From positions 248,001 through 312,000 of the forward strand of contig NC_006395.1 of the NCBI RefSeq assembly GCF_000011085.1: 64,000 nucleotides of DNA. Direction: 5' to 3'. The notes below the pieces were generated by a model, which did no database searches, was not told the DNA's origin, and saw only the letters and a program-made list of their open reading frames with translations. The stretch comes from Haloarcula marismortui ATCC 43049 (GTDB lineage: Archaea > Halobacteriota > Halobacteria > Halobacteriales > Haloarculaceae). Within the stretch, counting starts at the first letter, position 1. Every line of letters starts with the position of its first letter. Positions 1 through 64,000 of this stretch are shown piece by piece. Made by a program: the position numbers and the translations under genes.

Positions 1-28
1 TCAGCCGCTAACGTCGATTAAGAGCCTT

Positions 29-1609
29 CTACCGCAACCGGAGCACTGCCTCTAGCACGCCACCGCCGAGACACAGTGCTTTGTCGGAGATTTTCGTTGG
101 GTCGACAGACTCGCCACGAGGGTCGACATCGCCGAGTTTGGTGCCCTCGCTGACACTGAGGCCGCCGTGAACTAGGCCGCGAACCAGTCCATCTATCTCG
201 GTTTCGACCGGCCGGTCGCCGACGGTGCCGACCACGTCGCCGGCTGTGACACTATCGCCGATGGCGACCGTCGGGGTCCACTCACCGTCTGTCGGGGCGC
301 GAAGCACCCGCTCGTGAGTGTAGCCACGGCGTTCGCCGGGCTCGCCGTCGTATTCGCTTGCCGTCCCGTCGTAGAACACACGGCCGAGTTCGTGCCCGCG
401 GTCCGTTTCGACGACTGCGTCTACGTCCTCTCCGGCCTCGAAACCGGGCCCCATCCCGACCACCACGTCGGCGTCTTCCCGGCGCGTACCGGTGTCGAAC
501 GCCCCTTTCGCCATAATCGCGTCGACAAGGACCGCCGCGTCGAGGTCGTCAGCGACAGTCGCCTCGGGGTCGACGAGTACCGGCACGACATCGTCGGCGA
601 GCAGTTCGAGTGCCTCGTCGATGTCCGCTGCTGCACGGCCAGTGACTCCTTCGACTTCCACCTCGTCTTCGTACAGCGCCGCGCCGAAGGCGACCGCCCG
701 CCGGACGACTGTCGGTTGGTCGACTTCGGTGACGATGACCGGAAAGCCGGCCTGCTGAAGCCGATAGACGACGCCGCTGCCGAGGTCGCCGCCACCGCGG
801 ACGACGACGAGGTCGTCGAGATTCAGGCGCGTCGCCCGCGCACCGGTGGCGTCGTGGCGGTCCATGGTGACCTCGGCGAGAACCGAGAGCGCGACGGCGG
901 CCGGCCCGCTCCCGCCGAGGTCGAGTCCCACCGGTGTCTGGACCCGGCTGAGGTCCCGACGGGCGTACCCGGACTCGGCGAGCGAATCGAGCACGTGGTT
1001 GGCCTTTGTCTCGCTTGCGACGAGGCCAACGTAGCCAGCCTCGCCGTCCAGCGCTGCGGCGACGGCAGCCTGATCGAACGTCCCGCTCCGCGTCGCGACG
1101 GCCACGGCTGTCTCTGTCCCCATCGGCAGGTCACCGAGCGCCTCTCCGTATTCGCCGTGAATCACGTCCGTCTCGTCGGGGAACTGCGTCGGGTCGGCGT
1201 ACGCCTCGCGGTCGTCGACCACGGTGACGGCGTAGCCCAGTCGCTCCGCCAGTGGGGCCAGTTCGACGCTGATGTGGCCGCCGCCGGCGATGTAGAGCTG
1301 TGCCTGTCCGCGAACATGGTCGATGAACACGTCCATCTCGCCGCCACAGACCATGCCCGTGTTGCCGCCGCGTTCGAGTTCGTACGTCCGGATACCAGGG
1401 TCGTCGGCTCCCGAAAGCACTGACCGGGCGTCCTGTACGGCGAGATGCTCGACCGTGCCGCCACCGATGGTTCCGTACTCTTCGTCAGCGGTGACGATCA
1501 TCTTGTCCCCCACGTCCCGCGGTGCGCTGCCGTCCTTGCGGACGATAGTCAGGAGCGCCGCCGGCTTTCCTTGCGCTGCCAGTTCATCAAGCTGTTCGAA
1601 CAGGCTCAT
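29..1609 (-). CDS. xdhC: XdhC-YqeB fusion, molybdenum hydroxylase maturation factor
   Basis: This 526-residue protein should deliver or sulfurate the molybdenum cofactor for the xanthine dehydrogenase-family enzymes encoded just upstream. Residues about 1-255 match XdhC/CoxI: GTIGGGTVEH near 46, VCGGEMDVF near 88, and a Rossmann loop YIAGGGHIS near 106. Residues about 265-526 match the YqeB/EF2563 family, with a second nucleotide-type loop VRGGGDLGSG near 270. In many bacteria these are separate genes, so the fusion is notable. I chose the ATG at 1609 because XdhC homology begins there and it overlaps the preceding dsrH-like stop by 4 nt. An in-frame extension to 1951 runs through the neighbouring gene and is rejected. 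XdhC function is well known from the family; the role of YqeB is inferred. Confidence 0.9.
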   Translation of the reverse strand: MSLFEQLDELAAQGKPAALLTIVRKDGSAPRDVGDKMIVTADEEYGTIGGGTVEHLAVQDARSVLSGADDPGIRTYELERGGNTGMVCGGEMDVFIDHVRGQAQLYIAGGGHISVELAPLAERLGYAVTVVDDREAYADPTQFPDETDVIHGEYGEALGDLPMGTETAVAVATRSGTFDQAAVAAALDGEAGYVGLVASETKANHVLDSLAESGYARRDLSRVQTPVGLDLGGSGPAAVALSVLAEVTMDRHDATGARATRLNLDDLVVVRGGGDLGSGVVYRLQQAGFPVIVTEVDQPTVVRRAVAFGAALYEDEVEVEGVTGRAAADIDEALELLADDVVPVLVDPEATVADDLDAAVLVDAIMAKGAFDTGTRREDADVVVGMGPGFEAGEDVDAVVETDRGHELGRVFYDGTASEYDGEPGERRGYTHERVLRAPTDGEWTPTVAIGDSVTAGDVVGTVGDRPVETEIDGLVRGLVHGGLSVSEGTKLGDVDPRGESVDPTKISDKALCLGGGVLEAVLRLR

Positions 1610-1851
1610 ACGAAGCTCTTGACCTCCTGTTCGACCAGGCGTTCGACTACGGCGTCGTAGGATATCCGGTCGATGTCCGGCGGCAGCGAGACACCACGCA
1701 CGGCCACGTCTCTCGCGACCGCTGAAACTGGTGCGTCGATATCCGGTGTGAGGTAGACGCCGTCCTGAATCAGGACGACGTGCGCCTCGGGGTCCCCGGC
1801 GGCAGTACGCAGTCCGATTTCTGCCATCGGCTTGTCGATGAGATATAGCAT
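1606..1851 (-). CDS. DsrH/TusB-like sulfur-relay protein
   Basis: A small 81-residue protein of the DsrEFH/TusBCD fold. It has the family pattern of an N-terminal strand followed by VVLIQDGVY near residue 25. It has no cysteine at all, so it cannot itself carry a persulfide and probably plays a structural role in a DsrE-F-H oligomer. It overlaps the XdhC-YqeB start by 4 nt and lies 2 nt after the DsrF-like gene, so the three are co-transcribed and probably translationally coupled. The family assignment rests on short motifs and on the E-F-H gene order. Confidence 0.7.
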   Translation of the reverse strand: MLYLIDKPMAEIGLRTAAGDPEAHVVLIQDGVYLTPDIDAPVSAVARDVAVRGVSLPPDIDRISYDAVVERLVEQEVKSFV

Positions 1852-1853
1852 TG

Positions 1854-2207
1854 TCAGAAGTCCAGTGTCCGGTCGGCGTCACGGATTCGGGCGGTGACGC
1901 GGTCGTCCGACCAGACGGCCACGTCGTCGGCGATTTCGCTCTCGTCGACACCGCGCTCGGCCATTGCCGCGCCGTCCGCGACCATCTGTCCGTCCTGTTC
2001 CGCCAGGTCGACGACGTGCCCGCTCATGTTGAGCGCCTCGCGGTCGACAGCATCTCGAGCGCCGTACACGCCGTCCTGCGTGAATATCACAGTCACGTCG
2101 TGCATATCGAAGCCAGCCGCGACGCCACGGGCGGCGCGCAGCCCCTCCGGGACGTGGACTCGGCCGTACGGTGCACGGGTGAGCAATACCACGACCTCTC
2201 GTTTCAT
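1854..2207 (-). CDS. DsrF/TusC-like sulfur-relay protein
   Basis: This 117-residue DsrE/F-fold protein begins with a hydrophobic strand (VVVLLTRAPYG) and has the IFTQDGVYGARD segment typical of this superfamily. No cysteine is present, as in the neighbouring DsrH-like protein. It overlaps the DsrE-like gene by 4 nt. The DsrE-DsrF-DsrH order mirrors the sulfur-relay heterohexamers of sulfur oxidisers and of 2-thiouridine synthesis. Here the trio sits between molybdenum hydroxylase genes and their maturation gene, which suggests sulfur supply to the molybdenum cofactor (inference). Confidence 0.7.
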   Translation of the reverse strand: MKREVVVLLTRAPYGRVHVPEGLRAARGVAAGFDMHDVTVIFTQDGVYGARDAVDREALNMSGHVVDLAEQDGQMVADGAAMAERGVDESEIADDVAVWSDDRVTARIRDADRTLDF

Positions 2208-2575
2208 AGCGAAACCACCCGGTCGGCCTCGCCGATGATGTCCGCCAGGTCAGGGAGTAGCCCAACTTCGACGCCCTCGGGGTAGTCGGCGGGTGCGTCG
2301 ATTCCGCGTGCGTCGACACAGAGCCCACAGCAGATGACTTCCGCCCCGTCCGCGATAAGCTCCTGAAACTTCTCGGTCGGCATTTCGTCGTACAGTCCGC
2401 TGTCCGAACAGCCGGGTAGGGTCTGGTCCGCGACGGGGACGAGCGCGCCGTCGAGGTAGTGGAAGTAGCTCACCTCGTGGCCCTGATCCAGCGCCGCTCG
2501 CCCCAGCTCGTAGGCGGTGCGCCACCGCTCGCTGTCGAAGGGACCCCCTGTCAGCAGAAAGCCGATGTACGCCAT
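2204..2575 (-). CDS. DsrE/TusD-like sulfur-relay protein
   Basis: This 123-residue protein is the only one of the trio with candidate sulfur-carrying cysteines: ICCGLCVDARG near residues 86-96, in the region where DsrE/TusD proteins carry their active cysteine. The N-terminal MAYIGFLLTGGPF strand fits the DsrE fold. I start at the ATG at 2575; the frame is open to 2656, but the extra residues are not family-like. It follows the hydroxylase large subunit by about 100 nt and overlaps the DsrF-like gene. Sulfur transfer to Moco is an inference from context. Confidence 0.75.
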   Translation of the reverse strand: MAYIGFLLTGGPFDSERWRTAYELGRAALDQGHEVSYFHYLDGALVPVADQTLPGCSDSGLYDEMPTEKFQELIADGAEVICCGLCVDARGIDAPADYPEGVEVGLLPDLADIIGEADRVVSL

Positions 2576-2676
2576 ACTGTCGGAATTTCGGTGAACCGGT
2601 CTTAATAGTTTGCCTGACACACGAGGAAGGTCTCTGGGTGTGGCACTTTTCAGCAAAATACCGACCGTTCGGTAAC

Positions 2677-5157
2677 TTATTTTCCGGCACCGGACTGGTC
2701 GTCCAGTGCCGCCATTAGGTCCTCCGCAGTGAACGGCAACTCGGTCAGCCGAACGCCGACGGCGTCGCGGATGGCGTTTGAGAGCGCCGGCGGCACGCCG
2801 TTCGTCGGGAGTTCCGCGATAGACTTCGCGCCGAATGGACCGGTCGGTTCGTGTGTTTCGACCAGAATCGTCTCCATTTCAGGGTGGTCCGTCGTTCGCG
2901 GCATCCCGTACTGGCGGAAGCCGAGCACGTCTGGATTCCCGTCCTCATCGAAGGTCAGGTCGCCGCTCGTGGCGTATTCGAGGCTCATGTGCTCGCCGCC
3001 CTCTATCTGGCCTTCGACCAGCGCGGGATTTATTGCGACGCCACAGTCGGCCGCAAACACTAGCTTGTTGAGTTCGTACTCGCCAGTTTCCGTATCGACA
3101 GTCACGTCGACGAACTGCGCGCCGTAGGGGGGCGGGCTCTCGTCAGTCGAATGGTTCCCGTCCCCGAGGATGTGTTCGCGCTCGTCATCGCCGTATGTCG
3201 CTTCATAGCCGATTTCTTCCAGCGACACGCGCTTCCCGGTCCGCTCGCTGTATACGCCGCCGTCGCCGGTGTCGAGCACGTCCGGCGGCTCCTCGAGCAG
3301 TTTCGCCCCCCACTCCAGCAACCGCTCTTTGGCGTCCTCGGCGGCGTTCTTTACCGCGCGGCCGCTGATGTATGTCGTTGAAGAGGCGTACGCGCCATAG
3401 TCGAACGGCGTCAGGTCGGTATCGGCGGCGATGACGACGACATCCTCGGGGGTGCAACCCAGCACCTCGGCGGCAATCTGGGAGAACATCGTGTCCGCGC
3501 CGGTCCCGGTGTCGACGCCGCCGACCTGCAGGTGGAAGCTCCCGTCCTCGTTCATCTGTACCTGCGCTGCGCCGAGTTCCTTCCCCGCGACACCGCTCCC
3601 TTGGGCGATGAGCGCCATTCCGACCCCGCGCTTGCGGTGGTCTTCGTCGGGCTGTTCGAGGTCGTCGTAGCCGATGGCTTCCTTCCCGCGGTCGACGCAC
3701 TCGCGGATGCCACACGAGCGAATCTCCCGGGTGAAGCGGTCACCGTCTTTCAGGATTGCGACGCTCCGGTCGAGGTCGCCCTCCCGGACCGCGTTCTGCA
3801 GGCGGAACTCGATGGGGTCGAAGTCGAGGCGACGGGCTACCTCGTCTATGTGCGCTTCGACGGCGAAATGCCCCTGCGGCGCGCCGTAGCCCCGCATGGC
3901 TGCCCCCATGGGGAGGTTCGTGTGTACTACATCCCCTGAAAAGCGGACGTTCGAGACCCGGGGATAGAGTGGCAGTGGCTTCGTTCCGACGTTGTTCGCG
4001 ACGGTCATGCCGTGGGTGCCGTAGGCTCCCGAGTTCGACAGCGTGTAGAGGTCCATCGCCTCGATGTCGCCGTCGTCAGTCACTGCGGTCTGCATCTGCA
4101 TCTGCATCGGATGCCGAAAGCGAAGCGCGGTGAACTCCTCCTGACGACTCATTTCCAGTTTGACTGGCCGGTCGGCCGCCAGATGCAATGCGAACGTTAT
4201 CGGCTCGATTGCCATCTCCTGTTTTGACCCGAATCCAGCGCCGATACGCGGTTTCTTCACCCGCACGTCACGGATGGGCACGTCGAACAGGTGCGCTATC
4301 TGGCGACGGGTGTGAAAGGGAACCTGCGTTGCCGTAATGAACACGTGCCGGTCGTCCTCGTCCGTGTAGGCGATGGTCGTGTGCGGCTCGGGGACGCAGT
4401 GGGACTGGTACGGCGTTTCCCACTCCGTCTCGATGACGTGCCGCTCGTCGTCGTTGCTGGCCCGCTCAAACGCCGAATTCACGTCACCGAGTTCGCCCTC
4501 GAAGTGCGATTCGAGGTTCCGGTTGTAGTCCGCGCCCGACTGCTTGTTTTCTACGTCATCAGCCTCGAACAGTTGTGGCGCGTCCTCGTCAAGGGCTTCT
4601 TCGGGGTCGAATACGGCATCCAGCTCCCGGTACTCGATTTCGACTTTCCGGGCGGCTCGGTCTGCTGTCTCCGGGTCATCGGCTGCGACAGCAGCGACCG
4701 GGTCGCCGACGAAACGGACGTGCTCGCGCAACACTTTCAGGTCCCACGGGCTCGGCTCGGGGTATGACTGGCCCGAACTGGAGTACAGCTTGTCCGGGAC
4801 CACGTCGTCGAACGGCGTGATGACGGCGTCGACCCCGTCCATCGCCTCGGCGGCGCTCGTGTCGACCGACTCGACGTAGCCGTGGGCGATGTCGCTGCGA
4901 ACGACCTTGCCGTGGGCGAGGTCGGGGAACCGGTCGCGGTAGTCCGCCGTGTAGCGGGCTTGCCCGGTGACGATTTTCCGTGCGTCGTCTTTCTCCTCGT
5001 CCACGGTAATGGCGTCGCGCTCCGATTCGGGCTTCCGGTCGGGTTCGCGTGCCGCCCCCGTCTCTGACTCCCTGTCGGCTTCGGCTGGGTCCGATTCCGT
5101 CCTCTCTGTCCCTTCGGGTTGCTTGCTCGTCTCCCGTACCCGGTCTGAATCGCTCAC
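2677..5157 (-). CDS. Xanthine dehydrogenase-family molybdopterin-binding subunit (copy A)
   Basis: A molybdenum-binding large subunit (826 residues) of the xanthine oxidase family. The N-terminal domain has GQARYTADYRDRFPD near residues 55-70, then the Moco domain with RIGAGFGSKQEM, AMRGYGAPQGH and the glutamate region FGAKSIAELPTN near the C terminus, which matches the catalytic Glu of the family. A charged 45-residue head rich in Glu, Ser and Arg precedes the domain, a halophilic feature. I start at the GTG at 5157, whose GTGA overlaps the TGA stop of the Fe-S subunit. The substrate cannot be read from sequence; purine or a related N-heterocycle is inferred from the surrounding hydrolases. 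No FAD subunit gene lies nearby. Confidence 0.9.
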   Translation of the reverse strand: MSDSDRVRETSKQPEGTERTESDPAEADRESETGAAREPDRKPESERDAITVDEEKDDARKIVTGQARYTADYRDRFPDLAHGKVVRSDIAHGYVESVDTSAAEAMDGVDAVITPFDDVVPDKLYSSSGQSYPEPSPWDLKVLREHVRFVGDPVAAVAADDPETADRAARKVEIEYRELDAVFDPEEALDEDAPQLFEADDVENKQSGADYNRNLESHFEGELGDVNSAFERASNDDERHVIETEWETPYQSHCVPEPHTTIAYTDEDDRHVFITATQVPFHTRRQIAHLFDVPIRDVRVKKPRIGAGFGSKQEMAIEPITFALHLAADRPVKLEMSRQEEFTALRFRHPMQMQMQTAVTDDGDIEAMDLYTLSNSGAYGTHGMTVANNVGTKPLPLYPRVSNVRFSGDVVHTNLPMGAAMRGYGAPQGHFAVEAHIDEVARRLDFDPIEFRLQNAVREGDLDRSVAILKDGDRFTREIRSCGIRECVDRGKEAIGYDDLEQPDEDHRKRGVGMALIAQGSGVAGKELGAAQVQMNEDGSFHLQVGGVDTGTGADTMFSQIAAEVLGCTPEDVVVIAADTDLTPFDYGAYASSTTYISGRAVKNAAEDAKERLLEWGAKLLEEPPDVLDTGDGGVYSERTGKRVSLEEIGYEATYGDDEREHILGDGNHSTDESPPPYGAQFVDVTVDTETGEYELNKLVFAADCGVAINPALVEGQIEGGEHMSLEYATSGDLTFDEDGNPDVLGFRQYGMPRTTDHPEMETILVETHEPTGPFGAKSIAELPTNGVPPALSNAIRDAVGVRLTELPFTAEDLMAALDDQSGAGK

Positions 5158-5732
5158 TGATCGCCCTCCATGCAATCGCAGTCGCCGAGTGAACACTCGG
5201 TCACCGTGGCGGCCCCGCCGTCGCCATCCATTGCCTGCCCACCATCGGCGGCGACGGCTGTGTCGCTGTCCATCCGCTCGGCGGCGTCTAGCACCGCTTC
5301 GACGATTTTCTTGTAGCCAGTACACCGACAGAGGTTGTCCGACAGGGCTTCCCGGACCTCCTGTTCGGTCGGGTTCGGGTTCGTCTCCAGCAGCGCCGTC
5401 GAGCGCATGATCATCCCCGGGATACAGAAGCCACACTGTAGCGCAGTATTGTCGACGAATGCCTGTTGCACCGGATGCAGGTCGTCCTGTTCGCCCAGGC
5501 CTTCGATTGTCTCGACGGATGTGTCCCGTACTTTCGTCACCGGCTCGACGCAGGATTTCACCGGTTCGCCGTCGACGTGGACCGTACAGAAGCCGCACGC
5601 GCCGGTGTCACACCCCCGTTTCGATCCGGTGTACCCGTTCCGCCGAAGGACATCGAGAAGCGAATCGGACTTCGATGCTTCGACAGTCCGTTCCACACCG
5701 TTAATTTCTAGTTCGATTTCCATATGACTCAT
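5154..5732 (-). CDS. [2Fe-2S] subunit of molybdenum hydroxylase (copy A)
   Basis: A 192-residue iron-sulfur subunit that passes electrons from the molybdenum site. Residues 41-61 hold a complete plant-type cluster motif (C41, C46, C49, C61: GCDTGACGFC). The C-terminal helical domain holds the second cluster, with QCGFCIPGM and CRCTGY. It ends in an unusual cysteine tail, ECSLGDCDC, not typical of this family. The ATG at 5732 is chosen as the first start next to the conserved ferredoxin strand; an internal ATG at 5723 is possible and an upstream one at 5804 unlikely. It overlaps the large subunit by 4 nt. Confidence 0.9.
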   Translation of the reverse strand: MSHMEIELEINGVERTVEASKSDSLLDVLRRNGYTGSKRGCDTGACGFCTVHVDGEPVKSCVEPVTKVRDTSVETIEGLGEQDDLHPVQQAFVDNTALQCGFCIPGMIMRSTALLETNPNPTEQEVREALSDNLCRCTGYKKIVEAVLDAAERMDSDTAVAADGGQAMDGDGGAATVTECSLGDCDCMEGDQ

Positions 5733-5849
5733 CAGCTCGCTGGCTATGTCAGCAACGTGACGAACAGAGCGGTAAATAGCTATCGCGGATTTGCGATATG
5801 CCACGCCGACACACCGGTTCTGTTGGCGTGACTGTCACCGCGATCGGAG

Positions 5850-8300
5850 CTAGGCTTTGCGCTCGTCCAGTTTTGCCTTGATTTTCTCGGCGGAAATGGG
5901 CATTTCCCGGATACGGACGCCGACGGCGTCCCGGACGGCGTTGGACAGCGCCGGCGGGACTGTGTTTGTCGGGACCTCCGCAACCGATTTCGCGCCAAAC
6001 GGACCGGTCGGCTCGTGGGTCTCGACCAGAATCGATTCGATCGGCGGCGTCTCGGCCGCCGACGGCAGTCCGTACTCGTCGAAGTCAGCTATCTCCGCCC
6101 GTCCCTCGTCATCGAGCGTGATACCCTCGCTGACGGCCATCTCGTAGCTCATGTGGTTTGCGCCTTCGATTTGGCCCTCGGCCATCCCGGGGTTGATGGC
6201 GACGCCGCAGTCGACCGCGACGACCAGTTTGTGCACCTCGAACTCGCCGGTTGTCTCATCGACGGTCACGTCGGCGAACTGGGCGGCGAAGGGCGGGGGG
6301 CTCTCCTCGGTGCAGTGGGTCCCCTTCCCCAGGATGTGTTCCCGCTCGTCGTCGCCGTAGGCGGCCTCGTAGCCAATGTCTTCGAGTGTGACCGAATTGC
6401 CGCTCCTCTCGCTGTACACCGTTCCGTCGCCGGTTTCCAGAACATCGACTGGCTCCTCAAGCAGTTTCGCCCCCCAGTCGAGAATCCTTTCTTTGGCGTC
6501 CTCGGCGGCCTTCTTGACGGCCATCCCACTGATGTACGTCGTCGAGGAGGCGTACGCGCCGTAGTCGAACGGCGTCACGTCTGTATCGGACGATTTGACG
6601 ATAATATCGTCCTCGTCACAGCCCAGTACTTCTGCGGCAATCTGGAGGAACGCTGTGTCAGCGCCCGTCCCGATGTCGACGCCGCCGACCTGCAGGTGGA
6701 AGCTCCCGTCCTCGTTCATCATTATCTGAGCGGCCCCGAGCTCGTCGCCGGCGACGCCGGTCCCCTGCGCCGACAGCGCCATCCCGATGCCGCGATGCAG
6801 ATGGTCCGCGTCGGGCTGTTCGAGGTCGTCGTAGCCGATAGCGTCTTTTCCGCGCTCGATACACTCGTCGAGGCCACACGAGCGGATACGGCGGTTCGCT
6901 CCCTCTCCGCCCATCATCCCTGCGATCTCGTCGAGGTCGCCGACTTCCATGTGGTGTCGCCGCCGGAATTCGATGGGGTCGAGACCGAGGTCGCGAGCAA
7001 CCTCGTCGAGATGGCCTTCCAAGGCAAGCGTGCCCTGTGGTGCGCCGTAGCCACGCATTGCGCCGGTCTGTGGCGTGTTCGTGTGGACAATATCGGCCTC
7101 GAACCGGGCGTTCGGGACCTTCGAGTACAGCGGCATCGGCTTGCTTCCGACGTTGCCCGCGACGGTCATCCCGTGGCTGCCGTACGCGCCGGTGTTCGAC
7201 AGGGCGTAGATGTCGATAGCTTCGATATCGCCGTCGTCGGTCACGGCCGTCTTCGCTTTGACTTTCATTGGGTGCCGGGAGCGCATCGCGTAGAACTCCT
7301 CCTCGCGACTGGCCTCGTACAGGACCGGGCGGTCGGTGGCGAGCGATAGCGCCAGCGGAATCGGTTCGACGACCATCGCCTGTTTCCCGCCGAACCCGCC
7401 GCCGACCCGCGGCTTCGTCACCCGGATGTCACGGATCGGGATGTCGAATAGGTGGGCGAGCTGTCTCCGGGTGTGGTTTGGCACCTGCGTACTGGTGATG
7501 AGGACGTGGCGGTCGTCTTCGTCTGTGTACGCCAACGAGGTGTGTTTCTCGACGTTCGCGTGGGACTGGCGGATCGTCTCCCACTCGGTTTCGTGGACGT
7601 GGGTGTCGTCGTCGAGCGCCCCGTCCACGTCGCCCAGTTCGCCCCCGATGTGAGCCATTCGGTTGCGGTCGTAGTCGTGGCCGACGATCTCGTTTTCGAC
7701 CTCGCCGTCCTCGAACAACTGTGGCGCGTCTTCGTTGAAGGCGTCCTCCGGATCGGTGACGTAGTCGTACTCCTCGTACGACACCTCGATAGCCTCGACG
7801 GCGGCAGTCGCGGTCGCCCGGTCTTCTGCCGCGACAGCGGCAATCGGGTCGCCGATGTAACGGACGTGCTCGTTCAGCACGCGCATGTCCCATGGGCTCG
7901 GCTCGGGGTAGGACTGTCCAGCACTGGTGTATTTGGCGTCCGGCACTGTGTCGGATTTGGGTGTCAAGACCGCCTCGACACCGTCCATCGCCTCGGCCGC
8001 ACTCGTGTCGATGCCAGTCACGCGGCCGTGTGGAATTTCGCTTCGGACGACCGCTGCGTACGCGAGGTCGGGATACCGCTCCTCGTAGTCGGCGGTGTAC
8101 TTCGCCTGTCCAGTGACGAGCTTTCGGTCGTCGTACTTCTCTGTCCGGTGGGAGACGCTGTCGCGCTCGCCGGGGGCCTTATGATTGTTCTCGGGTTCGT
8201 CCCATTCGAGTGGGTGCTCCTCGAACCGTTCGTCTTCGACAGTCTCTGACTGTGAGGCCGTTCCGCCGTCGGCCTTGGCTGTCTCGTCGTCGTTACTCAT
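5850..8300 (-). CDS. Xanthine dehydrogenase-family molybdopterin-binding subunit (copy B)
   Basis: This 816-residue large subunit is clearly a tandem paralogue of copy A, sharing TGQAKYTADY, TSAAEAMDGV, QSYPEPSPWD and DYGAYASSTTYISG. Moco signatures are RVGGGFGGKQAM, AMRGYGAPQG and FGAKSVAEVPTN with the catalytic Glu. It differs from A around FGGK (copy A has FGSK) and in the substrate channel, so a different substrate is plausible. The start ATG at 8300 overlaps the upstream Fe-S gene by 8 nt, giving a tightly coupled pair. It is separated from pair A by about 120 nt, and the whole set probably forms one operon reading leftward from about 8.9 kb. Confidence 0.9.
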   Translation of the reverse strand: MSNDDETAKADGGTASQSETVEDERFEEHPLEWDEPENNHKAPGERDSVSHRTEKYDDRKLVTGQAKYTADYEERYPDLAYAAVVRSEIPHGRVTGIDTSAAEAMDGVEAVLTPKSDTVPDAKYTSAGQSYPEPSPWDMRVLNEHVRYIGDPIAAVAAEDRATATAAVEAIEVSYEEYDYVTDPEDAFNEDAPQLFEDGEVENEIVGHDYDRNRMAHIGGELGDVDGALDDDTHVHETEWETIRQSHANVEKHTSLAYTDEDDRHVLITSTQVPNHTRRQLAHLFDIPIRDIRVTKPRVGGGFGGKQAMVVEPIPLALSLATDRPVLYEASREEEFYAMRSRHPMKVKAKTAVTDDGDIEAIDIYALSNTGAYGSHGMTVAGNVGSKPMPLYSKVPNARFEADIVHTNTPQTGAMRGYGAPQGTLALEGHLDEVARDLGLDPIEFRRRHHMEVGDLDEIAGMMGGEGANRRIRSCGLDECIERGKDAIGYDDLEQPDADHLHRGIGMALSAQGTGVAGDELGAAQIMMNEDGSFHLQVGGVDIGTGADTAFLQIAAEVLGCDEDDIIVKSSDTDVTPFDYGAYASSTTYISGMAVKKAAEDAKERILDWGAKLLEEPVDVLETGDGTVYSERSGNSVTLEDIGYEAAYGDDEREHILGKGTHCTEESPPPFAAQFADVTVDETTGEFEVHKLVVAVDCGVAINPGMAEGQIEGANHMSYEMAVSEGITLDDEGRAEIADFDEYGLPSAAETPPIESILVETHEPTGPFGAKSVAEVPTNTVPPALSNAVRDAVGVRIREMPISAEKIKAKLDERKA

Positions 8301-8871
8301 CGCAGCCACCTCCACAGCAACTGGTCGACTCGTCTCTATGCTGTGCCACAGTGACCGGGTGGCCGCCGTCTGCGGCGACAGACTGTTCCCCCTGCATTCG
8401 CTGTGCTGCGTCCAGCACGGCTTCGACCGGTTTCTGATAGCCAGTGCAGCGACAGACGTTGTCGTCTAAGGCCTCCCGAACCTCCCGCTCGGTTGGGTCG
8501 GGATTCGAATCCAGCAGCGCGACCGCCTCGATCACCATGCCCGGAATACAGAATCCGCACTGGACGGCGAAGTTGTCAACGAACGCCTGCTGGACCGGGT
8601 GCAGGTCGGCCTGTGTCCCGAGCGCCGCGACGGTCTGTATCTCACTCCCGTCGGCGTCTGTCGCCTCCATCCCGCAGGCCATTCGCACGTCCCCATCGAC
8701 GAATACCTTCGATGCACCGCAGGTCCCGCCGTCGCAGCCACATTTTACGTCGATGTAGCCGCGCTGTCTCAAAACCGTCGCCAGGTCGTCCCCTGACCCG
8801 GCTTCGACTATCGTCCGCTCGCCGTTGATTGTGAGTTCAATATCCACAGAGTACCCTCCAGTTTTCGGCAT
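8293..8871 (-). CDS. [2Fe-2S] subunit of molybdenum hydroxylase (copy B), atypical first cluster
   Basis: A 192-residue partner of large subunit B. The N-terminal ferredoxin domain keeps C46, C51 and C66 but has Ser54 where the third cluster cysteine belongs (CGAS instead of CGFC). It gains an extra Cys44 two residues before C46 (KCGC). The second cluster in the helical domain is intact (QCGFCIPGM, CRCTGY). The protein ends in SCCGGGCDE, a cysteine cluster comparable to, but different from, the tail of subunit A. The codon for Ser54 is TCG, two base changes from either Cys codon, so a single read error is unlikely. The start at 8871 is the only good ATG before the domain. Confidence 0.87.
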   Translation of the reverse strand: MPKTGGYSVDIELTINGERTIVEAGSGDDLATVLRQRGYIDVKCGCDGGTCGASKVFVDGDVRMACGMEATDADGSEIQTVAALGTQADLHPVQQAFVDNFAVQCGFCIPGMVIEAVALLDSNPDPTEREVREALDDNVCRCTGYQKPVEAVLDAAQRMQGEQSVAADGGHPVTVAQHRDESTSCCGGGCDE

Positions 8872-9074
8872 GCATTACGGATACACGCCTGTTAGTGAAC
8901 AGGTGTGCAACACCATCTCATATATGTATGGTTCACAGGTGTTTGATCGCAGTGTTGCCAGACGAAGCCGCGGGTCACCAGCAGACAACAGGCTGACACA
9001 GCTGCGACAGACAAGACAGTCGCTGTGTGACGTGTGCCAGATGTGTGATATTCACACGCTTGGAACGGAACGGC
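8872..9074. other. Intergenic region with the hydroxylase operon promoter
   Basis: About 200 bp between two leftward genes. It holds the dyad described at 8884-8907, TATA-like CATATATG near 8919, and several CACAC/GTGTG tracts around 9030-9060. I see no ORF or RNA gene here. Confidence 0.5.
8884..8907. promoter_or_regulatory. Inverted repeat upstream of the hydroxylase operon
   Basis: CACGCCTGTT and AACAGGTGTG form a 10-bp dyad with one mismatch around a 4-nt loop, 13 nt before the start of the first Fe-S gene. A related half-site, TTCACAGGTG, follows near 8952. A TATA-like CATATATG (minus strand) at about 8919-8926 would place transcription initiation near or inside the dyad, which fits a repressor or activator site. 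No matching regulator gene is identified in the window. Confidence 0.45.
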
Positions 9075-10307
9075 TCACTCGGCGGCCTTCGTCTGCACAG
9101 CGTTCAGCAGTACCTCAGTCCCGGTGACGATGTCATCCCATTCGGTGAATTCGCTCTCGCGATGGCTGATTCCGTCGACGCTTGGAACGAAAATCATGCT
9201 CGTCGGAGCTATCTTGTTGAGGTAGTTCGCATCGTGGCCCGCGCCGCTGACCAGTCGCGTGTACTCACAGCCGACCGTCTCGGCGGCCTCGACGACTGTG
9301 TCAATGCAGCCCTGATCGAACGGGTCCGCGTCGACCCGCATTATTTCCTCTATCTCGTATTCAAGGCCTTCGCGCTCGGCCGCGTGGGCGACCTCTTCCC
9401 TGATCTGTTCGACGGCCGCGTCGACCACAGCATCGTCGTACGAGCGGAAATCGAGCGTGAATTCCACCGTCTCGGGGATGACGTTGATAGCGTTTGGCCA
9501 CACGTCGACACTGCCAACTGTCCCGACGAGGTCCGTTCCTTCAGTCGCTGTGATCCGCCGGACTGCGCGGGTTACGTCCGCCGTCGCCACGAACGCGTCG
9601 TGGCGCATATCCATCGGTGTCGGCCCGGCGTGGTTCGCTTGGCCCTCGAAAGTGACGTTCAGCCAGGAAAAGCCGAACACGCCTTCGACAGCGGCGACTG
9701 GGATGTCCTGCTGCTCGAGAAACGGCCCCTGCTCGACGTGCATCTCGAAGTAGCAGTGGATGTCATCCGCTTCACAGGATGTTTCGCCCTTGTAGCCGAT
9801 GCGTTCGAGTTCATCGCCGAACCGCCTGCTCTCCTTGTCCTCGCGCTCGTACGCGTAGTCGAGGTCGAAGATATCACAGTAGACACCGCTGCCGAGCATA
9901 TCCGGCTGAAACCGGACGCCCTCCTCGTTGCTCCAGTCAACGACCTCCAGTGGACGTTCGGTCGTCACGCCGGCGTCGTTGAACGCCTCGATGACTTCCA
10001 ATCCACCGAGGACGCCGATAACGCCGTCGTACCGCCCGCCGTTGTACTGGCTGTCGATGTGTGACCCGAACAGAACCGGCGCGGCGTCGCTGTCAGTTCC
10101 GTCTCGCCGACCGAAGATGTTGCCCATCGTATCGATACGGACCTCCAGCCCGGCCTCCCGGAACCACTCGACCAGTGTGTCGCGGGCCGCCTTGTTCTCG
10201 TCGGACAGGCTCGGCCTGTTCACGCCGCCCCGTTCTGTCGCGCCGATCTTGTTGAACGTATCGAAGCGCCGTCTGAACCGCTCGCTATCGAGACTGACGG
10301 ATGGCAT
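9075..10307 (-). CDS. M20-family Zn-dependent amidohydrolase (N-carbamoyl-amino acid / allantoate type)
   Basis: This 410-residue enzyme belongs to the hydantoinase/carbamoylase branch of M20, which includes allantoate amidohydrolase, ureidoglycine hydrolase and N-carbamoyl-L-amino acid hydrolase. Metal-binding motifs are GSHIDSQYNGGRYDG (H83, D94), SNEEG (E128-E129), MHVEQGPFLE and C-terminal GAGHDANYL; HAGPTPM is the dimerisation-domain signature. It should hydrolyse an N-carbamoyl or ureido substrate, releasing ammonia and CO2. The ATG at 10307 is favoured; the frame remains open to 10403 but that part is not family-like. It is transcribed divergently from the D-aminoacylase homologue. The exact substrate is unknown. 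Confidence 0.88.
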   Translation of the reverse strand: MPSVSLDSERFRRRFDTFNKIGATERGGVNRPSLSDENKAARDTLVEWFREAGLEVRIDTMGNIFGRRDGTDSDAAPVLFGSHIDSQYNGGRYDGVIGVLGGLEVIEAFNDAGVTTERPLEVVDWSNEEGVRFQPDMLGSGVYCDIFDLDYAYEREDKESRRFGDELERIGYKGETSCEADDIHCYFEMHVEQGPFLEQQDIPVAAVEGVFGFSWLNVTFEGQANHAGPTPMDMRHDAFVATADVTRAVRRITATEGTDLVGTVGSVDVWPNAINVIPETVEFTLDFRSYDDAVVDAAVEQIREEVAHAAEREGLEYEIEEIMRVDADPFDQGCIDTVVEAAETVGCEYTRLVSGAGHDANYLNKIAPTSMIFVPSVDGISHRESEFTEWDDIVTGTEVLLNAVQTKAAE

Positions 10308-10456
10308 TGGGTAGCTGTTCCGCGGTGTCGTCTTGAAGATTGTGTCGGGGTGGCCCCACACAGATCGACAGACACGGTGTGGCACGCGCTCGCCCCCTGT
10401 CACACACGGTTGAGACCACCGAAAGAGCCAAACGACCGTTCCGCGAGTCAGCAGAC
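10308..10456. promoter_or_regulatory. Divergent promoter region with CACACGGT-type motifs
   Basis: The 149 bp between the M20 hydrolase and the D-aminoacylase homologue carry GACACGGTGTGG near 10371 and CACACGGT at 10403-10410. CACACGGT recurs at 24500-24507 and, inverted, at 18842-18849, each time between or before genes of this island. A shared regulator is a guess. Confidence 0.35.
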
Positions 10457-12172
10457 ATGACCGAGCTGAGTGCCGCGTCCATCGCGTTCAGAGACGCGCG
10501 GGTGCTGGACGGGAGCGGTCGCCCTCCGTTCACTGCGAGCGTGCGTGTCGCCGACGGTCGAATCGACGCTATCAGCGAAGCCCCGCTTGCGGCCGACCGC
10601 GTTGTCGACCTCGACGGGTCGTATCTCGCACCGGGGTTCATCGATATGCACGCACATTCGGAGCTGCGGCTTTTCGAGAATCCCGGTGCCAGGGAGAAAC
10701 TGACGCAGGGTATCACGACGGAGGTCCTCGGACAGGACGGGGTCAGCGTCGCTCCGGTGCCGCCGAACCTCACCGACGAGTGGGCGGAACGGGTCAAATC
10801 ACTCGACGGCACGCTCGGCGAAACGTGGCCCTGGCACACCGTCTCTGGCTATCTCGAAGCGCTCGAATCCGTCGAGCCTGCTGTCAACTGTGCGTACTAC
10901 GCCCCACACGGCAACATCAGGTCGATGCTGGCCGGATTCGAGGACCGCCCACTCAGCGGTGAACACGTCGTCGCCGCCGGACCAGTCACCGGTCAACGGC
11001 TGGACAGACCGAAGTCAGACCACGACACAGCCCCCGGTGAGCTCGATGCGATTCGACAGGAACTCGAAGTAGCGCTTGAAGAAGGCGCGTTCGGCATGTC
11101 CAAAGGGATGATATACCCCCCGAGTTCGTATGCCCGCGACGACGAACTGGTGGCGCTTGCGGATACCCTCGCCAAGCGTGACTCGTTTATGATCTCTCAC
11201 GTCTGGAACGAGACGGACCGTGTGGTCGAATCTATCGACCGGTATCTCGATATCTGTCGCCGCGGCGGCTGTCACGCCCACGTCTCACATCTCAAGGTCG
11301 GCGGCCAGCAGAACTGGGGGGACTCCGAGGCTGTGCTTGACCTGTTCGACGACGCCGTCGACCGTGGTCAGCGGGTCACCTTCGACCAGTATCCGTACAC
11401 CGCCGGGTCGACGATGCTTACCGCGCTGTTGCCGCCGTGGGCACGGCAGGGCGATTCAGAGGCCATCCGGCACCGCCTCAACTCCGCGGCTGTTCGCGAC
11501 CGCATCGCCGCTGATATTTCCCAGCCGGGTGACTGGGAGAATCTCGCGTACGCCGCCGGGTCGTGGGACAATATCCTCATCACACGGACCGGGAGCGGCC
11601 GCTATCAGGGTGATACCATCGCGGACATCGCCGCCGAGATGGACCGCGAGCCGGTCGACGCGATGTGTGAACTACTCGTCGCGGAGGAGTTGGACGTGAC
11701 GATGGCCGACTTCGTGATGGCCGAAACTGATATCGAGCGGTTTCTCGCGGACGACCGTGGTACGTTCTGCACGGACGGCATCTTCGGCGGAAAGCCCCAC
11801 CCGCGGGCTATCGGGGCGTTCAGCCGCATCCTCGAACGGTACGTCCGTGAACGGAACGTGCTCTCGCCGGAACTGCTGGCGTACAAAGCCGCAGGCAACC
11901 CGGCTGATATCCTCGGCCTCAGGGACCGCGGTTACGTCCGTGAGGGGTACATCGCGGACCTCGTGGCTTTTGATCTCGACTCGGTGTCGGCGAACGCGAC
12001 CTACGAGAACCCGTTCCAGTTCTCCGACGGGATGGAGTACGTCCTCGTCGGCGGCGAGATTGCCGTTCGGGACGGCGAACTGACCGGCGAGCGAAACGGC
12101 GACGTGCTCCGCTCCTACGAGGAATGGGGTGGTGCGACTCGCCCCGAACTTGACCGCGCTGCTGATGACTGA
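10457..12172 (+). CDS. N-acyl-D-amino-acid deacylase family amidohydrolase
   Basis: A 571-residue TIM-barrel amidohydrolase of the D-aminoacylase family. The metal HxH is at residues 65-67 (DMHAHSEL), HVSHLK is in the middle of the barrel, and the C-terminal composite domain ends with a typical RDGELTGER strand. Where classical D-aminoacylases have a metal-binding Cys (GNCG), this protein has GQDG with D93, a variant also found in family members of unknown substrate. In this cluster it may cleave an acyl or carbamoyl D-amino acid derived from a hydantoin (inference). The ATG at 10457 begins the conserved N-terminal beta-sandwich; the upstream in-frame start at 10340 lies in the divergent promoter. 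Confidence 0.85.
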   Translation: MTELSAASIAFRDARVLDGSGRPPFTASVRVADGRIDAISEAPLAADRVVDLDGSYLAPGFIDMHAHSELRLFENPGAREKLTQGITTEVLGQDGVSVAPVPPNLTDEWAERVKSLDGTLGETWPWHTVSGYLEALESVEPAVNCAYYAPHGNIRSMLAGFEDRPLSGEHVVAAGPVTGQRLDRPKSDHDTAPGELDAIRQELEVALEEGAFGMSKGMIYPPSSYARDDELVALADTLAKRDSFMISHVWNETDRVVESIDRYLDICRRGGCHAHVSHLKVGGQQNWGDSEAVLDLFDDAVDRGQRVTFDQYPYTAGSTMLTALLPPWARQGDSEAIRHRLNSAAVRDRIAADISQPGDWENLAYAAGSWDNILITRTGSGRYQGDTIADIAAEMDREPVDAMCELLVAEELDVTMADFVMAETDIERFLADDRGTFCTDGIFGGKPHPRAIGAFSRILERYVRERNVLSPELLAYKAAGNPADILGLRDRGYVREGYIADLVAFDLDSVSANATYENPFQFSDGMEYVLVGGEIAVRDGELTGERNGDVLRSYEEWGGATRPELDRAADD

Positions 12173-12280
12173 TTGATCGGGCTGACGGCTCTGACCGACC
12201 GTATAGCGACTTGCCAATCCGACCGCTTGCTACCGGCAGGACGGTGTTGAGGGAACCGGAATCGTCGAACCGGGGCTTCC

Positions 12281-13399
12281 TTACTCCGGTACTTCGCCTT
12301 CGACAGCGTCGACGAAACTGTTCATCTCCTGGAACAGGAACTCGTCGCTCTCGCCCTCGAACGGCGAACCGGCCCAGACATCGAGTTCGCCGTTGACGAT
12401 TTGTTCTTCCGTCTCGGCGACGGTGTCTTTGACCTCTTGGGGGACCTCCGGTCCCCACTCGTCGAGCGTGGGCAGGTTCGTCTCCATGCCGCCCCAGAAG
12501 GCATCGGCTTCCCAGGTTCCGTCCCGGACTGCGGAGACGGCCGGGCCGTACACCTCTTCCCAGTTCCACACTGGTGAGATGAGGTAGTTGTCGCCGCCGA
12601 ACTCGCCCATCGGCGCGTTGTAGCCGGAGGCCCACACATCCGCCTCGTTTGCGGCCCTGACCGGAGCGGGGGAGTCCTGCTCTTGCGAGATGACGTCACA
12701 CCCTTCATCGATAAGCGAGTTGGCCGCCTGCTTTGAGGTCTGGGGGTCGAACCACGCGTTGACCCACCGGATTTTGAATGTCGCGTCCGGGTTCACCGAC
12801 CGCGCGCCGAGCGCCATCGCGTTGATGGAGCGAATGACTTCGGGGATCGGGAACGCGGCGACGTAGCCGATGGTGTTGTTCTCGGTTACCATCCCGGCCG
12901 CCTGCCCGGCGAGATACCGGGGCTGGTAGATCCGGCCCATGTACCGTCCCATGTTCTCCCGGGTGCGATAGCCGGTCGCGTGTTCGAAGTACGTGTCGGG
13001 GTACTGTTCCGCAATGTTGAACATCGGGTCCTGGTAGCCAAACGTCGTCCCGAAGACGATGTCAGCATCACCCTGCGCGTACTGCTCGAAAACGCGTTCC
13101 GAGTCCTCTGGCGCGACAGCTTCCGTGTACTCGGTTTCCAGCCAGTCGTACTCCTCGTCGACCGTCTTTCGCCCCTCGTCGTGAGCCCAAGACCATCCGA
13201 GGTCGCCCACCTCTGAGATGTACACCCAGGCAGCCGTGACGGAGTCCGACCCGGAGCCCCCATCGCCGCTGGTCGTCGTGCCGTCAGCCGTGTCTGTGTC
13301 GTCGCTTCCACCACTACAGCCGGCTAGTGCGGTTACTCCTGTCGCCCCGAGGGCACCCAGCATCTCCCGCCGCGATATCGTTCGGTTGGTATTCACCAT
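12281..13399 (-). CDS. BMP-family ABC transporter substrate-binding lipoprotein (copy 1)
   Basis: A 372-residue exported lipoprotein. It has a twin-arginine signal (SRREML) and a lipobox LAGC, followed by a Gly/Asp/Thr/Ser-rich linker. The mature part matches the basic membrane protein (BMP/PnrA) family: AAWVYISEVGDLGWSW, then IYQPRYLAGQAAG and GYVAAFPIPEVI. BMP proteins usually bind nucleosides or related ligands; here the cargo may be a purine or its breakdown product. It is highly similar to the next gene, so the two arose by duplication. The cognate ATPase and permeases start at 15046. Confidence 0.88.
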   Translation of the reverse strand: MVNTNRTISRREMLGALGATGVTALAGCSGGSDDTDTADGTTTSGDGGSGSDSVTAAWVYISEVGDLGWSWAHDEGRKTVDEEYDWLETEYTEAVAPEDSERVFEQYAQGDADIVFGTTFGYQDPMFNIAEQYPDTYFEHATGYRTRENMGRYMGRIYQPRYLAGQAAGMVTENNTIGYVAAFPIPEVIRSINAMALGARSVNPDATFKIRWVNAWFDPQTSKQAANSLIDEGCDVISQEQDSPAPVRAANEADVWASGYNAPMGEFGGDNYLISPVWNWEEVYGPAVSAVRDGTWEADAFWGGMETNLPTLDEWGPEVPQEVKDTVAETEEQIVNGELDVWAGSPFEGESDEFLFQEMNSFVDAVEGEVPE

Positions 13400-13432
13400 T
13401 ACTGAACTGGGTAGAGGTAGCGGAAACTCCTA

Positions 13433-13438
13433 CTTAAG
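13433..13438 (-). promoter_or_regulatory. TATA-like element of BMP copy 1
   Basis: CTTAAG ends 39 nt before the ATG at 13399. The flanking sequence (CGGAAAC, then five bases, then CTTAA on the plus strand) is repeated at the same distance before BMP copy 2, which supports it as a duplicated core promoter. Confidence 0.45.
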
Positions 13439-13594
13439 CGATACCATTCTTGACCGTACAGCGAACGAACACATCCGGAAAAAATTGACCGAAAATCCCA
13501 TTCACGCTTGAATAATGTTACGAACGTTGTTATATTCACTCGAGAGCCACAGCAACACCCAGGCGATTACTGTCGTCGGAGACCGGTGGCGGGG

Positions 13595-14737
13595 TCAGTT
13601 GGGGACCTCGCCCTCGACGGCGTCGACGTAGCTACTCATCTCTTGGAAGAGGAACTCGTCATTCTCGCCCTCGAACGCCGAACCGGCCCAGACATCCAGT
13701 TCTCCGTCAAGTATCGCCGACCGCGACTCCGAAACGGTGTCTTTCGCTTCCTGTGGCACCTCTGGCCCCCAGTCGTCTAAACTACAGATACCCGACTCGA
13801 TGCCTTCCCAGTATGCATCGGATTCCCAGCTGCCGTCCCTGACAGATTCGATGGTTGGACCGTAGAACTCCTCCCAGTGCCAGATCGGGGACGTGAGATA
13901 GTTCTCACCGGCGATGTCGCCCATCGGGGCGTCGTAGCCGGTCGCCCAGATACCCGCATCGGAGGCTGCACGGAGTGCAGCGGGGGAGTCCTGGTGCTGG
14001 GCCATCACGTCGACATCCTCGTCCAGCAAGGCGTTTGCCGCCTCGCTCTCGGTCGGGGGGTCGAACCAGGAGTTCGTCCATCTGACCTTCAGCGTCGCGC
14101 TGTCGTTGACAGACGCGGCTCCGAGCGCGTAGGCGTTGATACCGCGGATGACCTCCGGAATCGGGAACGCCGCCACGTATCCCAGCGTGTCTGTCTCCGT
14201 CACGGTCCCGGCCGCCTGCCCGGCGAGATACCGGGGCTGGTAGATCCGGCCCATATACCGCCCCATGTTCTCCATCGTCAGGTAGCCCGTGTTGTGCTCG
14301 AAGTACGTGTCGGAGTACTGCTCCGCCACGGACGCCATCGGGTCCTGATACTCGAACGTACAGCCGAAGATGATATCGGCATCACCCTGTGCGTACTGTT
14401 CGAACACTCGCTCGGAATCGGCTGGGGCGACAGCCTCGGTGTACTCGGTCTCTAGCCAGTCGTACTCTTCTGCGACTGCCTTCCGCCCTTCGTTGTGGGC
14501 CCACGACCAGCCGAGGTCACCGACCTCCGAGTTGTACACCCATGCGGCGGTAATCGAATCCATGCCGTCACTGCTGGTCGCAGTACCGTCACCAGCCCCG
14601 CCGTCGCCGGTGTCGGTGGTTGCCTCGCCATCGCCCCCGTCACCACCACCGCTACAACCGGCTAACCCGGTTATTCCTGCCGCGCCAAGTGCTGTCAGTA
14701 ACTCCCGTCTCGATCTGGTATGTTTCTTGTCAACCAT
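13595..14737 (-). CDS. BMP-family ABC transporter substrate-binding lipoprotein (copy 2)
   Basis: This 380-residue close paralogue of the preceding gene has a Tat motif (SRRELL) and lipobox LAGC. The linker is longer and richer in Gly, and the mature domain starts at AAWVYNSEVGDLGWSW. Differences cluster in a few positions likely near the ligand pocket, for example CTFEYQDPM against TTFGYQDPM and WTNSWFDPP against WVNAWFDPQ. This suggests two ligands feeding the same permease, or dosage. Each gene has its own promoter, so expression may be separate. Confidence 0.88.
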   Translation of the reverse strand: MVDKKHTRSRRELLTALGAAGITGLAGCSGGGDGGDGEATTDTGDGGAGDGTATSSDGMDSITAAWVYNSEVGDLGWSWAHNEGRKAVAEEYDWLETEYTEAVAPADSERVFEQYAQGDADIIFGCTFEYQDPMASVAEQYSDTYFEHNTGYLTMENMGRYMGRIYQPRYLAGQAAGTVTETDTLGYVAAFPIPEVIRGINAYALGAASVNDSATLKVRWTNSWFDPPTESEAANALLDEDVDVMAQHQDSPAALRAASDAGIWATGYDAPMGDIAGENYLTSPIWHWEEFYGPTIESVRDGSWESDAYWEGIESGICSLDDWGPEVPQEAKDTVSESRSAILDGELDVWAGSAFEGENDEFLFQEMSSYVDAVEGEVPN

Positions 14738-15045
14738 TAACTAACCGAATAGCCATTTCGGAAACAATCACTTAAATTGTTCCGTTCACGCAGCTTTCTC
14801 TCTCCTATTTTCCAAATATGTGCCACAAAAGTATCCCTATCAAATGGTAACTGAATACAATATGAATTATATGTTCATCCTGCTGGGTATCGCGACAGAC
14901 TGAGTGACCGTTAACAATGGACACCAGCACACAACAACTGATACTTGGCAAATGTCCGGCATTTCCCGTGCTGGACGGCGAATATGGCTACCTTTGGAAA
15001 CAATTATGCCACTACATTGTTGATACCCGGCCAAGACCACAGAGC
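14738..15045. promoter_or_regulatory. Divergent intergenic region between BMP copy 2 and the ABC operon
   Basis: About 308 bp, AT-rich compared with its surroundings. On the minus strand TTTAAG (14771-14776) ends 39 nt before the BMP ATG, exactly as in copy 1. AACAAT (14763-14768) and ATTGTT (14776-14781) form a 6-bp dyad over this promoter. ATTATATG near 14870 may serve the plus-strand operon. An open frame from 14917 runs into the ATPase gene but is not family-like. Confidence 0.45.
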
Positions 15046-16704
15046 ATGTCCGAACACACCACGCTCAGGATGGAGGGGATTCTGAAGGAGTTCCCTGGGG
15101 TCGTCGCCAACGACCACGTCAACCTCTCCGTCGAGCGCGGGGAAATCCACGGCCTCCTCGGCGAAAACGGCGCGGGAAAGAGTACGCTGATGAAGATTCT
15201 GTACGGGCTTTACTCGCAGGACGCCGGCGATATCTATCTCGACGGCGAGCGACTCGATCTGGGGTCCCCACAGGACGCCATCGACGCCGGCATCGGGATG
15301 GTCCACCAGCACTTCATGCTGATTCCACGCCTCACAGTCGCCGAGAACGTCGTACTCGGTGAACGTGAGCCGGCCACAGCGTTCCGCGGCGATGCGGAGG
15401 ACAGCTGGCTCCCGGCGGCAGTCCGGAACAACAGTCTCGTCCAATCGCTCGCCGGACAGTTTTCGCTAGGTCTCGATGTGCCCGAGCAACGGATTCAGGA
15501 TTTGGCCGACCAGTACGGGTTCGACATCGACGTGAGCGCAAAGATCTGGGAGCTTGATGTCGGCCAGCAACAGCGCGTCGAGATACTCAAGGCGCTGTAC
15601 CGGGATGTCGACCTCCTGATTCTCGACGAACCCACGGCAGTCCTCACGCCGACCGAGGCTGAGCGGCTCTTCGACTCGCTCGAACGGCTGACCGACGAAG
15701 GACTCTCGATAATCTTCATTACGCACAAGCTCACTGAGGTCGACGCCATCGTCGACCGGGTGACGGTGCTCCGGGAGGGAGAAAACGTTGGCACCGCCGA
15801 GTTGTCGTCAGTCTCCCGGGCGGACCTCGCGGAGATGATGGTCGGTCGCGAAGTCCTGTTCGAAATAGACAGGGAAGCGATCGACTTGGGCGACCCAGTT
15901 TTACGCGCACGCGGGGTCGAAGCCACCGACAATCGAGATATCGAAGCGCTCTCGGGTATTGACCTGACGGTTCGGCAGGGCGAAATCGTCGGGATTGCGG
16001 GCGTCAGCGGTAACGGCCAGAAGGAGCTCGCGGAGGTCATGGCCGGCATTCGGGACGTGACGGCCGGCGAGCTAGTGGTCAACGGTGAAGACATTACCGG
16101 CGCGAAACCGAAGACGTTCGTCGACAGCGGCGTCTCGTTCGTCCCCGAGGACCGGCTCCAGTACGGCTGTGCCGAGGACCTCTCGGTGATGCACAACGCC
16201 ACGATGAAAGACTTCAGGGACAGCCGGTTTGGCGACCGGCCGTTTCTGGACTACGGGGAACTCCGCGACTACGCCGAAACACTGGTCGATGAGTTCGATG
16301 TCCGCGGCGTCAGCGACGTGACTGAGACACAGGCCGGCGACCTTTCCGGGGGGAACCTCCAGAAACTCATTCTGGCGCGGGAAATCTACCGCGACCCGGA
16401 CCTCCTCATTGCGAACCAACCGACCCGCGGCGTCGACGTCGGAGCAATCGAGTTCATCAGGGAGACGTTGCTCGAACAGCGCAAGGCAGGAACGGGTATC
16501 ATCCTCCTCTCGGAGGACTTAGACGAGATATTCGACCTGAGCGACAGGATTCTCGTCGTGTACGAGGGTGAGTTCGTCTACGAGACGACACCGGCCGAAG
16601 CCGACCGGGAACGGATCGGTCTGGAGATGACCGGTGGTGGTGGAGACGACGGCAAGACGGTTGCGCCGCCCCAGCACGGAGCCACACAGGAGAGTGAGAG
16701 CTGA
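15046..16704 (+). CDS. ABC transporter ATPase, sugar/nucleoside type, two nucleotide-binding domains
   Basis: A 552-residue protein with two ABC domains in tandem, as in RbsA/BmpB/NupA-type ATPases. Domain 1 has Walker A GENGAGKST near residue 40 and Walker B LLILDEPTAVLTP. Domain 2 has the degenerate loop GVSGNGQKEL usual in this family, plus LSGGNLQKL and the D-loop region NQPTRGVDVGA. It energises import of the ligand bound by the BMP lipoproteins. The ATG at 15046 is preferred because homology starts there; a longer frame from 14917 adds 43 unrelated residues. Its stop overlaps the permease ATG by 1 nt. Confidence 0.92.
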   Translation: MSEHTTLRMEGILKEFPGVVANDHVNLSVERGEIHGLLGENGAGKSTLMKILYGLYSQDAGDIYLDGERLDLGSPQDAIDAGIGMVHQHFMLIPRLTVAENVVLGEREPATAFRGDAEDSWLPAAVRNNSLVQSLAGQFSLGLDVPEQRIQDLADQYGFDIDVSAKIWELDVGQQQRVEILKALYRDVDLLILDEPTAVLTPTEAERLFDSLERLTDEGLSIIFITHKLTEVDAIVDRVTVLREGENVGTAELSSVSRADLAEMMVGREVLFEIDREAIDLGDPVLRARGVEATDNRDIEALSGIDLTVRQGEIVGIAGVSGNGQKELAEVMAGIRDVTAGELVVNGEDITGAKPKTFVDSGVSFVPEDRLQYGCAEDLSVMHNATMKDFRDSRFGDRPFLDYGELRDYAETLVDEFDVRGVSDVTETQAGDLSGGNLQKLILAREIYRDPDLLIANQPTRGVDVGAIEFIRETLLEQRKAGTGIILLSEDLDEIFDLSDRILVVYEGEFVYETTPAEADRERIGLEMTGGGGDDGKTVAPPQHGATQESES

Positions 16705-17804
16705 TGAACGTCGCAGTAACCGTCGATGCGCGCGAGGACATTCCGGCCTGGCTCTCCTACGGGACGCCCGTGTTCACCGTGCTGGCTGCACTGGCGGTGA
16801 GCGCTATCGCGCTGGTCGTCCTCGACGTGAACCCTGTCGCGGCGTACACGACGATGTTCGTTGACACGCTCGTGACCGAGTTCGGTCTCAGTGAGACGCT
16901 AACAAAGGCGGTTCCGCTGATCCTCACGGGTCTGGCGGTGTATCTCCCGTTGAAAGCAGGCCTGTTCAATATCGGTGCCGAAGGACAACTCGTCGCCGGC
17001 GCGCTTGCAGGGACGTGGATCGGGCTGAACGTCTCGCTCCCGGGCCTCGCACTGATTCCGCTGATGTTCGTCGCTGCAGCCGTAGCCGGCGGTATCTGGG
17101 CTGGTATTCCGGCGTACCTGCGTGCGAAGTGGGACGTCAACGAGATCATCACGTCGCTACTGCTGACGTTCGTCGCGCTCGAAATCCAGAGCTACCTGCT
17201 CCGGGGACCGATGCAGGGCGGGACCGGGAACTTCCCGCAATCAGACCGGTTTTCCGAGGCCGCGACGATTCCGGAACTGTTCGGCGGTGTCCACGCTGGG
17301 CTGCTCGCCGCCCTCTGCATGGTCGTCGTGACGTATGTCCTGATGACGAGAACGCGACTCGGGTTCGAAATCACGTTCGTCGGCTCGAACGACGAGGCCG
17401 CCCAGCAGGCCGGGATGAGCAAGTTCTACGTGTATCTGCTCGTGTTTGTCGTCGGGGGCGCGTTCGCGGCCATGGGCGGCATCAGCGAGATCGCCGGCGC
17501 ACAGGGTCGATACCGTGCCGGGTTCGAACCCGGATACGGCTTTACAGCCATTCCCATCGCGCTGCTCGGTCGCAACAGCGCGTTCAAGGTGATGCTCGCT
17601 GGCCTGTTTTTCGCCGTGCTGTTCGTCGGCGGGTCAAGCATGGAAGTGGCATTCGGTGTGCCCGCGGCGCTGGTCGAGATCATCCAGGCGCTGGTCATTC
17701 TCTTCCTGATCACGGCGGAGTTTTTCAAGAGCTACCGTGTCGGTATCGACCTAAAACGCGGGCCAGCGGAGACGCCAGCCCAGCCACAGCGGGGTGACGA
17801 CTGA
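16704..17804 (+). CDS. ABC transporter permease, BMP/nucleoside type (subunit 1)
   Basis: A 366-residue inner-membrane permease of the BPD_transp_2 family with about eight to ten hydrophobic segments. Family signatures are LPLKAGLFNIGAEGQ near residue 75 and the cytoplasmic loop VGSNDEAAQQAGM near 230, followed by GGAFAAMGGISEIAG. The polar C-terminal tail is typical of halophiles. It overlaps the genes on both sides by 1 nt, so the ATPase and two permeases form a tight operon. Confidence 0.9.
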   Translation: MNVAVTVDAREDIPAWLSYGTPVFTVLAALAVSAIALVVLDVNPVAAYTTMFVDTLVTEFGLSETLTKAVPLILTGLAVYLPLKAGLFNIGAEGQLVAGALAGTWIGLNVSLPGLALIPLMFVAAAVAGGIWAGIPAYLRAKWDVNEIITSLLLTFVALEIQSYLLRGPMQGGTGNFPQSDRFSEAATIPELFGGVHAGLLAALCMVVVTYVLMTRTRLGFEITFVGSNDEAAQQAGMSKFYVYLLVFVVGGAFAAMGGISEIAGAQGRYRAGFEPGYGFTAIPIALLGRNSAFKVMLAGLFFAVLFVGGSSMEVAFGVPAALVEIIQALVILFLITAEFFKSYRVGIDLKRGPAETPAQPQRGDD

Positions 17805-18796
17805 TGGTGAGCTTCATCGCCGGCCTGCTCGATGCGACTGTTCAGGCGGCGACGGTGCTTCTCCTCGCTGGGATGGGCGAACTCATCAGCGAGCGGGCGG
17901 GCGTCCTCAACCTCGGCGTCGAGGGCATGATGCTGGTCGGCGCACTCGGGGGATTCATCACGACCGTCCTCACGGGGAGCCACTGGCTCGGATTCGGCGT
18001 CGGCATCCTCCTCGGGATGGTGCTGGCGCTGGTCCACGCGTTCCTCTGTATCACGCTGAAGTCGAACCAGGTCATCAGCGGCGTCATGCTGACGCTGCTT
18101 GGGACCGGACTGACGACCTTTTTCGGCTCCGGCTGGGTCGAAGAATCGATCAGCGGCTTCCCGCAGATAACGTTCCCGCTCGTCGGTCAGTACCTTGTCG
18201 GTATCCCGGTCATCGGCGAGGCCCTCTTCCGGAGCACGGCAACGGACTACCTCGCGCTCGGCCTGCTGGTCGTGGTCTGGTACTCCCTGCACCACTCGAA
18301 TCTCGGGCTGGAGATGATTGCTGTCGGTGAGGACCCGGAGATGGCGGACACGATGGGCGTGTCCGTGTTCAGACTGCGGTACCTCGCGGTGCTCATCGGC
18401 GGCGGGTTCGCTGGCGCGGCCGGCGCTCACCTCTCGCTGGCCTTCTCACAGCTCTGGGTCCCCGGCATGACCGCGGGCCGGGGCTGGATCGCTGTCGCGC
18501 TGGTTATCTTCGCGCAGTGGCGGCCCCGCCGGATGCTCGTGGGGGCGTATCTGTTCGGGCTGCTCGACGCGCTCCGCATTCGCTCCCAGTCGATCTCGTT
18601 GACGCTTGGCCCCGATGCGCCCCTCGCGGGCGTCATCAATCCCATCGTCGAGTTCCTCATGACGCCACAGATCATGGGGACGTACCCGTATCTGGCGACG
18701 ATTATCGTGCTGGCGTACGCCGTCATCCGGACCAAGAGCGACCAGCTTGCCGTCCCCTCGGCGCTGTTGCAGTCCTACAGTCGCGAGACGGACTGA
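17804..18796 (+). CDS. ABC transporter permease, BMP/nucleoside type (subunit 2)
   Basis: The 330-residue second permease forms a heterodimer with the preceding gene product. It has LISERAGVLNLGVEGMM near residue 25 and the coupling loop VGEDPEMADTMGVSVF near 175, both diagnostic of the family. The operon order ATPase-permease-permease matches bacterial nucleoside and simple-sugar importers of the NupABC type. Confidence 0.9.
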   Translation: MVSFIAGLLDATVQAATVLLLAGMGELISERAGVLNLGVEGMMLVGALGGFITTVLTGSHWLGFGVGILLGMVLALVHAFLCITLKSNQVISGVMLTLLGTGLTTFFGSGWVEESISGFPQITFPLVGQYLVGIPVIGEALFRSTATDYLALGLLVVVWYSLHHSNLGLEMIAVGEDPEMADTMGVSVFRLRYLAVLIGGGFAGAAGAHLSLAFSQLWVPGMTAGRGWIAVALVIFAQWRPRRMLVGAYLFGLLDALRIRSQSISLTLGPDAPLAGVINPIVEFLMTPQIMGTYPYLATIIVLAYAVIRTKSDQLAVPSALLQSYSRETD

Positions 18797-18861
18797 GCGG
18801 TCCGCGACGCGGGCCAATACCGGCGGCCACACCTCCCACAGACCGTGTGTGTGGCCAAATC

Positions 18862-18868
18862 TATTTAT
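18862..18868 (+). promoter_or_regulatory. TATA box of the LLM oxidoreductase
   Basis: TATTTAT ends 27 nt before the ATG at 18896, the spacing of a leaderless haloarchaeal transcript. ACCGTGTG (18842-18849), a copy of the recurring CACACGGT motif in inverted orientation, lies just upstream where a BRE or activator would bind. Confidence 0.55.
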
Positions 18869-18895
18869 CGGTATTCGGAGAATCCAGCATGTCTC

Positions 18896-19930
18896 ATGAG
18901 CGCCAATCAGGTCTTCGAGAGAGGCGACCGTGTCGGTATCTACTTGCAGGACAAACACTCGCTAGAAGAGAACGTCGAACTCGTGCAGTACGCGGAAGAG
19001 CAGGGCATCGACGAGATATGGCAGGCTGAATCGCGACTCGCACGCGACGCCGTCTCCCCGCTCGGCGCGTACGCCGCGGTCACCGATGACATCAAACTCG
19101 GGACGGGTGTCATCAACAACTGGACGCGCAACGCGGCGCTGATCGCACAGTCGATGAGCACGCTCGAGGAACTCGCCGGCCCGGACCGCATCATGTGTGG
19201 TATCGGGGCCTGGTGGGACCCGCTGGCCGAGAAGGTCGGTATTGACCGCAGTGGCGCACTCCGGGCGATGCGCGAATGTGTCGAGGTGACACAGGACCTG
19301 CTGGACATGGAAAACGTCACCTATGACGGGGAGTTCGTCCAGATGCGGGACGTGGAACTGGACGTGGTCCACGGCGACGACGGGCCGCGAACCGTCCCCG
19401 TCTACGTTGGCGGGACCGGCTTCAAGATGCTGGAACTCACCGGCCACTTCGCCGATGGGGCCCTGTTGAACTACCTTGTCAGCCCGGAGTACAACGAGAA
19501 GGCCCTTGACGCACTGGAGACCGGGGCGGAGCGTGGTGGTCGCTCTCTTGACGACATCGACCGGCCCCAGCTCGTCGTCTGCTCGATGGACCACGACGAA
19601 GAGAAAGCCCTGGACAACGCCCGCGAACTCATCACGCAGTACCTCGGGCAACAGCCACACATCATGAAAGCCAGCGGCGTCAGCCAGGACCTCATCGACG
19701 AGGTGGGTGAGACCATCGGCGGGTGGCCGGCCGACAAGGACGACATCAAAGAGGGCATGCACCTCATTCCGGACGACGTGGTGCACAAACTCACCGCCAG
19801 CGGCACGCCCGAACAGTGTCGGGAGAAAGTCCGGGAGTACGCAGAGACGGGCTGTCAGTGCCCGATTCTCTATCCGCTTGGCGACGACCGGCGGCTGCTG
19901 ATCGACGAGTTTGCGGACGGCTACCTGTAA
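18896..19930 (+). CDS. LLM-class, probably F420-dependent oxidoreductase
   Basis: A 344-residue member of the luciferase-like superfamily, resembling F420-dependent methylene-tetrahydromethanopterin reductase. The N-terminal part has VGIYLQDKHSLEENVELVQYAEEQGIDEIW; VPVYVGGTGFKMLELTG near 175 and the C-terminal LTASGTPEQCREKV are typical of this branch. Haloarchaea make coenzyme F420, so it is the likely cofactor, though FMN is possible. It is single-copy downstream of the nucleoside-type ABC genes and could carry out a redox step on the imported heterocycle. The ATG at 18896 fits the TATA spacing. Confidence 0.82.
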   Translation: MSANQVFERGDRVGIYLQDKHSLEENVELVQYAEEQGIDEIWQAESRLARDAVSPLGAYAAVTDDIKLGTGVINNWTRNAALIAQSMSTLEELAGPDRIMCGIGAWWDPLAEKVGIDRSGALRAMRECVEVTQDLLDMENVTYDGEFVQMRDVELDVVHGDDGPRTVPVYVGGTGFKMLELTGHFADGALLNYLVSPEYNEKALDALETGAERGGRSLDDIDRPQLVVCSMDHDEEKALDNARELITQYLGQQPHIMKASGVSQDLIDEVGETIGGWPADKDDIKEGMHLIPDDVVHKLTASGTPEQCREKVREYAETGCQCPILYPLGDDRRLLIDEFADGYL

Positions 19931-20039
19931 CCAGGGACGGCGCGCAGCCACGCGGCACAGACCCCCCTTCCTGTTGTTAATTGTGGTTGAGACGGGATAC
20001 TCGCTCCCTCGTGGTGGCGCAGACGTACTGCCGACAGTA

Positions 20040-21446
20040 TCAGTCGTCGTCGACCGGCGGTGCGCCCGCTCCCGTCTCGACAGGATCGGGTTCCAGTCCT
20101 GCGGTGTACTCAGTTGGCCCGGTTCCGACACTCCCGCCGGGGAACACAATATTGAGAATGAGGGCGGCCATCCCACCGGTGACAAGTGCGGACCCGAACA
20201 GCGTCTGTACCTCAGACGGGAAGTTCTGGAGGATTTCAGGGCGGAACGCGACGCCGAGGCCGAGCGCCATCGACATCGCAAGGATGGTCGAATTGCGGTG
20301 GTCTAACTCGACGTTTTGCGTGATGAGGCGTGCGCCCGAGGAGAATATCATCGCGAACAGGATGAGCGCGCCGCCGCCCAGCACGGCGTCGGGCATCGCC
20401 GAGACGACTGCGCCGACTTTCGGGATAAATCCGAGTGCAAGCAGCACGACGCCCCCGATGCCGGCGACGTACCGGCTGGCGACGCCGGTGAAGTTCACGA
20501 GGCCGACGTTCTGCGAGAACGACGTGTTCGGGAGCGCGTTGAACACCGCACCGAAAACGCTCATGACGCCGTCAGCGACGAGGCCGCCACGGATTTCCTC
20601 GCGCGTGGCGTTCCGACCGGTTGCGGATACTGTCCCCGAGATGTCCCCGATAGTCTCCATGCCGGTAATGATGTAGAGGAAGGCCACGGTGACGACGGCG
20701 CTTGGCTCGAAGGCGAGGCCGTACTTGAGCGGAACGGGAACCGTCACCCAGCCGGCAGCGGCGACTGCCGAGAGGTCAACCACACCTAGCGCAAGCGCGG
20801 CGAGGTAGCCGACGATGATGCCCACGAATACGCTGATGACGCGGAGAAAGCCCTCGAAGAACTGGTTCAGCCCGACCGTGACTATCAGCACGAGCCCCGC
20901 GAGGCCGAGATTCACGAAGGAGCCGTATCCCTCCGCTGATGGGCCGGCCGAGGCCCCCGCGGCGTAGTTCATGCCCGTGGGGATGAGCGTCAATCCGATG
21001 AGCATTACGACGATACCGGTGACCAGCGGGGGGAAGAACCGCCGGAACCGGTCGAACGAGACGCCCATGATGACCTCGACCGGCGCGGCAAGCAGTGACG
21101 CGCCGAAGACGGCGGCGATACCGAACTGGTTGCCGATGCCGATAAGCGGCCCGAGAAACGCGAAACTGGTCCCCATGACGACCGGGAGCCGCGCGCCGAC
21201 GGGGCCGACCGGGTACGCCTGAACGATGGTCGCAATGCCGGCGACGATGAGTGCCATCTGGACGAGAAACGTCGTCTCCCCTGTGACGGAGCCGACAGCC
21301 CCGGCAAGGATGAGCGGGGGCGCAACGTTGCCCAGAAACATCGCGAGCACGTGCTGGATGCCGAGTGGAATCGCCTTCCCCAGCGGCGGTTTGTCTTCGA
21401 TATCGTACAGTACGACTGACTGCTGTTCTGCCTCTGGACCGCTCAT
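20040..21446 (-). CDS. NCS2 family nucleobase (uracil/xanthine/urate) permease
   Basis: A 468-residue nucleobase:cation symporter with about 12-14 membrane segments. NCS2 features include IPLGIQHVLAMFLGNVAPPLIL near the N terminus, and the segment GMETIGDISGTVSATGRNATREEIRGG that includes the substrate-binding Glu and the post-TM8 loop. NTSFSQNVGLVNFTGVASRYV matches the conserved QN(x)G region. NCS2 carriers import uracil, xanthine or urate. With the hydroxylases nearby, xanthine or urate is most plausible (inference). Confidence 0.9.
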   Translation of the reverse strand: MSGPEAEQQSVVLYDIEDKPPLGKAIPLGIQHVLAMFLGNVAPPLILAGAVGSVTGETTFLVQMALIVAGIATIVQAYPVGPVGARLPVVMGTSFAFLGPLIGIGNQFGIAAVFGASLLAAPVEVIMGVSFDRFRRFFPPLVTGIVVMLIGLTLIPTGMNYAAGASAGPSAEGYGSFVNLGLAGLVLIVTVGLNQFFEGFLRVISVFVGIIVGYLAALALGVVDLSAVAAAGWVTVPVPLKYGLAFEPSAVVTVAFLYIITGMETIGDISGTVSATGRNATREEIRGGLVADGVMSVFGAVFNALPNTSFSQNVGLVNFTGVASRYVAGIGGVVLLALGFIPKVGAVVSAMPDAVLGGGALILFAMIFSSGARLITQNVELDHRNSTILAMSMALGLGVAFRPEILQNFPSEVQTLFGSALVTGGMAALILNIVFPGGSVGTGPTEYTAGLEPDPVETGAGAPPVDDD

Positions 21447-21677
21447 GGGACGCCATCCAGTCCCCTATCTTTTCAATCCACCTACTAGAATCCTTATATC
21501 AATATATGTGTTTAACTCTGTCCGAGATACCTATTCGAATGTCTCACTAATTTGTGATACTCGTTGGATATGCGTCCTGCTACACTTTGCAACTGCAACT
21601 CCATCGACTCGGAAGTGTATTGAAACTGATCGCAAAATGGCAGTGTGCGGGCCCGTGTCGGGGCAACTGTCCGGTCG
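21447..21677. promoter_or_regulatory. Intergenic region upstream of the NCS2 permease
   Basis: This 231-bp AT-rich stretch must contain the permease promoter on the minus strand. CTTATATC and AATATATG near 21490-21510 read as TATA-like elements in reverse. I see no ORF or convincing repeat. Confidence 0.35.
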
Positions 21678-22937
21678 TCAGTCGTCGGCTGCGGCTTCTT
21701 CGGCCGTGCCGTACAGACCTTCGACCTCTGCGATTTCGGGGTCGATTCGATCCACCCCGCCGGTCGCCTTCTCGGCGCTTTTCGTGTCCTTCAGGCCGAA
21801 GCCGGTGGACACCACGACGACCGTTTCGTCCTGTTCGATGATTCCCCGGTCGAGCGCCGTCTGAACGCCCGCGATAGGCGCTGCTCCCGCCGGCTCGGAG
21901 TAGATTCCTTCGGTGCTGCCAAGTAGCGTTTCGGCTTCCAGAATCTCTTCATCGGAGACCAGCACGCTGGTGCCACCGCTCTGTTCCAGCGCGCGGCAAG
22001 CCTTAATCGTGTTCCGCGGCCGTCCGACTGCGATTGAATCGGCCAGCGTTTCGGCGATATCGTCGATATCCTCGTGGTTGTGGAAGGCGTCGTGGATCGC
22101 CGACGCCCCTTCGGCCTGAACCCCTAGCATTTTGGGGTGGTCATCGACGTAGCCGAGGTCGTAGAACTCCTTGAACCCCTTCCAGGCCCCGGCAATCGTA
22201 CAGCCGTCGCCCATCGAAAACACGACCCAGTCCGGGACGTGTCCGCGGGCGATAGACTGGTCTGCGAGCTCGTGGCCGACGGTGCGCTTGCCCTCGACCT
22301 GGAACGGATTGATAGCCGCGTTGCGGTTGTACCAGCCGTACTTCTCGGTGACCTCGACGCTGAGGTCGTAGGCTTCGTCGTAGTTGCCGTTGACAGCAAG
22401 GACATCCGCGCCGTAGACGAGCGGCTGTGCGAGTTTCCCCGTCGGGGCGTCACCGGGGACGAAAATACGGCAGTCCATCCCCCCGCGGGCGGCATAGCCC
22501 GACAGTGACGCGGCGGCGTTCCCGGTGGAGGCGCAGGTGATGATATCGCGCCCGGCGTGTTTTGCTTTCGTGACCGCGATAGCGCTGGCGCGGTCCTTGA
22601 AGCAGCCGGTCGGGTTCCGTCCGTCGTCTTTGACCAGTGTCTCCACGCCCAGCGCAGCGCTGAGATTCGGCGCGTCGAAGAGGTCCGTCCCGCCCTCGTT
22701 GAGCGTCACGATATCGGCGTCCGCTGCGACTGGCAGAAACGCCTCGTACTTCCATTGACTTGCGATCGGCCCGCCGAGGTCGCCGTCAAACGCATCATCG
22801 ATAGCATCGTAGTCGTACGTCACCTCGAGAATTCCCTTCACGCCCTCGTGTTCGGGACAGGTGTAGATGATCCGGTTCGGGTCGTACTCTGCCCCACAGA
22901 GTGTACACTCGAGGGTTGTGACTTGCGTCATGCCCAT
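21678..22937 (-). CDS. Threonine synthase-like PLP-dependent enzyme
   Basis: A fold-type II PLP enzyme of 419 residues. An N-terminal zinc-ribbon-like head (C11, C14, C27) is typical of archaeal threonine synthases. The PLP lysine is K114 in NPTGCFKDR, where most threonine synthases have NPTGSFKDR. ASTGNAAASLSGYAA and the C-terminal EPAGAAPIAG complete the fold. It lies between the hydantoinase and the nucleobase permease, an odd place for a biosynthetic enzyme. A catabolic lyase role, by analogy with the diaminopropionate ammonia-lyase of bacterial urate-degradation clusters, is worth considering. The start at 22937 fits the TATA box; ATG 22931 is an alternative. Confidence 0.82.
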   Translation of the reverse strand: MGMTQVTTLECTLCGAEYDPNRIIYTCPEHEGVKGILEVTYDYDAIDDAFDGDLGGPIASQWKYEAFLPVAADADIVTLNEGGTDLFDAPNLSAALGVETLVKDDGRNPTGCFKDRASAIAVTKAKHAGRDIITCASTGNAAASLSGYAARGGMDCRIFVPGDAPTGKLAQPLVYGADVLAVNGNYDEAYDLSVEVTEKYGWYNRNAAINPFQVEGKRTVGHELADQSIARGHVPDWVVFSMGDGCTIAGAWKGFKEFYDLGYVDDHPKMLGVQAEGASAIHDAFHNHEDIDDIAETLADSIAVGRPRNTIKACRALEQSGGTSVLVSDEEILEAETLLGSTEGIYSEPAGAAPIAGVQTALDRGIIEQDETVVVVSTGFGLKDTKSAEKATGGVDRIDPEIAEVEGLYGTAEEAAADD

Positions 22938-22960
22938 ACTACTTCCTCAGTACAACTGGG

Positions 22961-22967
22961 TATAAAA
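22961..22967 (-). promoter_or_regulatory. TATA box of the threonine synthase-like gene
   Basis: TTTTATA on the minus strand ends 24 nt before the ATG at 22937, implying a leaderless mRNA starting at or next to that codon. This decides for the longer of two nearby ATG starts. Confidence 0.65.
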
Positions 22968-23096
22968 CCGTACTGTGGCTTCAGCCCGATTGTCAGGCGA
23001 TCCCCCTCTGTTGTGGCTGACACACCTTCACACACTGGCCGCACACGCCACACATCTATTTGTGAACTGGCTATCAGGTCAATGGACGGCAAAACG

Positions 23097-24440
23097 CTAC
23101 AACGGGCGGTTCAGGAACTGGCCCCGGCCCGCCGTTGACCGAACCCTGTGGTCCTTTGCGACAATCTCACCGCCAGCGATGACTGTGTCCACGCGCGCGC
23201 TCCAGTGCTGTCCCTCGTATGGCGTCCAGCCACCGACGAACGTGTGGTCGTCGGCGGTAACTTCGTACTCCTCGTCCCGGATGAGAACCACGTCCGCATC
23301 TGTGCCCTGCTGCAGTGAACCTTTTCGGGGGTAGATGCCAGCACTTCGGGCCGGAGCCGCGCATACGAGCTCACAGAGCCGTGGCCACGAAAGCCGACCC
23401 TTGTGGACGCCCTCACTGACGAGGAACTCGACCATTGTTTCGACGCCCGGGAGGCCGGCGTATGGCTCCCAGATGTCATCCCAGCCGACATCCCGAGTTT
23501 CGCGGTACGTCGGGAAGTGGTCCGTGCCGATGAGGTCGATCGTCCCGTCCTGAACCGCATCCCAGAGCCGCTCCCGCTCGGCATCGGACTTGAGGCTTGG
23601 ATTGACCTTCAGGAACGGTCCCTTGTCGGCAACGTCCTCCTTCGAGAAGGCCAGATACTGCGGACAGGTTTCGAGCGTGACTGGGACGTTCGCTCGCGAT
23701 TTGAAGCGGCCGGCCTCGCGTGCGCCGCTCCCGCTTGAGATGTGGACGACGTGCAGCGGGCAGTCGGCGTATTCCGCGAAATAGCCCGCCCGAGAGATCG
23801 CGTCAAGTTCGGCTTCGAGCGGTCGTGAACCCATGTACACCTCAGGGTCATCGCTGACGATAGTCGACCGCGCGTCGTCAAGGAGTCCCTGCGTCTCGCA
23901 GTGGACGCGAACTGTTCCGCCGGCATCGCCGACGTGCCGCATGAGTGCTGCGATGGACGCGTCACTCGCCAGATACGGGTCAGCGGTAAACGTTTTGAAA
24001 TCCGCTACTCCGGCGCTCATGATGCCAGACACGTCGATATCGGGGTCCTGAATATTGCCCGCAACGAGGCCGAAATCGATGTGGGCCAGCGTCGAACACG
24101 TCTCCGCTTTCCTCTGTATTGCCTCCGGCGTCGTGACGGGTGTCTGGGTCGGTAGCTCGATGACTGTCGTCACTCCACCGGCAACCGCACTCGCGGTCTG
24201 GGACGCGAAATCGATACCATCAGGAAACAGTTCGTCGTCGTGCATGTGTGTGTGCACGTCGGTAGCGCCCGGGAGCGCGACCATGCCGTCCGCGTCGATG
24301 ACGGTGTCCGGATTACTGGGGGTTGGGACCGCCGACGCCGGACCAGCAGCGTCTATCGTTCCGTCCGACATCGTGATTTCACCGTGCTGGACACCTGATG
24401 CCGTCACCACCTGTGCGTCTTTAATGTGAATGTCTGTCAT
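23097..24440 (-). CDS. D-hydantoinase / dihydropyrimidinase / allantoinase family cyclic amidohydrolase
   Basis: This 447-residue TIM-barrel enzyme opens cyclic amides. The metal HxH is at residues 63-65 (DVHTHMHD). K149 in VADFKTF sits where the carboxylated bridging lysine occurs in hydantoinases, HCET and HVVHIS supply further histidines, and GTDHFP gives the catalytic Asp. The last residues form the small beta-sandwich domain. Together with the M20 carbamoylase it makes a two-step ring-opening and decarbamoylation route. Dihydroorotase activity is possible but less likely in this context. The ATG at 24440 starts the conserved strand. Confidence 0.87.
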   Translation of the reverse strand: MTDIHIKDAQVVTASGVQHGEITMSDGTIDAAGPASAVPTPSNPDTVIDADGMVALPGATDVHTHMHDDELFPDGIDFASQTASAVAGGVTTVIELPTQTPVTTPEAIQRKAETCSTLAHIDFGLVAGNIQDPDIDVSGIMSAGVADFKTFTADPYLASDASIAALMRHVGDAGGTVRVHCETQGLLDDARSTIVSDDPEVYMGSRPLEAELDAISRAGYFAEYADCPLHVVHISSGSGAREAGRFKSRANVPVTLETCPQYLAFSKEDVADKGPFLKVNPSLKSDAERERLWDAVQDGTIDLIGTDHFPTYRETRDVGWDDIWEPYAGLPGVETMVEFLVSEGVHKGRLSWPRLCELVCAAPARSAGIYPRKGSLQQGTDADVVLIRDEEYEVTADDHTFVGGWTPYEGQHWSARVDTVIAGGEIVAKDHRVRSTAGRGQFLNRPL

Positions 24441-24582
24441 GATAGAACAGCCCGGGCGAATGACGAAAACAGTTGGTGTGTGAGACGCCACATCCGTCGC
24501 ACACGGTGGTTGTGAGAGAGTGGCTGCTAAGGCTGTTCTGGGGCGGAGTAGCTTTTAGTCAGTTGCTGATATCCCCCAACCT
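24441..24582. promoter_or_regulatory. Divergent promoter region of the hydantoinase and SsnA-like genes
   Basis: The 142 bp between divergent genes carry CACACGGT at 24500-24507 and several GTGTG tracts. CTTTTAG at 24552-24558 ends 24 nt before the GTG at 24583 and is the likely TATA box of the rightward gene, giving a leaderless GTG start. Confidence 0.5.
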
Positions 24583-25881
24583 GTGATACTGAACGCAGGG
24601 ACGCTCATCACGATGGACGATGAGCGCACGGTCCGGTCAGAGGTACATGTCGTTGTCGAGGACGGTGAAATCGTCGCTATCGAGGACGGGTACGCCTCGG
24701 GCGACGAGGTTGTTGACGCCACCGAGGAAGTTGTCATCCCGGGGTTGGTGAACTGTCATACCCACATGTACGCACTCCCGATTCGCGGCGCGCCGCTCGC
24801 TGCGTCACCTGAGAGTTTCTACGAAGCGCTCGTCGACATCTGGTGGAACGTCGACGAGGCGTTTACCGAACGTGACGCTCGCCTGTCCGCACTGGGTTCC
24901 TCTGTCGAGATGCTTCAGAGCGGCGTCACCACCTTCTGTGACAACTACTCCGGGCCAAACACGCTGCCGGGCGGTCTCGACGCCGTCGCAGAGGGTGTCG
25001 CACAGACACCGATCCGCGGGATGATTACGTTCGAGACGACAGCCCGAAACTCCGAAGCCCAGGCCAGAGATGGAATCGCGGAGAATCAGCGGTTCATCGA
25101 CGAAGCGGAGGACCAGTACGACACCGTGTCCGGCCACTACTGCCTCCACACGCTGTTTACCAACACCGAAGACATCGTTGCGGAGTGTGTCGACCGGGCT
25201 ACCGATGACAACCGTCCCATCCAGATCCATCTTGAAGAGGGACTGGTCGACGTTCACGAATCCATCGCCGACTACGGGGAACGACCGGTGTTCGCGCTCG
25301 AAGACATGGGCTTTTTCGATGCTGAGGTCATCGCTGCCCACTGCGTCCATTCCACCGAGTCCGAAATCGAAGTACTTGCAGAACACGACGTTAACGTTGC
25401 TCACAATCCCTATTCCAATATCAACAACGCCGTCGGTATCGCCGATGTCGAAACGATGCAAGCCCACGAAATGACAATCGGGCTCGGTGACGACGGGTGG
25501 GATCCGGATATGTTCGAGACCATGCGTTCAGCCGTCGGTATCCACAAACTCAAGCAGCGCAACCCGAGCGGCTTCGACATGGCCACCGCCCTCGAATGGG
25601 CGACAATCGGCAGTGCGGCGGTGCTGGGGATGGATGACGCTGTCGGCAGTATCGAGGTCGGCAAACGCGGTGATTTTGTCACGCTGGATCTGGGGCCGAA
25701 CCCGGTGCTGGACGGGAGTGCACCCTACTACGTCGTCAGCGCTGCAAGCCGTGCGGACGTTACCCGGACGATAATCGACGGAGAGTCTGTCTACGACCAG
25801 CAATCAGGCGTCACTGGCGTCGATGACTCGGACATGACTGCTGTCGGCGATGCCAGTGCCGAACTCTGGGAACGACTGTAG
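24583..25881 (+). CDS. SsnA/guanine deaminase-like amidohydrolase
   Basis: A 432-residue amidohydrolase of the subfamily that includes SsnA, chlorohydrolases and guanine/adenosine-type deaminases. The HxH is at residues 59-61 (NCHTHMY); further ligands are in QIHLEE, AAHCVHS and GLGDDGWDPDMF. SsnA is encoded in bacterial clusters with YqeB and molybdenum hydroxylases, the same company as here. A deaminase acting on an aminopurine or pterin-like substrate is the best guess. The GTG start at 24583 fits the TATA spacing; no better start exists upstream. Confidence 0.82.
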   Translation: MILNAGTLITMDDERTVRSEVHVVVEDGEIVAIEDGYASGDEVVDATEEVVIPGLVNCHTHMYALPIRGAPLAASPESFYEALVDIWWNVDEAFTERDARLSALGSSVEMLQSGVTTFCDNYSGPNTLPGGLDAVAEGVAQTPIRGMITFETTARNSEAQARDGIAENQRFIDEAEDQYDTVSGHYCLHTLFTNTEDIVAECVDRATDDNRPIQIHLEEGLVDVHESIADYGERPVFALEDMGFFDAEVIAAHCVHSTESEIEVLAEHDVNVAHNPYSNINNAVGIADVETMQAHEMTIGLGDDGWDPDMFETMRSAVGIHKLKQRNPSGFDMATALEWATIGSAAVLGMDDAVGSIEVGKRGDFVTLDLGPNPVLDGSAPYYVVSAASRADVTRTIIDGESVYDQQSGVTGVDDSDMTAVGDASAELWERL

Positions 25882-25937
25882 GGCGGTCACCAAACGGAGA
25901 TGGTTTCAATTCGCTGTTACTGGGGGTCCTACTGATA

Positions 25938-25954
25938 TACACCCTAAGGGTGTA
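25938..25954. promoter_or_regulatory. Perfect palindrome, operator-like (site 1)
   Basis: TACACCCTAAGGGTGTA is a 17-bp perfect dyad around a central A, flanked by an A/T-rich stretch (AATATAA). A second copy lies 71 bp downstream, centre to centre. The pair precedes the putative DNA-binding protein gene at 26189, so autoregulation is possible. Confidence 0.6.
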
Positions 25955-26009
25955 AATATAATCTGCTGGTACATTCTGGAAAGTGCAGTCTATGAACGCA
26001 ATTTTATTC

Positions 26010-26024
26010 ACACTCTAAGGGTGT
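26010..26024. promoter_or_regulatory. Near-perfect palindrome, operator-like (site 2)
   Basis: ACACTCTAAGGGTGT repeats site 1 with one mismatch (T for C at position 5). The preceding ATTTTATT may be a TATA-like element on the plus strand. Confidence 0.55.
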
Positions 26025-26188
26025 AAAATGGCAGGCAATATTTCGCTATCGCAGTCAATGTGCACATTCTGTACACACGGTATTTTGACTGTAGCGTGGT
26101 CGAGGGACCAAATCTGTCTCTTTCGTCCATTGTGGCAAATTTCTCCGCTTCCCGTATGTAATAGTGGGACTGTGAGCGTGGATGACAT

Positions 26189-27115
26189 ATGGTAGTTAGT
26201 GACGCCTTTGAGACGTTCACGCAGGTACTCGAATGCCTAGATTCGTCTGACACTGAGGTCAAATCGGTTTCAGTCAGGGGCCAGACAACCGCGGATAACG
26301 ACGAGATCAGTGCCGACCTGACGCTCGCGACGCCGGTATTCGGTGGCGTATCGATACATGATGACGTCTCCGTCGACGCTGAGGAGTTTGATGTGATTGA
26401 TAAACGGATCGAGATTGACGTGACGGTTACCGTCCCTGTTGGAACCAACATACCGGTCCCATCAGGCGATCAGGGGGACACGTCCAACGAACTGGCGGAA
26501 ACCCTCTCGCAGTCGGATTCCGTGCCAGCGTACAAGGACCCTGAGGCACTCCAGGCAGCATACGATGCCTGCGATACGTTCCCGGAGATGACCGAGGCGC
26601 TTGATGCCGACGTGACTTCCGAAACTGTGCGCCGGTATATGGTGGAGTACGATATCCACGACCCGACGGACACGACGCCACAGGCAGGCGGACTCAGTCT
26701 TGCAGACGTGCAGGCAGAGTCCGATACTGACACCGATGCAGGTCCCGATGCCGGGTCAGACCCTTCTGACGACAGGGTGAGCGACAACAGTCAACCCGAA
26801 GAACCGGACGGACTGGGTGCCAGATCTGTCGCTGACCTGCTTGCCGAGGCTGACTCGCAGGACAGCGACGACAACCTTGTTGCGGATGGACTCGGTATCT
26901 CTCAGGACGTGACCGTGGCCCAGCTCGCTCAGACTGTTACCCAGTCCAACTCTCTGGACGAGGTGACCCAGCGTCTCGATCTGAGCCAGACACATGCACG
27001 GAGACTACTGTCAGAACTGGACCTCCTCGACCTCGTCACTCATCGACTGGCAGCCAACCAGATACGTGTCTCGAACGCCGAAATCAAGCGGCGTATCTCT
27101 GCTGCCAGTCATTAA
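26189..27115 (+). CDS. Unknown haloarchaeal protein with two helix-turn-helix-like segments
   Basis: I do not recognise a named family. The 308 residues fall into three parts. An N-terminal beta-rich domain (about 1-90) includes ATPVFGGVSIHDDVSV. Residues about 115-155 form an HTH-like helical segment (AYDACDTFPEMTEALDAD, then SETVRRYMVEYDI). After an Asp/Ser-rich linker there is a C-terminal segment, about 235-305, that again looks like a winged-helix unit (TQRLDLSQTHARRLLSELDLLD). A sequence-specific DNA-binding role is inferred, not shown. Upstream lie two operator-like palindromes. Its composition is less GC-rich than the genes to the left. Confidence 0.7.
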   Translation: MVVSDAFETFTQVLECLDSSDTEVKSVSVRGQTTADNDEISADLTLATPVFGGVSIHDDVSVDAEEFDVIDKRIEIDVTVTVPVGTNIPVPSGDQGDTSNELAETLSQSDSVPAYKDPEALQAAYDACDTFPEMTEALDADVTSETVRRYMVEYDIHDPTDTTPQAGGLSLADVQAESDTDTDAGPDAGSDPSDDRVSDNSQPEEPDGLGARSVADLLAEADSQDSDDNLVADGLGISQDVTVAQLAQTVTQSNSLDEVTQRLDLSQTHARRLLSELDLLDLVTHRLAANQIRVSNAEIKRRISAASH

Positions 27116-27156
27116 CGGCCCTCTACGTGGTGATTGTGCGCGAAGGTTAACCATCA

Positions 27157-27164
27157 TTATAAAA
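27157..27164 (+). promoter_or_regulatory. TATA box of the zinc-ribbon gene
   Basis: TTATAAAA lies 38-46 nt before the ATG at 27203, giving a predicted leader of about 12-20 nt. The box is strong and the surroundings AT-rich. Confidence 0.55.
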
Positions 27165-27202
27165 GGAAACCGTTTTTGCAGCTTGGTTTGAATGTGTGGC
27201 AA

Positions 27203-28051
27203 ATGGCAACTATCCGCGTACGTGATTGGACAAAAGAACAGATAGAGAAGATACGTGACACGGAGTCGCACTCCTCGCACGATTCGGTTATCAAGTCACT
27301 ACTGAAAGACCGAAAGTTGGCCAAATACGCGGATGATGCCGCAGAGGCCGCTCCGGAGTCGATATCCGAGTCTTGGACGAATGAACCTGACACTGCGTTT
27401 GATGACCTGACTGTGCTCGGTGAACTGTCCGGTGCAGACAACGGGGTGTTGTTTCTCTGGTGTCCCAATTGCGGAAACGAACTGGCGCACTTGACTGCGG
27501 ATAACCCACTTGGCCTGTCCGTGTTCGAGATCGAATGCCAGCGCTGTCTCACCCATCTTGACCGACACGCTATCGTTGCCATCGAAATCGGTTATCCGAT
27601 CGAGCAGAAACTGGTTGAGGACTGTCTGCAAGACGACCTCAAGAAGTGTGTCGTGGACTACTGGGACCGGACACTCGATTCCGCCGCTGTGGGAGCGCTT
27701 GATGCCGATCTTGACCCGGCACATCTCGTCTGGCAGTTCGACCAGTATCTTCGGCAGTTCTCATGGCAGTGGCCTGCGGATGTCCCCGTTGTCGGCTTTG
27801 CCACGGGCGAAACCTATCGCAACACCACCACCGGTGAGTACCTCGAAGTTATCGAACCAGTCTCAGAGAACCGAAACGCAATGGATTCGTTCAAGATACG
27901 ACGGTACACCGGCGACCCAGAAACCCACGACAGTGAGACGGAAATTCTCGATAGCACTACCGTTGTCGATCACATTGTTAATCGGCGACTTCTAATCCAA
28001 GCCCGTACCGACTCGGAGTCACTACCCGAGTCGACTGAACCGACAACGTGA
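27203..28051 (+). CDS. Unknown protein with ribbon-helix-helix-like N terminus and zinc ribbon
   Basis: A 282-residue protein with no family I recognise. The N-terminal 45 residues (ATIRVRDWTKEQIEKIRD, then a second helix) resemble the ribbon-helix-helix heads common in small haloarchaeal DNA-binding proteins. A zinc ribbon follows (CPNC near residue 90 and CQRC near 115). The rest is a mixed alpha/beta region rich in Trp and Asp, with no catalytic motif. I start at the ATG at 27203, 39 nt after the TATA box; the frame is open to 27134. It may work with the preceding gene, as they form a pair in an AT-rich patch. Confidence 0.7.
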   Translation: MATIRVRDWTKEQIEKIRDTESHSSHDSVIKSLLKDRKLAKYADDAAEAAPESISESWTNEPDTAFDDLTVLGELSGADNGVLFLWCPNCGNELAHLTADNPLGLSVFEIECQRCLTHLDRHAIVAIEIGYPIEQKLVEDCLQDDLKKCVVDYWDRTLDSAAVGALDADLDPAHLVWQFDQYLRQFSWQWPADVPVVGFATGETYRNTTTGEYLEVIEPVSENRNAMDSFKIRRYTGDPETHDSETEILDSTTVVDHIVNRRLLIQARTDSESLPESTEPTT

Positions 28052-28260
28052 CCAGCGCAATTGGTCTGCATAGATATCTTTCGACTTCAGTTCTTCACAG
28101 TCTGAGTAAGCTCACACACGACTTAGATAGACGAAGTGATATTAAAACAAGAGAGAAATAGCCAAGATAGCCTTCTACAAGTCATATTTGTAGCCGGATT
28201 GTCGAAATATAGTCCCACAGTGCTAATATCTTGCCCTACTTTGAAAACAGATACTGCGTA
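28052..28260. other. AT-rich intergenic region, nothing recognised
   Basis: About 209 bp between convergent genes. It is AT-rich with no ORF, no clear hairpin and no RNA gene that I can see. It closes the accessory patch on the right. Confidence 0.5.
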
Positions 28261-29031
28261 TTAGCTGGTCTCGTCTGTTGGACGGGAACATCGAAGGCAC
28301 ACAACGCTCTCTGCGACCCAGTTCACATCTGTCGAGCCACAGTGTGGGCAGCGGTGGTGGTCGGTGTCGTACTCCGTCGTCCCCCGAGGGGTCGCAAGGA
28401 AGCCGTCGTTAATGACCTGCTGAATAAGACTTGGGAACCGCTGGCGTTTGACGACGGCTCGCTGTGCGAGGAACCTGCCGGGGTCGCCCGGGTCTGTGCC
28501 ATGGAGGTCTTCCCAGGGAAGAGCGATTTCGCCGTTGGCGGGGCCACGGGCGACCTGCTGGATGAGCGTTGCAGCGGACTCGAACAGCGGCGTCGTCCCC
28601 CACGCCTGCGGGTTGTCAATAGCACTTCCAGCGTCTTTGTAGGCTGATTCCGCCTCGCGGTACGCCGCCTCGACACCGTCGAGCCCTGCAACGGTTCGGA
28701 AATCCGCGACGAACTCATCGAGACAAGCGTGCTGAACCGGATGCTCGAGCCCGTTGGTCAAATCCTTGGCCACGGCGACGCCCTCGACGCCACGACGGGT
28801 GGCGCGTGTGTCGTTTCCGGCGACACGGTAACAGACCGCGCTTGTTGCGAGGTACTGAAGCCCGTCACCGACCCAGCCCTTCTCGTCAGCACCGAACGGC
28901 TCAATGCCTTCTCGCGGGTCCGAGAGAACACGCCACCCAGCCCGCGTGTATTCGTCTCCAGCCCGCCGATAATCGCGGTCAGCGATAGCAGCGACTGCTG
29001 CCGCTCGGTGTCCTGCATCCTGTGTGCGCAT
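28261..29031 (-). CDS. Conserved haloarchaeal protein with C-terminal zinc ribbon
   Basis: A 256-residue protein of unknown function. The first 180 residues are alpha-helical and Ala-rich, with repeat-like helical pairs (YRRAGDEYTRAGWRVL, AAYREAESAYKDAG) that suggest a TPR-like scaffold. The C-terminal 35 residues form a zinc ribbon (CPHCGST near 228 and CLRC near 246). The ATG at 29031 is preferred over the in-frame start at 29076. It is transcribed divergently from the membrane protein gene at 29138. Confidence 0.75.
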   Translation of the reverse strand: MRTQDAGHRAAAVAAIADRDYRRAGDEYTRAGWRVLSDPREGIEPFGADEKGWVGDGLQYLATSAVCYRVAGNDTRATRRGVEGVAVAKDLTNGLEHPVQHACLDEFVADFRTVAGLDGVEAAYREAESAYKDAGSAIDNPQAWGTTPLFESAATLIQQVARGPANGEIALPWEDLHGTDPGDPGRFLAQRAVVKRQRFPSLIQQVINDGFLATPRGTTEYDTDHHRCPHCGSTDVNWVAESVVCLRCSRPTDETS

Positions 29032-29137
29032 GAAGCCCTTACGGGGTACGCCCTGACAGGCTTTCGCACCCAACAAATCGGTATCACAGTCGGCCTGAAC
29101 CGTCAGACAGAATACAGCCCCGCCCTCTCAGTGGTAC

Positions 29138-29611
29138 ATGGAGTCGGTACCTCTTGTTACGGCGCTTACGGTGTCATTTCGGTTTGTTATCGGGGTGGTT
29201 GCCGCTGTCGCCGCGACGGTTGTGATGGATCTGGTAATGGCCAGACTGCCGGAAGGCGAAACACCGCCGTTCATTGCCTCCGGTGTGTTAACAAACAGTG
29301 TTCCAGCCGACGCGCCGGGTCGGCTTGCGAACGTCGTCCATTACATCGCTGGCTGGTTGACTGGGCCGTTGTTCGTCTGGATGCTTCTCACCAGCGAAGG
29401 CCTTCTCGGTGGCCAGTCAATACTCGCGACAGTCGTCGCTGCTGCGGTCCTCTATTCGCTGATGGTCGGCTTCTTTGTCTTTGTCGTGCTCCCACGTTCC
29501 CGACTGCCGTCGGCTCGGATGGCGGATATCCGACGGGACTGGGCGATTTCGGCGGCTGCGTATCTACTCGTCCTCGTGCCACTCGTCGCACTCGGGTCTC
29601 GGATCGTCTGA
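29138..29611 (+). CDS. Four-helix integral membrane protein, unknown function
   Basis: A 157-residue protein with four predicted membrane segments (about residues 8-33, 64-85, 92-118 and 133-155). The short hydrophilic loop between helices 1 and 2 contains ARLPEGETPPF. I see no catalytic or transport motif. The stop is 68 nt from the end of the convergent hemerythrin fusion gene, with no obvious terminator between. Confidence 0.72.
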   Translation: MESVPLVTALTVSFRFVIGVVAAVAATVVMDLVMARLPEGETPPFIASGVLTNSVPADAPGRLANVVHYIAGWLTGPLFVWMLLTSEGLLGGQSILATVVAAAVLYSLMVGFFVFVVLPRSRLPSARMADIRRDWAISAAAYLLVLVPLVALGSRIV

Positions 29612-29679
29612 CCTGAGTTGAAGCGCAATCCTCTTTGGCTGAACGGTAACCGGGGTGTTTACTGCCCGCCTGACGGCGC

Positions 29680-31533
29680 TCACTCGCCGACCGACAGCGT
29701 GCCGTCCGGCCCCACCTCACCGACTTCGCCGGTGTGATACCAGTCGTCCCGAAGCGTTTGTGAGCCAGTCTGGCCGTCGTCGAGGAACCCACCGAGGACG
29801 GTTGGCCCACGGATCAATAGTTCTCTGTTTTCGGAGACAGCGATTTCAACGCCCGGCATTGGGTCGCCAATCGACCCCTGGACGAAGGATTCTGCCGGGT
29901 TCAGTGCGCCGACACCGGTTGTTCCGACCGAACCGTATAGCTCGCATACCGGAACGCCAAGCCCCCGGAAGAAGTACAGCAGATGGTCGTCGAGTCGGCC
30001 AGTCCCGGAGAGAGCGTAGGTGAGGTTTGATAACCCCGCTTCTTGCCGCAGCGGCTTGTACACGAGCCGGTTGGCGGCTCTGTATTTCAGCGGCGTTCCC
30101 TGGCCTTCGACGATACCCTCTCCGTAGGACGCCACTCGACCGCCGACCTTCCGTTTCATCCAGCCCATGTCACCCAGACGGTCCTGTATCGTCCCGTAGA
30201 GCTGCTGGTACATCTTCGGGACACCGACGAGCACCTCCGGCTCAACAGCCGCGAGTTGGTCGACAAACTCCTCGGCCCCGAGGTATGCGACGGCACTCCC
30301 GGTCGCCCAGAGGTAGTATGTCGAAACACGCTGATAGATGTGTGCCAGCGGAAGCGAACAGGTCCCGGTCGCTCCGGGACCGGTAGGAAGCGCCTCGCGG
30401 AGGCTCTCTGCTGCCGCCAGAAGATTTCGATGTGTCAGCGCACAGCCGGCCTTCTCTGCGGGGGAAGCCACGTCAAACGCGACTGTCGCAACCTCGTCAC
30501 CGTCCGTCTGCAGACCGGGCAGCACTCTCGCCTCAGCAGTCGGTAAGTCCTCGAAATCGAGCACGGTTTCGACGGCCATCGCGAGGTCGTCGGCCACGTC
30601 TCCCGCTGCCACGAGTCCGGTTGCGCCGGTCCGCTCGATAATCTGGGCTGCCCGGTCGTCGCTCGCGGACGGGTAGAGTGCAACCGGGACCAGCCCGGCG
30701 AAGTGACAGGCCAGGTCGAGCACGGACCACTCGTATTGGGACTGTGCTCTGATTGCCAGTCGGTCCCCGGGGCGCAGTTCCGTCGATAGGAGGCCGCCCG
30801 CAACTGCCTTCGCCCGCTCGGCCAACTCTTCGAAACTCCGTTCGACGAACTCGCCGTCATCTCGGACGAGCGCCGCGGTCCGGTCCCCGTGGTCCGAAAC
30901 GATGTCTTCGAACCAGGACGCTACTGACCCGTCCGGGACCGAAAGCGAGGCTCCGTCGTAGATGTCGCTGTCGAGGCGCACACCGGCGTCCTCGCTCTGG
31001 CGATCAACTGGGACGGGGTCTTCTGATGCCGTCCGGTCATGATAGAGCTGCCCGGGTTCGTACTCGTAGTCGTCACTGACCTCTGTCTGGAAGTAGTCAG
31101 CGTAGTTCTGGTCCTCGTCGCCGGCGGCGATGTGCGCATCGAGCCAGTCCCGGGCAACTGTCAGGACCTCCATCGTGACGTACTCCCCGTTTTCGTGTTT
31201 CTCGCGGAGTTCTTGCACCTTGTCGGCGAACTCTTCGTGCATCTCACGGTGATTGTAGAAACAGTCGCTGCAGTCCATGGCGTAGCCACAGTTCTGCATG
31301 AACTCTTCCTCGTCACCGAAATGGTACTCCGTGTAGCGTTCAAGTTCCCGGAGAATGTCACCAACCTCCTCCTCGGAATGGCCCTCGTTCATCGCCGTGT
31401 GGAGGTCGTTCAGCAGCCCGAACAGGCGCTTGTGCTGTTCATCGAACCGCTCGATATTCGTGCTGTACCGTTCGTCATCCCACTCGGCGAACTCCCCTGT
31501 CGAATCTGTGCCCATACCTGTTCTGTTACCCAT
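29680..31533 (-). CDS. Hemerythrin domain fused to a degenerate, truncated acyl-CoA-ligase-like domain
   Basis: A 617-residue two-domain protein. Residues 15-150 form a complete bacteriohemerythrin domain with all expected di-iron ligands: H34, H71, E75, H95, H99, H134, D139. Residues about 200-617 resemble the N-terminal domain of long-chain acyl-CoA synthetases (ALTHRNLL, PLAHIYQR, GVPKMYQQLYG, WYHTGEVGEVG). The phosphate-binding TSGTTGxPKG motif is replaced by DVASPAEKAG. The protein stops right after the A7-like motif, so the mobile C-terminal domain with the catalytic lysine is missing. It is therefore probably a pseudoenzyme or lipid-sensing module coupled to an O2/NO-binding domain (inference). 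Starts at 31533 or 31515 are both possible. Confidence 0.87.
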   Translation of the reverse strand: MGNRTGMGTDSTGEFAEWDDERYSTNIERFDEQHKRLFGLLNDLHTAMNEGHSEEEVGDILRELERYTEYHFGDEEEFMQNCGYAMDCSDCFYNHREMHEEFADKVQELREKHENGEYVTMEVLTVARDWLDAHIAAGDEDQNYADYFQTEVSDDYEYEPGQLYHDRTASEDPVPVDRQSEDAGVRLDSDIYDGASLSVPDGSVASWFEDIVSDHGDRTAALVRDDGEFVERSFEELAERAKAVAGGLLSTELRPGDRLAIRAQSQYEWSVLDLACHFAGLVPVALYPSASDDRAAQIIERTGATGLVAAGDVADDLAMAVETVLDFEDLPTAEARVLPGLQTDGDEVATVAFDVASPAEKAGCALTHRNLLAAAESLREALPTGPGATGTCSLPLAHIYQRVSTYYLWATGSAVAYLGAEEFVDQLAAVEPEVLVGVPKMYQQLYGTIQDRLGDMGWMKRKVGGRVASYGEGIVEGQGTPLKYRAANRLVYKPLRQEAGLSNLTYALSGTGRLDDHLLYFFRGLGVPVCELYGSVGTTGVGALNPAESFVQGSIGDPMPGVEIAVSENRELLIRGPTVLGGFLDDGQTGSQTLRDDWYHTGEVGEVGPDGTLSVGE

Positions 31534-31617
31534 TATTTGAAAAGCAACTCTCACGTTCTCACCGAATGAAAATGCGGTCTGCTCTCCAAGTAGTTGCCAG
31601 ATAACGTTGCATCCGGG

Positions 31618-32052
31618 ATGCGAGAATTACGTGACGAAGCGGTCGTTGATGTCCTCACTGACAACGGAATCGGCGTGCTGGCGCTGTCCGGCCCGACGGG
31701 GGCGGCCCCGTATCCGTTCCCGGTCGCGTTCGGGTACGACCCGGCGACGGATAGCCTTGCGTTTCACCTGTCAGAGAGCGACGATAGCCAGAAACACCGG
31801 TATCTGACCGCGGACGCCACCGTCGGGTTCATGGTGTACGAGGAAACCGAGCCCAAATCGGTCTGGCGAAGCGTCGTGGTCACGGGTGAGCTGGTAGAGA
31901 CGACGTACGGCGAGGTAGAACCGGCCCTTGCCTCGCTGGCCAGCAACACACAGTTCGCCCCGAACCCAGTCAGCTGGGACGACACATCGACGACGACGCC
32001 GTACGAACTTCGAATCGACGACTGGTATGGACGTGAATTCCGAGTCGGGTGA
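31618..32052 (+). CDS. Pyridoxamine 5'-phosphate oxidase-like FMN-binding protein
   Basis: A 144-residue split-barrel flavoprotein of a type common in haloarchaea. The core strands are clear: GIGVLALSGPTGAAPYPFPVAFGYD and SLAFHLSESDDSQKH, then ATVGFMVYEE. It lacks the PLP-specific signature of true PdxH, so an FMN or F420 binding role is more likely. I start at the ATG at 31618; the frame can be extended to a TTG at 31594, which is less likely. It is divergent from the hemerythrin fusion and may share its promoter region. Confidence 0.78.
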   Translation: MRELRDEAVVDVLTDNGIGVLALSGPTGAAPYPFPVAFGYDPATDSLAFHLSESDDSQKHRYLTADATVGFMVYEETEPKSVWRSVVVTGELVETTYGEVEPALASLASNTQFAPNPVSWDDTSTTTPYELRIDDWYGREFRVG

Positions 32053-32194
32053 AACCGGTGTTGCAATCCACTAACAGCAGCGGGTATCGAACTCCTCTGG
32101 AGCGCTGTATTCGCTGCTCCGCGTCGCGGCTTGTGTTCTCACTTCTCGGGAACCAGCGCACGTAATTATGTTGTGAGGCCCGTATCTACAAACA

Positions 32195-32200
32195 GAGGTG
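32195..32200 (+). promoter_or_regulatory. Ribosome-binding site of the SHOCT-domain protein
   Basis: GAGGTG lies 6 nt before the ATG at 32207 and pairs with the 16S rRNA 3' end. It favours that ATG over the GTG at 32198, which is part of the RBS itself. Confidence 0.6.
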
Positions 32201-32206
32201 TTCCAG

Positions 32207-32485
32207 ATGCTACCGCCAACAACTGCGCTACTCCAGCACGGACCGATGGGGCCCCACGGTGGGGGAATGGGTATGGGCACGACTCCGGTCGGTTGGTGGC
32301 TGCTGCTCGCAGCGTTCATCATCGCTGTTGTGGCGATAGGGGGCCTGCTGTACGTGCAGCTACAGCGCGAGGCGACGGTTGAGCCGGATTCACTGGAAAC
32401 GCTTAAACAGCAGTACGCATCCGGTGAGATTGACGAGAGCGAACTTGAAACGCGGGCTGACCGCTTGCTCCAGCACGAGTCATAG
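32207..32485 (+). CDS. Small membrane protein with SHOCT domain
   Basis: A 92-residue protein with a Gly/Met-rich N-terminal segment (PHGGGMGMGTTP), one membrane helix (about residues 29-50), and a C-terminal SHOCT motif (LKQQYASGEIDESELETR). SHOCT domains are short oligomerisation or tethering modules. Many haloarchaeal genomes encode such a protein, with no known specific role. The start is set by the RBS at 32195. Confidence 0.8.
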   Translation: MLPPTTALLQHGPMGPHGGGMGMGTTPVGWWLLLAAFIIAVVAIGGLLYVQLQREATVEPDSLETLKQQYASGEIDESELETRADRLLQHES

Positions 32486-32631
32486 GCCACGACACTGGCA
32501 GTTTTCAGCCGCTGTTAGTTGGCGGAAGGAGCGTCACCCGTAGCAGCGTAAACTGTGTCACCCTGCTTGCGCCCACGACTGCCTGACACGCACTTCGTGG
32601 TACATTTATTCTACAACGGTGTACGGTGGGT

Positions 32632-33249
32632 ATGGACCCGGACGACGTTCGAGACGACTGGGCCTCCCGTTCCGGGAAGTTCTCGCCGGCGTACTACGCC
32701 GAACTCGGACCGAATGAGGTGAGTGAGACACTGGTCAACGTGCTCGACCACTACGTCCACGACGACGCCCGAATCATCGAACTGGGCTGTGGCTCGGGCC
32801 GCCATCTGGCACACCTGCAGACCAGCGGATACGGGAATCTCACTGGTATCGACATCAACGACGAATCCTTTGACGTGATGGCTGAGCACTACCCGCGGCT
32901 CGCGGATTCGGGGACGTTCCACACCGGTGCCCTCGAAGACATTGTTACTGAGTTCGAGGACGATGCCTTCGATGTCGTCTATTCGGTTGAGACGCTCCAG
33001 CACATCCACCCGGACGACGCATGGGTGTTCGAAGAAATCGCCCGTATTGCCGGCGACCTCCTCGTAATCGCCGAAAACGAAGGCAACAGCCCCGAACGTG
33101 GACGCGCAGACACTGACGTGAGCTACGTCGATGACGATTTCCCACTGTATCACCGCAACTGGAAGCAGGTGTTCTCAGAGCTCGGGTTCGCACAACTAAT
33201 TCGAGAACCCACCTCTCGGGACACTATTCGCGTGTTCCGTGCGCCGTAG
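32632..33249 (+). CDS. Class I SAM-dependent methyltransferase
   Basis: A 205-residue Rossmann-fold methyltransferase with motif I IIELGCGSGRHL near residue 50, the acidic strand end GIDIND, and FDVVYSVETLQHI as motif IV. The target is not identifiable. ATTTATT near 32604 lies about 26 nt before the ATG at 32632, consistent with a leaderless transcript, and rules against the GTG at 32626. Confidence 0.83.
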   Translation: MDPDDVRDDWASRSGKFSPAYYAELGPNEVSETLVNVLDHYVHDDARIIELGCGSGRHLAHLQTSGYGNLTGIDINDESFDVMAEHYPRLADSGTFHTGALEDIVTEFEDDAFDVVYSVETLQHIHPDDAWVFEEIARIAGDLLVIAENEGNSPERGRADTDVSYVDDDFPLYHRNWKQVFSELGFAQLIREPTSRDTIRVFRAP

Positions 33250-33374
33250 CCCGCATTGGTATCTGTCACTTCTGGGCGACTCCATAATCGAACAGCTACC
33301 CGTCGGGACATTCACAATCGATAACCGGGCAGCAACTATTTGTGTCACGGTATCATGCATCAAATTGGATCGCT

Positions 33375-33644
33375 ATGCAACTGTGCCAAAACTGTCAGGC
33401 GGCTATCGACGAGTACCTCTTGGACAAACAACTCGAACCCCTGCGAGACCTCACAGTCGACGACTTCAATCTCTGTGCAGACTGCGTGACAGTCGTCGCG
33501 GACGCCTGTGTGGAATGTGACGGCGCGGTGTACGTTCCCCGGTCTGAAACTGCTGTCCCTGACTGCTGTCCGGCGTGCCGGTCGGAGCACATTGACGAAA
33601 CCGGGACCGACCCGGGCTGGCATTTCGACACGGTGTCGACCTGA
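33375..33644 (+). CDS. Small multi-zinc-finger protein
   Basis: An 89-residue protein with four CxxC pairs (CQNC, CADC, CVEC and CCPAC), enough for two zinc sites. The middle contains EPLRDLTVDDFNLC. I do not recognise a named family. Small proteins of this kind are common in haloarchaea and often bind nucleic acids or partner proteins. The ATG at 33375 precedes the first CxxC directly. Confidence 0.75.
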   Translation: MQLCQNCQAAIDEYLLDKQLEPLRDLTVDDFNLCADCVTVVADACVECDGAVYVPRSETAVPDCCPACRSEHIDETGTDPGWHFDTVST

Positions 33645-33950
33645 CTCGGGCCATACATCTGGATGCTGACTCGGAGCATCCGCTCGGAACTGCCGACGTG
33701 GGCATCACCCTCGTTTTTGACATTACTAACAGTGGACCGAGAGACTGTTCGGTGGCCGAATGAGAACTCCGTGTTACGGACCAGAGTAGAACAATACGTC
33801 TCGGTACAACTGGCTTCGAAAGCACTGCGGATACGCACTGTTTTCGAGAATTTCTGAACAGCAGGCCGGGCCGTAGAGGCCGTGTGTGTGCGTCACAGTG
33901 GCGATAGAAGCTTCATACTCCTCCAGCACATACGATTGTTCTCTACTGGA
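33645..33950. other. Intergenic region, no convincing gene
   Basis: About 306 bp between two rightward genes. A 64-codon ATG frame exists (33663-33857) but lacks homology signs and haloarchaeal acidic bias. Short GTGTGTG tracts occur near 33883. The promoter of the downstream exporter should lie near its right end. Confidence 0.4.
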
Positions 33951-34940
33951 ATGACACACTCGACACGATATATCGGCTTGCTGTTTGCTGCGCTTGCACT
34001 CATCTGGGGACTCTCCTTTGTGGCGATCAAGACTGGTCTCGAAAGCGTCCCGCCGGTGCTGCTGGCAGCTGTCCGACACGACATCGCTGCAGTCGTCCTG
34101 CTTGGCTATGCCCTCTGGCGAGGCCGGTCACTGCGCCCACAGACCCGCGATGACTGGTCGCTGATTCTCATCGGCGGGACTGTCCTCATCGGTGCACACT
34201 TCGCGCTCCTGTTTCTTGGACAGCAGTACGTCCCGAGTTCCTTCGGCGCAATCCTGCTCAGTCTCACGCCGGTTGTGACGCCGGCGTTCGCATCGACACT
34301 GATTCCGAGCTACAGGGCTCGACCGCACGAACTCATCGGCACCGTCTGTGGGTTCATCGGTGTGGTTATTATTGCGAACCCCACACCGGGAGCGGTCGGC
34401 GGCCGCCTGCTCGGCGTCGCCCTCCTCATCAGTTCCGCTGTCGCCTTCGCTGTCGGTGCAGTCCTGACCGAACGCTACACCAGTTCGCTCCCGCTCGTGA
34501 GCCTGCAGGCCTGGATGACGCTGCTCGGTGCGGGCATCCTGCACGCCGTCAGCGCGGGGCTGCCCTCGGAGCAACTCGGAACCGTCACTGTTGGGCTTGA
34601 ACAGCTAGCTGCGATCGCGTATCTCGGTATCGTCGCCAGCGCAATCGGGTTCCTCCTCTACTTCCGACTGATCAGCACGGTGGGGGCCGCTGAAACCAGC
34701 CTGGTCTCCTACGTGGTACCAGCAGTAACGGCCATCAGCGGCTGGCTCCTGCTTGGTGAAACACTCGGCCCGGTGACCGTCGCCGGCTTCGCCGTAATCG
34801 TGGTCGGCTTCGCGTGGGTGAAAGCCGACGTACTCCGGTCGCTACGCCGTCGCCGGACAGACTCGCCGTCGTACCGACCGTACGGGCCACAGGACGACTG
34901 TGTCGTCGTCAGCGGGAACGCGTACACGACACGAGAGTGA
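33951..34940 (+). CDS. EamA/DMT-family transporter (copy 1)
   Basis: A 329-residue exporter with ten predicted helices in two EamA repeats. IWGLSFVAIKTGLESVPPVLLAAVRHD is the conserved start of repeat 1, and the second repeat ends with WLLLGETLGPVTVAGFAVIVVG. A charged, Arg-rich tail follows. Ligands of this family range from amino acids to nucleobases, and none can be assigned. It is closely related to the gene at 59393. The ATG at 33951 directly precedes helix 1. Confidence 0.87.
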   Translation: MTHSTRYIGLLFAALALIWGLSFVAIKTGLESVPPVLLAAVRHDIAAVVLLGYALWRGRSLRPQTRDDWSLILIGGTVLIGAHFALLFLGQQYVPSSFGAILLSLTPVVTPAFASTLIPSYRARPHELIGTVCGFIGVVIIANPTPGAVGGRLLGVALLISSAVAFAVGAVLTERYTSSLPLVSLQAWMTLLGAGILHAVSAGLPSEQLGTVTVGLEQLAAIAYLGIVASAIGFLLYFRLISTVGAAETSLVSYVVPAVTAISGWLLLGETLGPVTVAGFAVIVVGFAWVKADVLRSLRRRRTDSPSYRPYGPQDDCVVVSGNAYTTRE

Positions 34941-34993
34941 TGCCCTGATAGCATGGGCGTCAGGCCTTAGCCGCTGTCACCCATTGTAACGGT

Positions 34994-36454
34994 ATGACTT
35001 CCCACCCTGGGTTCCACTCGCTACACGACGAGACGGCGGCATCCATCTCCGTGACCGGTGACCTCCCGGACTGGCTCCGTGGCAGTCTCATCCGGAACGG
35101 ACCCGGCGCGTTCTCCCTCCCAAACGGTAGCAGTGTCGACCACTGGTTCGACGGGTTCGCGATGCTGTACCGGTTCACCTTTGACCCCGACAGTGACGCC
35201 GTGTACTATCGGAACCGCTTCCTCCGGACGGACGCGTACGAGGCGGCGACGAGCGGCGAGTTCGAAGGCGGCTTTGCGACCGGCGAGACGACGCTCCGCT
35301 CGCGGCTGGCGACGTTCCTGACTGACCCGTACGACAACACGAACATTATCGCCGAGCGGTTCGGTGGTGAGTACGTCGCCCTGACCGAATCGCCCCGGAA
35401 AGTGCGCTTCGACCCGAATACGCTCGAAACGACGGGTCACGTCGAACACGACGACGGCGTCCCGACTGGGCAACTCTCCTGTGCCCACCTCAAACGCGAC
35501 CCGACGAGCGGCGTCCTCGTGAACGTCGACACGGCGTTCGGACGGACCAGCCAGTACCACGTCACTGCCATGTCACCCGATGGGGCCCGGCGACACGTTG
35601 GGAGTGTCGACACCGACCAGCCGGCGTATATGCACAGTTTCGCGCTCACGCCGCGGTACGTTGTGCTGACGGAGTTCCCGCTCCGACTCGACCCGCGACG
35701 GTTTCTCAAGCCCGGCCGGCAGGCACCGTTTATCGAGCAGTTCGAGTGGGAACCAGACCGCGGAACCCGAATCATCGTCATGGACCGGACTACGGGAACC
35801 GTCGTCGCTGAGCCGGTCATCGACGCCGTGTTCGGCTTTCACCACGTCAACGCGTTCGAGCGAGATGGGGGCAGGGAACTGGTGTTCGACCTCGAAACAG
35901 TACCCGACGCGACGACCATCGACTCGCTATATCTGGACAACCTTCGTGCAGGCGAGATGGGCGCTATCGTCGGCCGCATCGAGCGGTTCACTGTGGACCT
36001 CGGTACCGGAAGCGGTGCCCCTCGCTACGGCGACGTCGACGCGGCGGTGTCACGCGAGATGTTGTACCCTGACGGCAGTGCGCTGCCGACCGTCTCACCG
36101 GCTCGCTGGTGTCGTCCGCACCGGTACGTGTACGCGATGGGGATGGATACTCCCGTCACCGAGTGGGCCCGGCGCGTGCTGAAACTCGACACGGACACGG
36201 GCGCTGTCGAGACGTTCGACGACGGAGGGGACTACTTCGGCGAGCCGGTGTTTGTCCCTGCACCCGACGGCGACACCGAGGATGACGGCGTGGTGCTAGT
36301 CGTTGCGCTGGATGCAGACGCCGATCGGTCCCGGCTACTCGTCCTCGACGGTCAGACGTTCGAGGAGCGCGCCAGCGCATCGCTCCCCCACGCAGCCCCG
36401 TTTGATTTCCACGGCCGATACTTCCCCGAGCTCCGGGTGGCGGCCGACGACTGA
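34994..36454 (+). CDS. Carotenoid cleavage oxygenase, RPE65/CCD family
   Basis: A 486-residue seven-bladed propeller Fe(II) dioxygenase. The four iron histidines are recognisable: H165 (AHLKRDP), H214 (YMHSFALTP), H283 or H284 (GFHHVNAFE) and H473 (DFHGRYFPE). LRGSLIRNGPGAFSL near residue 28 is the family N-terminal signature. It should cleave a carotenoid or apocarotenoid double bond. Haloarchaeal retinal is usually made by Brp/Blh, a different family, so this enzyme may provide another apocarotenoid or an alternative retinal route. It sits alone between an exporter and the iron operon. Confidence 0.88.
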   Translation: MTSHPGFHSLHDETAASISVTGDLPDWLRGSLIRNGPGAFSLPNGSSVDHWFDGFAMLYRFTFDPDSDAVYYRNRFLRTDAYEAATSGEFEGGFATGETTLRSRLATFLTDPYDNTNIIAERFGGEYVALTESPRKVRFDPNTLETTGHVEHDDGVPTGQLSCAHLKRDPTSGVLVNVDTAFGRTSQYHVTAMSPDGARRHVGSVDTDQPAYMHSFALTPRYVVLTEFPLRLDPRRFLKPGRQAPFIEQFEWEPDRGTRIIVMDRTTGTVVAEPVIDAVFGFHHVNAFERDGGRELVFDLETVPDATTIDSLYLDNLRAGEMGAIVGRIERFTVDLGTGSGAPRYGDVDAAVSREMLYPDGSALPTVSPARWCRPHRYVYAMGMDTPVTEWARRVLKLDTDTGAVETFDDGGDYFGEPVFVPAPDGDTEDDGVVLVVALDADADRSRLLVLDGQTFEERASASLPHAAPFDFHGRYFPELRVAADD

Positions 36455-36620
36455 TACGGACGGTTGGAGATTATGTCTGGATAGCTTCGACCACTGGGTA
36501 GGAACGCACCGGTACATCGCTCCACCAATCCGTGTCAGGCTGCATCCATCTTGTCCCGGCAACGAATACGAACTGTTGACATGATGTTCGGCTTGCCTAA
36601 AATTCGAAAACGCTTTATCC
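36455..36620. promoter_or_regulatory. Upstream region of the siderophore operon with a weak second iron box
   Basis: The segment contains TTCGGCTTGCCTAA near 36587-36600, a degraded copy of the palindrome at 36621. CTTTAT (36613-36618) serves as TATA box for the ATG at 36642. Confidence 0.45.
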
Positions 36621-36638
36621 ATTTAGGCTGGCCTAAAT
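36621..36638. promoter_or_regulatory. DtxR/Idr-type iron operator upstream of the siderophore operon
   Basis: ATTTAGGC and GCCTAAAT form a perfect 8-bp dyad around TG, matching the TTAGGxTxxCCTAA type of site bound by haloarchaeal DtxR-family iron regulators (established for Idr proteins in Halobacterium). It lies just after the TATA-like CTTTAT, covering the transcription start, so iron-loaded repressor would block initiation. Confidence 0.8.
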
Positions 36639-36641
36639 AGT

Positions 36642-36719
36642 ATGCTGAACGAATCGATTGACACCCCCGAACCGTCACACCGGCTGTCGGTGTCACGGAC
36701 ACTGGACGGAGCGTCGTGA
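36642..36719 (+). CDS. Possible 25-residue leader ORF of the siderophore operon
   Basis: An ATG-initiated frame of 25 codons plus stop begins 24 nt after the TATA-like CTTTAT, exactly where a leaderless mRNA would start. Its TGA overlaps the GTG start of the next gene (GTGA). The peptide (MLNESIDTPEP, then HRLSVSRTLDGAS) has no known motif. It could simply allow leaderless entry and coupled translation of the reductase-like gene. Coding status is uncertain. Confidence 0.4.
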   Translation: MLNESIDTPEPSHRLSVSRTLDGAS

Positions 36720-37702
36720 ACATGGTGGCAGTGGGGAACCGGACGGGGACGACGTTCGACCACGATGTCATCATCGTCGGGGGCGGTCCAGCCGGTTGTT
36801 CGGCGGGGGTGTTCACGGCCAGAGCGGGCCTCGATACGGTCATCTACGACCGCGGCCGGTCGTCGCTCAAGCGCTGTGCCTACCTCGAAAACTACCTCGG
36901 TTTCCCGGCCGGTATCGACGTCGAGACGCTGTACGACCGCATTCAGGACCACGCCGAAACTGCCGGTTGTTCCATCGTCTCCGAGCTGGTCGAATCGCTC
37001 GACAGAACCGATGCCGGGGAGGGATTCGTCGTTGAAACGCAGGACGGGGAGACCGCCACGACTCAGCGGGTCATCGCGGCGACCCGCTACGACGGCGAGT
37101 ATATGCGCGGTCTTGACGACGACGCAGCGATGTTCGAGACGTACGAACACGACGGCGAGGAACACGAAGCCTTCGACAACACGTACGCCGACGCCGACGG
37201 CACGACACCGGTTCCGGGTCTCTACGTTGCCTCACCGTCCGAGGCGGCGGACATGCAGGCGATCATTGCGGCCGGCCGGGGCGCACGGGTCGCACGTCGG
37301 GTGATCGCGGATACGAGAATCGACGACGGCTGGTGGGAGTCTGTCGCTGATGGAGTGGACTGGGTCCGACGGAGGGCTGAACTCGACGACGAATGGACCG
37401 AACGATCGACCTGGGTCGAATATTTCGACGACCGGTACGCCGAGGACGCCCCCGTCGAACCGGGGTCGGACCGCTTCCAGCGGGTCCGTGAGGCGGTCAT
37501 CGACGAACGACGGTCGTCGTATATCTCGCCCGAGGAAATAGCCGACCGGACCGAAACAGGCCAGGAAACACTGGCGGGCTACTTGAGCCCCGAAGCGGTC
37601 GTTTCGGGGCTCGACCAGACCGCCGTTCTCGATGCAATAGATGACGAAACGATCCGGGACTACCTCGGCGCGAGCGACGGACTCGCGGAGGTGGGCGAGT
37701 AA
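36716..37702 (+). CDS. FAD-binding, thioredoxin reductase-like protein of the siderophore operon
   Basis: A 328-residue flavoprotein. The FAD loop is IIVGGGPAGCSAG near residue 20, and the return strand VPGLYVASPSEAADMQAIIAAGRG lies near 165. The NADPH domain and redox CxxC of thioredoxin reductases are absent: the FAD halves join directly, and a 120-residue acidic C-terminal extension follows. It heads an iron-repressed operon with a siderophore ABC importer, so a role in releasing or reducing siderophore iron is inferred. The GTG at 36716 (GTGA overlap with the leader ORF) or the ATG at 36722 may be used. It overlaps the permease by 1 nt. Confidence 0.8.
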   Translation: MNMVAVGNRTGTTFDHDVIIVGGGPAGCSAGVFTARAGLDTVIYDRGRSSLKRCAYLENYLGFPAGIDVETLYDRIQDHAETAGCSIVSELVESLDRTDAGEGFVVETQDGETATTQRVIAATRYDGEYMRGLDDDAAMFETYEHDGEEHEAFDNTYADADGTTPVPGLYVASPSEAADMQAIIAAGRGARVARRVIADTRIDDGWWESVADGVDWVRRRAELDDEWTERSTWVEYFDDRYAEDAPVEPGSDRFQRVREAVIDERRSSYISPEEIADRTETGQETLAGYLSPEAVVSGLDQTAVLDAIDDETIRDYLGASDGLAEVGE

Positions 37703-38817
37703 TGGTCAGCGAGACACGGGGGGCCACCGACGTGTTGTCACGGGCCAGGACCTGGCTCGACACTCTCGATGGGTCCCTGTTCGGGCTATGTGTCGCGAGC
37801 GTTGCCGTCGCCTTTGTGGCCGGGCTCCTGCAGGTGAGCTTCGGGGCGTATTCGATGACCATCCTCGAGGCGTGGCAGGCCGTGTTCGACCCGAAGGTGT
37901 GGTTCAGTGTTCAGGCGTGGCAGTCGTTTTTCTTCGGGGCCGAGCTTCCCGAACTGCCGAAACGGACGCTCATCGTGTGGAACATTCGGATGCCGCGGGT
38001 AATCGTCGCCGTGCTTGCGGGGATGTGTCTCGCCGTTTCCGGGGCGATATTCCAGGCCGTCACGAGAAACGAACTGGCGAGCCCGTTCATACTGGGCGTG
38101 AGTTCCGGGGCGGGGCTCACCGTACTGCTGACCCTCGTTCTGTTCAGCAGTCTCGCTCCGTTCCTCCCGCTGTTTGCCGCGGTCGGTGGCTCCATCGCGT
38201 TCCTGCTCGTGTACATGATCGCGTGGCAGGGCGGAACGAGCCCGGTCAGACTGGTCCTTGCTGGTGTCATCGTCAACATGGTGTTTACCTCCCTCCAGCG
38301 GGGGCTGTTCTTCTTCGCCGACGACTTGGGCGTTGTCCAGTCGGCGCTGGCCTGGATTACCGGGTCGCTAACGGGCGTCGGCTGGGAGGAGTTTCGCATC
38401 GCTGTCATCCCGACGCTGGCCGCGACGCTCCTCGCGCTGGCGGGCGCACGACAGCTGAACCTCCTCCTGCTCGGAGAAGAGACCGCGAGTTCGCTCGGGA
38501 TGAGTGTCGAGCGGGTCCGGTTCATGCTGTCCGCGGTTGCCATTCTGGCGGCCAGTACGGCAATCTCCGTTGCGGGGATCATCGGGTTCTTCGGCCTCGT
38601 GGTCCCCCACATCGTCAGACTCATCGTCGGGAGCGACTACCGCCGGCTCCTCATCGGCTGCGTGTTCGTCGGGCCGGCGTTGATGGTCGTTGCGGACGTT
38701 GGTGCACGGCTGGCCCTGAGCCCCGCACAGGTTCCAGTCGGCGTCGTCACTGGCGTCGTCGGCGGGCCGTACTTCCTCTACCTGATGCGGCGACAGGAAC
38801 AGATGGGTGAGATCTAA
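37702..38817 (+). CDS. FecCD-type iron-siderophore ABC permease
   Basis: A 371-residue permease with about ten helices. The FecCD signatures are IRMPRVIVAVLAGMCLAVSGAIFQ near residue 93, LGVSSGAG near 132, and the C-terminal coupling region GIIGFFGLVVPHIVRL. It imports a ferric siderophore together with the ATPase and binding lipoprotein that follow. It overlaps both neighbours by 1 nt. Confidence 0.93.
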   Translation: MVSETRGATDVLSRARTWLDTLDGSLFGLCVASVAVAFVAGLLQVSFGAYSMTILEAWQAVFDPKVWFSVQAWQSFFFGAELPELPKRTLIVWNIRMPRVIVAVLAGMCLAVSGAIFQAVTRNELASPFILGVSSGAGLTVLLTLVLFSSLAPFLPLFAAVGGSIAFLLVYMIAWQGGTSPVRLVLAGVIVNMVFTSLQRGLFFFADDLGVVQSALAWITGSLTGVGWEEFRIAVIPTLAATLLALAGARQLNLLLLGEETASSLGMSVERVRFMLSAVAILAASTAISVAGIIGFFGLVVPHIVRLIVGSDYRRLLIGCVFVGPALMVVADVGARLALSPAQVPVGVVTGVVGGPYFLYLMRRQEQMGEI

Positions 38818-39749
38818 TGTCACAGGACAACTCCAACTCGGACGGTATCGCTACGGTCAATGACACCGCTGCTGGGTCCCAGTCCAGTCACCGGGACCGG
38901 CCGCTGGTCGGCGACGATGTGGTGCTTTCGTACTCCGGGACGGATGAACCGGTCATCGACGGTGAATCGATCACCGCCGAACCCGGGGCCGTGACTGCGC
39001 TCGTCGGCCCGAACGGGTCGGGCAAGAGCACGCTGCTGAAAGGCCTCGCAAATCAGCTCGAACCGGAAGCCGGATCGGTACTGCTGGACGGGCAAGACAT
39101 CCAGACACTGGAGACCAAAGCGATCGCTCGGAAGCTCGGCCTGCTCTCTCAGGAGAGTACGTCGCCAAACAGCATCTCGGTCGAGGATCTGGTGTACCAC
39201 GGTCGGTACCCACACCGGGGGTTCTTCGACAGTGTCACCGAAGAAGACGAGGCCGCCGTCGAGCGGGCGATTGACCTGGCCGGCTGTGGACACATCCGTG
39301 AGCGCGAAGTCGGTAGCCTCAGTGGCGGTCAGAAGCAACTCGCCTGGATCGCGATGGTTCTCGCACAGGACACTGACGTGCTCTTGCTCGATGAGCCGAC
39401 GACGTTCCTTGACCTGCACCACCAGCTTGAGGTGATGGAAATAATCGAAACGCTCCGCGATGAGAGCGATATCACCATCGTGGTCGTCCTGCACGACCTC
39501 GAGCAGGCGGCCCGCCTCGCTGACCGGATGGTCGCACTCAAAGACGGCGAGATACAGGCTCGGGGACGACCCGAAGATGTGGTCACGGAGCAACTACTCG
39601 CGGATGTTTTCGAAATCGAGGCAGAGGTCTCGGCCACGCCACGCGGACCGCGCGTGAATCCAATCCGGGCCCGCCACGATGGTGACGACCACACTGGTGG
39701 TGGCGATACTGCTGAGTCGGACCGCGCCGAAGAAGTCGTTGCCGAATAG
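38817..39749 (+). CDS. FecE-type iron-siderophore ABC ATPase
   Basis: A 310-residue ATPase with Walker A GPNGSGKST near residue 64, Q-loop region LLSQES, signature SLSGGQKQLAW, Walker B VLLLDEPTTFLDL and the switch His in VVLHD. The first 30 residues and last 35 residues are polar halophilic extensions outside the ABC core. It pairs with the permease at 37702. Confidence 0.93.
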   Translation: MSQDNSNSDGIATVNDTAAGSQSSHRDRPLVGDDVVLSYSGTDEPVIDGESITAEPGAVTALVGPNGSGKSTLLKGLANQLEPEAGSVLLDGQDIQTLETKAIARKLGLLSQESTSPNSISVEDLVYHGRYPHRGFFDSVTEEDEAAVERAIDLAGCGHIREREVGSLSGGQKQLAWIAMVLAQDTDVLLLDEPTTFLDLHHQLEVMEIIETLRDESDITIVVVLHDLEQAARLADRMVALKDGEIQARGRPEDVVTEQLLADVFEIEAEVSATPRGPRVNPIRARHDGDDHTGGGDTAESDRAEEVVAE

Positions 39750-39785
39750 GAGCCACGAAATTGGACCCTGCCCGACGGATTCTTG

Positions 39786-39807
39786 ACGCGGACGCTGGAG
39801 TCCGCGT
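39786..39807 (+). terminator. Hairpin after the siderophore permease-ATPase operon
   Basis: ACGCGGAC and GTCCGCGT form a perfect 8-bp stem with a 6-nt loop, 37 nt after the ATPase stop and followed by TT. It could terminate or attenuate the operon before the separately promoted binding-protein gene. Archaeal termination usually relies on T-runs, so this is tentative. Confidence 0.45.
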
Positions 39808-39854
39808 TTGAAACCGGATTGTTCTGGCTCGGTGAACCGGAACAACTATATAAT

Positions 39855-39872
39855 TTTTAGGTTAGCCTAAAA
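39855..39872. promoter_or_regulatory. DtxR/Idr-type iron operator before the siderophore-binding lipoprotein
   Basis: TTTTAGG and CCTAAAA flank a 4-nt centre, a second clear iron box. It sits between a TATA element (CTATATAAT, 39845-39853) and the ATG at 39875, so the binding protein has its own iron-controlled, nearly leaderless promoter. Confidence 0.82.
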
Positions 39873-39874
39873 CA

Positions 39875-41080
39875 ATGGCTGACGACACCACAGACACCGA
39901 GACACCGACGCGGAGAGAGTACGTGAAATACGGGGGAACGGTTCTCAGCGCTGGATTGCTTGCGGGATGCACCAGTGACGCCGAGCAGGGAGTCGGGACA
40001 ACACGGACGGAGTCAGAGGCGGAGACGGACACACCCACTGGGAACGGCTCGTACGCCGTGTCGATGTCACCAACGGGAGAAGTGACGTTCGACTCGCCAC
40101 CGGAGACCGTCTTTACGCGGCTCACACACCACGCCGACATGGCGTTTGCGCTGGGGCATGGAGATACCGTCACGGCTATGCACGCCCCAGAGTACTACAG
40201 TGGGCTATGGAACCAGTTCGTCGAACGGCTGCCGGGGGTGTCGCTGGACTGGACCGGGTTGTACTCCTCGTGGAAACCGAGCAAGGAGAAACTGTACGAA
40301 CTGGACAGCGATATCCACCTGGCAGACCCGGCTTGGATCGCTAAACAGGACAGCTGGGGTCGGGAGGACTTCGAGGAGATCGCTACCAACGTCTCGCCCT
40401 GGTTTGGCAACTCACTGAGTGACCGACACGCCGAACCTCCGTCCGGATGGGCGAACTACGAGTACTACACCCTCTGGGAGCAGTTCGAACTTGTGGCCGA
40501 GGCGTTTCAGGAACAGGCCCGCTACGAGGCGCTCGCGGCCATCCACGACGAAATGCGCTCGACCATCGACGCGAACTTGCCACCTGAGTCGGAACGCCCG
40601 TCGGCAGTGATGCTCGCCGCGGCTGACCTTGACGAGATATACGCGTACACGCTTGACAACCCCGGGTTCCTGACCGCACACACTCGCCCATTCGGTGCAC
40701 GGGACGCCTTCGAGGGCTCGGTGGAGACGAACTCAGTGGTCGACTTCGAAACGCTCCTCGAGGCTGACCCGGACATCATTCTGCACCTCGGCGGATTTGA
40801 ACCGAGTACGAACCTTCCGAAGCGACGGGAGGCGTTCAAATCCGACCCAGTTGGGTCGGAAATCACGGCCGTACAGACCGACCGGATCTACCCCCAGGGG
40901 GCGAGATATCAGGGCCCGATACTGCATCTCTTCCAGTTGGAGATGACCGCAAAACAACTGTATCCCGAGCAGTTCGGCGAGTGGCCAACCTACACCGAGG
41001 GGCCGTATCCCGAGATTCCGCCCGAAGAACAGCTGTTCGACCGCCAGCGGGTCGCGGACATCGTGAACGGCGACATCTAA
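39875..41080 (+). CDS. Iron-siderophore ABC substrate-binding lipoprotein
   Basis: A 401-residue exported lipoprotein with twin-arginine motif TRREYVKYGG and lipobox LAGC near residue 32. The mature protein has a class III (FecB/BtuF-type) binding fold: SPTGEVTFDSPPETVFT, then DPDIILHLGG, then AVQTDRIYPQGAR. It should deliver a ferric siderophore to the permease at 37702. The gene is separated from the permease-ATPase operon by 125 nt with its own iron box. Confidence 0.9.
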   Translation: MADDTTDTETPTRREYVKYGGTVLSAGLLAGCTSDAEQGVGTTRTESEAETDTPTGNGSYAVSMSPTGEVTFDSPPETVFTRLTHHADMAFALGHGDTVTAMHAPEYYSGLWNQFVERLPGVSLDWTGLYSSWKPSKEKLYELDSDIHLADPAWIAKQDSWGREDFEEIATNVSPWFGNSLSDRHAEPPSGWANYEYYTLWEQFELVAEAFQEQARYEALAAIHDEMRSTIDANLPPESERPSAVMLAAADLDEIYAYTLDNPGFLTAHTRPFGARDAFEGSVETNSVVDFETLLEADPDIILHLGGFEPSTNLPKRREAFKSDPVGSEITAVQTDRIYPQGARYQGPILHLFQLEMTAKQLYPEQFGEWPTYTEGPYPEIPPEEQLFDRQRVADIVNGDI

Positions 41081-41215
41081 CTGTCACTATCCAAACTCCT
41101 GAACAACAGTATTGAGGAAGAAGCTAGATTATCTGGATGAATGAACTGCAAAAGACACAATTGTTAGCAGTATATATGGAATATAAGGGTATAGCCATCT
41201 ACTTGTCCAGAAAAG
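41081..41215. other. AT-rich intergenic region
   Basis: The segment is AT-rich (TATATATGGAATATAAGGG) and has no ORF; it leads into the promoter of the small zinc-ribbon gene. Confidence 0.45.
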
Positions 41216-41222
41216 TTTTATA
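41216..41222 (+). promoter_or_regulatory. TATA box of the 45-residue zinc-ribbon gene
   Basis: TTTTATA ends 22 nt before the ATG at 41245, consistent with a leaderless transcript. Confidence 0.6.
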
Positions 41223-41244
41223 GTACCGTGCCATCCACTAACAT

Positions 41245-41382
41245 ATGTTAGTACACGAAGGAAACACGCACTCATACACCACTGGCTCCGACCGATATTG
41301 CCGTCACTGCAACGACGTTGCACTCGCTTACGACCCGTCGGCTGACAGCCCTCGCTGTCGGTCGTGCGGAAAGCTAGTCTAG
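41245..41382 (+). CDS. Tiny zinc-ribbon protein (45 residues)
   Basis: A short gene with a clear zinc knuckle pair: YCRHCND near residue 18 and RCRSCGKLV at the C terminus. Separation of the CxxC pairs (about 16 residues) is right for one zinc ribbon. The well-placed TATA box and intact cysteines argue that it is a real gene. Tiny zinc-finger proteins are common and functionally diverse in haloarchaea; no specific role can be given. Confidence 0.72.
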   Translation: MLVHEGNTHSYTTGSDRYCRHCNDVALAYDPSADSPRCRSCGKLV

Positions 41383-41524
41383 CGCCATTCCGGGCCTTGC
41401 ACTCGTATAGAACGATAACACTAGCCACACAGAGGCCTGCTCCGTGGACATTGTTTTACCATTAGCCACAAACGTCTGTCAAGTAATGCAGCGATTTGTG
41501 TGGCTGCAAACCAGTGCGGATTGA
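41383..41524. other. Intergenic region between convergent genes
   Basis: About 142 bp with no ORF and no clear hairpin. Confidence 0.4.
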
Positions 41525-42565
41525 TTACAGCTTGACGAGAACTTTGATCGCCTCGCGCTCGTCCATCGCCTGATACCCTTCTGGAACGCCGTTGAGGTCG
41601 ACTGTTTTCGTGAAGATCGGTGACGGGTCAAGCGTGCCCTGCAGCACATCGGCCAGCAGTTCATCGGCGTAGGCACGAACCGGTGCGATGCCACCGTTGA
41701 GCCCGATGTTATCGCCGAACAGCGAGAACATGTCCAATCCGGAATCATCGAGGCCGTGTGGGACGCCGACGTAGCCGACGGTCCCGCCAGGACGACAGAC
41801 ATCGATAGCGGTCTCCATTGCCGAGGCCGCACCGACACATTCGAGGACGTGATTTGCACCGCCGTTAGTCAGGTCGTCCGCGGCGTCGACGGCGTCCTGA
41901 CCACGGGCGGCGACGGTCTCTGTCGCACCGAACGACTCAGCGAGTTCGAGGCGGTCCTCGTGGTGCCCCATCGCGATGATGCGTTCCGCACCGAGGCGTC
42001 GCGCCGCGAGAACGCCACATAGTCCAACGGCCCCGTCGCCGACGACGATACAGGTGTCGCCTTCACTGACACCGGCGCTTACCGCCGCGTGGTGGCCCGT
42101 TCCCATCACGTCTGTCAGCGGCAGAATCGCTTCCAGCGTGTCCTCGTCGTCGGCGTGGCGGTCTGGGACGCGGACGAGCGTCCCGTCGGCTTCCGTTGCT
42201 CGGACGTACTCGCCCTGGCCGCCGCCGTTGTCGCCGCCCCATGAGTCGCCGTTGACACAGGACGTGTGCAGTCCCTTCCGACAGAACTCACACCGGCCAC
42301 AGCTGACGACGAACGGGGCGAACACCCGGTCGCCGGGTTCGACTGAGCGCACGTCGTCGCCGACTTCCTCGACGATACCCATCGGTTCGTGGCCGACGCG
42401 GGAGCCCTCTTCACGGTCGCTCTGGCCGCGGTAGAACCACAGGTCGGAGCCACAGACGGCAGTGTGGGTCACGCGTACAATCGCGTCAGTTGGCGATTCG
42501 ATTTCGGGTCGGGGAACCTCTTCGACGGTGATATCACCGGGGCCACGGTAGATGGCTGCGCGCAT
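41525..42565 (-). CDS. Zinc-dependent alcohol/threonine dehydrogenase-like enzyme (MDR family)
   Basis: A 346-residue medium-chain dehydrogenase. The catalytic-zinc region is TAVCGSDLWFYRG with GHEPMG. The structural-zinc lobe is CGRCEFCRKGLHTSC, and the nucleotide loop is VVGDGAVGLCGVLAARRLGA. A Gly-rich insertion, GDSWGGDNGGGQGEY, follows the structural zinc, as in several glutathione-independent formaldehyde dehydrogenase-like and haloarchaeal enzymes. The substrate is unknown. The ATG at 42565 begins the conserved strand; the longer frame to 42808 crosses the divergent gene. Confidence 0.87.
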   Translation of the reverse strand: MRAAIYRGPGDITVEEVPRPEIESPTDAIVRVTHTAVCGSDLWFYRGQSDREEGSRVGHEPMGIVEEVGDDVRSVEPGDRVFAPFVVSCGRCEFCRKGLHTSCVNGDSWGGDNGGGQGEYVRATEADGTLVRVPDRHADDEDTLEAILPLTDVMGTGHHAAVSAGVSEGDTCIVVGDGAVGLCGVLAARRLGAERIIAMGHHEDRLELAESFGATETVAARGQDAVDAADDLTNGGANHVLECVGAASAMETAIDVCRPGGTVGYVGVPHGLDDSGLDMFSLFGDNIGLNGGIAPVRAYADELLADVLQGTLDPSPIFTKTVDLNGVPEGYQAMDEREAIKVLVKL

Positions 42566-42677
42566 AGATCCGTTTCGGGTCGGCTGTGGAAAACCGTTCT
42601 CATGCCGTCTGTCGCATCCGCCCGGCCGTGTTATTGGATGAAAACAATTACCAAAGATGGAATATAAATACAGAAAC

Positions 42678-43256
42678 ATGACGGACGTTCTTATTGTCGG
42701 TGGTGGTCCCGCCGGCCTGAGTGCGGCACTGTTTGCACAGAAAAACGGCCTGGAAACGACAGTCTTCGACACTGACGGGACCTGGATGCACAAGGCACAC
42801 CTGTTCAACTATCTTGGGGTAGGTTCTCAGGACGGGTCCGCGTTCATGGAAACCGCCCGGACACAGGTGGATAGCTTCGGCGTCAACAGAAAGCAGGGTA
42901 CAGAGGTGACTGACGTGCACCAAGCTGACAGCGGATTCGAGGTCGCAACTGAGGACGAGACGTACGAAGCACCCTACCTCGTCCTCGCGACGGGTGCCAA
43001 CCGTGACCTCGCTGCGTCGCTTGGCTGTGAGATGACCGCTGAAGATGTCGTTGACGTGGACGTGACAATGGAGACGAGTGTCGATGACGCCTACGCGACA
43101 GGGGGAATGGTCCGAGCGGAGGAGTGGCAGGCTGTCATCTCCGCTGGCGACGGCGCGGCGGCGGCGCTGAACATTCTCACGAAGGAGGAGGGAGAGCACT
43201 TCCACGACTTCGATACGCCTGCCGACGCCGACGCGATGTTCGGTCCCGAAGAGTAG
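42678..43256 (+). CDS. Small FAD-only, thioredoxin reductase-like protein
   Basis: A 192-residue flavoprotein with FAD loop LIVGGGPAGLSAALFA near residue 5 and a second FAD contact at DAYATGGMVRAEEWQAVISAGDGA. As in the siderophore-operon protein, the NADPH domain and the redox CxxC are missing. It needs either a partner reductase or another electron donor. The ATG at 42678 directly precedes the FAD strand; an in-frame ATG at 42657 is placed about 24 nt after TTATTGG and may be the leaderless start. It is divergent from the dehydrogenase. Confidence 0.8.
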   Translation: MTDVLIVGGGPAGLSAALFAQKNGLETTVFDTDGTWMHKAHLFNYLGVGSQDGSAFMETARTQVDSFGVNRKQGTEVTDVHQADSGFEVATEDETYEAPYLVLATGANRDLAASLGCEMTAEDVVDVDVTMETSVDDAYATGGMVRAEEWQAVISAGDGAAAALNILTKEEGEHFHDFDTPADADAMFGPEE

Positions 43257-43490
43257 ACCCCGAAACGGCTCGGGACGGGTCTCTCATTGCTACCCATCCA
43301 GCACCGTTCTATCGGCCATTGACTGACGGGTCCGGGCCGTGTTCGACGCCGGTTCAATCCGGTACTAAGCAGGTGCGTAAACTGCGCCATTGGGACTGTA
43401 TCACGTCGCTGCAGCCGGTTCGAGACCGCCGACCCGGCTGGCCGTATTATCCACTGATTCACTATGGGAGCGTAGAGCGATGTGGTTGCT
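43257..43490. other. Intergenic region, no gene recognised
   Basis: About 234 bp upstream of a truncated regulator gene. Two T-arm-like GGTTC motifs occur (43370 and 43430 regions), but no tRNA cloverleaf can be drawn around them. Confidence 0.4.
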
Positions 43491-44030
43491 GTGAAGGAGT
43501 TCGCGTTCACCCTCAGGTTCACTGTGGGTGCCGATCCGGTAATGGACCTGTTTCACCAGTACCCGACGCTACGACTCCGGAACGCCACGTGTACCGTGAC
43601 TGAAAACGCCATGTGGCGCATCGATCATGTAGACGGTCCCGCTGACGCTATCCCCGCGTTTGATGAAGTCTTTCTCAACGACGAACGCTGTAACGAGTGT
43701 CTCGACGAACACGGCTGCTCTGGGACGCGAGAATACCAGGTTCTCGACCGGCAGCCGGCTGCCAGAATTGTATATACGTATCACGCCCGGATTGACCGGT
43801 GTTGTGCGGTGCCTGCTGTCGTTACCGATTATATCGGCGACGGTGTCGTCTTCGAATCGGAACGCACCGGGGGTGCGTACCGGTGGCGGGTGTTGTCGCC
43901 AGTCGAGACATCGCTTGACCTGCTGTTCGACCATCTCGAATCGGCACTTCCGACTGGGGTGCAACTCGATGTAAACCACCTGGGAAACACTGAACGATGG
44001 CGAGAGAAAACACAGCCCGCGTTTCCATAG
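43491..44030 (+). pseudogene. Bat/HTH_10-type regulator lacking its HTH domain
   Basis: A 179-residue protein that resembles the N-terminal part of haloarchaeal bacterio-opsin activator-like regulators (KEFAFTLRFTVGADPVMDLFHQYP and WRVLSPVETSLDLLFDHLESAL). Full-length relatives continue into a C-terminal HTH_10 domain of about 50 residues. Here the protein stops after NTERWREKTQPAFP, and no HTH is visible downstream in any frame. It is either a decayed gene or a stand-alone sensor domain. GTG starts at 43482 and 43491 are possible. A cysteine-containing insertion (CNECLDEHGC) is present near residue 65. Confidence 0.55.
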
Positions 44031-44122
44031 TGACTGCATGGAGTCCACGGCTGTATGAATTCAGTGTAATAGGATGTAAACACACCTCGACGATATACGA
44101 TTCCGCTAAGCCTACGCCGAAA

Positions 44123-44863
44123 TCAGTGGACTGACCGCTCGTCGCTTTCGTCAATGTCCTCAATCGGGTCAGCGTTGCCAAACGATGGCTCCGGACCATC
44201 TCCGGCCGCGGCCCACTCGCAGGCATTGGCGAGGACCTGCTGGACCGCGTCGTTGTGGTAAATTGGATAGGTCTCGTGGCCCGGCCGGAAATAGAATATT
44301 CGGCCTGCCCCGCGGCGGTAGCAACATCCTGACCGGAACACCTCGCCGCCCTCGAACCAGGAATTAAACACGAGCGTGTCCGGCGCGGGGATGTCGAAGC
44401 GCTCGCCGTACATCTCGGTTTCTGGGAGTTCGATGTACTCGTCGATGCCATCGGCGATTGGATGGCCTGGCTCGACGACCCACAGGCGCTCGGTTTCGGC
44501 GGCTTCGCGCCATTTGAGGCTGCAGGTCGTTCCCATCAGTTCGCGGAAGATCTTGGAATAGTGGCCTGAGTGGAGGACGATGAGCCCCATGCCGTCGAGG
44601 ACCCGCTCTTTCACTCGGGCGACAACCTCGTCAGCAACTTCGTCGTGCGCGGCGTGGCCCCACCAGGTCAGAACATCCGTTTCTGCCAGTACATCCCCGG
44701 TGAGCCCGTGTTCAGGCTCCTGAAGCGTCGCGGTTTCCGTGTCGAACCCGCGTTCTGCTAGTGCTGTGGCGATAGTGCCGTGAATCCCGTCTGGGTAGAG
44801 GTCCGCGACAGCTTCGTGTTCCTGTTCGTGGACGTTCTCGTTCCAGACCGTGACGCGTGTCAT
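44123..44863 (-). CDS. ThuA-like glutamine-amidotransferase-fold protein
   Basis: A 246-residue member of the ThuA family (trehalose utilisation), which has a class I amidotransferase-like fold. Supporting segments are [11 protein letters not shown] at the N terminus, [14 protein letters not shown] near residue 65, [12 protein letters not shown] near 95, and [16 protein letters not shown] near 200. ThuA proteins act in disaccharide metabolism, but the catalytic role is unclear. It stands alone here. The start is fixed by a strong Shine-Dalgarno sequence. Confidence 0.85.
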
Positions 44864-44874
44864 AGTCGTGATTT

Positions 44875-44880
44875 CCTCCT
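44875..44880 (-). promoter_or_regulatory. Strong Shine-Dalgarno sequence of the ThuA-like gene
   Basis: AGGAGG on the minus strand ends 11 nt before the ATG at 44863. Such a complete site is rare among the mostly leaderless genes of this window and settles the start. Confidence 0.65.
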
Positions 44881-45349
44881 CCGCCGTAACGGCGTTCGCC
44901 AAGCGGCAATCCGTACGATTAGTGGATGCCAACCGGGTTCGCCTCTGTTGGGCATTCATCGGGAATCCTCCAGAAGAGATTTAGCTGCCTCAGATACGGT
45001 TTTGTGTATCTTGGTCCTGAGCATCCGGATTATCCCACCGCGCGCCAGCGCCGCGCCACGGTGGCCATAACAGCCGCAACGTTGGCCCCTGATACGACCC
45101 GATTTCCAACCGTATCCACAGGACTGTGAATAACGCCCTGAAACGGCCAGATACAGACGACTGTATGGTGCTGCTGTAGGAGTACAGTTGAGTGTAATCG
45201 CGGCGTAAAGCACGGTTATACCGGATACACACGACTGTACTCCATTCCACCCAGACACACATGATAAACCCTGTATTTTGTCCCGTCAGGGCTTCTCGCT
45301 TCTATTCCACCGCTATTCTGAATAGATGATGATGTAAACAGTAGATAAG
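44881..45349. other. Long intergenic region before the lactate operon
   Basis: About 470 bp with no supported gene. It contains scattered ACTGTA/TACAGT elements (for example GACTGTATGG near 45161, GTACAGTTGAG near 45183 and GACTGTACTCC near 45231) that could be binding sites for a lactate-responsive regulator. The right end becomes AT-rich towards the TATA box at 45350. Confidence 0.45.
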
Positions 45350-45357
45350 TATAAATA
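45350..45357 (+). promoter_or_regulatory. TATA box of the lactate operon
   Basis: TATAAATA, a near-consensus archaeal TATA box, ends 23 nt before the ATG at 45381. It predicts a transcript beginning on or beside that ATG, not near the permease start 156 nt further on. Confidence 0.7.
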
Positions 45358-45380
45358 CTCCCTGCCAGACGGCGTGATTG

Positions 45381-45455
45381 ATGCACCCTACCAGAAACCG
45401 CTGTATCGGAAGGTTTCGAGCGATAGACCTGCGTAGCGAGGTGGTGCCGAAATGA
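45381..45455 (+). CDS. Possible leader ORF 1 of the lactate operon (24 residues)
   Basis: A basic 24-residue frame (starting MHPTRNRCIGRF) positioned as the leaderless first cistron after the TATA box. Its TGA overlaps the ATG of leader ORF 2 (ATGA). The basic composition is unlike haloarchaeal proteins, so the act of translation may matter more than the peptide. Confidence 0.45.
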   Translation: MHPTRNRCIGRFRAIDLRSEVVPK

Positions 45456-45544
45456 GAGTCCGACATCGCCTCCCGGAGCGGGTGGCTGGTGGAAGTTCGG
45501 CCTGTCCGGACGAACAGATTGCGGGGGTGAGAACCAATGTCTGA
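45452..45544 (+). CDS. Possible leader ORF 2 of the lactate operon (30 residues)
   Basis: A 30-residue frame (starting MRVRHRLPERVAGG) that begins in the ATGA stop/start overlap with leader ORF 1. It ends 8 nt inside the permease gene, its TGA lying just after the permease ATG. The chain of overlaps suggests translational coupling. Coding status is uncertain. Confidence 0.42.
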   Translation: MRVRHRLPERVAGGSSACPDEQIAGVRTNV

Positions 45545-47315
45545 ACACACACTGGTGTTGATGGCACTGCTACCACTGGCGACGATTGCGGTGCTGATGG
45601 TCGGGCTGTACCAGCCCGCGACACGGACGATGCCTATCGCGTGGGCGGTGGCGGCCATCGCCGCTTTCGTCGGCTGGCAGATGTCCCCTACGCTGATCGC
45701 CGCCGCATCAATACGTGGGGCGCTGACAGCGACCAGAATTCTTGTCATCGTCTTTGGGGCGATACTCCTGCTGTACACGCTGAAACAGTCCGGTGCGTTC
45801 GAGGTCATCAACGCAGGGTTCTCCTCGATTAGCGACGACCGGCGCGTACAGGTCATCCTGCTCGTCTTCCTCATGGGGTCGTTCATCGAGGGCGCGGCTG
45901 GCTTCGGGACGCCCGCAGCCATTGTTGGCCCGCTGCTGGTCGGTCTGGGCTTCCCGCCACTGGCCGCAGTGGTCGTTGCGCTCACGGGGAATATCCTCGC
46001 AATCACCTTCGGTGCGGTCGGGACGCCGCTGATCATCGGACTGCGTGACGTGGTGTTCGCGGAGGGCACGGGCGCCTCACAGCAGGTGCTTCAGCAGGGT
46101 GGCTTCGCGAGCGTCGGTGCCTACGTCGCCCAGATTGGCGTGTGGGCGGCGCTCATCCACGCTATCGTTGGCATCGCCATCCCGTTCATCGGCGTGGCGA
46201 TGATGACCCGGTTCTTCGGCGAGGAGCGGTCGATCAAGCCTGCGCTCGAAGTCCTGCCGCTGTGCCTATTCGCGTGGGCTTCCTTTGCCATTCCGTACGT
46301 CGCTACCGCGTACTTCCTCGGCCCGACGTTCCCGGCGCTGCTGGGTGCGATGGTCGGGCTGCTCGTGGTCACGACGACGCTGCGAGCTGGCTACTTCCTC
46401 CCCGATGAGGAATGGGACTTCGGCCCGCAGGCCCAGTGGCCGGACCACTGGATCGGCAGCATTGAACCCGGAGAGGGTGTCGGCACCACGTCGGGCGGGA
46501 GCCGAGAGGGAACTGTTGCAGCCGACGGTGGCACGGCAACGTTTGAAGACTCGCACTCGCAGGACATGTCGCTGGGTATGGCCTGGCTGCCGTACCTCCT
46601 CGTCGCCGCGTTGCTCGTCGTGACCCGCGTCGTCAGTCCGGTTCAGGAGTTCCTGGCGACCAACGGCGTTCTCATGTGGAACAACATCCTTGGCACGCCG
46701 TTCTCGGAGGGCGTCGAGATGTTCTACCTCCCGGGGAGCCTCTTCGTGCTGGTTGCCGTGATTACCTACGCGCTCCACGGGATGTCCACCGACGAAATCA
46801 AGGCCTCGTGGAGTGAGGCGCTTCGGAACATTGCACCGGCTGTCGTCGCGCTGTGGTTCGCGGTCGCAACGGTCATGATCATGCAGCGGACCGGTAGTGC
46901 AATCGTGCTGGAGACCGCGCCGATCAACTCCGGGATGCTCGGTCTGTTGTCCGAAATCACGGCAAGTGGGACCGGCCAGATGTTCCCGTTCTTCTCGGGC
47001 TTCATCGGCGCGTTCGGCGCGTTCATCGCCGGTTCGAACACTGTCAGCGACATCCTGTTCGGGCTGTTCCAGTTCCAGGCCGCACAGCAGATCGGCGCGC
47101 CGACCCAGATCGTCGTTGCCGCACAGGCGGTCGGCGGCGCAATCGGCAATCTCATCGCGATTCACAACGTGGTCGCCGCCCTCACGGTGGTCGGCCTTAT
47201 TGGCGAGGAGGGGCGTGTCATCCGCCTCGAACTGATTCCGGTGCTGTACTACGGCGTGTTCACGGGCATACTGACGCTCATTCTCGCCTACGTCGTGGCT
47301 CCGGGCGCGTTCTAA
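45537..47315 (+). CDS. lctP: L-lactate permease (LctP/LldP family)
   Basis: A 592-residue permease with about 13-14 membrane helices. Family features are SGAFEVINAGFSSISDDRRVQ near residue 85, GSFIEGAAGFGTPAAI near 120, and the C-terminal SGFIGAFGAFIAGSNTVSD repeat. A hydrophilic, acidic loop around residues 290-345 contains a Gly/Thr-rich insert. It imports lactate (or glycolate) for the dehydrogenase encoded next. GGGGGTGA about 8 nt before the ATG acts as a Shine-Dalgarno-like element. Confidence 0.92.
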   Translation: MSEHTLVLMALLPLATIAVLMVGLYQPATRTMPIAWAVAAIAAFVGWQMSPTLIAAASIRGALTATRILVIVFGAILLLYTLKQSGAFEVINAGFSSISDDRRVQVILLVFLMGSFIEGAAGFGTPAAIVGPLLVGLGFPPLAAVVVALTGNILAITFGAVGTPLIIGLRDVVFAEGTGASQQVLQQGGFASVGAYVAQIGVWAALIHAIVGIAIPFIGVAMMTRFFGEERSIKPALEVLPLCLFAWASFAIPYVATAYFLGPTFPALLGAMVGLLVVTTTLRAGYFLPDEEWDFGPQAQWPDHWIGSIEPGEGVGTTSGGSREGTVAADGGTATFEDSHSQDMSLGMAWLPYLLVAALLVVTRVVSPVQEFLATNGVLMWNNILGTPFSEGVEMFYLPGSLFVLVAVITYALHGMSTDEIKASWSEALRNIAPAVVALWFAVATVMIMQRTGSAIVLETAPINSGMLGLLSEITASGTGQMFPFFSGFIGAFGAFIAGSNTVSDILFGLFQFQAAQQIGAPTQIVVAAQAVGGAIGNLIAIHNVVAALTVVGLIGEEGRVIRLELIPVLYYGVFTGILTLILAYVVAPGAF

Positions 47316-47357
47316 CCCGACTCACCTACCCACCTACCCTCCACCTACTCCCTACTC

Positions 47358-50300
47358 ATGGCATACGATTCCCGACTCCCCGAGCAACGTGACCCGGCGA
47401 CAGACCCGAGCGCGAACTACGACTATCAGGGCGACAGCGTCAATCGACCGGACCTTGTTTCGGCGCTGGAGCAGCGCGTGGACGGCGACGTACGCTTCGA
47501 CACGTACACTCGTGAGCTGTTCGCAACCGACGCGAGCGCGTACGAACAGCTCCCCATCGGCGTCGTCTCGCCGGTCTCGACCGAGGACGTGGTCGCGGTG
47601 ATGGAGTACTGCGCCGCGGAGGATATTCCGGTGCTTCCACGGGGCGGCGGGACCAGTCTCGCCGGGCAGGCCGTCAATGAGGCGGTCGTCCTCGATTTCA
47701 AGCGGTACATGGACGAGACGCTGTCGGTCGATCCTGAGGCCAGGCGGGCCCGGGCACAGGCCGGTATCACCATCGCCCGTCTCAACGACCGGCTCGAACC
47801 CCACGGCCTGAAGTTCGCGCCGGACCCCGCGTGGGGTGACAAGAGTGTTCTCGGCGGTGCAATCGGGAACAACACGACCGGCGCGCACTCGCTAAAATAC
47901 GGCAAGACAGACGCCTATATCGAGGAGTGCGAGGTCGTCCTCGCGGACGGAACCCGGACGACTTTCGGCTGGGTGGACGTCGAGGACATCGAAGCGCGGG
48001 CAGCCGAGGCCGGCCCGGACGCCGACCTCGAAACCCGGATTTACGCCGAAGTCGCGAAGATCCTCTCGGAGGACGCGACGGAGATAGACGCCAGATATCC
48101 GGAGCTCAAGCGCAACGTCTCGGGATATAATCTGGATGAACTGGTCGACAGCGCCAGGGAACGCGGCGAAGTCAACCTTGCCCGCTTGCTCGCCGGGAGC
48201 GAAGGGACACTGGCTGTTGTCACTGAGGCGATAGTCTCGCTCGAACCCGTTCCCGACGCTACGGCCGTCGCCATGCTGACCTACGACGACATCATCTCGG
48301 CGATGCAAGACGTCGCCCCGATTCTCGACCATGACCCATCGGCCGTCGAGGTGATGGACGACGTGCTTCTGGACCTTGCCGCGGAGACGCCAGAGTTCGC
48401 CGACGTCGTCAGTATGCTCCCCGAAGAGACGGATTCGACGCTGCTTGTCGAGTTCTACGCCGATTCGCCTGATGATGGCGCTCAGAAGGTCGCCGACCTG
48501 CTCGCTGACCGACTCCCGGGCTACGACGCCAGAGAGTCCCCGAGCGAGGAGGCGAGTTCGGTTACCGATGCCCCAGTCCACGCTGTCGATGCGCTGGAGG
48601 CATACGACGCGGACCGACAGGCGAAGTTCTGGAAGATGCGCAAGGCTGGGTTGCCGATCCTCCTGTCGCGGACTGGTGACGACAAGCACTGGCCGTTCGT
48701 CGAGGATACGGCGGTCCCGGCCGAGAATCTCCCGGAATACATCGCCGACATCCGGGAGTTGTTCGACGAGCACGACACGTTCGCCTCCTACTACGCCCAC
48801 GCCGGCCCCGGCGTCCTGCACATCAGGCCGCTATTGAACCTGAAATCCGGCGATGGCATCGAGACGATGGAGGCCATCTCCGACGCTATCACTGACCTTG
48901 TCGTCCAGTACGATGGGTCCGTGTCGGGTGAACACGGCGACGGTCGCGCCCGAACCCAGTGGAACCGCAAGCTCTACGGCGACGACCTCTGGGAGACGTT
49001 CCGCGACCTGAAGTCGGCGTTCGACCCTGACTGGCGGCTGAACCCGGGCAACATCTGTGGTGAGCACGACCCGGCTGAGAATCTCCGGTACGACCCCGAC
49101 TACGAGTTCGACGCGGGCTTCGACCCCGCACTCGACTGGGACAACGAGAACGGGTTCCAGGGGATGGTCGAACTCTGTCACGGCTGTGCGGGCTGTACCG
49201 GCCATCAGGAGACTACCGGCGGCGTCATGTGTCCGACCTACCGCGCCGCAGAGGAGGAAATCACGAGCACTCGCGGCCGGGCGAACATGCTCCGGTCGGC
49301 GATGGACGGTGACCTTCCGGACGACCCCTTCGAGGAGGAGTTCGTCACGGAAGTTCTGGACCTCTGTATCGGCTGTAAGGGCTGCAAAAAGGACTGTCCG
49401 AGCGGCGTTGACATGGCGAAGCTCAAGGCCGAGGTGGTCCACGAACATCACCAGCGAGAGGGTATTTCGCTTCGTGACCGGCTGTTCGCCAACGTCGAGA
49501 CAGTGCTCTCGCTGGGAAGCACGTTCGCCCCGGTGTCGAACTGGCTGATGGACCTGCCGGGCTCGGGACTGCTCATGGAGAAAACGGTCGGTATCACGGA
49601 AGAGCGGACGCTACCCGGCTTCCACCGGACCACGTTCCGGGACTGGTGGGCTGACCGCGGCGGCGCAATGGTCGCGGCGAGCAAAGCTGACCGAAAGGCG
49701 CTCTTGCTTGCCGACCCCTACACGAACTATAGCCACCCGGACGTCGGGAAGGCCGCCGTAGAAGTGCTGGAGGCGGCGGGCGTCCACGTGGTCGTGCCTG
49801 ACGGTGTGACCGACAGCGGTCGTCCCGCGTTCTCCAAGAGTATGCTGGACCACGCCCGCGAGACGGCACAGGCGAACGTGGACGCGCTCGCGCCACGAAT
49901 CCGCGACGGCTGGGACGTGGTCACTATCGAACCTTCCGACGCAGTCATGTATCAGGTCGACTACTGTGACCTGCTCTCCGGCGACGATGTCGATACCGTC
50001 GCGGAGAACACGTACGGCATCTGCGAGTATCTCGACACGTACCGGCTGGGAGAGACGATCCCCTTCGACGAATCGGGCGACTCGCTGGCGTACCACGGCC
50101 ACTGCCACCAGAAGGCGACGAAGAAAGACCACCACGCTGTCGGCGTTCTGCGCCGGGCCGGATATGCTGTCGACCCGCTTGATTCGGGCTGTTGTGGCAT
50201 GGCCGGCAGTTTCGGCTACGAGGCCGAACACTACTCGATGAGCGAGGGTATCGCGGACCTCCTGCTGGGACAGATAGACGACTCCCCTGCTGAGCAAGTC

Positions 50301-50402
50301 GTCGCACCCGGCGCATCCTGCCGGTCCCAGATCGACGATTTCGGCGATGGCGAGACTGAGCCGCCACATCCCATCGAGATGGTTGCAGCGGCGATCCAGT
50401 AA
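47358..50402 (+). CDS. FAD/Fe-S lactate (or 2-hydroxyacid) dehydrogenase, GlcD-GlpC fusion
   Basis: A 1014-residue flavoprotein in one chain. Residues about 60-280 form the FAD-binding domain (PRGGGTSLAGQAV near 96; DPAWGDKSVLGGAIGNNTTG near 155). The FAD-oxidase C-terminal domain follows, with SGEHGDGRART near 523. The Fe-S module has CHGCAGC, MCPTY, and CIGCKGCKKDCPSG near 674. The CCG domain ends the chain (YHGHCHQK and SGCCGMAGSFGYE). It oxidises lactate to pyruvate and passes electrons to the membrane quinone pool. It is 42 nt after the permease in the same operon. Confidence 0.92.
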   Translation: MAYDSRLPEQRDPATDPSANYDYQGDSVNRPDLVSALEQRVDGDVRFDTYTRELFATDASAYEQLPIGVVSPVSTEDVVAVMEYCAAEDIPVLPRGGGTSLAGQAVNEAVVLDFKRYMDETLSVDPEARRARAQAGITIARLNDRLEPHGLKFAPDPAWGDKSVLGGAIGNNTTGAHSLKYGKTDAYIEECEVVLADGTRTTFGWVDVEDIEARAAEAGPDADLETRIYAEVAKILSEDATEIDARYPELKRNVSGYNLDELVDSARERGEVNLARLLAGSEGTLAVVTEAIVSLEPVPDATAVAMLTYDDIISAMQDVAPILDHDPSAVEVMDDVLLDLAAETPEFADVVSMLPEETDSTLLVEFYADSPDDGAQKVADLLADRLPGYDARESPSEEASSVTDAPVHAVDALEAYDADRQAKFWKMRKAGLPILLSRTGDDKHWPFVEDTAVPAENLPEYIADIRELFDEHDTFASYYAHAGPGVLHIRPLLNLKSGDGIETMEAISDAITDLVVQYDGSVSGEHGDGRARTQWNRKLYGDDLWETFRDLKSAFDPDWRLNPGNICGEHDPAENLRYDPDYEFDAGFDPALDWDNENGFQGMVELCHGCAGCTGHQETTGGVMCPTYRAAEEEITSTRGRANMLRSAMDGDLPDDPFEEEFVTEVLDLCIGCKGCKKDCPSGVDMAKLKAEVVHEHHQREGISLRDRLFANVETVLSLGSTFAPVSNWLMDLPGSGLLMEKTVGITEERTLPGFHRTTFRDWWADRGGAMVAASKADRKALLLADPYTNYSHPDVGKAAVEVLEAAGVHVVVPDGVTDSGRPAFSKSMLDHARETAQANVDALAPRIRDGWDVVTIEPSDAVMYQVDYCDLLSGDDVDTVAENTYGICEYLDTYRLGETIPFDESGDSLAYHGHCHQKATKKDHHAVGVLRRAGYAVDPLDSGCCGMAGSFGYEAEHYSMSEGIADLLLGQIDDSPAEQVVAPGASCRSQIDDFGDGETEPPHPIEMVAAAIQ

Positions 50403-50433
50403 CCGGGTATGCAGCGACAACCCCCGGCAGTGA

Positions 50434-50880
50434 TCAGAACCCAAACCCGTCTTTCTGCCTGACCGTGACGTCGTGCCCGTCAACTGTTGCCCGAAGCGCC
50501 TGTGTGAACGGTTCGGGGTCGAACTGACCGTGGACGCGAACCGTCGTCGCGGAGTCTGTCCGGGGCTGTGCGGTGATTTTCGGCCGACCGATTCGGCCAC
50601 CCGTGTGGATATCGACGCTGTCGAGTGCGTCGTATGACTGCGTTTCGACCTGTTCGGCTGTCTCGATGGCCGCGGGGACGCCCTCCTCGACCACCTGTGA
50701 CGCGAATGCGGCAGCCCGCTGGTCCGGCGACCCGAACAACAGGTCGACGGGGGTCAGATAGTCGTACTCGACGAAGTAGGCTCGCTCCGTACAGAACAAC
50801 ACGTCGATAAGCCGGAGCGGGTACGAGCCGCGCATCGTGTAATGCAAGTGGACGCGGAGTTCATCGGTCACGAGAACCAC
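50434..50880 (-). CDS. Unknown haloarchaeal protein downstream of the Nramp-like transporter
   Basis: A 148-residue acidic, soluble protein without a recognisable family. It starts LRVHLHYTMRGSYPLRLIDVLFCTERAYFVEYDYLTPVDLLFG and ends VRQKDGFGF. The start overlaps the transporter gene by 13 nt, so the two are co-translated and probably work together. A role in transport regulation is a guess. Confidence 0.68.
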   Translation of the reverse strand: MVLVTDELRVHLHYTMRGSYPLRLIDVLFCTERAYFVEYDYLTPVDLLFGSPDQRAAAFASQVVEEGVPAAIETAEQVETQSYDALDSVDIHTGGRIGRPKITAQPRTDSATTVRVHGQFDPEPFTQALRATVDGHDVTVRQKDGFGF

Positions 50881-52634
50881 CCTTTCGCAGTGGCCGCGTC
50901 AGCGACCGTTCCGTCTGAGGCAACCTTCGCACGTCCCACCCGATACATCGTATACACCTGGACGAGTAGGAAGACCGCCCAGAGGGCGTACCCGCCCGGT
51001 GCACTGCCGAGTACGGTCGTCTGCACGGCGAACATCTGTAATCCCAGCCGTGTCGCCAGCCCAGTTCCAATCAGGAGGACGCTGAAATAGCCGAAAAACG
51101 CGGCTGCGACCCACATTGCGGCGATCCGACCCCAGCCCGGCATTGTGTGCTCCGGGAGCCGGACTGTATTGACGAGCTGGACGATGACGATGTACGGCCA
51201 CATCAATAACCCGGACATCGACGCCCCAACGACGAGCAATCCGAAGGGGTCGGATATCGATATCGGCAGGGTGAGGATGAGCACGCCCCAGCCACAGAAG
51301 ACGGTCAGGAGTCCCCAGAACAGTCGTGGCAGACTCCAGCCCGCCTCCCGACCGTACAGCTCGTAGATAATATCGGAGCTGTTCCGGACGAACGACTCGA
51401 TAATCGCGTATTCGGTCGTGAACAGGGCGAGAAACAGTGTGACGTAGATGACGCTCGTCGTGAACCCGCCGACCGACGGCGCAATCTCGATGAGCCACAT
51501 ATCGACTGCGTCACTCGTCGCCCCCGGTGCCTGTGACACCGCGATGACGACCAGCATCGTCGTGACCAGCAGGAGGCCCAGCAGGAAGGTCAACAGGTGT
51601 TCTAACTGTGTCACGCGCCACCAGCCCCGCCACCGTTTGAGGTTCTGCGTGTCCGGGGTGAACGTGAACCCGTCCTCGTGAACCGTCTCGGGGTCGTCGC
51701 CGGCGAAGGGGTTCTTGATTCGGCCCTGATACCGACCCATTCCGTAGCCTTTCTCCCGTATCCAGAGGCTCTGTGAGAGATTGAGGTAGCCGCCCGCGCC
51801 GGCGTAGGCCAGCGCCCCGACCAGCACAGCGATGGTTCCGACCGGTGAGTAGTCGCCGACTTCCGTCAGGCTCTCCGGGACGCTGACCAGTACGTCAAGC
51901 GACCCGATGAGAACGAACAGCAGCAGTGTGAACGCAATCGACAAGGCCACCAGGATTAGCTGGAGGCTCTCGACGACGTTGTACATCAGCGGCGTCACCT
52001 GGTATGTGACCCAGATGAACACCATGAGCCCGATGCCGAACAGTCGCCAGCCAACGATGTCGACGCCGGCGAAGTCGTACGTGCCGAGGGCGAGCCCTTC
52101 GGCCCCGATTCGTGCGGCGCTCGCAGCCCACCCTGGCCAGCCGAGACTGACGAACCCGCCTATAAGCATGGCTAGTGGGAGGACCGGGTGCACTCGCTCG
52201 AACGCTCGAAACACGCTTTCACCGGTCGCAAGGGTCCATCGCTGTATCTCTGTGTTGATGACAAAGTGGAGACAGACGGCCACGAGGAACAGCCAGTACA
52301 GCCCCCACCCGTAGCTGGCGACCAGATGTGGCCAGAACAGCGTCTCACCGCTGCCGAGCGACGCCCCGAGCATGATCGCGCTGGGACCCACGACATGGCG
52401 GAGCTTCGGTACTTTCGGCAACGAGAGTTCTCTGAACCGCCCGCCGGTCCCCGTGTCTGGATGGTCGTCGCTCTCCGGTGCCGCCTCGAGGTTATCGTAT
52501 GCGACCGGGGTGTACGAGGAGATTGGGTAGCGCTGCTCTTTACGGGAGGCGTACACCTCTGCTGTCTCCGACTCCGTCTCTTCCGCTACGTCCGACTGTT
52601 CCGTCGGCTTTTCCTCTGGCATCGGTGAACTCAC
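50868..52634 (-). CDS. Nramp-related membrane transporter lacking canonical metal motifs
   Basis: A 588-residue protein with about 11-12 membrane helices. The first helix (GPSAIMLGASLGSGETLFWP) aligns with the Nramp opening, but the metal-coordinating DPGN is replaced by GSGE, and no MPH motif is visible in helix 6. It is therefore an Nramp-superfamily relative with a different or unknown substrate. The long acidic N-terminal tail (about 75 residues) and a cytoplasmic loop with RIKNPFAGDDPETVHEDG are unusual. The GTG at 52634 overlaps the regulator stop (GTGA); ATG 52622 is an alternative. Confidence 0.83.
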   Translation of the reverse strand: MSSPMPEEKPTEQSDVAEETESETAEVYASRKEQRYPISSYTPVAYDNLEAAPESDDHPDTGTGGRFRELSLPKVPKLRHVVGPSAIMLGASLGSGETLFWPHLVASYGWGLYWLFLVAVCLHFVINTEIQRWTLATGESVFRAFERVHPVLPLAMLIGGFVSLGWPGWAASAARIGAEGLALGTYDFAGVDIVGWRLFGIGLMVFIWVTYQVTPLMYNVVESLQLILVALSIAFTLLLFVLIGSLDVLVSVPESLTEVGDYSPVGTIAVLVGALAYAGAGGYLNLSQSLWIREKGYGMGRYQGRIKNPFAGDDPETVHEDGFTFTPDTQNLKRWRGWWRVTQLEHLLTFLLGLLLVTTMLVVIAVSQAPGATSDAVDMWLIEIAPSVGGFTTSVIYVTLFLALFTTEYAIIESFVRNSSDIIYELYGREAGWSLPRLFWGLLTVFCGWGVLILTLPISISDPFGLLVVGASMSGLLMWPYIVIVQLVNTVRLPEHTMPGWGRIAAMWVAAAFFGYFSVLLIGTGLATRLGLQMFAVQTTVLGSAPGGYALWAVFLLVQVYTMYRVGRAKVASDGTVADAATAKGWFS

Positions 52635-53203
52635 CCACCGACGTAGTGCCAGACGTGTCCGTGGTCGACAGCCAGGTCAACCTGTGGGAGGTCCTCCAGC
52701 GCAGGCCCGATAGCGTCCCACCACTCGTCAGCGGTCTTGTACCCCGCCGGATGCTCCTGAAACACTTCGGTAATGAGTTTCCCGGCATCGGTGTCGGGGT
52801 TTTCGCGGAGATAGTCGTACGCAGCCCGTAGCGCCGCACGCCGGTCGTCGAGTACATCCCCCGTCCCCGGCAGGTCCGCGTCGGCGATGCTGTGCTCGAC
52901 CGGGGGCTCTCGTCCCTGTTGGGGTTCCGCGCCCGAGCCGACAAGCTGGGAGAACGGGATCCACCAGACCCGACTCCGTGCCCCGACTTTCCGCGTTTCC
53001 AGATCCCCTCGTTCCACGAGTACGTCGAGCTTGTTGTGTGCCGTTTTCCGGGAACAGCCGAGTGCGTCCATCACATCGGTTGCCGTCAACGGTTTCGCCT
53101 GGTCCGCCCGATCTTGAAACACCGAGAGCACTCGCTCCGGTGTGAACTCTGCCGTGGACGGTGGCGACCCGTCAGCCCGACCATCGTCCGCGGTATTGCT
53201 CAT
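52631..53203 (-). CDS. Winged-helix transcriptional regulator of the Nramp-like operon
   Basis: A 190-residue protein with a winged HTH near residues 22-85 (PLTATDVMDALGCSRKTAHNKLDVLVERGDLETRKVG). A C-terminal region of about 80 residues (AAYDYLRENPDTDAGKLITEVFQEHPAG) may form a second helical DNA-binding or effector domain. It is the first gene of the operon and precedes the transporter with a 4-nt overlap, so local control is likely. A dyad lies just before its start. Confidence 0.82.
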   Translation of the reverse strand: MSNTADDGRADGSPPSTAEFTPERVLSVFQDRADQAKPLTATDVMDALGCSRKTAHNKLDVLVERGDLETRKVGARSRVWWIPFSQLVGSGAEPQQGREPPVEHSIADADLPGTGDVLDDRRAALRAAYDYLRENPDTDAGKLITEVFQEHPAGYKTADEWWDAIGPALEDLPQVDLAVDHGHVWHYVGG

Positions 53204-53211
53204 ACGTAGCC

Positions 53212-53229
53212 ATTACAGTCGTATGTAAT
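53212..53229. promoter_or_regulatory. Dyad ATTACA/TGTAAT before the regulator gene
   Basis: ATTACA and TGTAAT arms are separated by 6 nt, 9 nt before the regulator ATG at 53203. It overlaps the probable core promoter and is a good candidate autoregulatory operator. Confidence 0.5.
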
Positions 53230-53405
53230 AGACTTTTCTGCATAACCTCCGTTTCGGGAGCAAACACTTTCCCTCCGTCTGACGCTTGATAGACATCAAT
53301 CACACACGAAGGCATGAATGTACCCTCTCAGTGGATACACCAACAATGGGGTGTCAAAAAGCCTCTTCATTAGTCTCCCTCCGCCAGCGACCACGCTCCG
53401 TTGTA
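53230..53405. other. Intergenic region, no gene recognised
   Basis: About 176 bp between two leftward genes. It contains the upstream part of the regulator promoter and no supported ORF. Confidence 0.35.
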
Positions 53406-54752
53406 TCAGTCTAATTCTTGCTCAGCCGGCTCCGGTGCAGACACCGACTGCTCGGTTTCCACGACCGCACGCTCTGGTAGTTCGATGTCAGGTTTCCGAC
53501 CGAGCGTCAGCAGGCGCTCAGTGAGTGTTAGCTCCTCAGGACTGGGGCTGGGCTTTTGTACTTCCTCGTAGTCGACGATTACCTGCCCCGCTTCGGCCGT
53601 GATACGGACCGCACAGAGCTGGTACGAGGGGTAAAACACCGGGGGAAGCAGCCCGATGACACCGTCCCGACGGTGGAGCCGTTTGAGCCAGGTCCCGCTG
53701 TTGACGACTAACCCACCGTCGACTGACTGCACGCTCGGTCGGTGCGTGTGGCCGTAGCAGAAGACAACCACGTCTTCCTTTTCGTCGAACACTTCGCGGG
53801 CGGCTTCCTTGTACGTCGTCTGAGTGTCGACTGTGAGGTCTGTCTCGAAAACGCCAAAGCGATTGATGGTCTTCTTGATATCCCGTCGAAGGAGATACAG
53901 CGGGATGCCCACGAGCAACAGGAGCCCGGCCAGCGACGCATTCACCACGAGCAGCACCCAGATGGCGGTCCCGACGGTGCCGAACTGGCCCAGAAACGAC
54001 GTTGTCGTTTCGACCGGTGCCGACCAGACTCCGAGCAGGTTCAACGCCGCCAGAATCGCCAGGATAGCACTAACGTTGAACAACAGCAGGAACGGGACGA
54101 GTGCGTACCGCAACAGCGGGTTCATTTCCCGGTAGAAGTACTTCGAGAGCATCCACACCGGGACTCGTTCCGTTGGCGTCACCGCCTGCACGTCCTTGAG
54201 CCAGTTGTACCGACCCCGGTCCGAGAGCTGGCCGGCCCGACTCGTCACCAGCGTGTTGTAGTAGTAGCCAAGCGGCGTCACGTTGGTGTCGCCCCAGTCT
54301 TCGATGCGGTTGTTGGGGTCCTGCTGATTGCCGTGTTCGAAGTGGATGGCCTGGTCCCCGACCGGACGGGTAATTGACTTCGACTGGACGAGATTGACGT
54401 TGTACGCCGCGAACCGCTCCGCGTACTCGTCATAGGCCGCGAGTTCGTGGTCGTGATTCCCTGGGATCAGGGTTATTTCGATGTTCTCGCCGGTCTTTTG
54501 CAACTGCTCGAACAGCGACGGATAGGTCGCTTCGAGGACATCGAACTTCTCCAGTCCCGACATCCCGGTGAACTCCCACAGCCCGAACGCGTCGCCGTTA
54601 ATGAGTAGCTCGACGTCCTCGTCGGTGGTCTCTAGCCGCGATAAAAAATCAAGCAGTTCGTCCAGAAACTCCACGTCCTCTAGCTGTTCGTCGCCGCCGA
54701 TGTGGAGGTCGCTGATGACGTAATAGACGCGGTCGTCGGCGGTGCCGTCCAT
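53406..54752 (-). CDS. Membrane-anchored calcineurin-like metallophosphoesterase
   Basis: A 448-residue phosphoesterase. The two-metal motifs are all present: SDLHIGG (D15, H17), INGDAFG (D54), PGNHDHE (N99, H100), HFEHGN (H140) and YGHTHRP (H335, H337). Between H140 and the last motif lies a pair of membrane helices (about residues 214-243 and 258-288), so the catalytic site is split by a transmembrane hairpin. The fold resembles the UDP-2,3-diacylglucosamine hydrolase branch; in archaea the substrate is more likely a polar lipid precursor or a nucleotide. It has no operon partner. Confidence 0.83.
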   Translation of the reverse strand: MDGTADDRVYYVISDLHIGGDEQLEDVEFLDELLDFLSRLETTDEDVELLINGDAFGLWEFTGMSGLEKFDVLEATYPSLFEQLQKTGENIEITLIPGNHDHELAAYDEYAERFAAYNVNLVQSKSITRPVGDQAIHFEHGNQQDPNNRIEDWGDTNVTPLGYYYNTLVTSRAGQLSDRGRYNWLKDVQAVTPTERVPVWMLSKYFYREMNPLLRYALVPFLLLFNVSAILAILAALNLLGVWSAPVETTTSFLGQFGTVGTAIWVLLVVNASLAGLLLLVGIPLYLLRRDIKKTINRFGVFETDLTVDTQTTYKEAAREVFDEKEDVVVFCYGHTHRPSVQSVDGGLVVNSGTWLKRLHRRDGVIGLLPPVFYPSYQLCAVRITAEAGQVIVDYEEVQKPSPSPEELTLTERLLTLGRKPDIELPERAVVETEQSVSAPEPAEQELD

Positions 54753-54876
54753 TGAATACGGGTTCTTGACCCACAGACAAAGGCGTTGCTCTCCGGGATA
54801 TCACGGCGGAAGGTCGTCGCTTCGGCTGGGTGTGTCGCTGGAATACGTGTTCCCGCCGGTGTCGCGACCTGCCCGA

Positions 54877-55893
54877 TTACAGTTCAAGCACGGCCCGGAA
54901 TCGTGCTTCGTTGTCGATCATCCGGCCGTAGGCCTCATTCACCTCTTCGAGCGGGTAGGTCTCTATTTCCGGTGCGATGTCGCGAAGCGAACTGAACTCA
55001 AGCGTGTCCTGTGAGTCGCGTGCGTGTCCGGAGGCCCAGCCCTCGACAGCGCCCCGGGTCTGGACGAGTTGCTGTCCGCTCACCGCTACCGGTTCGCCGG
55101 GGACGCCCACAACCACGACGGAGCCGTCGACACCGATGCCGCTGACGATGGAACTGATGGCGTCACTCGACGGTGCCGTCGCCAGCACCACATCGGCCCC
55201 ACCAAGCTCCTGCAGTCGCTGCCCGGCGTCTGTCTCCGCCGCGTTAATGAAGTGGTCGGCTCCAAGCTCTTTCGCCAGCGATTCTTTTTCGGGCGTTCGG
55301 GAGATCGCGGCCGTCTCGAAGCCAGCCGCGTGTGCATACTGGATACCGAGGTGACCGAGGCCGCCGACACCCTGCACGGCGACGAGGTCGCCGACGTTCG
55401 CATCGCTGTTCCGCAGCGCGTTGAACGTCGTCACGCCCGCACAGAGGAGCGGTGCCGCGGCCGCCGCATCAAGTGATTCCGGAATCTTTGCGAGCGCCTC
55501 CGACGGTGCGGTCATGTACTCCGCGTACCCGCCGTCGTAGCTCAGCCCAGTGATTTCACCGTTCTCACACTGGAGGAAGTTCCCCTGCCGACACTGGTCA
55601 CACGTCGAACAGTGGCCGCCGTGCCAGCCGACGCCGACTCTGTCGCCCACGTCCCAGGCGTCGACAGCGTCGCCGACGGCGTCTACGTGGCCCGCCACCT
55701 CGTGGCCGGGAACCCGCGGATAGGAGACGACCGGGTTGGTCCCTTCTTTGGCGAACACGTCGCTGTGACAGATGCCACAGGCGTCGACCGAGACCCGTAC
55801 CTCGCCGGGGTCCGGCTCGGGTACGTCTCGTTCGACGACCTCGAAGTCATCCCCTGGCTCGGGTACGACTGCCGCTTGCATTGTATCAGACAT
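54877..55893 (-). CDS. Zinc-dependent alcohol dehydrogenase (MDR family)
   Basis: A 338-residue dehydrogenase with catalytic zinc residues ACGICHSDVF and PGHEVAG, structural zinc CSTCDQCRQGNFLQC, and Rossmann loop GVGGLGHLGIQYA. It resembles the cinnamyl/AdhP-type alcohol dehydrogenases. The pocket residues GWHGGHCSTC match the latter. A TATA-like CTTATC lies about 25 nt before the ATG at 55893. Confidence 0.87.
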   Translation of the reverse strand: MSDTMQAAVVPEPGDDFEVVERDVPEPDPGEVRVSVDACGICHSDVFAKEGTNPVVSYPRVPGHEVAGHVDAVGDAVDAWDVGDRVGVGWHGGHCSTCDQCRQGNFLQCENGEITGLSYDGGYAEYMTAPSEALAKIPESLDAAAAAPLLCAGVTTFNALRNSDANVGDLVAVQGVGGLGHLGIQYAHAAGFETAAISRTPEKESLAKELGADHFINAAETDAGQRLQELGGADVVLATAPSSDAISSIVSGIGVDGSVVVVGVPGEPVAVSGQQLVQTRGAVEGWASGHARDSQDTLEFSSLRDIAPEIETYPLEEVNEAYGRMIDNEARFRAVLEL

Positions 55894-55996
55894 ATCGCTA
55901 CTTTCGGCTCGACGCTGATAAGCGGCCAGTTAGCAGAGAGCTGTACGGGGCGTTTGTTGGGATGTCCGACCAGACCGCGCCGAGGCAGCTCCTCGT

Positions 55997-56821
55997 TCAG
56001 GACCGGAGCCGCTGGATTCGCTTCTCCGTCGGCGGGTGGGTCGAAAACAGCTTCTCGAACAGCCCCTTGTCGGCGTTGAAAATACAGAGGGCGTTCATGC
56101 TGTCGTCGACGGCTGATTCCCGCCCCTCCGCACCGCGAGAGATTTTTTCGAGCGCACGGGCCAGCGGCTCGCCGGTGCCGATGGCGCGGCGCGCGTCCGC
56201 GTCGGCGACGTATTCCCGATACCTCGAAATCGCCAGCACGAACACCATGACCAGCGCGTTCGCGAGCGAGGAGGCGATCATCGCCATGATCCAGGAACCG
56301 ATGTTTCGCTCGCCGCCGAACAGCACTGCGAAGTAAGCGACGTAGCCGACGAGCATTCCGATGGACTGCCCGACGACCATTGTGATGACGTCCCGGTTCT
56401 TGATGTGTGCCAGTTCGTGCGCGATGACGCCCTCCAGTTCGTCATCGTCCAGCAGTTGCATCAGTTCGCTCGACACGACGACGACACCCGCACCTTTCCG
56501 GCCGACGGCGAAGGCGTTGGGCACGCCCATGTCCATCACCATCAGTCGCGGCTCCTCGATACTCATATCTCTGCAGAGCCGCCGGACCATCTGGTGGACG
56601 TAGCCGAACCGCTGGTCGTCCGGCATCTCCTCCGCGCCACGGAGTGCCAGCCACTTCCCGAGCTTGTACTGGATCGCCGGCACGACGAGGATGCCGACGA
56701 GGAGCACCGGGACAAGCGGCAGGCCTAACAGCACCGACAGTGCCGTTCCGGCGAAAACGTAGAACGCGAACAGAACCGCACCGACGACAAGCATCCGCAC
56801 CTGTAATCCGAAATCTGTCAT
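55997..56821 (-). CDS. htpX: HtpX-like membrane zinc metalloprotease (M48)
   Basis: A 274-residue membrane protease for quality control of membrane proteins. Two N-terminal helices are followed by FAVGRKGAGVVVVSSEL near residue 104. The zinc motif is HELAH (135-139). Two further helices follow, then the third ligand in REYVADADA near 207. The C-terminal LFSTHPPTEKRIQRL is the HtpX signature. The TATA box at 56845 supports the ATG at 56821. Confidence 0.92.
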   Translation of the reverse strand: MTDFGLQVRMLVVGAVLFAFYVFAGTALSVLLGLPLVPVLLVGILVVPAIQYKLGKWLALRGAEEMPDDQRFGYVHQMVRRLCRDMSIEEPRLMVMDMGVPNAFAVGRKGAGVVVVSSELMQLLDDDELEGVIAHELAHIKNRDVITMVVGQSIGMLVGYVAYFAVLFGGERNIGSWIMAMIASSLANALVMVFVLAISRYREYVADADARRAIGTGEPLARALEKISRGAEGRESAVDDSMNALCIFNADKGLFEKLFSTHPPTEKRIQRLRS

Positions 56822-56844
56822 ACAGGGTCAAATCCGTCCGGCCA

Positions 56845-56850
56845 CATAAA
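56845..56850 (-). promoter_or_regulatory. TATA box of the HtpX gene
   Basis: TTTATG on the minus strand ends 23 nt before the HtpX ATG, indicating a leaderless message. Confidence 0.55.
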
Positions 56851-56904
56851 CCGTCTGGCTGATAGCGCCGCTTGCGTCACTGGATTTCGCTGCGGATACA
56901 GCGC

Positions 56905-57432
56905 TTACGGCTTGTGGAGCGCGTAACTCCGTCGCCCATGGGTTTCAAGCGTGAGAGACGCCAGCCGCCAGTCGGTCTCTGAACAGAACTGGTGGACGGC
57001 AGGGATGACGCCGTTCACGATTTTGTAGTCGTCGCCCGTAATGTACCCGTCATCTGCGACTGCTCGCTGGCTCTCTCTGAGTTCGGCCAGCGTGGCCTCG
57101 TATTCGTGGGAACTGTTGATGTACACCCAGTCGAGCGAGTCAGTGTCGGTCTCACGGAGCACGGTAATCGGCTCAGCGTCCCGCAGATGTACAGTGCCCT
57201 GATGACCGCTGAATCGTTGCTTAACAGCCTGCCGCTCTTCGTCGTTGTCCCACTGGTCGACCAGATAGAGCGTTTCCGGCCGCGTGACCCTGCTGATTGA
57301 TTCGGTGAAAGAACCGTCTCCAGTACCGAACTCGGCGGCGGTCCCGCTGGTCGGCAGGTGTTCGAGGAGATCCGTCCGTTGGGGGAGAACTTGCACGTGT
57401 TCGAGCGCTGCCGCCGGGAGCGACGCCGGCAC
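56905..57432 (-). CDS. SAM-dependent methyltransferase (Methyltransf_24-like)
   Basis: A 175-residue class I methyltransferase-like protein. Motif I is AAEFGTGDGSFTESI near residue 32; LYLVDQWDND, DWVYINSSHEYEATLAEL and GYITGDDY match the Methyltransf_24 group. The GTG at 57432 is the only usual start codon found, but the frame stays open for about 50 codons upstream with coding-like composition. A non-standard start or a lost start codon is possible. The target is unknown. Confidence 0.72.
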   Translation of the reverse strand: MPASLPAAALEHVQVLPQRTDLLEHLPTSGTAAEFGTGDGSFTESISRVTRPETLYLVDQWDNDEERQAVKQRFSGHQGTVHLRDAEPITVLRETDTDSLDWVYINSSHEYEATLAELRESQRAVADDGYITGDDYKIVNGVIPAVHQFCSETDWRLASLTLETHGRRSYALHKP

Positions 57433-57678
57433 GCCTTCCTCACGGTCCAGAATGGCCGATGCTGCGGCTCCTTCTGTCGTGTCGGGCGGGAACGCGGTCT
57501 GATAGAGTCCGGCAATCAGCGGGTAGAGACGGTCCGGACAGGACTCGGTGATAGCGCGCTTTGCCCACGATAGTGATATTCTTTTGAAATGATACTACAA
57601 CGGAAAGTAAAAGCATGCCGACTCCCCGCTCGCTATAGAGCCGAAAAGCTATGCGCCTGGGTCCGAAACGGCACTGGC

Positions 57679-58299
57679 ATGCCTGTTTCCCGCTTTCTCC
57701 GACGGTTCCGGCCCTACTCTGTCCCGATCTGTCTGTTTACGGTGGTCGGCGCTGCCGTGTTGTTCGTGCCGCTGCTGGTTCTCGGAGACGCGACCGGACG
57801 CACATACGCCCTGACCGTGGCGGTTCTCATCGTCGCAATCTCGTCGGTCCTTCCGTACGCTGCCGCCGTCGGTGTTCTAACGGTCCCGTTCCTCTACACT
57901 GGCGTCGGGAGCTATGCGTCGCCGGCGGTCCTGCCGACCGACGCAGAGTCCCTTGCGCTGGCCGGAGTCCTCCGACACGTGGTCGCGGGCATCTCGTATG
58001 TCGTCGCGGCCACCGCTGTCGGCGCTGTCGGCATCGGCCTTGATTTCGCAGCTTCGAGTGGGTCGGAGCCGTTTCCGGCGGTCGGTTTCCCGTCGTTTCC
58101 GTCACTCGGGGTTCCGCCGTTTCTGCTGCTCGGGGGCGTGGTCACCGCTGGTGTCTACGTTACGGTTCAACTGTGGCGGTACGGGAAATCGCTCTGGGAC
58201 CTTGGTTGGGAGACCGTTCTCGGCACGGGCGTTCTCGGCTTGCTCCTCGCTGTGGCGCCTGTGGTCGCGCTCTGGATTTTCGGGTCGTACGGCTTCTGA
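57679..58299 (+). CDS. Membrane protein of unknown function
   Basis: A 206-residue protein with five or six predicted helices. The N terminus is basic (FLRRFRP), consistent with an inside start. The loop between helices 4 and 5 is a Gly/Phe/Pro-rich stretch (PFPAVGFPSFPSLGVPPF). I recognise no transport motif. The ATG at 57679 is chosen over the ATG at 57589, which adds a basic, non-conserved-looking extension. Confidence 0.68.
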   Translation: MPVSRFLRRFRPYSVPICLFTVVGAAVLFVPLLVLGDATGRTYALTVAVLIVAISSVLPYAAAVGVLTVPFLYTGVGSYASPAVLPTDAESLALAGVLRHVVAGISYVVAATAVGAVGIGLDFAASSGSEPFPAVGFPSFPSLGVPPFLLLGGVVTAGVYVTVQLWRYGKSLWDLGWETVLGTGVLGLLLAVAPVVALWIFGSYGF

Positions 58300-58407
58300 C
58301 CGTCCCCGTGTTCCCTGCGAGAGCCGGCTTATTTGCAGACCGTCCGATAGTCGGTGCTACCCGCCGCCTTCCAAACGGCTTAATGGCGCAAGCATCAGTA
58401 CTCAATA

Positions 58408-59247
58408 ATGACTCAGCAACAGTCCCCGACAGATGGAGGTCCACGAGCGAGCGGTATGCCGATGCTCGGCCTCGGTACCTGGCAGAATGAAGACGCAGAA
58501 CAGTGTGCCGAGAGCGTTCGGACGGCGCTGGAGGCCGGCTACCGACATATTGACACCGCACAGGCATACGACAACGAAAGCGCAGTCGGCGACGGTATCG
58601 CTGCCGCTGACGTGGACCGCGACGATATTTTCCTGGCGACGAAGGTCTGGATATCGAATCTCTCGCACGACGACGTGATCGAGACGACCGAGGAGAGCCT
58701 CGACAAACTCGGCGTCGATTCGGTGGACCTGCTGTACGTTCACTGGGCGGCGGGCGAGTATGAGCCTGAAGAGACGCTACCTGCGTTCGACGAACTCGTC
58801 GACCGCGGCCTTATCGACAACGTCGGCGTCTCGAACTTCGAACCGCACCACGTCGAAACGGCGATGGACGTGCTCGATGCTCCGGTGTTCGCAAATCAGG
58901 TCGAGACGCACCCGTTCCTCCAGCAGTCGGAACTCCGTGAGCACGCGGCCGAACAGGACTACGAACTGGTCGCGTACTCGCCGCTGGCCCGCGGTGAAGT
59001 GTTCGGTCACGATGTCATCGAAGCCATCGCCGACGACCACGACGCCAGCGAAGCGCAGGTCAGCCTCGCGTGGCTCCGTGAGAAGGGTGTGACGGCGATT
59101 CCGAAGGCTACGAGTGAAGCCCACATTACGGACAATCTGGCGAGCCTTGACCTGTCGCTGACGGACGCCGACATCGACCGTATCGACAATATCGATACTG
59201 TCGACCGACGTGTCGACCCGGATTTCGGGCCGGCCGCGTGGGACTAA
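58408..59247 (+). CDS. Aldo/keto reductase
   Basis: A 279-residue NADPH-dependent carbonyl reductase of the 2,5-didehydrogluconate reductase type. The active-site tetrad is readable: GYRHIDTAQAYDNE supplies Asp and Tyr, FLATKVW supplies Lys, and the LLYVHW strand supplies His. The NADPH signature IPKATSEAHI is near residue 230. A TTAATG element about 25 nt before the ATG suggests a leaderless start. Confidence 0.9.
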   Translation: MTQQQSPTDGGPRASGMPMLGLGTWQNEDAEQCAESVRTALEAGYRHIDTAQAYDNESAVGDGIAAADVDRDDIFLATKVWISNLSHDDVIETTEESLDKLGVDSVDLLYVHWAAGEYEPEETLPAFDELVDRGLIDNVGVSNFEPHHVETAMDVLDAPVFANQVETHPFLQQSELREHAAEQDYELVAYSPLARGEVFGHDVIEAIADDHDASEAQVSLAWLREKGVTAIPKATSEAHITDNLASLDLSLTDADIDRIDNIDTVDRRVDPDFGPAAWD

Positions 59248-59392
59248 GTCGGCGTCGGAGTTTCTCGGTCGAGTTTGCTAATCGGCTGTCGGTCCGTGAC
59301 ACCACGTCTCCCACAGCCCTCTTCACATTTCGACCCCTTGAATTGGTAATGAGATATTTTTGTTCTGACGGGTGGTCCAACTGACCTGGCCT

Positions 59393-60388
59393 ATGCTGCG
59401 GTCCGCGGTCACTGAGCGTCCCTCAATCCCGGCTCGCTACCGCGACAGCGCACTGTTTGTCCTGCTCGCCGTGTTGTTTGGTGGCTCGTTCGTCGCAATC
59501 AAAACCGGGCTTCGTGAGCTGCCACCGGTGCTGTTTGCTGGCCTCCGGTTCGACTTGGCGGCGGTGACGTTGCTTGGCTACATCGTCTTTACCCGGCCCC
59601 GGTCGACGTGGCTACCCCGGACTCGCGGCGACTTCGTGGGTATCGGGATGGCGGCGCTGTTCCTGATCGCGCTCAACAACGGCCTGTTGTTCCTTGGCCA
59701 GGGCGCGACAACGCCTGCAGCGGCGTCCGTGATGTACGGTCTGAACCCGATACTCGCCCCCGTCTTCGCCTGGTGGCTGCTGGGCGACCGACTCTCGTGG
59801 CTCGGCGCGCTCGGTATCGGTGTCGCGCTGAGCGGCGTTATCCTCATCGTACAGCCGTCGCCGTCGACGTTCACCGACGCGAGCGCTATCGGGCAACTGC
59901 TCGTCCTCGGGGCGGCCGCGGCCGTTGCGCTGGGAAGCGTGCTGCTCCAGCGTGTCGGTCCGCAGATGGACAGTACTCCGCTGACTGCGTGGGCGATGGC
60001 CGTCGGCGCGGTGCTCCTCCACGTCGCAAGCCTGCTGGTCGGGGAGCCACCCACGGCCGTCATCGGCATCGGCCCGGAGACGATTGCGAGCATCGTGGCT
60101 GTGGGCATTCCCTCGACGGCAGTCGCCTACGCCATCTACTTCGGCCTCATCAATCGCATCGGCCCGGTTCGTGCGAACCTGGTCGCCTATGTCGTGCCGA
60201 TATTCGCCGCGCTCATGGGCTGGGTCCTGCTCGGCTCGTCGGTGTCACTGTGGACGCTTGTCGGCTTCCTCGTCGTCGTTGCGGGCTTTGCCCTCATCGA
60301 GCGCGTGACGATCCGGATGGAGCTTCGCCGGCTCTACCGCCGGTTCGAAGACACGTCGCCGAAGCAGACGCCGCCGTGTGACGACTGA
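59393..60388 (+). CDS. EamA/DMT-family transporter (copy 2)
   Basis: This 331-residue paralogue of the exporter at 33951 shares FVAIKTGLRELPPVLFAGLRFDLAAVTLLGY with it almost word for word. Ten helices are arranged as two EamA repeats, and the polar tail (RRFEDTSPKQTPPCDD) is cytoplasmic. The ATG at 59393 directly precedes the first helix region; the frame is open to 59372. The substrate is unknown. Confidence 0.87.
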   Translation: MLRSAVTERPSIPARYRDSALFVLLAVLFGGSFVAIKTGLRELPPVLFAGLRFDLAAVTLLGYIVFTRPRSTWLPRTRGDFVGIGMAALFLIALNNGLLFLGQGATTPAAASVMYGLNPILAPVFAWWLLGDRLSWLGALGIGVALSGVILIVQPSPSTFTDASAIGQLLVLGAAAAVALGSVLLQRVGPQMDSTPLTAWAMAVGAVLLHVASLLVGEPPTAVIGIGPETIASIVAVGIPSTAVAYAIYFGLINRIGPVRANLVAYVVPIFAALMGWVLLGSSVSLWTLVGFLVVVAGFALIERVTIRMELRRLYRRFEDTSPKQTPPCDD

Positions 60389-60502
60389 ACGCCTCGGTAA
60401 CTACAACCGCGGCGGACGCGTTACGTTCTGTGACCGTCTCAGTGGTTTCCTGCCGGTGACACAGGCCAAGCCAATCATGTACCGGCAGCTCCTAGCTACG
60501 GT

Positions 60503-61249
60503 ATGGACCCTTCTGACGTGGAAACTGTGTTCGTCGCCGGAGCCAGCGGTGGGACTGGGCGAGCGACGCTCCGACTGCTCAGTTCGCGTGTGCCGACGGT
60601 CCGGGCATTGACCAGCACCTCGGCAAAAACAGACGACCTGCAGGCGGCCGGCGCTGACGAGGTTGTCGTCGACGACTTGCTGAATCCGATTGCGCTGACC
60701 GATTCGCTGTCGGATGTCGATGTCGTCCTGAGCGCCGTCGGGTCGGACATCACGGATGTCTGGTCACAAAATGAGTACGTCGACGGTGCGGGAACGACCA
60801 ATCTACTCGATGCGGCTGTCGACGCCGGCGTGGAGGCGTTCGTCATGGAATCCGCCATCGGCGTCGGCGACGAACCGGCCAGTCCGCTCGCGGCGGCCTT
60901 CGATGTTGCCATCCAGCCGATACAGCGCGCCAAAGCAACGGCCGAGGCCGCAATCCGTGAGGCGCCGGTTCGACACACAATTCTCCGTCCTGGCGTCCTC
61001 ACGAACGGGCCCCGAACTGACACCGTCTCCGTTGCCGAACCCGGCGCGAAGCTCTGGGGAAGCGTTTCGCGGGCCGACGTAGCCCGACTGATGATTGCTG
61101 CGCCTGTCACACCGGCGGCGGAAGACCGGACGCTGGAAGTCGTTGCGAAGCCGTCGTTCCCGGACCGCGCGCTACATATCGATTGGCAGCTCCCGCAAAG
61201 CGGGCACGCGGGAACCGTGACGGTCGATACCACAGACGGCGGCCCGTAG
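60503..61249 (+). CDS. NmrA-like NAD(P)-binding (atypical SDR) protein
   Basis: A 248-residue Rossmann protein with glycine motif VFVAGASGGTGRATL near residue 9 and the acidic-to-Asp patch VDDLLNPIAL near 58. The catalytic Tyr-x3-Lys of classical SDRs is not evident, so it belongs with NAD(P)-binding sensor or epimerase-like proteins. It ends 49 nt before the LLM oxidoreductase and may be in the same transcript. Confidence 0.82.
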   Translation: MDPSDVETVFVAGASGGTGRATLRLLSSRVPTVRALTSTSAKTDDLQAAGADEVVVDDLLNPIALTDSLSDVDVVLSAVGSDITDVWSQNEYVDGAGTTNLLDAAVDAGVEAFVMESAIGVGDEPASPLAAAFDVAIQPIQRAKATAEAAIREAPVRHTILRPGVLTNGPRTDTVSVAEPGAKLWGSVSRADVARLMIAAPVTPAAEDRTLEVVAKPSFPDRALHIDWQLPQSGHAGTVTVDTTDGGP

Positions 61250-61298
61250 CGGGCAAGCCACCCGTGTGCAAATACGGCTCCAGCGTGAAAGGTCCCTG

Positions 61299-62222
61299 AT
61301 GACTGCTGTGGACCACGTGAACGCCGGGTATCGGCGACTGTACGAGCAGGACGGGCTCTCGTTTGGGCTCGGATTTCCGCTCACAGACGAAACGGAGTCG
61401 ACGCCGGATATCGACGCAGAACTCCGGCTGGCAAGCCACGCCGAAGCAGTCGGGTTCGACGCGCTCTGGGCGCGAGACGTGCCGACGTACTGGCCGCGGT
61501 TCGGGGACGCCGGCGGGGCCTTCGACCCGTGGTCGCTGCTGTCCCACGTCGCCGCCCACACCGAGTCAGTGGCGCTCGGCACATCGAGCATTGTTCTCCC
61601 GCTGCGCCACCCGCTCCACGTGGCAAAGTCGGCCGCGTCTGTCGACCGGCTCTCCGACGGCCGTCTCGTGCTTGGCGTTGCCTCGGGCGACCGCGACCCG
61701 GAGTATCCGGCGTTCGGTGTTGACCCCGAGAACCGGGGCCAACTGGTGCGTGAAAGCGTCGATGCACTCCGCGCGCTCTGGCGAGAGGAGTACCCGACGC
61801 TTGAGGGTTCCTGGGGCCAGATTGACGGTGAACTGGATGTTCTCCCGAAGCCGACGACAGATACGCTCCCGCTGTTTCCGACCGGGAACGCCAGACAATC
61901 GACGGAGTGGATCGCCGAGAACGGCGACGGCTGGATATTCTACCACCTTCCCGAATCGACGCTTGAGTCGTATCTCGACACGTGGCGCGGTCACGCGCCA
62001 CAGAAGCCGTTCACGATTGCCCTGCAGGTCGAGTTCGCCGATGACCCGACGGCCGAGCCCGAACCGCTTCACCTTGGCTATCGGGCCGGCGTCGAGTGGT
62101 TCCGAGAGTATTTCCGACGGCTCGAAGACTACGGCCTTGACCATGTTATAGTTGGGCTTCGTGCTGCGGAGCCAGCGGCGGCGATGACGACGTTCGCCAG
62201 CGAAGTCATCGAGGAACTGTGA
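61299..62222 (+). CDS. LLM-class flavin/F420-dependent oxidoreductase
   Basis: A 307-residue TIM-barrel protein of the bacterial luciferase-like family. The hallmarks are LASHAEAVGFDALWARD near residue 45, LGTSSIVLPLRHPLHVAKSAASVDRLSDGRLVLGV near 95-130, and PLFPTGNARQSTEW near 200. Many such proteins oxidise small organic substrates. Distinct from the LLM gene of the purine island. The ATG at 61299 is the first start before the conserved strand. Confidence 0.85.
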   Translation: MTAVDHVNAGYRRLYEQDGLSFGLGFPLTDETESTPDIDAELRLASHAEAVGFDALWARDVPTYWPRFGDAGGAFDPWSLLSHVAAHTESVALGTSSIVLPLRHPLHVAKSAASVDRLSDGRLVLGVASGDRDPEYPAFGVDPENRGQLVRESVDALRALWREEYPTLEGSWGQIDGELDVLPKPTTDTLPLFPTGNARQSTEWIAENGDGWIFYHLPESTLESYLDTWRGHAPQKPFTIALQVEFADDPTAEPEPLHLGYRAGVEWFREYFRRLEDYGLDHVIVGLRAAEPAAAMTTFASEVIEEL

Positions 62223-62264
62223 CTCCAGCCGTCGATGGCCGTCTATGTTGATCTCGCGGCGCGG

Positions 62265-62867
62265 TCACTCTGAGATATCTGGATACGACTGTCGACCGCC
62301 CTGTGTCTTTCTGGCGACCAATTGAGCGGTGGCGGCGGTCGTCCCGTCCGTCGTCGTGGTTCGCTCGTCGTAGTGTAGCACGGTCAGCCCGAGTCCCGCC
62401 CTGAGCAGTTCGTTCGAGGCGAACCGGTATCGGTCTCCCGAGGGGCCGCCGTCCACGTCGTCGGTCGTCCGGAGGTGGTGCTGAATGAACAGACAGCCGC
62501 CGTCGGCCAGCGCCTCAATGATATCGGGGAGGCGGTCGACGGGCCGATAGAAGCTAATCGTAATGACATCGTACGTCGACGCCGGGTACGCGAACGATTC
62601 GAGATCTGCCTGTAGCCACTCGATATCGCCTTCGACGCCTGCCGCGCGTGCGTTTTCACGGGCAATCTGAAGCCCCGCACGCGACTGGTCGACCGCATCG
62701 ACGCGGTACCCGGCCGCTGCGACCGGCAGTGCGTTGCGCCCGGTCCCAGTTGCGATGTCAAGCGCTCGACCCGGTGGAAAGGTCGGCAGGTATCGTTCTA
62801 ACACTGGATGTGGGTCCGGACGTTGCGGGTACGTCCCCGTTCGGTATCGCTCGTCCCAGGTCGTCAT
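62265..62867 (-). CDS. Class I SAM-dependent methyltransferase (TehB/UbiE-like)
   Basis: A 200-residue methyltransferase. TTWDERYRTGTYPQRPDP is a frequent start in the tellurite-resistance/thiopurine-type group, followed by motif I RALDIATGTGRNALPVAAAGYRVDAVDQS near residue 37 and YDVITISFYRPV as motif IV. The target is unknown. The ATG at 62867 is chosen; the longer frame to 62972 enters the divergent promoter. Confidence 0.83.
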   Translation of the reverse strand: MTTWDERYRTGTYPQRPDPHPVLERYLPTFPPGRALDIATGTGRNALPVAAAGYRVDAVDQSRAGLQIARENARAAGVEGDIEWLQADLESFAYPASTYDVITISFYRPVDRLPDIIEALADGGCLFIQHHLRTTDDVDGGPSGDRYRFASNELLRAGLGLTVLHYDERTTTTDGTTAATAQLVARKTQGGRQSYPDISE

Positions 62868-63001
62868 GGCTCCGGTAACCACCCGCCAAGACATGAAGCC
62901 TGTGGGCTGTGCCACAGCGCTTGCGTTGTGTTCCGTTTCCGGGCGCGACAATCTCAACTGACTTATCTGCACACCTGTGACCTATCCACAGGCTACCAGC
63001 T

Positions 63002-63847
63002 ATGGACAGTCAAACCGGTGTGACCAGACGGCGACTGCTTCTCGGTCTCGGAAGCGGACTCGGTCTGCTTGGGGGTGGCGGTGCCTACGTGTACTGGTCG
63101 CTGCAGGGCGACTCCGGCGAGTATACTGCGCCGAACTCACAGCCAGTCGTCACTACGCGCGGACTTCTCGACTCAGCCGAGGAACCGGCCGCTGAGACCG
63201 AGGGCGCGTGGTCGTTCGACGACGCGTCGGAGGTGTTCCTGTTCGTCCACGGATTCAGTACCGACGCTGAGACGGCGCGAGATAATGCCTACACAGCGCA
63301 GCTAGCGCTCGGAGAGTACACATCCGCACCGGTTGTCGCATACAGTTGGGATTCCGACGTCGAATGGGAGCAGGCCAAGGACAACGCAGTGGCGAACCGT
63401 ACTCTCCTCGCCCAGTGGCTAATGGAGTGGGCCGAAACCGACGGGCGACCCGTCCACGTGCTCGCCCATTCGCTTGGCGCGCGGGTGACCGGTGAGACAC
63501 TTCGCGTGCTTGCCGAGCAAGGGGCGACAGACGTGCTTGCTTCGGTGTCACTGCTCGGCGGCGCTATTCCCTACGATAGCGTGGTGCAAGGTGGCCGTTA
63601 CGGCGACGCTATCGAGGCTGTTGACGCTCCGGTGTCGAACTTCTACAGCCAGAACGACAAGGTCCTCTCGTGGGTGTACCGGGCGTCGGACCGGACACAC
63701 GCCGTCGGCCACGCTGGAACGCGTGACGCTGGGCCGCTTCCCGACGGCTACCAAGACGTGAATGTCACTGACCTCGTTGCCGACCACTACTCGTACTTCG
63801 AACCGGGTGAGGGCTGTCTGGCGCGTGTCGTTGCTGAAATCGAGTGA
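63002..63847 (+). CDS. Tat-exported alpha/beta hydrolase
   Basis: A 281-residue protein with a twin-arginine signal (TRRRLLLG) and no lipobox cysteine, so it is likely secreted or anchored by the uncleaved helix. The catalytic domain has the oxyanion-side strand VFLFVHGFST near residue 80 and the nucleophile elbow AHSLGAR (Ser near 157). The catalytic His is probably in VADHYSYFEPG. It resembles esterases of the DUF900 type. Its substrate is unknown. Confidence 0.85.
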   Translation: MDSQTGVTRRRLLLGLGSGLGLLGGGGAYVYWSLQGDSGEYTAPNSQPVVTTRGLLDSAEEPAAETEGAWSFDDASEVFLFVHGFSTDAETARDNAYTAQLALGEYTSAPVVAYSWDSDVEWEQAKDNAVANRTLLAQWLMEWAETDGRPVHVLAHSLGARVTGETLRVLAEQGATDVLASVSLLGGAIPYDSVVQGGRYGDAIEAVDAPVSNFYSQNDKVLSWVYRASDRTHAVGHAGTRDAGPLPDGYQDVNVTDLVADHYSYFEPGEGCLARVVAEIE

Positions 63848-63907
63848 TGTGGCTCTGCCTTCACTGCTGCTAATAGAACTATATACGGCGGAAGTGTTAT
63901 CTCAACT

Positions 63908-63958
63908 ATGGGAACTGCTGTCAGACCAACGGCTGCTACGCGCCGGAGTGGAACATGA
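63908..63958 (+). CDS. Possible 16-residue leader ORF
   Basis: A short ATG frame begins about 22-29 nt after the TATA-like CTATATAC (63879-63886), and its TGA overlaps the ATG of the next gene (ATGA). The layout copies those of the siderophore and lactate operons in this window. Too short to judge coding potential. Confidence 0.3.
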   Translation: MGTAVRPTAATRRSGT

Positions 63959-64000
63959 GCCTCTTTACTGCTGTTGTCGTTTTCGTGGTGGGGCTGCTCT
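63955..64000 (+). CDS. Partial membrane protein, cut by the window edge
   Basis: The frame begins MSLFTAVVVFVVGLL and continues off the right end. The 15 visible residues form the start of a hydrophobic helix. Nothing more can be said. Confidence 0.45.
   Translation, partial: MSLFTAVVVFVVGLL

Follow-up and report, generated by a model that had tools for sequence, protein, structure and literature searches.

What can a hemerythrin do with an acyl-CoA ligase domain that has lost its catalytic motifs? The question is raised by a gene on a 410.5 kb replicon of Haloarcula marismortui, within the 64,000-nucleotide stretch of DNA analysed here (the window), whose product is named "bacteriohemerythrin" in RefSeq. 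By megablast, window positions 28000-33500 are 100% identical to NZ_CP039137 of strain ATCC 43049. Fusion to signalling domains is common among bacterial hemerythrins (PMC4919030, PMC9388753), and the hemerythrin-coupled sensors described there (Hr-MCP, Hr-GGDEF) also carry hemerythrin at a protein terminus together with another module. Unlike these sensors, the fusion has a dead metabolic enzyme as partner and no known signalling output. The 2016 survey of Alvarez-Carreno et al. lists, in its available part, an O2-binding hemerythrin with an AMP-binding domain in Euryarchaeota, assigned to Methanococci (PMC4919030), a euryarchaeal protein that thus combines the two Pfam families seen here; the entry as given there is an architecture listing, with no mention of a dead ligase or of function, regulation or catalysis of the pair. 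The initial annotation had stated that no system of this kind was described, which needs narrowing: the pair of domains was listed in 2016, and the available parts of the literature yielded neither a functional study nor a statement that the ligase is dead. Literature searches pairing hemerythrin with acyl-CoA synthetase, haloarchaea or Haloarcula brought up nothing of relevance. The bare architecture is already known; what is new is the dead yet conserved ligase, its origin and its putative regulon.

Architecture and hemerythrin half

As seen in Table 1, a single unbroken frame holds a bacteriohemerythrin at the N-terminus followed by the large N-domain of an acyl-CoA ligase. The only Pfam matches are PF01814 (E = 5e-12) and PF00501 (E = 2e-39), i.e. 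known signalling output domains are absent. The fusion had initially been placed at 29680-31533; its architecture and open frame stand, and its start was set six codons too early, because RefSeq, the aligned relatives and the fixed distance of 40 bp to the promoter element (see below) concur on the downstream ATG. The earlier reading of a ligase frame intact over 400 residues also holds, with the ligase part at about residues 200-611.

The hemerythrin half scores above the cut-offs of NF033749 (111.5 bits, cut-off 84) and TIGR02481 (98.7, cut-off 51.75), and its predicted four-helix fold (pLDDT 85) matches McHr (4xpw) with a TMt of 0.89 and an rmsd of 1.6; it shares the fold and ligand set of bacteriohemerythrins such as McHr and DcrH-Hr. 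The seven expected di-iron ligand types (five His, one Glu and one Asp) are found, as first noted from the sequence. H28, H65, E69, H89, H93 and H128 are invariant in alignments of 19 and of 25 members. The identity of the seventh ligand is uncertain from the alignment: D133, five residues past H128, is D, N or E among relatives, and D135, in a DxxY setting, is invariant. Unlike McHr and DcrH-Hr, the fusion has this ambiguous Asp, an attached ligase N-domain, and a five-residue insertion (relative to McHr) near the di-iron helix that results in three Cys, CX5CX2C (residues 76-85; window 31261-31290, minus strand), beside the di-iron site. These Cys are invariant across fused members and also kept in single-domain haloarchaeal hemerythrins; they possibly form a redox or metal site. 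The fusion is the sole hemerythrin gene found in the H. marismortui genome, and its di-iron site would be occupied by O2 or NO.

Table 1. Features of the fusion locus (window positions, except for the last row)
Feature	Position	Strand	Evidence or remark
Whole fusion gene, 611 aa	29680..31515	-	ATG at 31515, TGA at 29680-29682
Hemerythrin half, residues 1-155	31051..31515	-	Ligands H28, H65, E69, H89, H93, H128, D133 or D135; Cys-rich loop C76, C82, C85; fold match 4xpw
Variable linker, residues 156-200	30916..31050	-	Low pLDDT over much of the linker
Pseudo-ligase half, residues 201-611, ANL N-domain only	29683..30915	-	PF00501; model TMt 0.86 to MenE N-domain 5bus_B
Degenerate A3 P-loop region, residues 346-358, AFDVASPAEKAGC	30442..30480	-	Aligned against 15 active relatives
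A7-like YHTGEVG, with Glu in place of the ribose Asp at 597, and protein end at A8 hinge position, residues 593-611	29683..29739	-	
TATA-like box TTTTCAAATA of a leaderless-type promoter, about 20 bp upstream of ATG	31534..31543	-	Sequence
Promoter palindrome TTTTCA-N5-YGRGAA, here TTTTCATTCGGTGAGAA, 40 bp before ATG	31556..31572	-	
Divergent PPOX-type gene (PF12900 Pyridox_ox_2), conserved neighbour	31618..32052	+	
Other palindrome copies in H. marismortui	G000 C7:136454, C8:33390, C8:677868, C8:2226803, C8:3084876, C9:135400		

Motif loss and origin of the ligase half

The ligase half (PF00501, 136 bits; cut-off 29.9) is modelled with high confidence over residues 201-611 as an N-domain of the ANL superfamily, and matches MenE, the FadD13 N-domain and similar structures (TMt 0.80-0.87 against N-domain chains). 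It shares fold and sequence with long-chain acyl-CoA ligases, and its closest ANL relatives are active single-domain haloarchaeal ligases (L020 and L084-L086; 41% identity to L020 over residues 156-608). Unlike ANL ligases, the fusion has no P-loop, no A5 Gly and no C-domain at all, and has gained the N-terminal hemerythrin.

The roles of motifs A3, A5, A7 and A8 are well established for the ANL superfamily. We compared them between 25 fused proteins and 15 haloarchaeal ligases, the latter called active on the presence of all catalytic motifs in their sequences. The A3 P-loop TSGTTGxPKG is present in 15/15 active relatives and gone in 25/25 fused proteins, where the former loop is hypervariable with no conserved substitute; in the window protein it has become DVASPAEKAG, as the initial annotation had read it. 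The A5 Gly (motif EGYG), invariant in active ligases, is L, V or I in all 25 fused proteins. The C-terminal domain with the catalytic Lys is missing, again as first described: the window protein ends at the hinge position, at which the active relatives have GRKKE, and all fused members end there or shortly past it, with a normal P-loop or C-domain in none of those examined. Further residues differ by lineage. In the window's clade, A5 Thr has changed to Val, A5 Glu to Gly and A7 Asp to Glu, and two members of the genus Haloarcula are missing the A4 His too; A5 Glu and A7 Asp are retained in the Halovenus and Salinibaculum fusions, some of which end in GRK or GSK. Read from these alignments, catalysis appears to have been lost ancestrally, with further nucleotide-binding residues lost later in some lineages, and the ligase half of the window's clade probably binds no nucleotide.

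Other motifs had been read as well preserved, and many core positions are indeed kept. Fused proteins show good conservation of HxYQRxxxYYLW in A4, and 27 of the 66 columns invariant in active ligases are retained in at least 22 of the 25. The kept fold and core positions, with the A5 Glu and A7 Asp of Halovenus and Salinibaculum, would suit a pseudo-ligase that, in line with the sensing role proposed in the initial annotation, is coupled to the hemerythrin and binds but does not convert a fatty acid, acyl-CoA or adenylate. Such a ligand sensor is unlikely in our judgement, given the hypervariable A3 loop, the universal replacement of A5 Gly, and the loss of A5 Thr, A5 Glu and A7 Asp in the window's clade and of A4 His in two Haloarcula-genus members; the first three of these points also speak against the adenylate sensing that the initial annotation had suggested.

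The fusion was found in 35 of 146 Haloarculaceae genomes, spread over six GTDB genera (Haloarcula, Halorientalis, Halosimplex, Halomicrobium, Halovenus and Salinibaculum). The other five genomes of the same listing have an unfused ligase match only, and the three inspected (G190, G193, G327) encode full-length ligases with intact P-loops. Outside Haloarculaceae, sampling of 391 genomes from the class and 393 from the phylum turned up no fused relative. The same domain order, P-loop loss and truncation are common to the fused orthologues examined, across genera, with no full-length active ligase half among them. In a tree of the 25 fused and 15 active ligases, the fused halves form one clade (support 100/99), sister to an active single-domain ligase (98/95), and the simplest account is therefore one fusion and one inactivation, which would predate the split of the six genera. 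A local truncation or sequencing artefact is excluded, since truncation and P-loop loss are common to several genera.

The divergent PPOX-type gene starts 102 bp from the fusion start. It adjoins the fusion in 14/14 main-clade Haloarcula, and also in Halorientalis, Halosimplex, Halomicrobium, Salinibaculum litoreum, strain SHR40 and several Halovenus. Five divergent Haloarcula-genus members and both fusion copies of Salinibaculum KK48 have no such neighbour, nor do any of five single-domain hemerythrins taken for comparison. In Halovenus aranensis, Halovenus salina and Salinibaculum KK48 (L046, L050, L044; around 9866-9920), a form III RuBisCO gene follows the fusion on its strand after a gap of 30-53 bp. 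This adjacency occurs in Halovenus and Salinibaculum only, so it probably reflects clade synteny and we rejected a RuBisCO link.

Selection on the two halves

By simple NG86 estimates, which leave rate variation unmodelled, dN/dS among 14 Haloarcula comes to 0.033 in the hemerythrin half, 0.113 in the ligase half and 0.13 in the linker. As a control we fetched the active long-chain ligase from 11 Haloarcula genomes; over these same 11, dN/dS is 0.037 for the hemerythrin, 0.103 for the dead ligase and 0.076 for the active ligase. The ligase half is less constrained in other clades (0.13 to 0.38), still below 1. The estimates, alongside the active-ligase control, exclude neutral decay, and the purifying selection whose presence the initial annotation had left to be checked is seen at a dN/dS of about 0.10 in Haloarcula. 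Of the two outcomes that the initial annotation had named as refuting it, full-length active ligases in the orthologues and neutral evolution of the domain, neither was observed.

In Haloarcula, evolution of the ligase half is about threefold faster than that of the hemerythrin half, and in some clades it is faster still (dN/dS 0.21-0.38), which could indicate a weakly constrained scaffold. This faster evolution would be expected of a passive remnant that stabilises or solubilises the hemerythrin under selection for folding only, as would the state of the L016 genome, where a stretch of the fusion is locally shifted in frame, some 20 residues of an eroded C-domain follow the hinge, and a second fusion copy is broken (G018 C1:67160-68632). 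We find a mere remnant doubtful, since about 410 residues stay in frame over six genera with a constraint in Haloarcula near that of the active ligase, and since single-domain hemerythrins of the same family occur without a ligase half. An active but unusual adenylating enzyme, with a partner replacing the missing loop and C-domain, is highly improbable: isolated ANL N-domains do fold and have been solved alone (PDB), and two genera keep A5 Glu and A7 Asp, but the P-loop has no conserved replacement, the A5 and A7 residues are lost in the window's clade, and the H. marismortui genome has no free-standing C-domain gene (all 12 PF13193 matches are in ORFs of at least 529 aa), which excludes a C-domain supplied by a separate gene.

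Promoter element, candidate regulon and proposed role

Of 34 fusion promoters, 33 have a 17-bp palindrome, TTTTCA-N5-YGRGAA, located 40-42 bp before the ATG. The match is exact in 26, has one mismatch in 5 and two mismatches in 2, both of which are more perfect palindromes (TTCCCA-N5-CGGGAA). In shuffled upstream sequences, an exact match was found in 0 of 6,800 and a one-mismatch match in 0.03%. The H. marismortui genome has 7 copies versus 0 for a reversed control, and 20 further genomes have 82 versus 2. The only fusion promoter without it belongs to the second fusion copy of Salinibaculum KK48 (L040), which is plasmid-borne and also has no PPOX neighbour.

Recurring families downstream of the palindrome include DoxX/DoxD (10), a DmsR_N/HTH_10 regulator of 210-218 aa (10), MCP transducers (8), a short unnamed protein (6) and DUF2267 (2), and before many of the non-fusion genes the palindrome is again about 42 bp from the ATG. 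It also precedes a multicopper oxidase in two genomes, and a CtaA-like heme A synthase and an AhbD-like radical SAM protein in single genomes each; single occurrences may be due to chance. In the window, a one-mismatch copy, TTCTCACTTCTCGGGAA (32136-32152, plus strand), lies upstream of the adjoining SHOCT-domain gene; a possible GTG start of this gene follows about 45 bp on, at 32198, and RefSeq sets the start at 32273. A DUF2267-Usp cluster with the palindrome (G000 C7:134500-136900, L107) is flanked by PPOX-type genes, which echoes the pairing at the fusion.

The palindrome would mark a small Haloarculaceae regulon comprising DoxX, the DmsR-type regulator, an MCP transducer, DUF2267 and the hemerythrin fusion, and, as judged from promoter sequences, it lends indirect support to a tie between the fusion and oxygen or respiration. 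Since its own promoter carries the palindrome, the DmsR_N/HTH_10 regulator (in H. marismortui at G000 C8 near 3,084,935) is a candidate binding factor, which we offer as a guess. That a gene of this type bears the element of the fusion recalls the NarO/DmsR (HTH_10) anaerobic regulation of haloarchaea; unlike in that system, the element here is TTTTCA-N5-YGRGAA. The published NarO/denitrification box is CGAA-N4-TTCG (PMC5746218) or CGAAYATDKTYG (PMC10062603), and identity with it is excluded by this difference. No published match to the 17-bp palindrome was found in the literature.

Taking the locus as a whole, we regard as fairly probable that the fusion is an O2- (or NO-) binding bacteriohemerythrin of a Haloarculaceae respiratory regulon, and that its C-terminal half is an acyl-CoA-ligase N-domain, catalytically dead and put to a new use. 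The hemerythrin half would bind O2 or NO, the gene would be expressed within a respiratory or redox programme, and the pseudo-ligase would be retained as a non-catalytic module for a purpose other than adenylation. Dimerisation or docking to a partner is the most likely such purpose, because the fold is conserved and the nucleotide site lost, with acyl-ligand binding less likely; the gas-binding state of the hemerythrin might then be passed to, or concentrated at, the docked partner. More tentatively, the protein may be a gas-sensing switch that uses a retired acyl-CoA ligase as the output or partner-docking domain of its hemerythrin, within a new oxygen- or redox-responsive TTTTCA-N5-YGRGAA regulon probably run by a DmsR-type, cysteine-bearing regulator; we see this fuller picture as possible rather than probable.

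Enzymes that become non-catalytic modules have rarely been followed all the way from an active sister to a dead descendant that is conserved, and for this fusion the tree, the selection test and the control were all obtained. Through the fusion we also came upon a promoter element, apparently unreported, that hemerythrin, DoxX, chemotaxis-transducer and regulator genes have in common, and this palindrome offers a direct, testable route into oxygen or redox control in Haloarculaceae.
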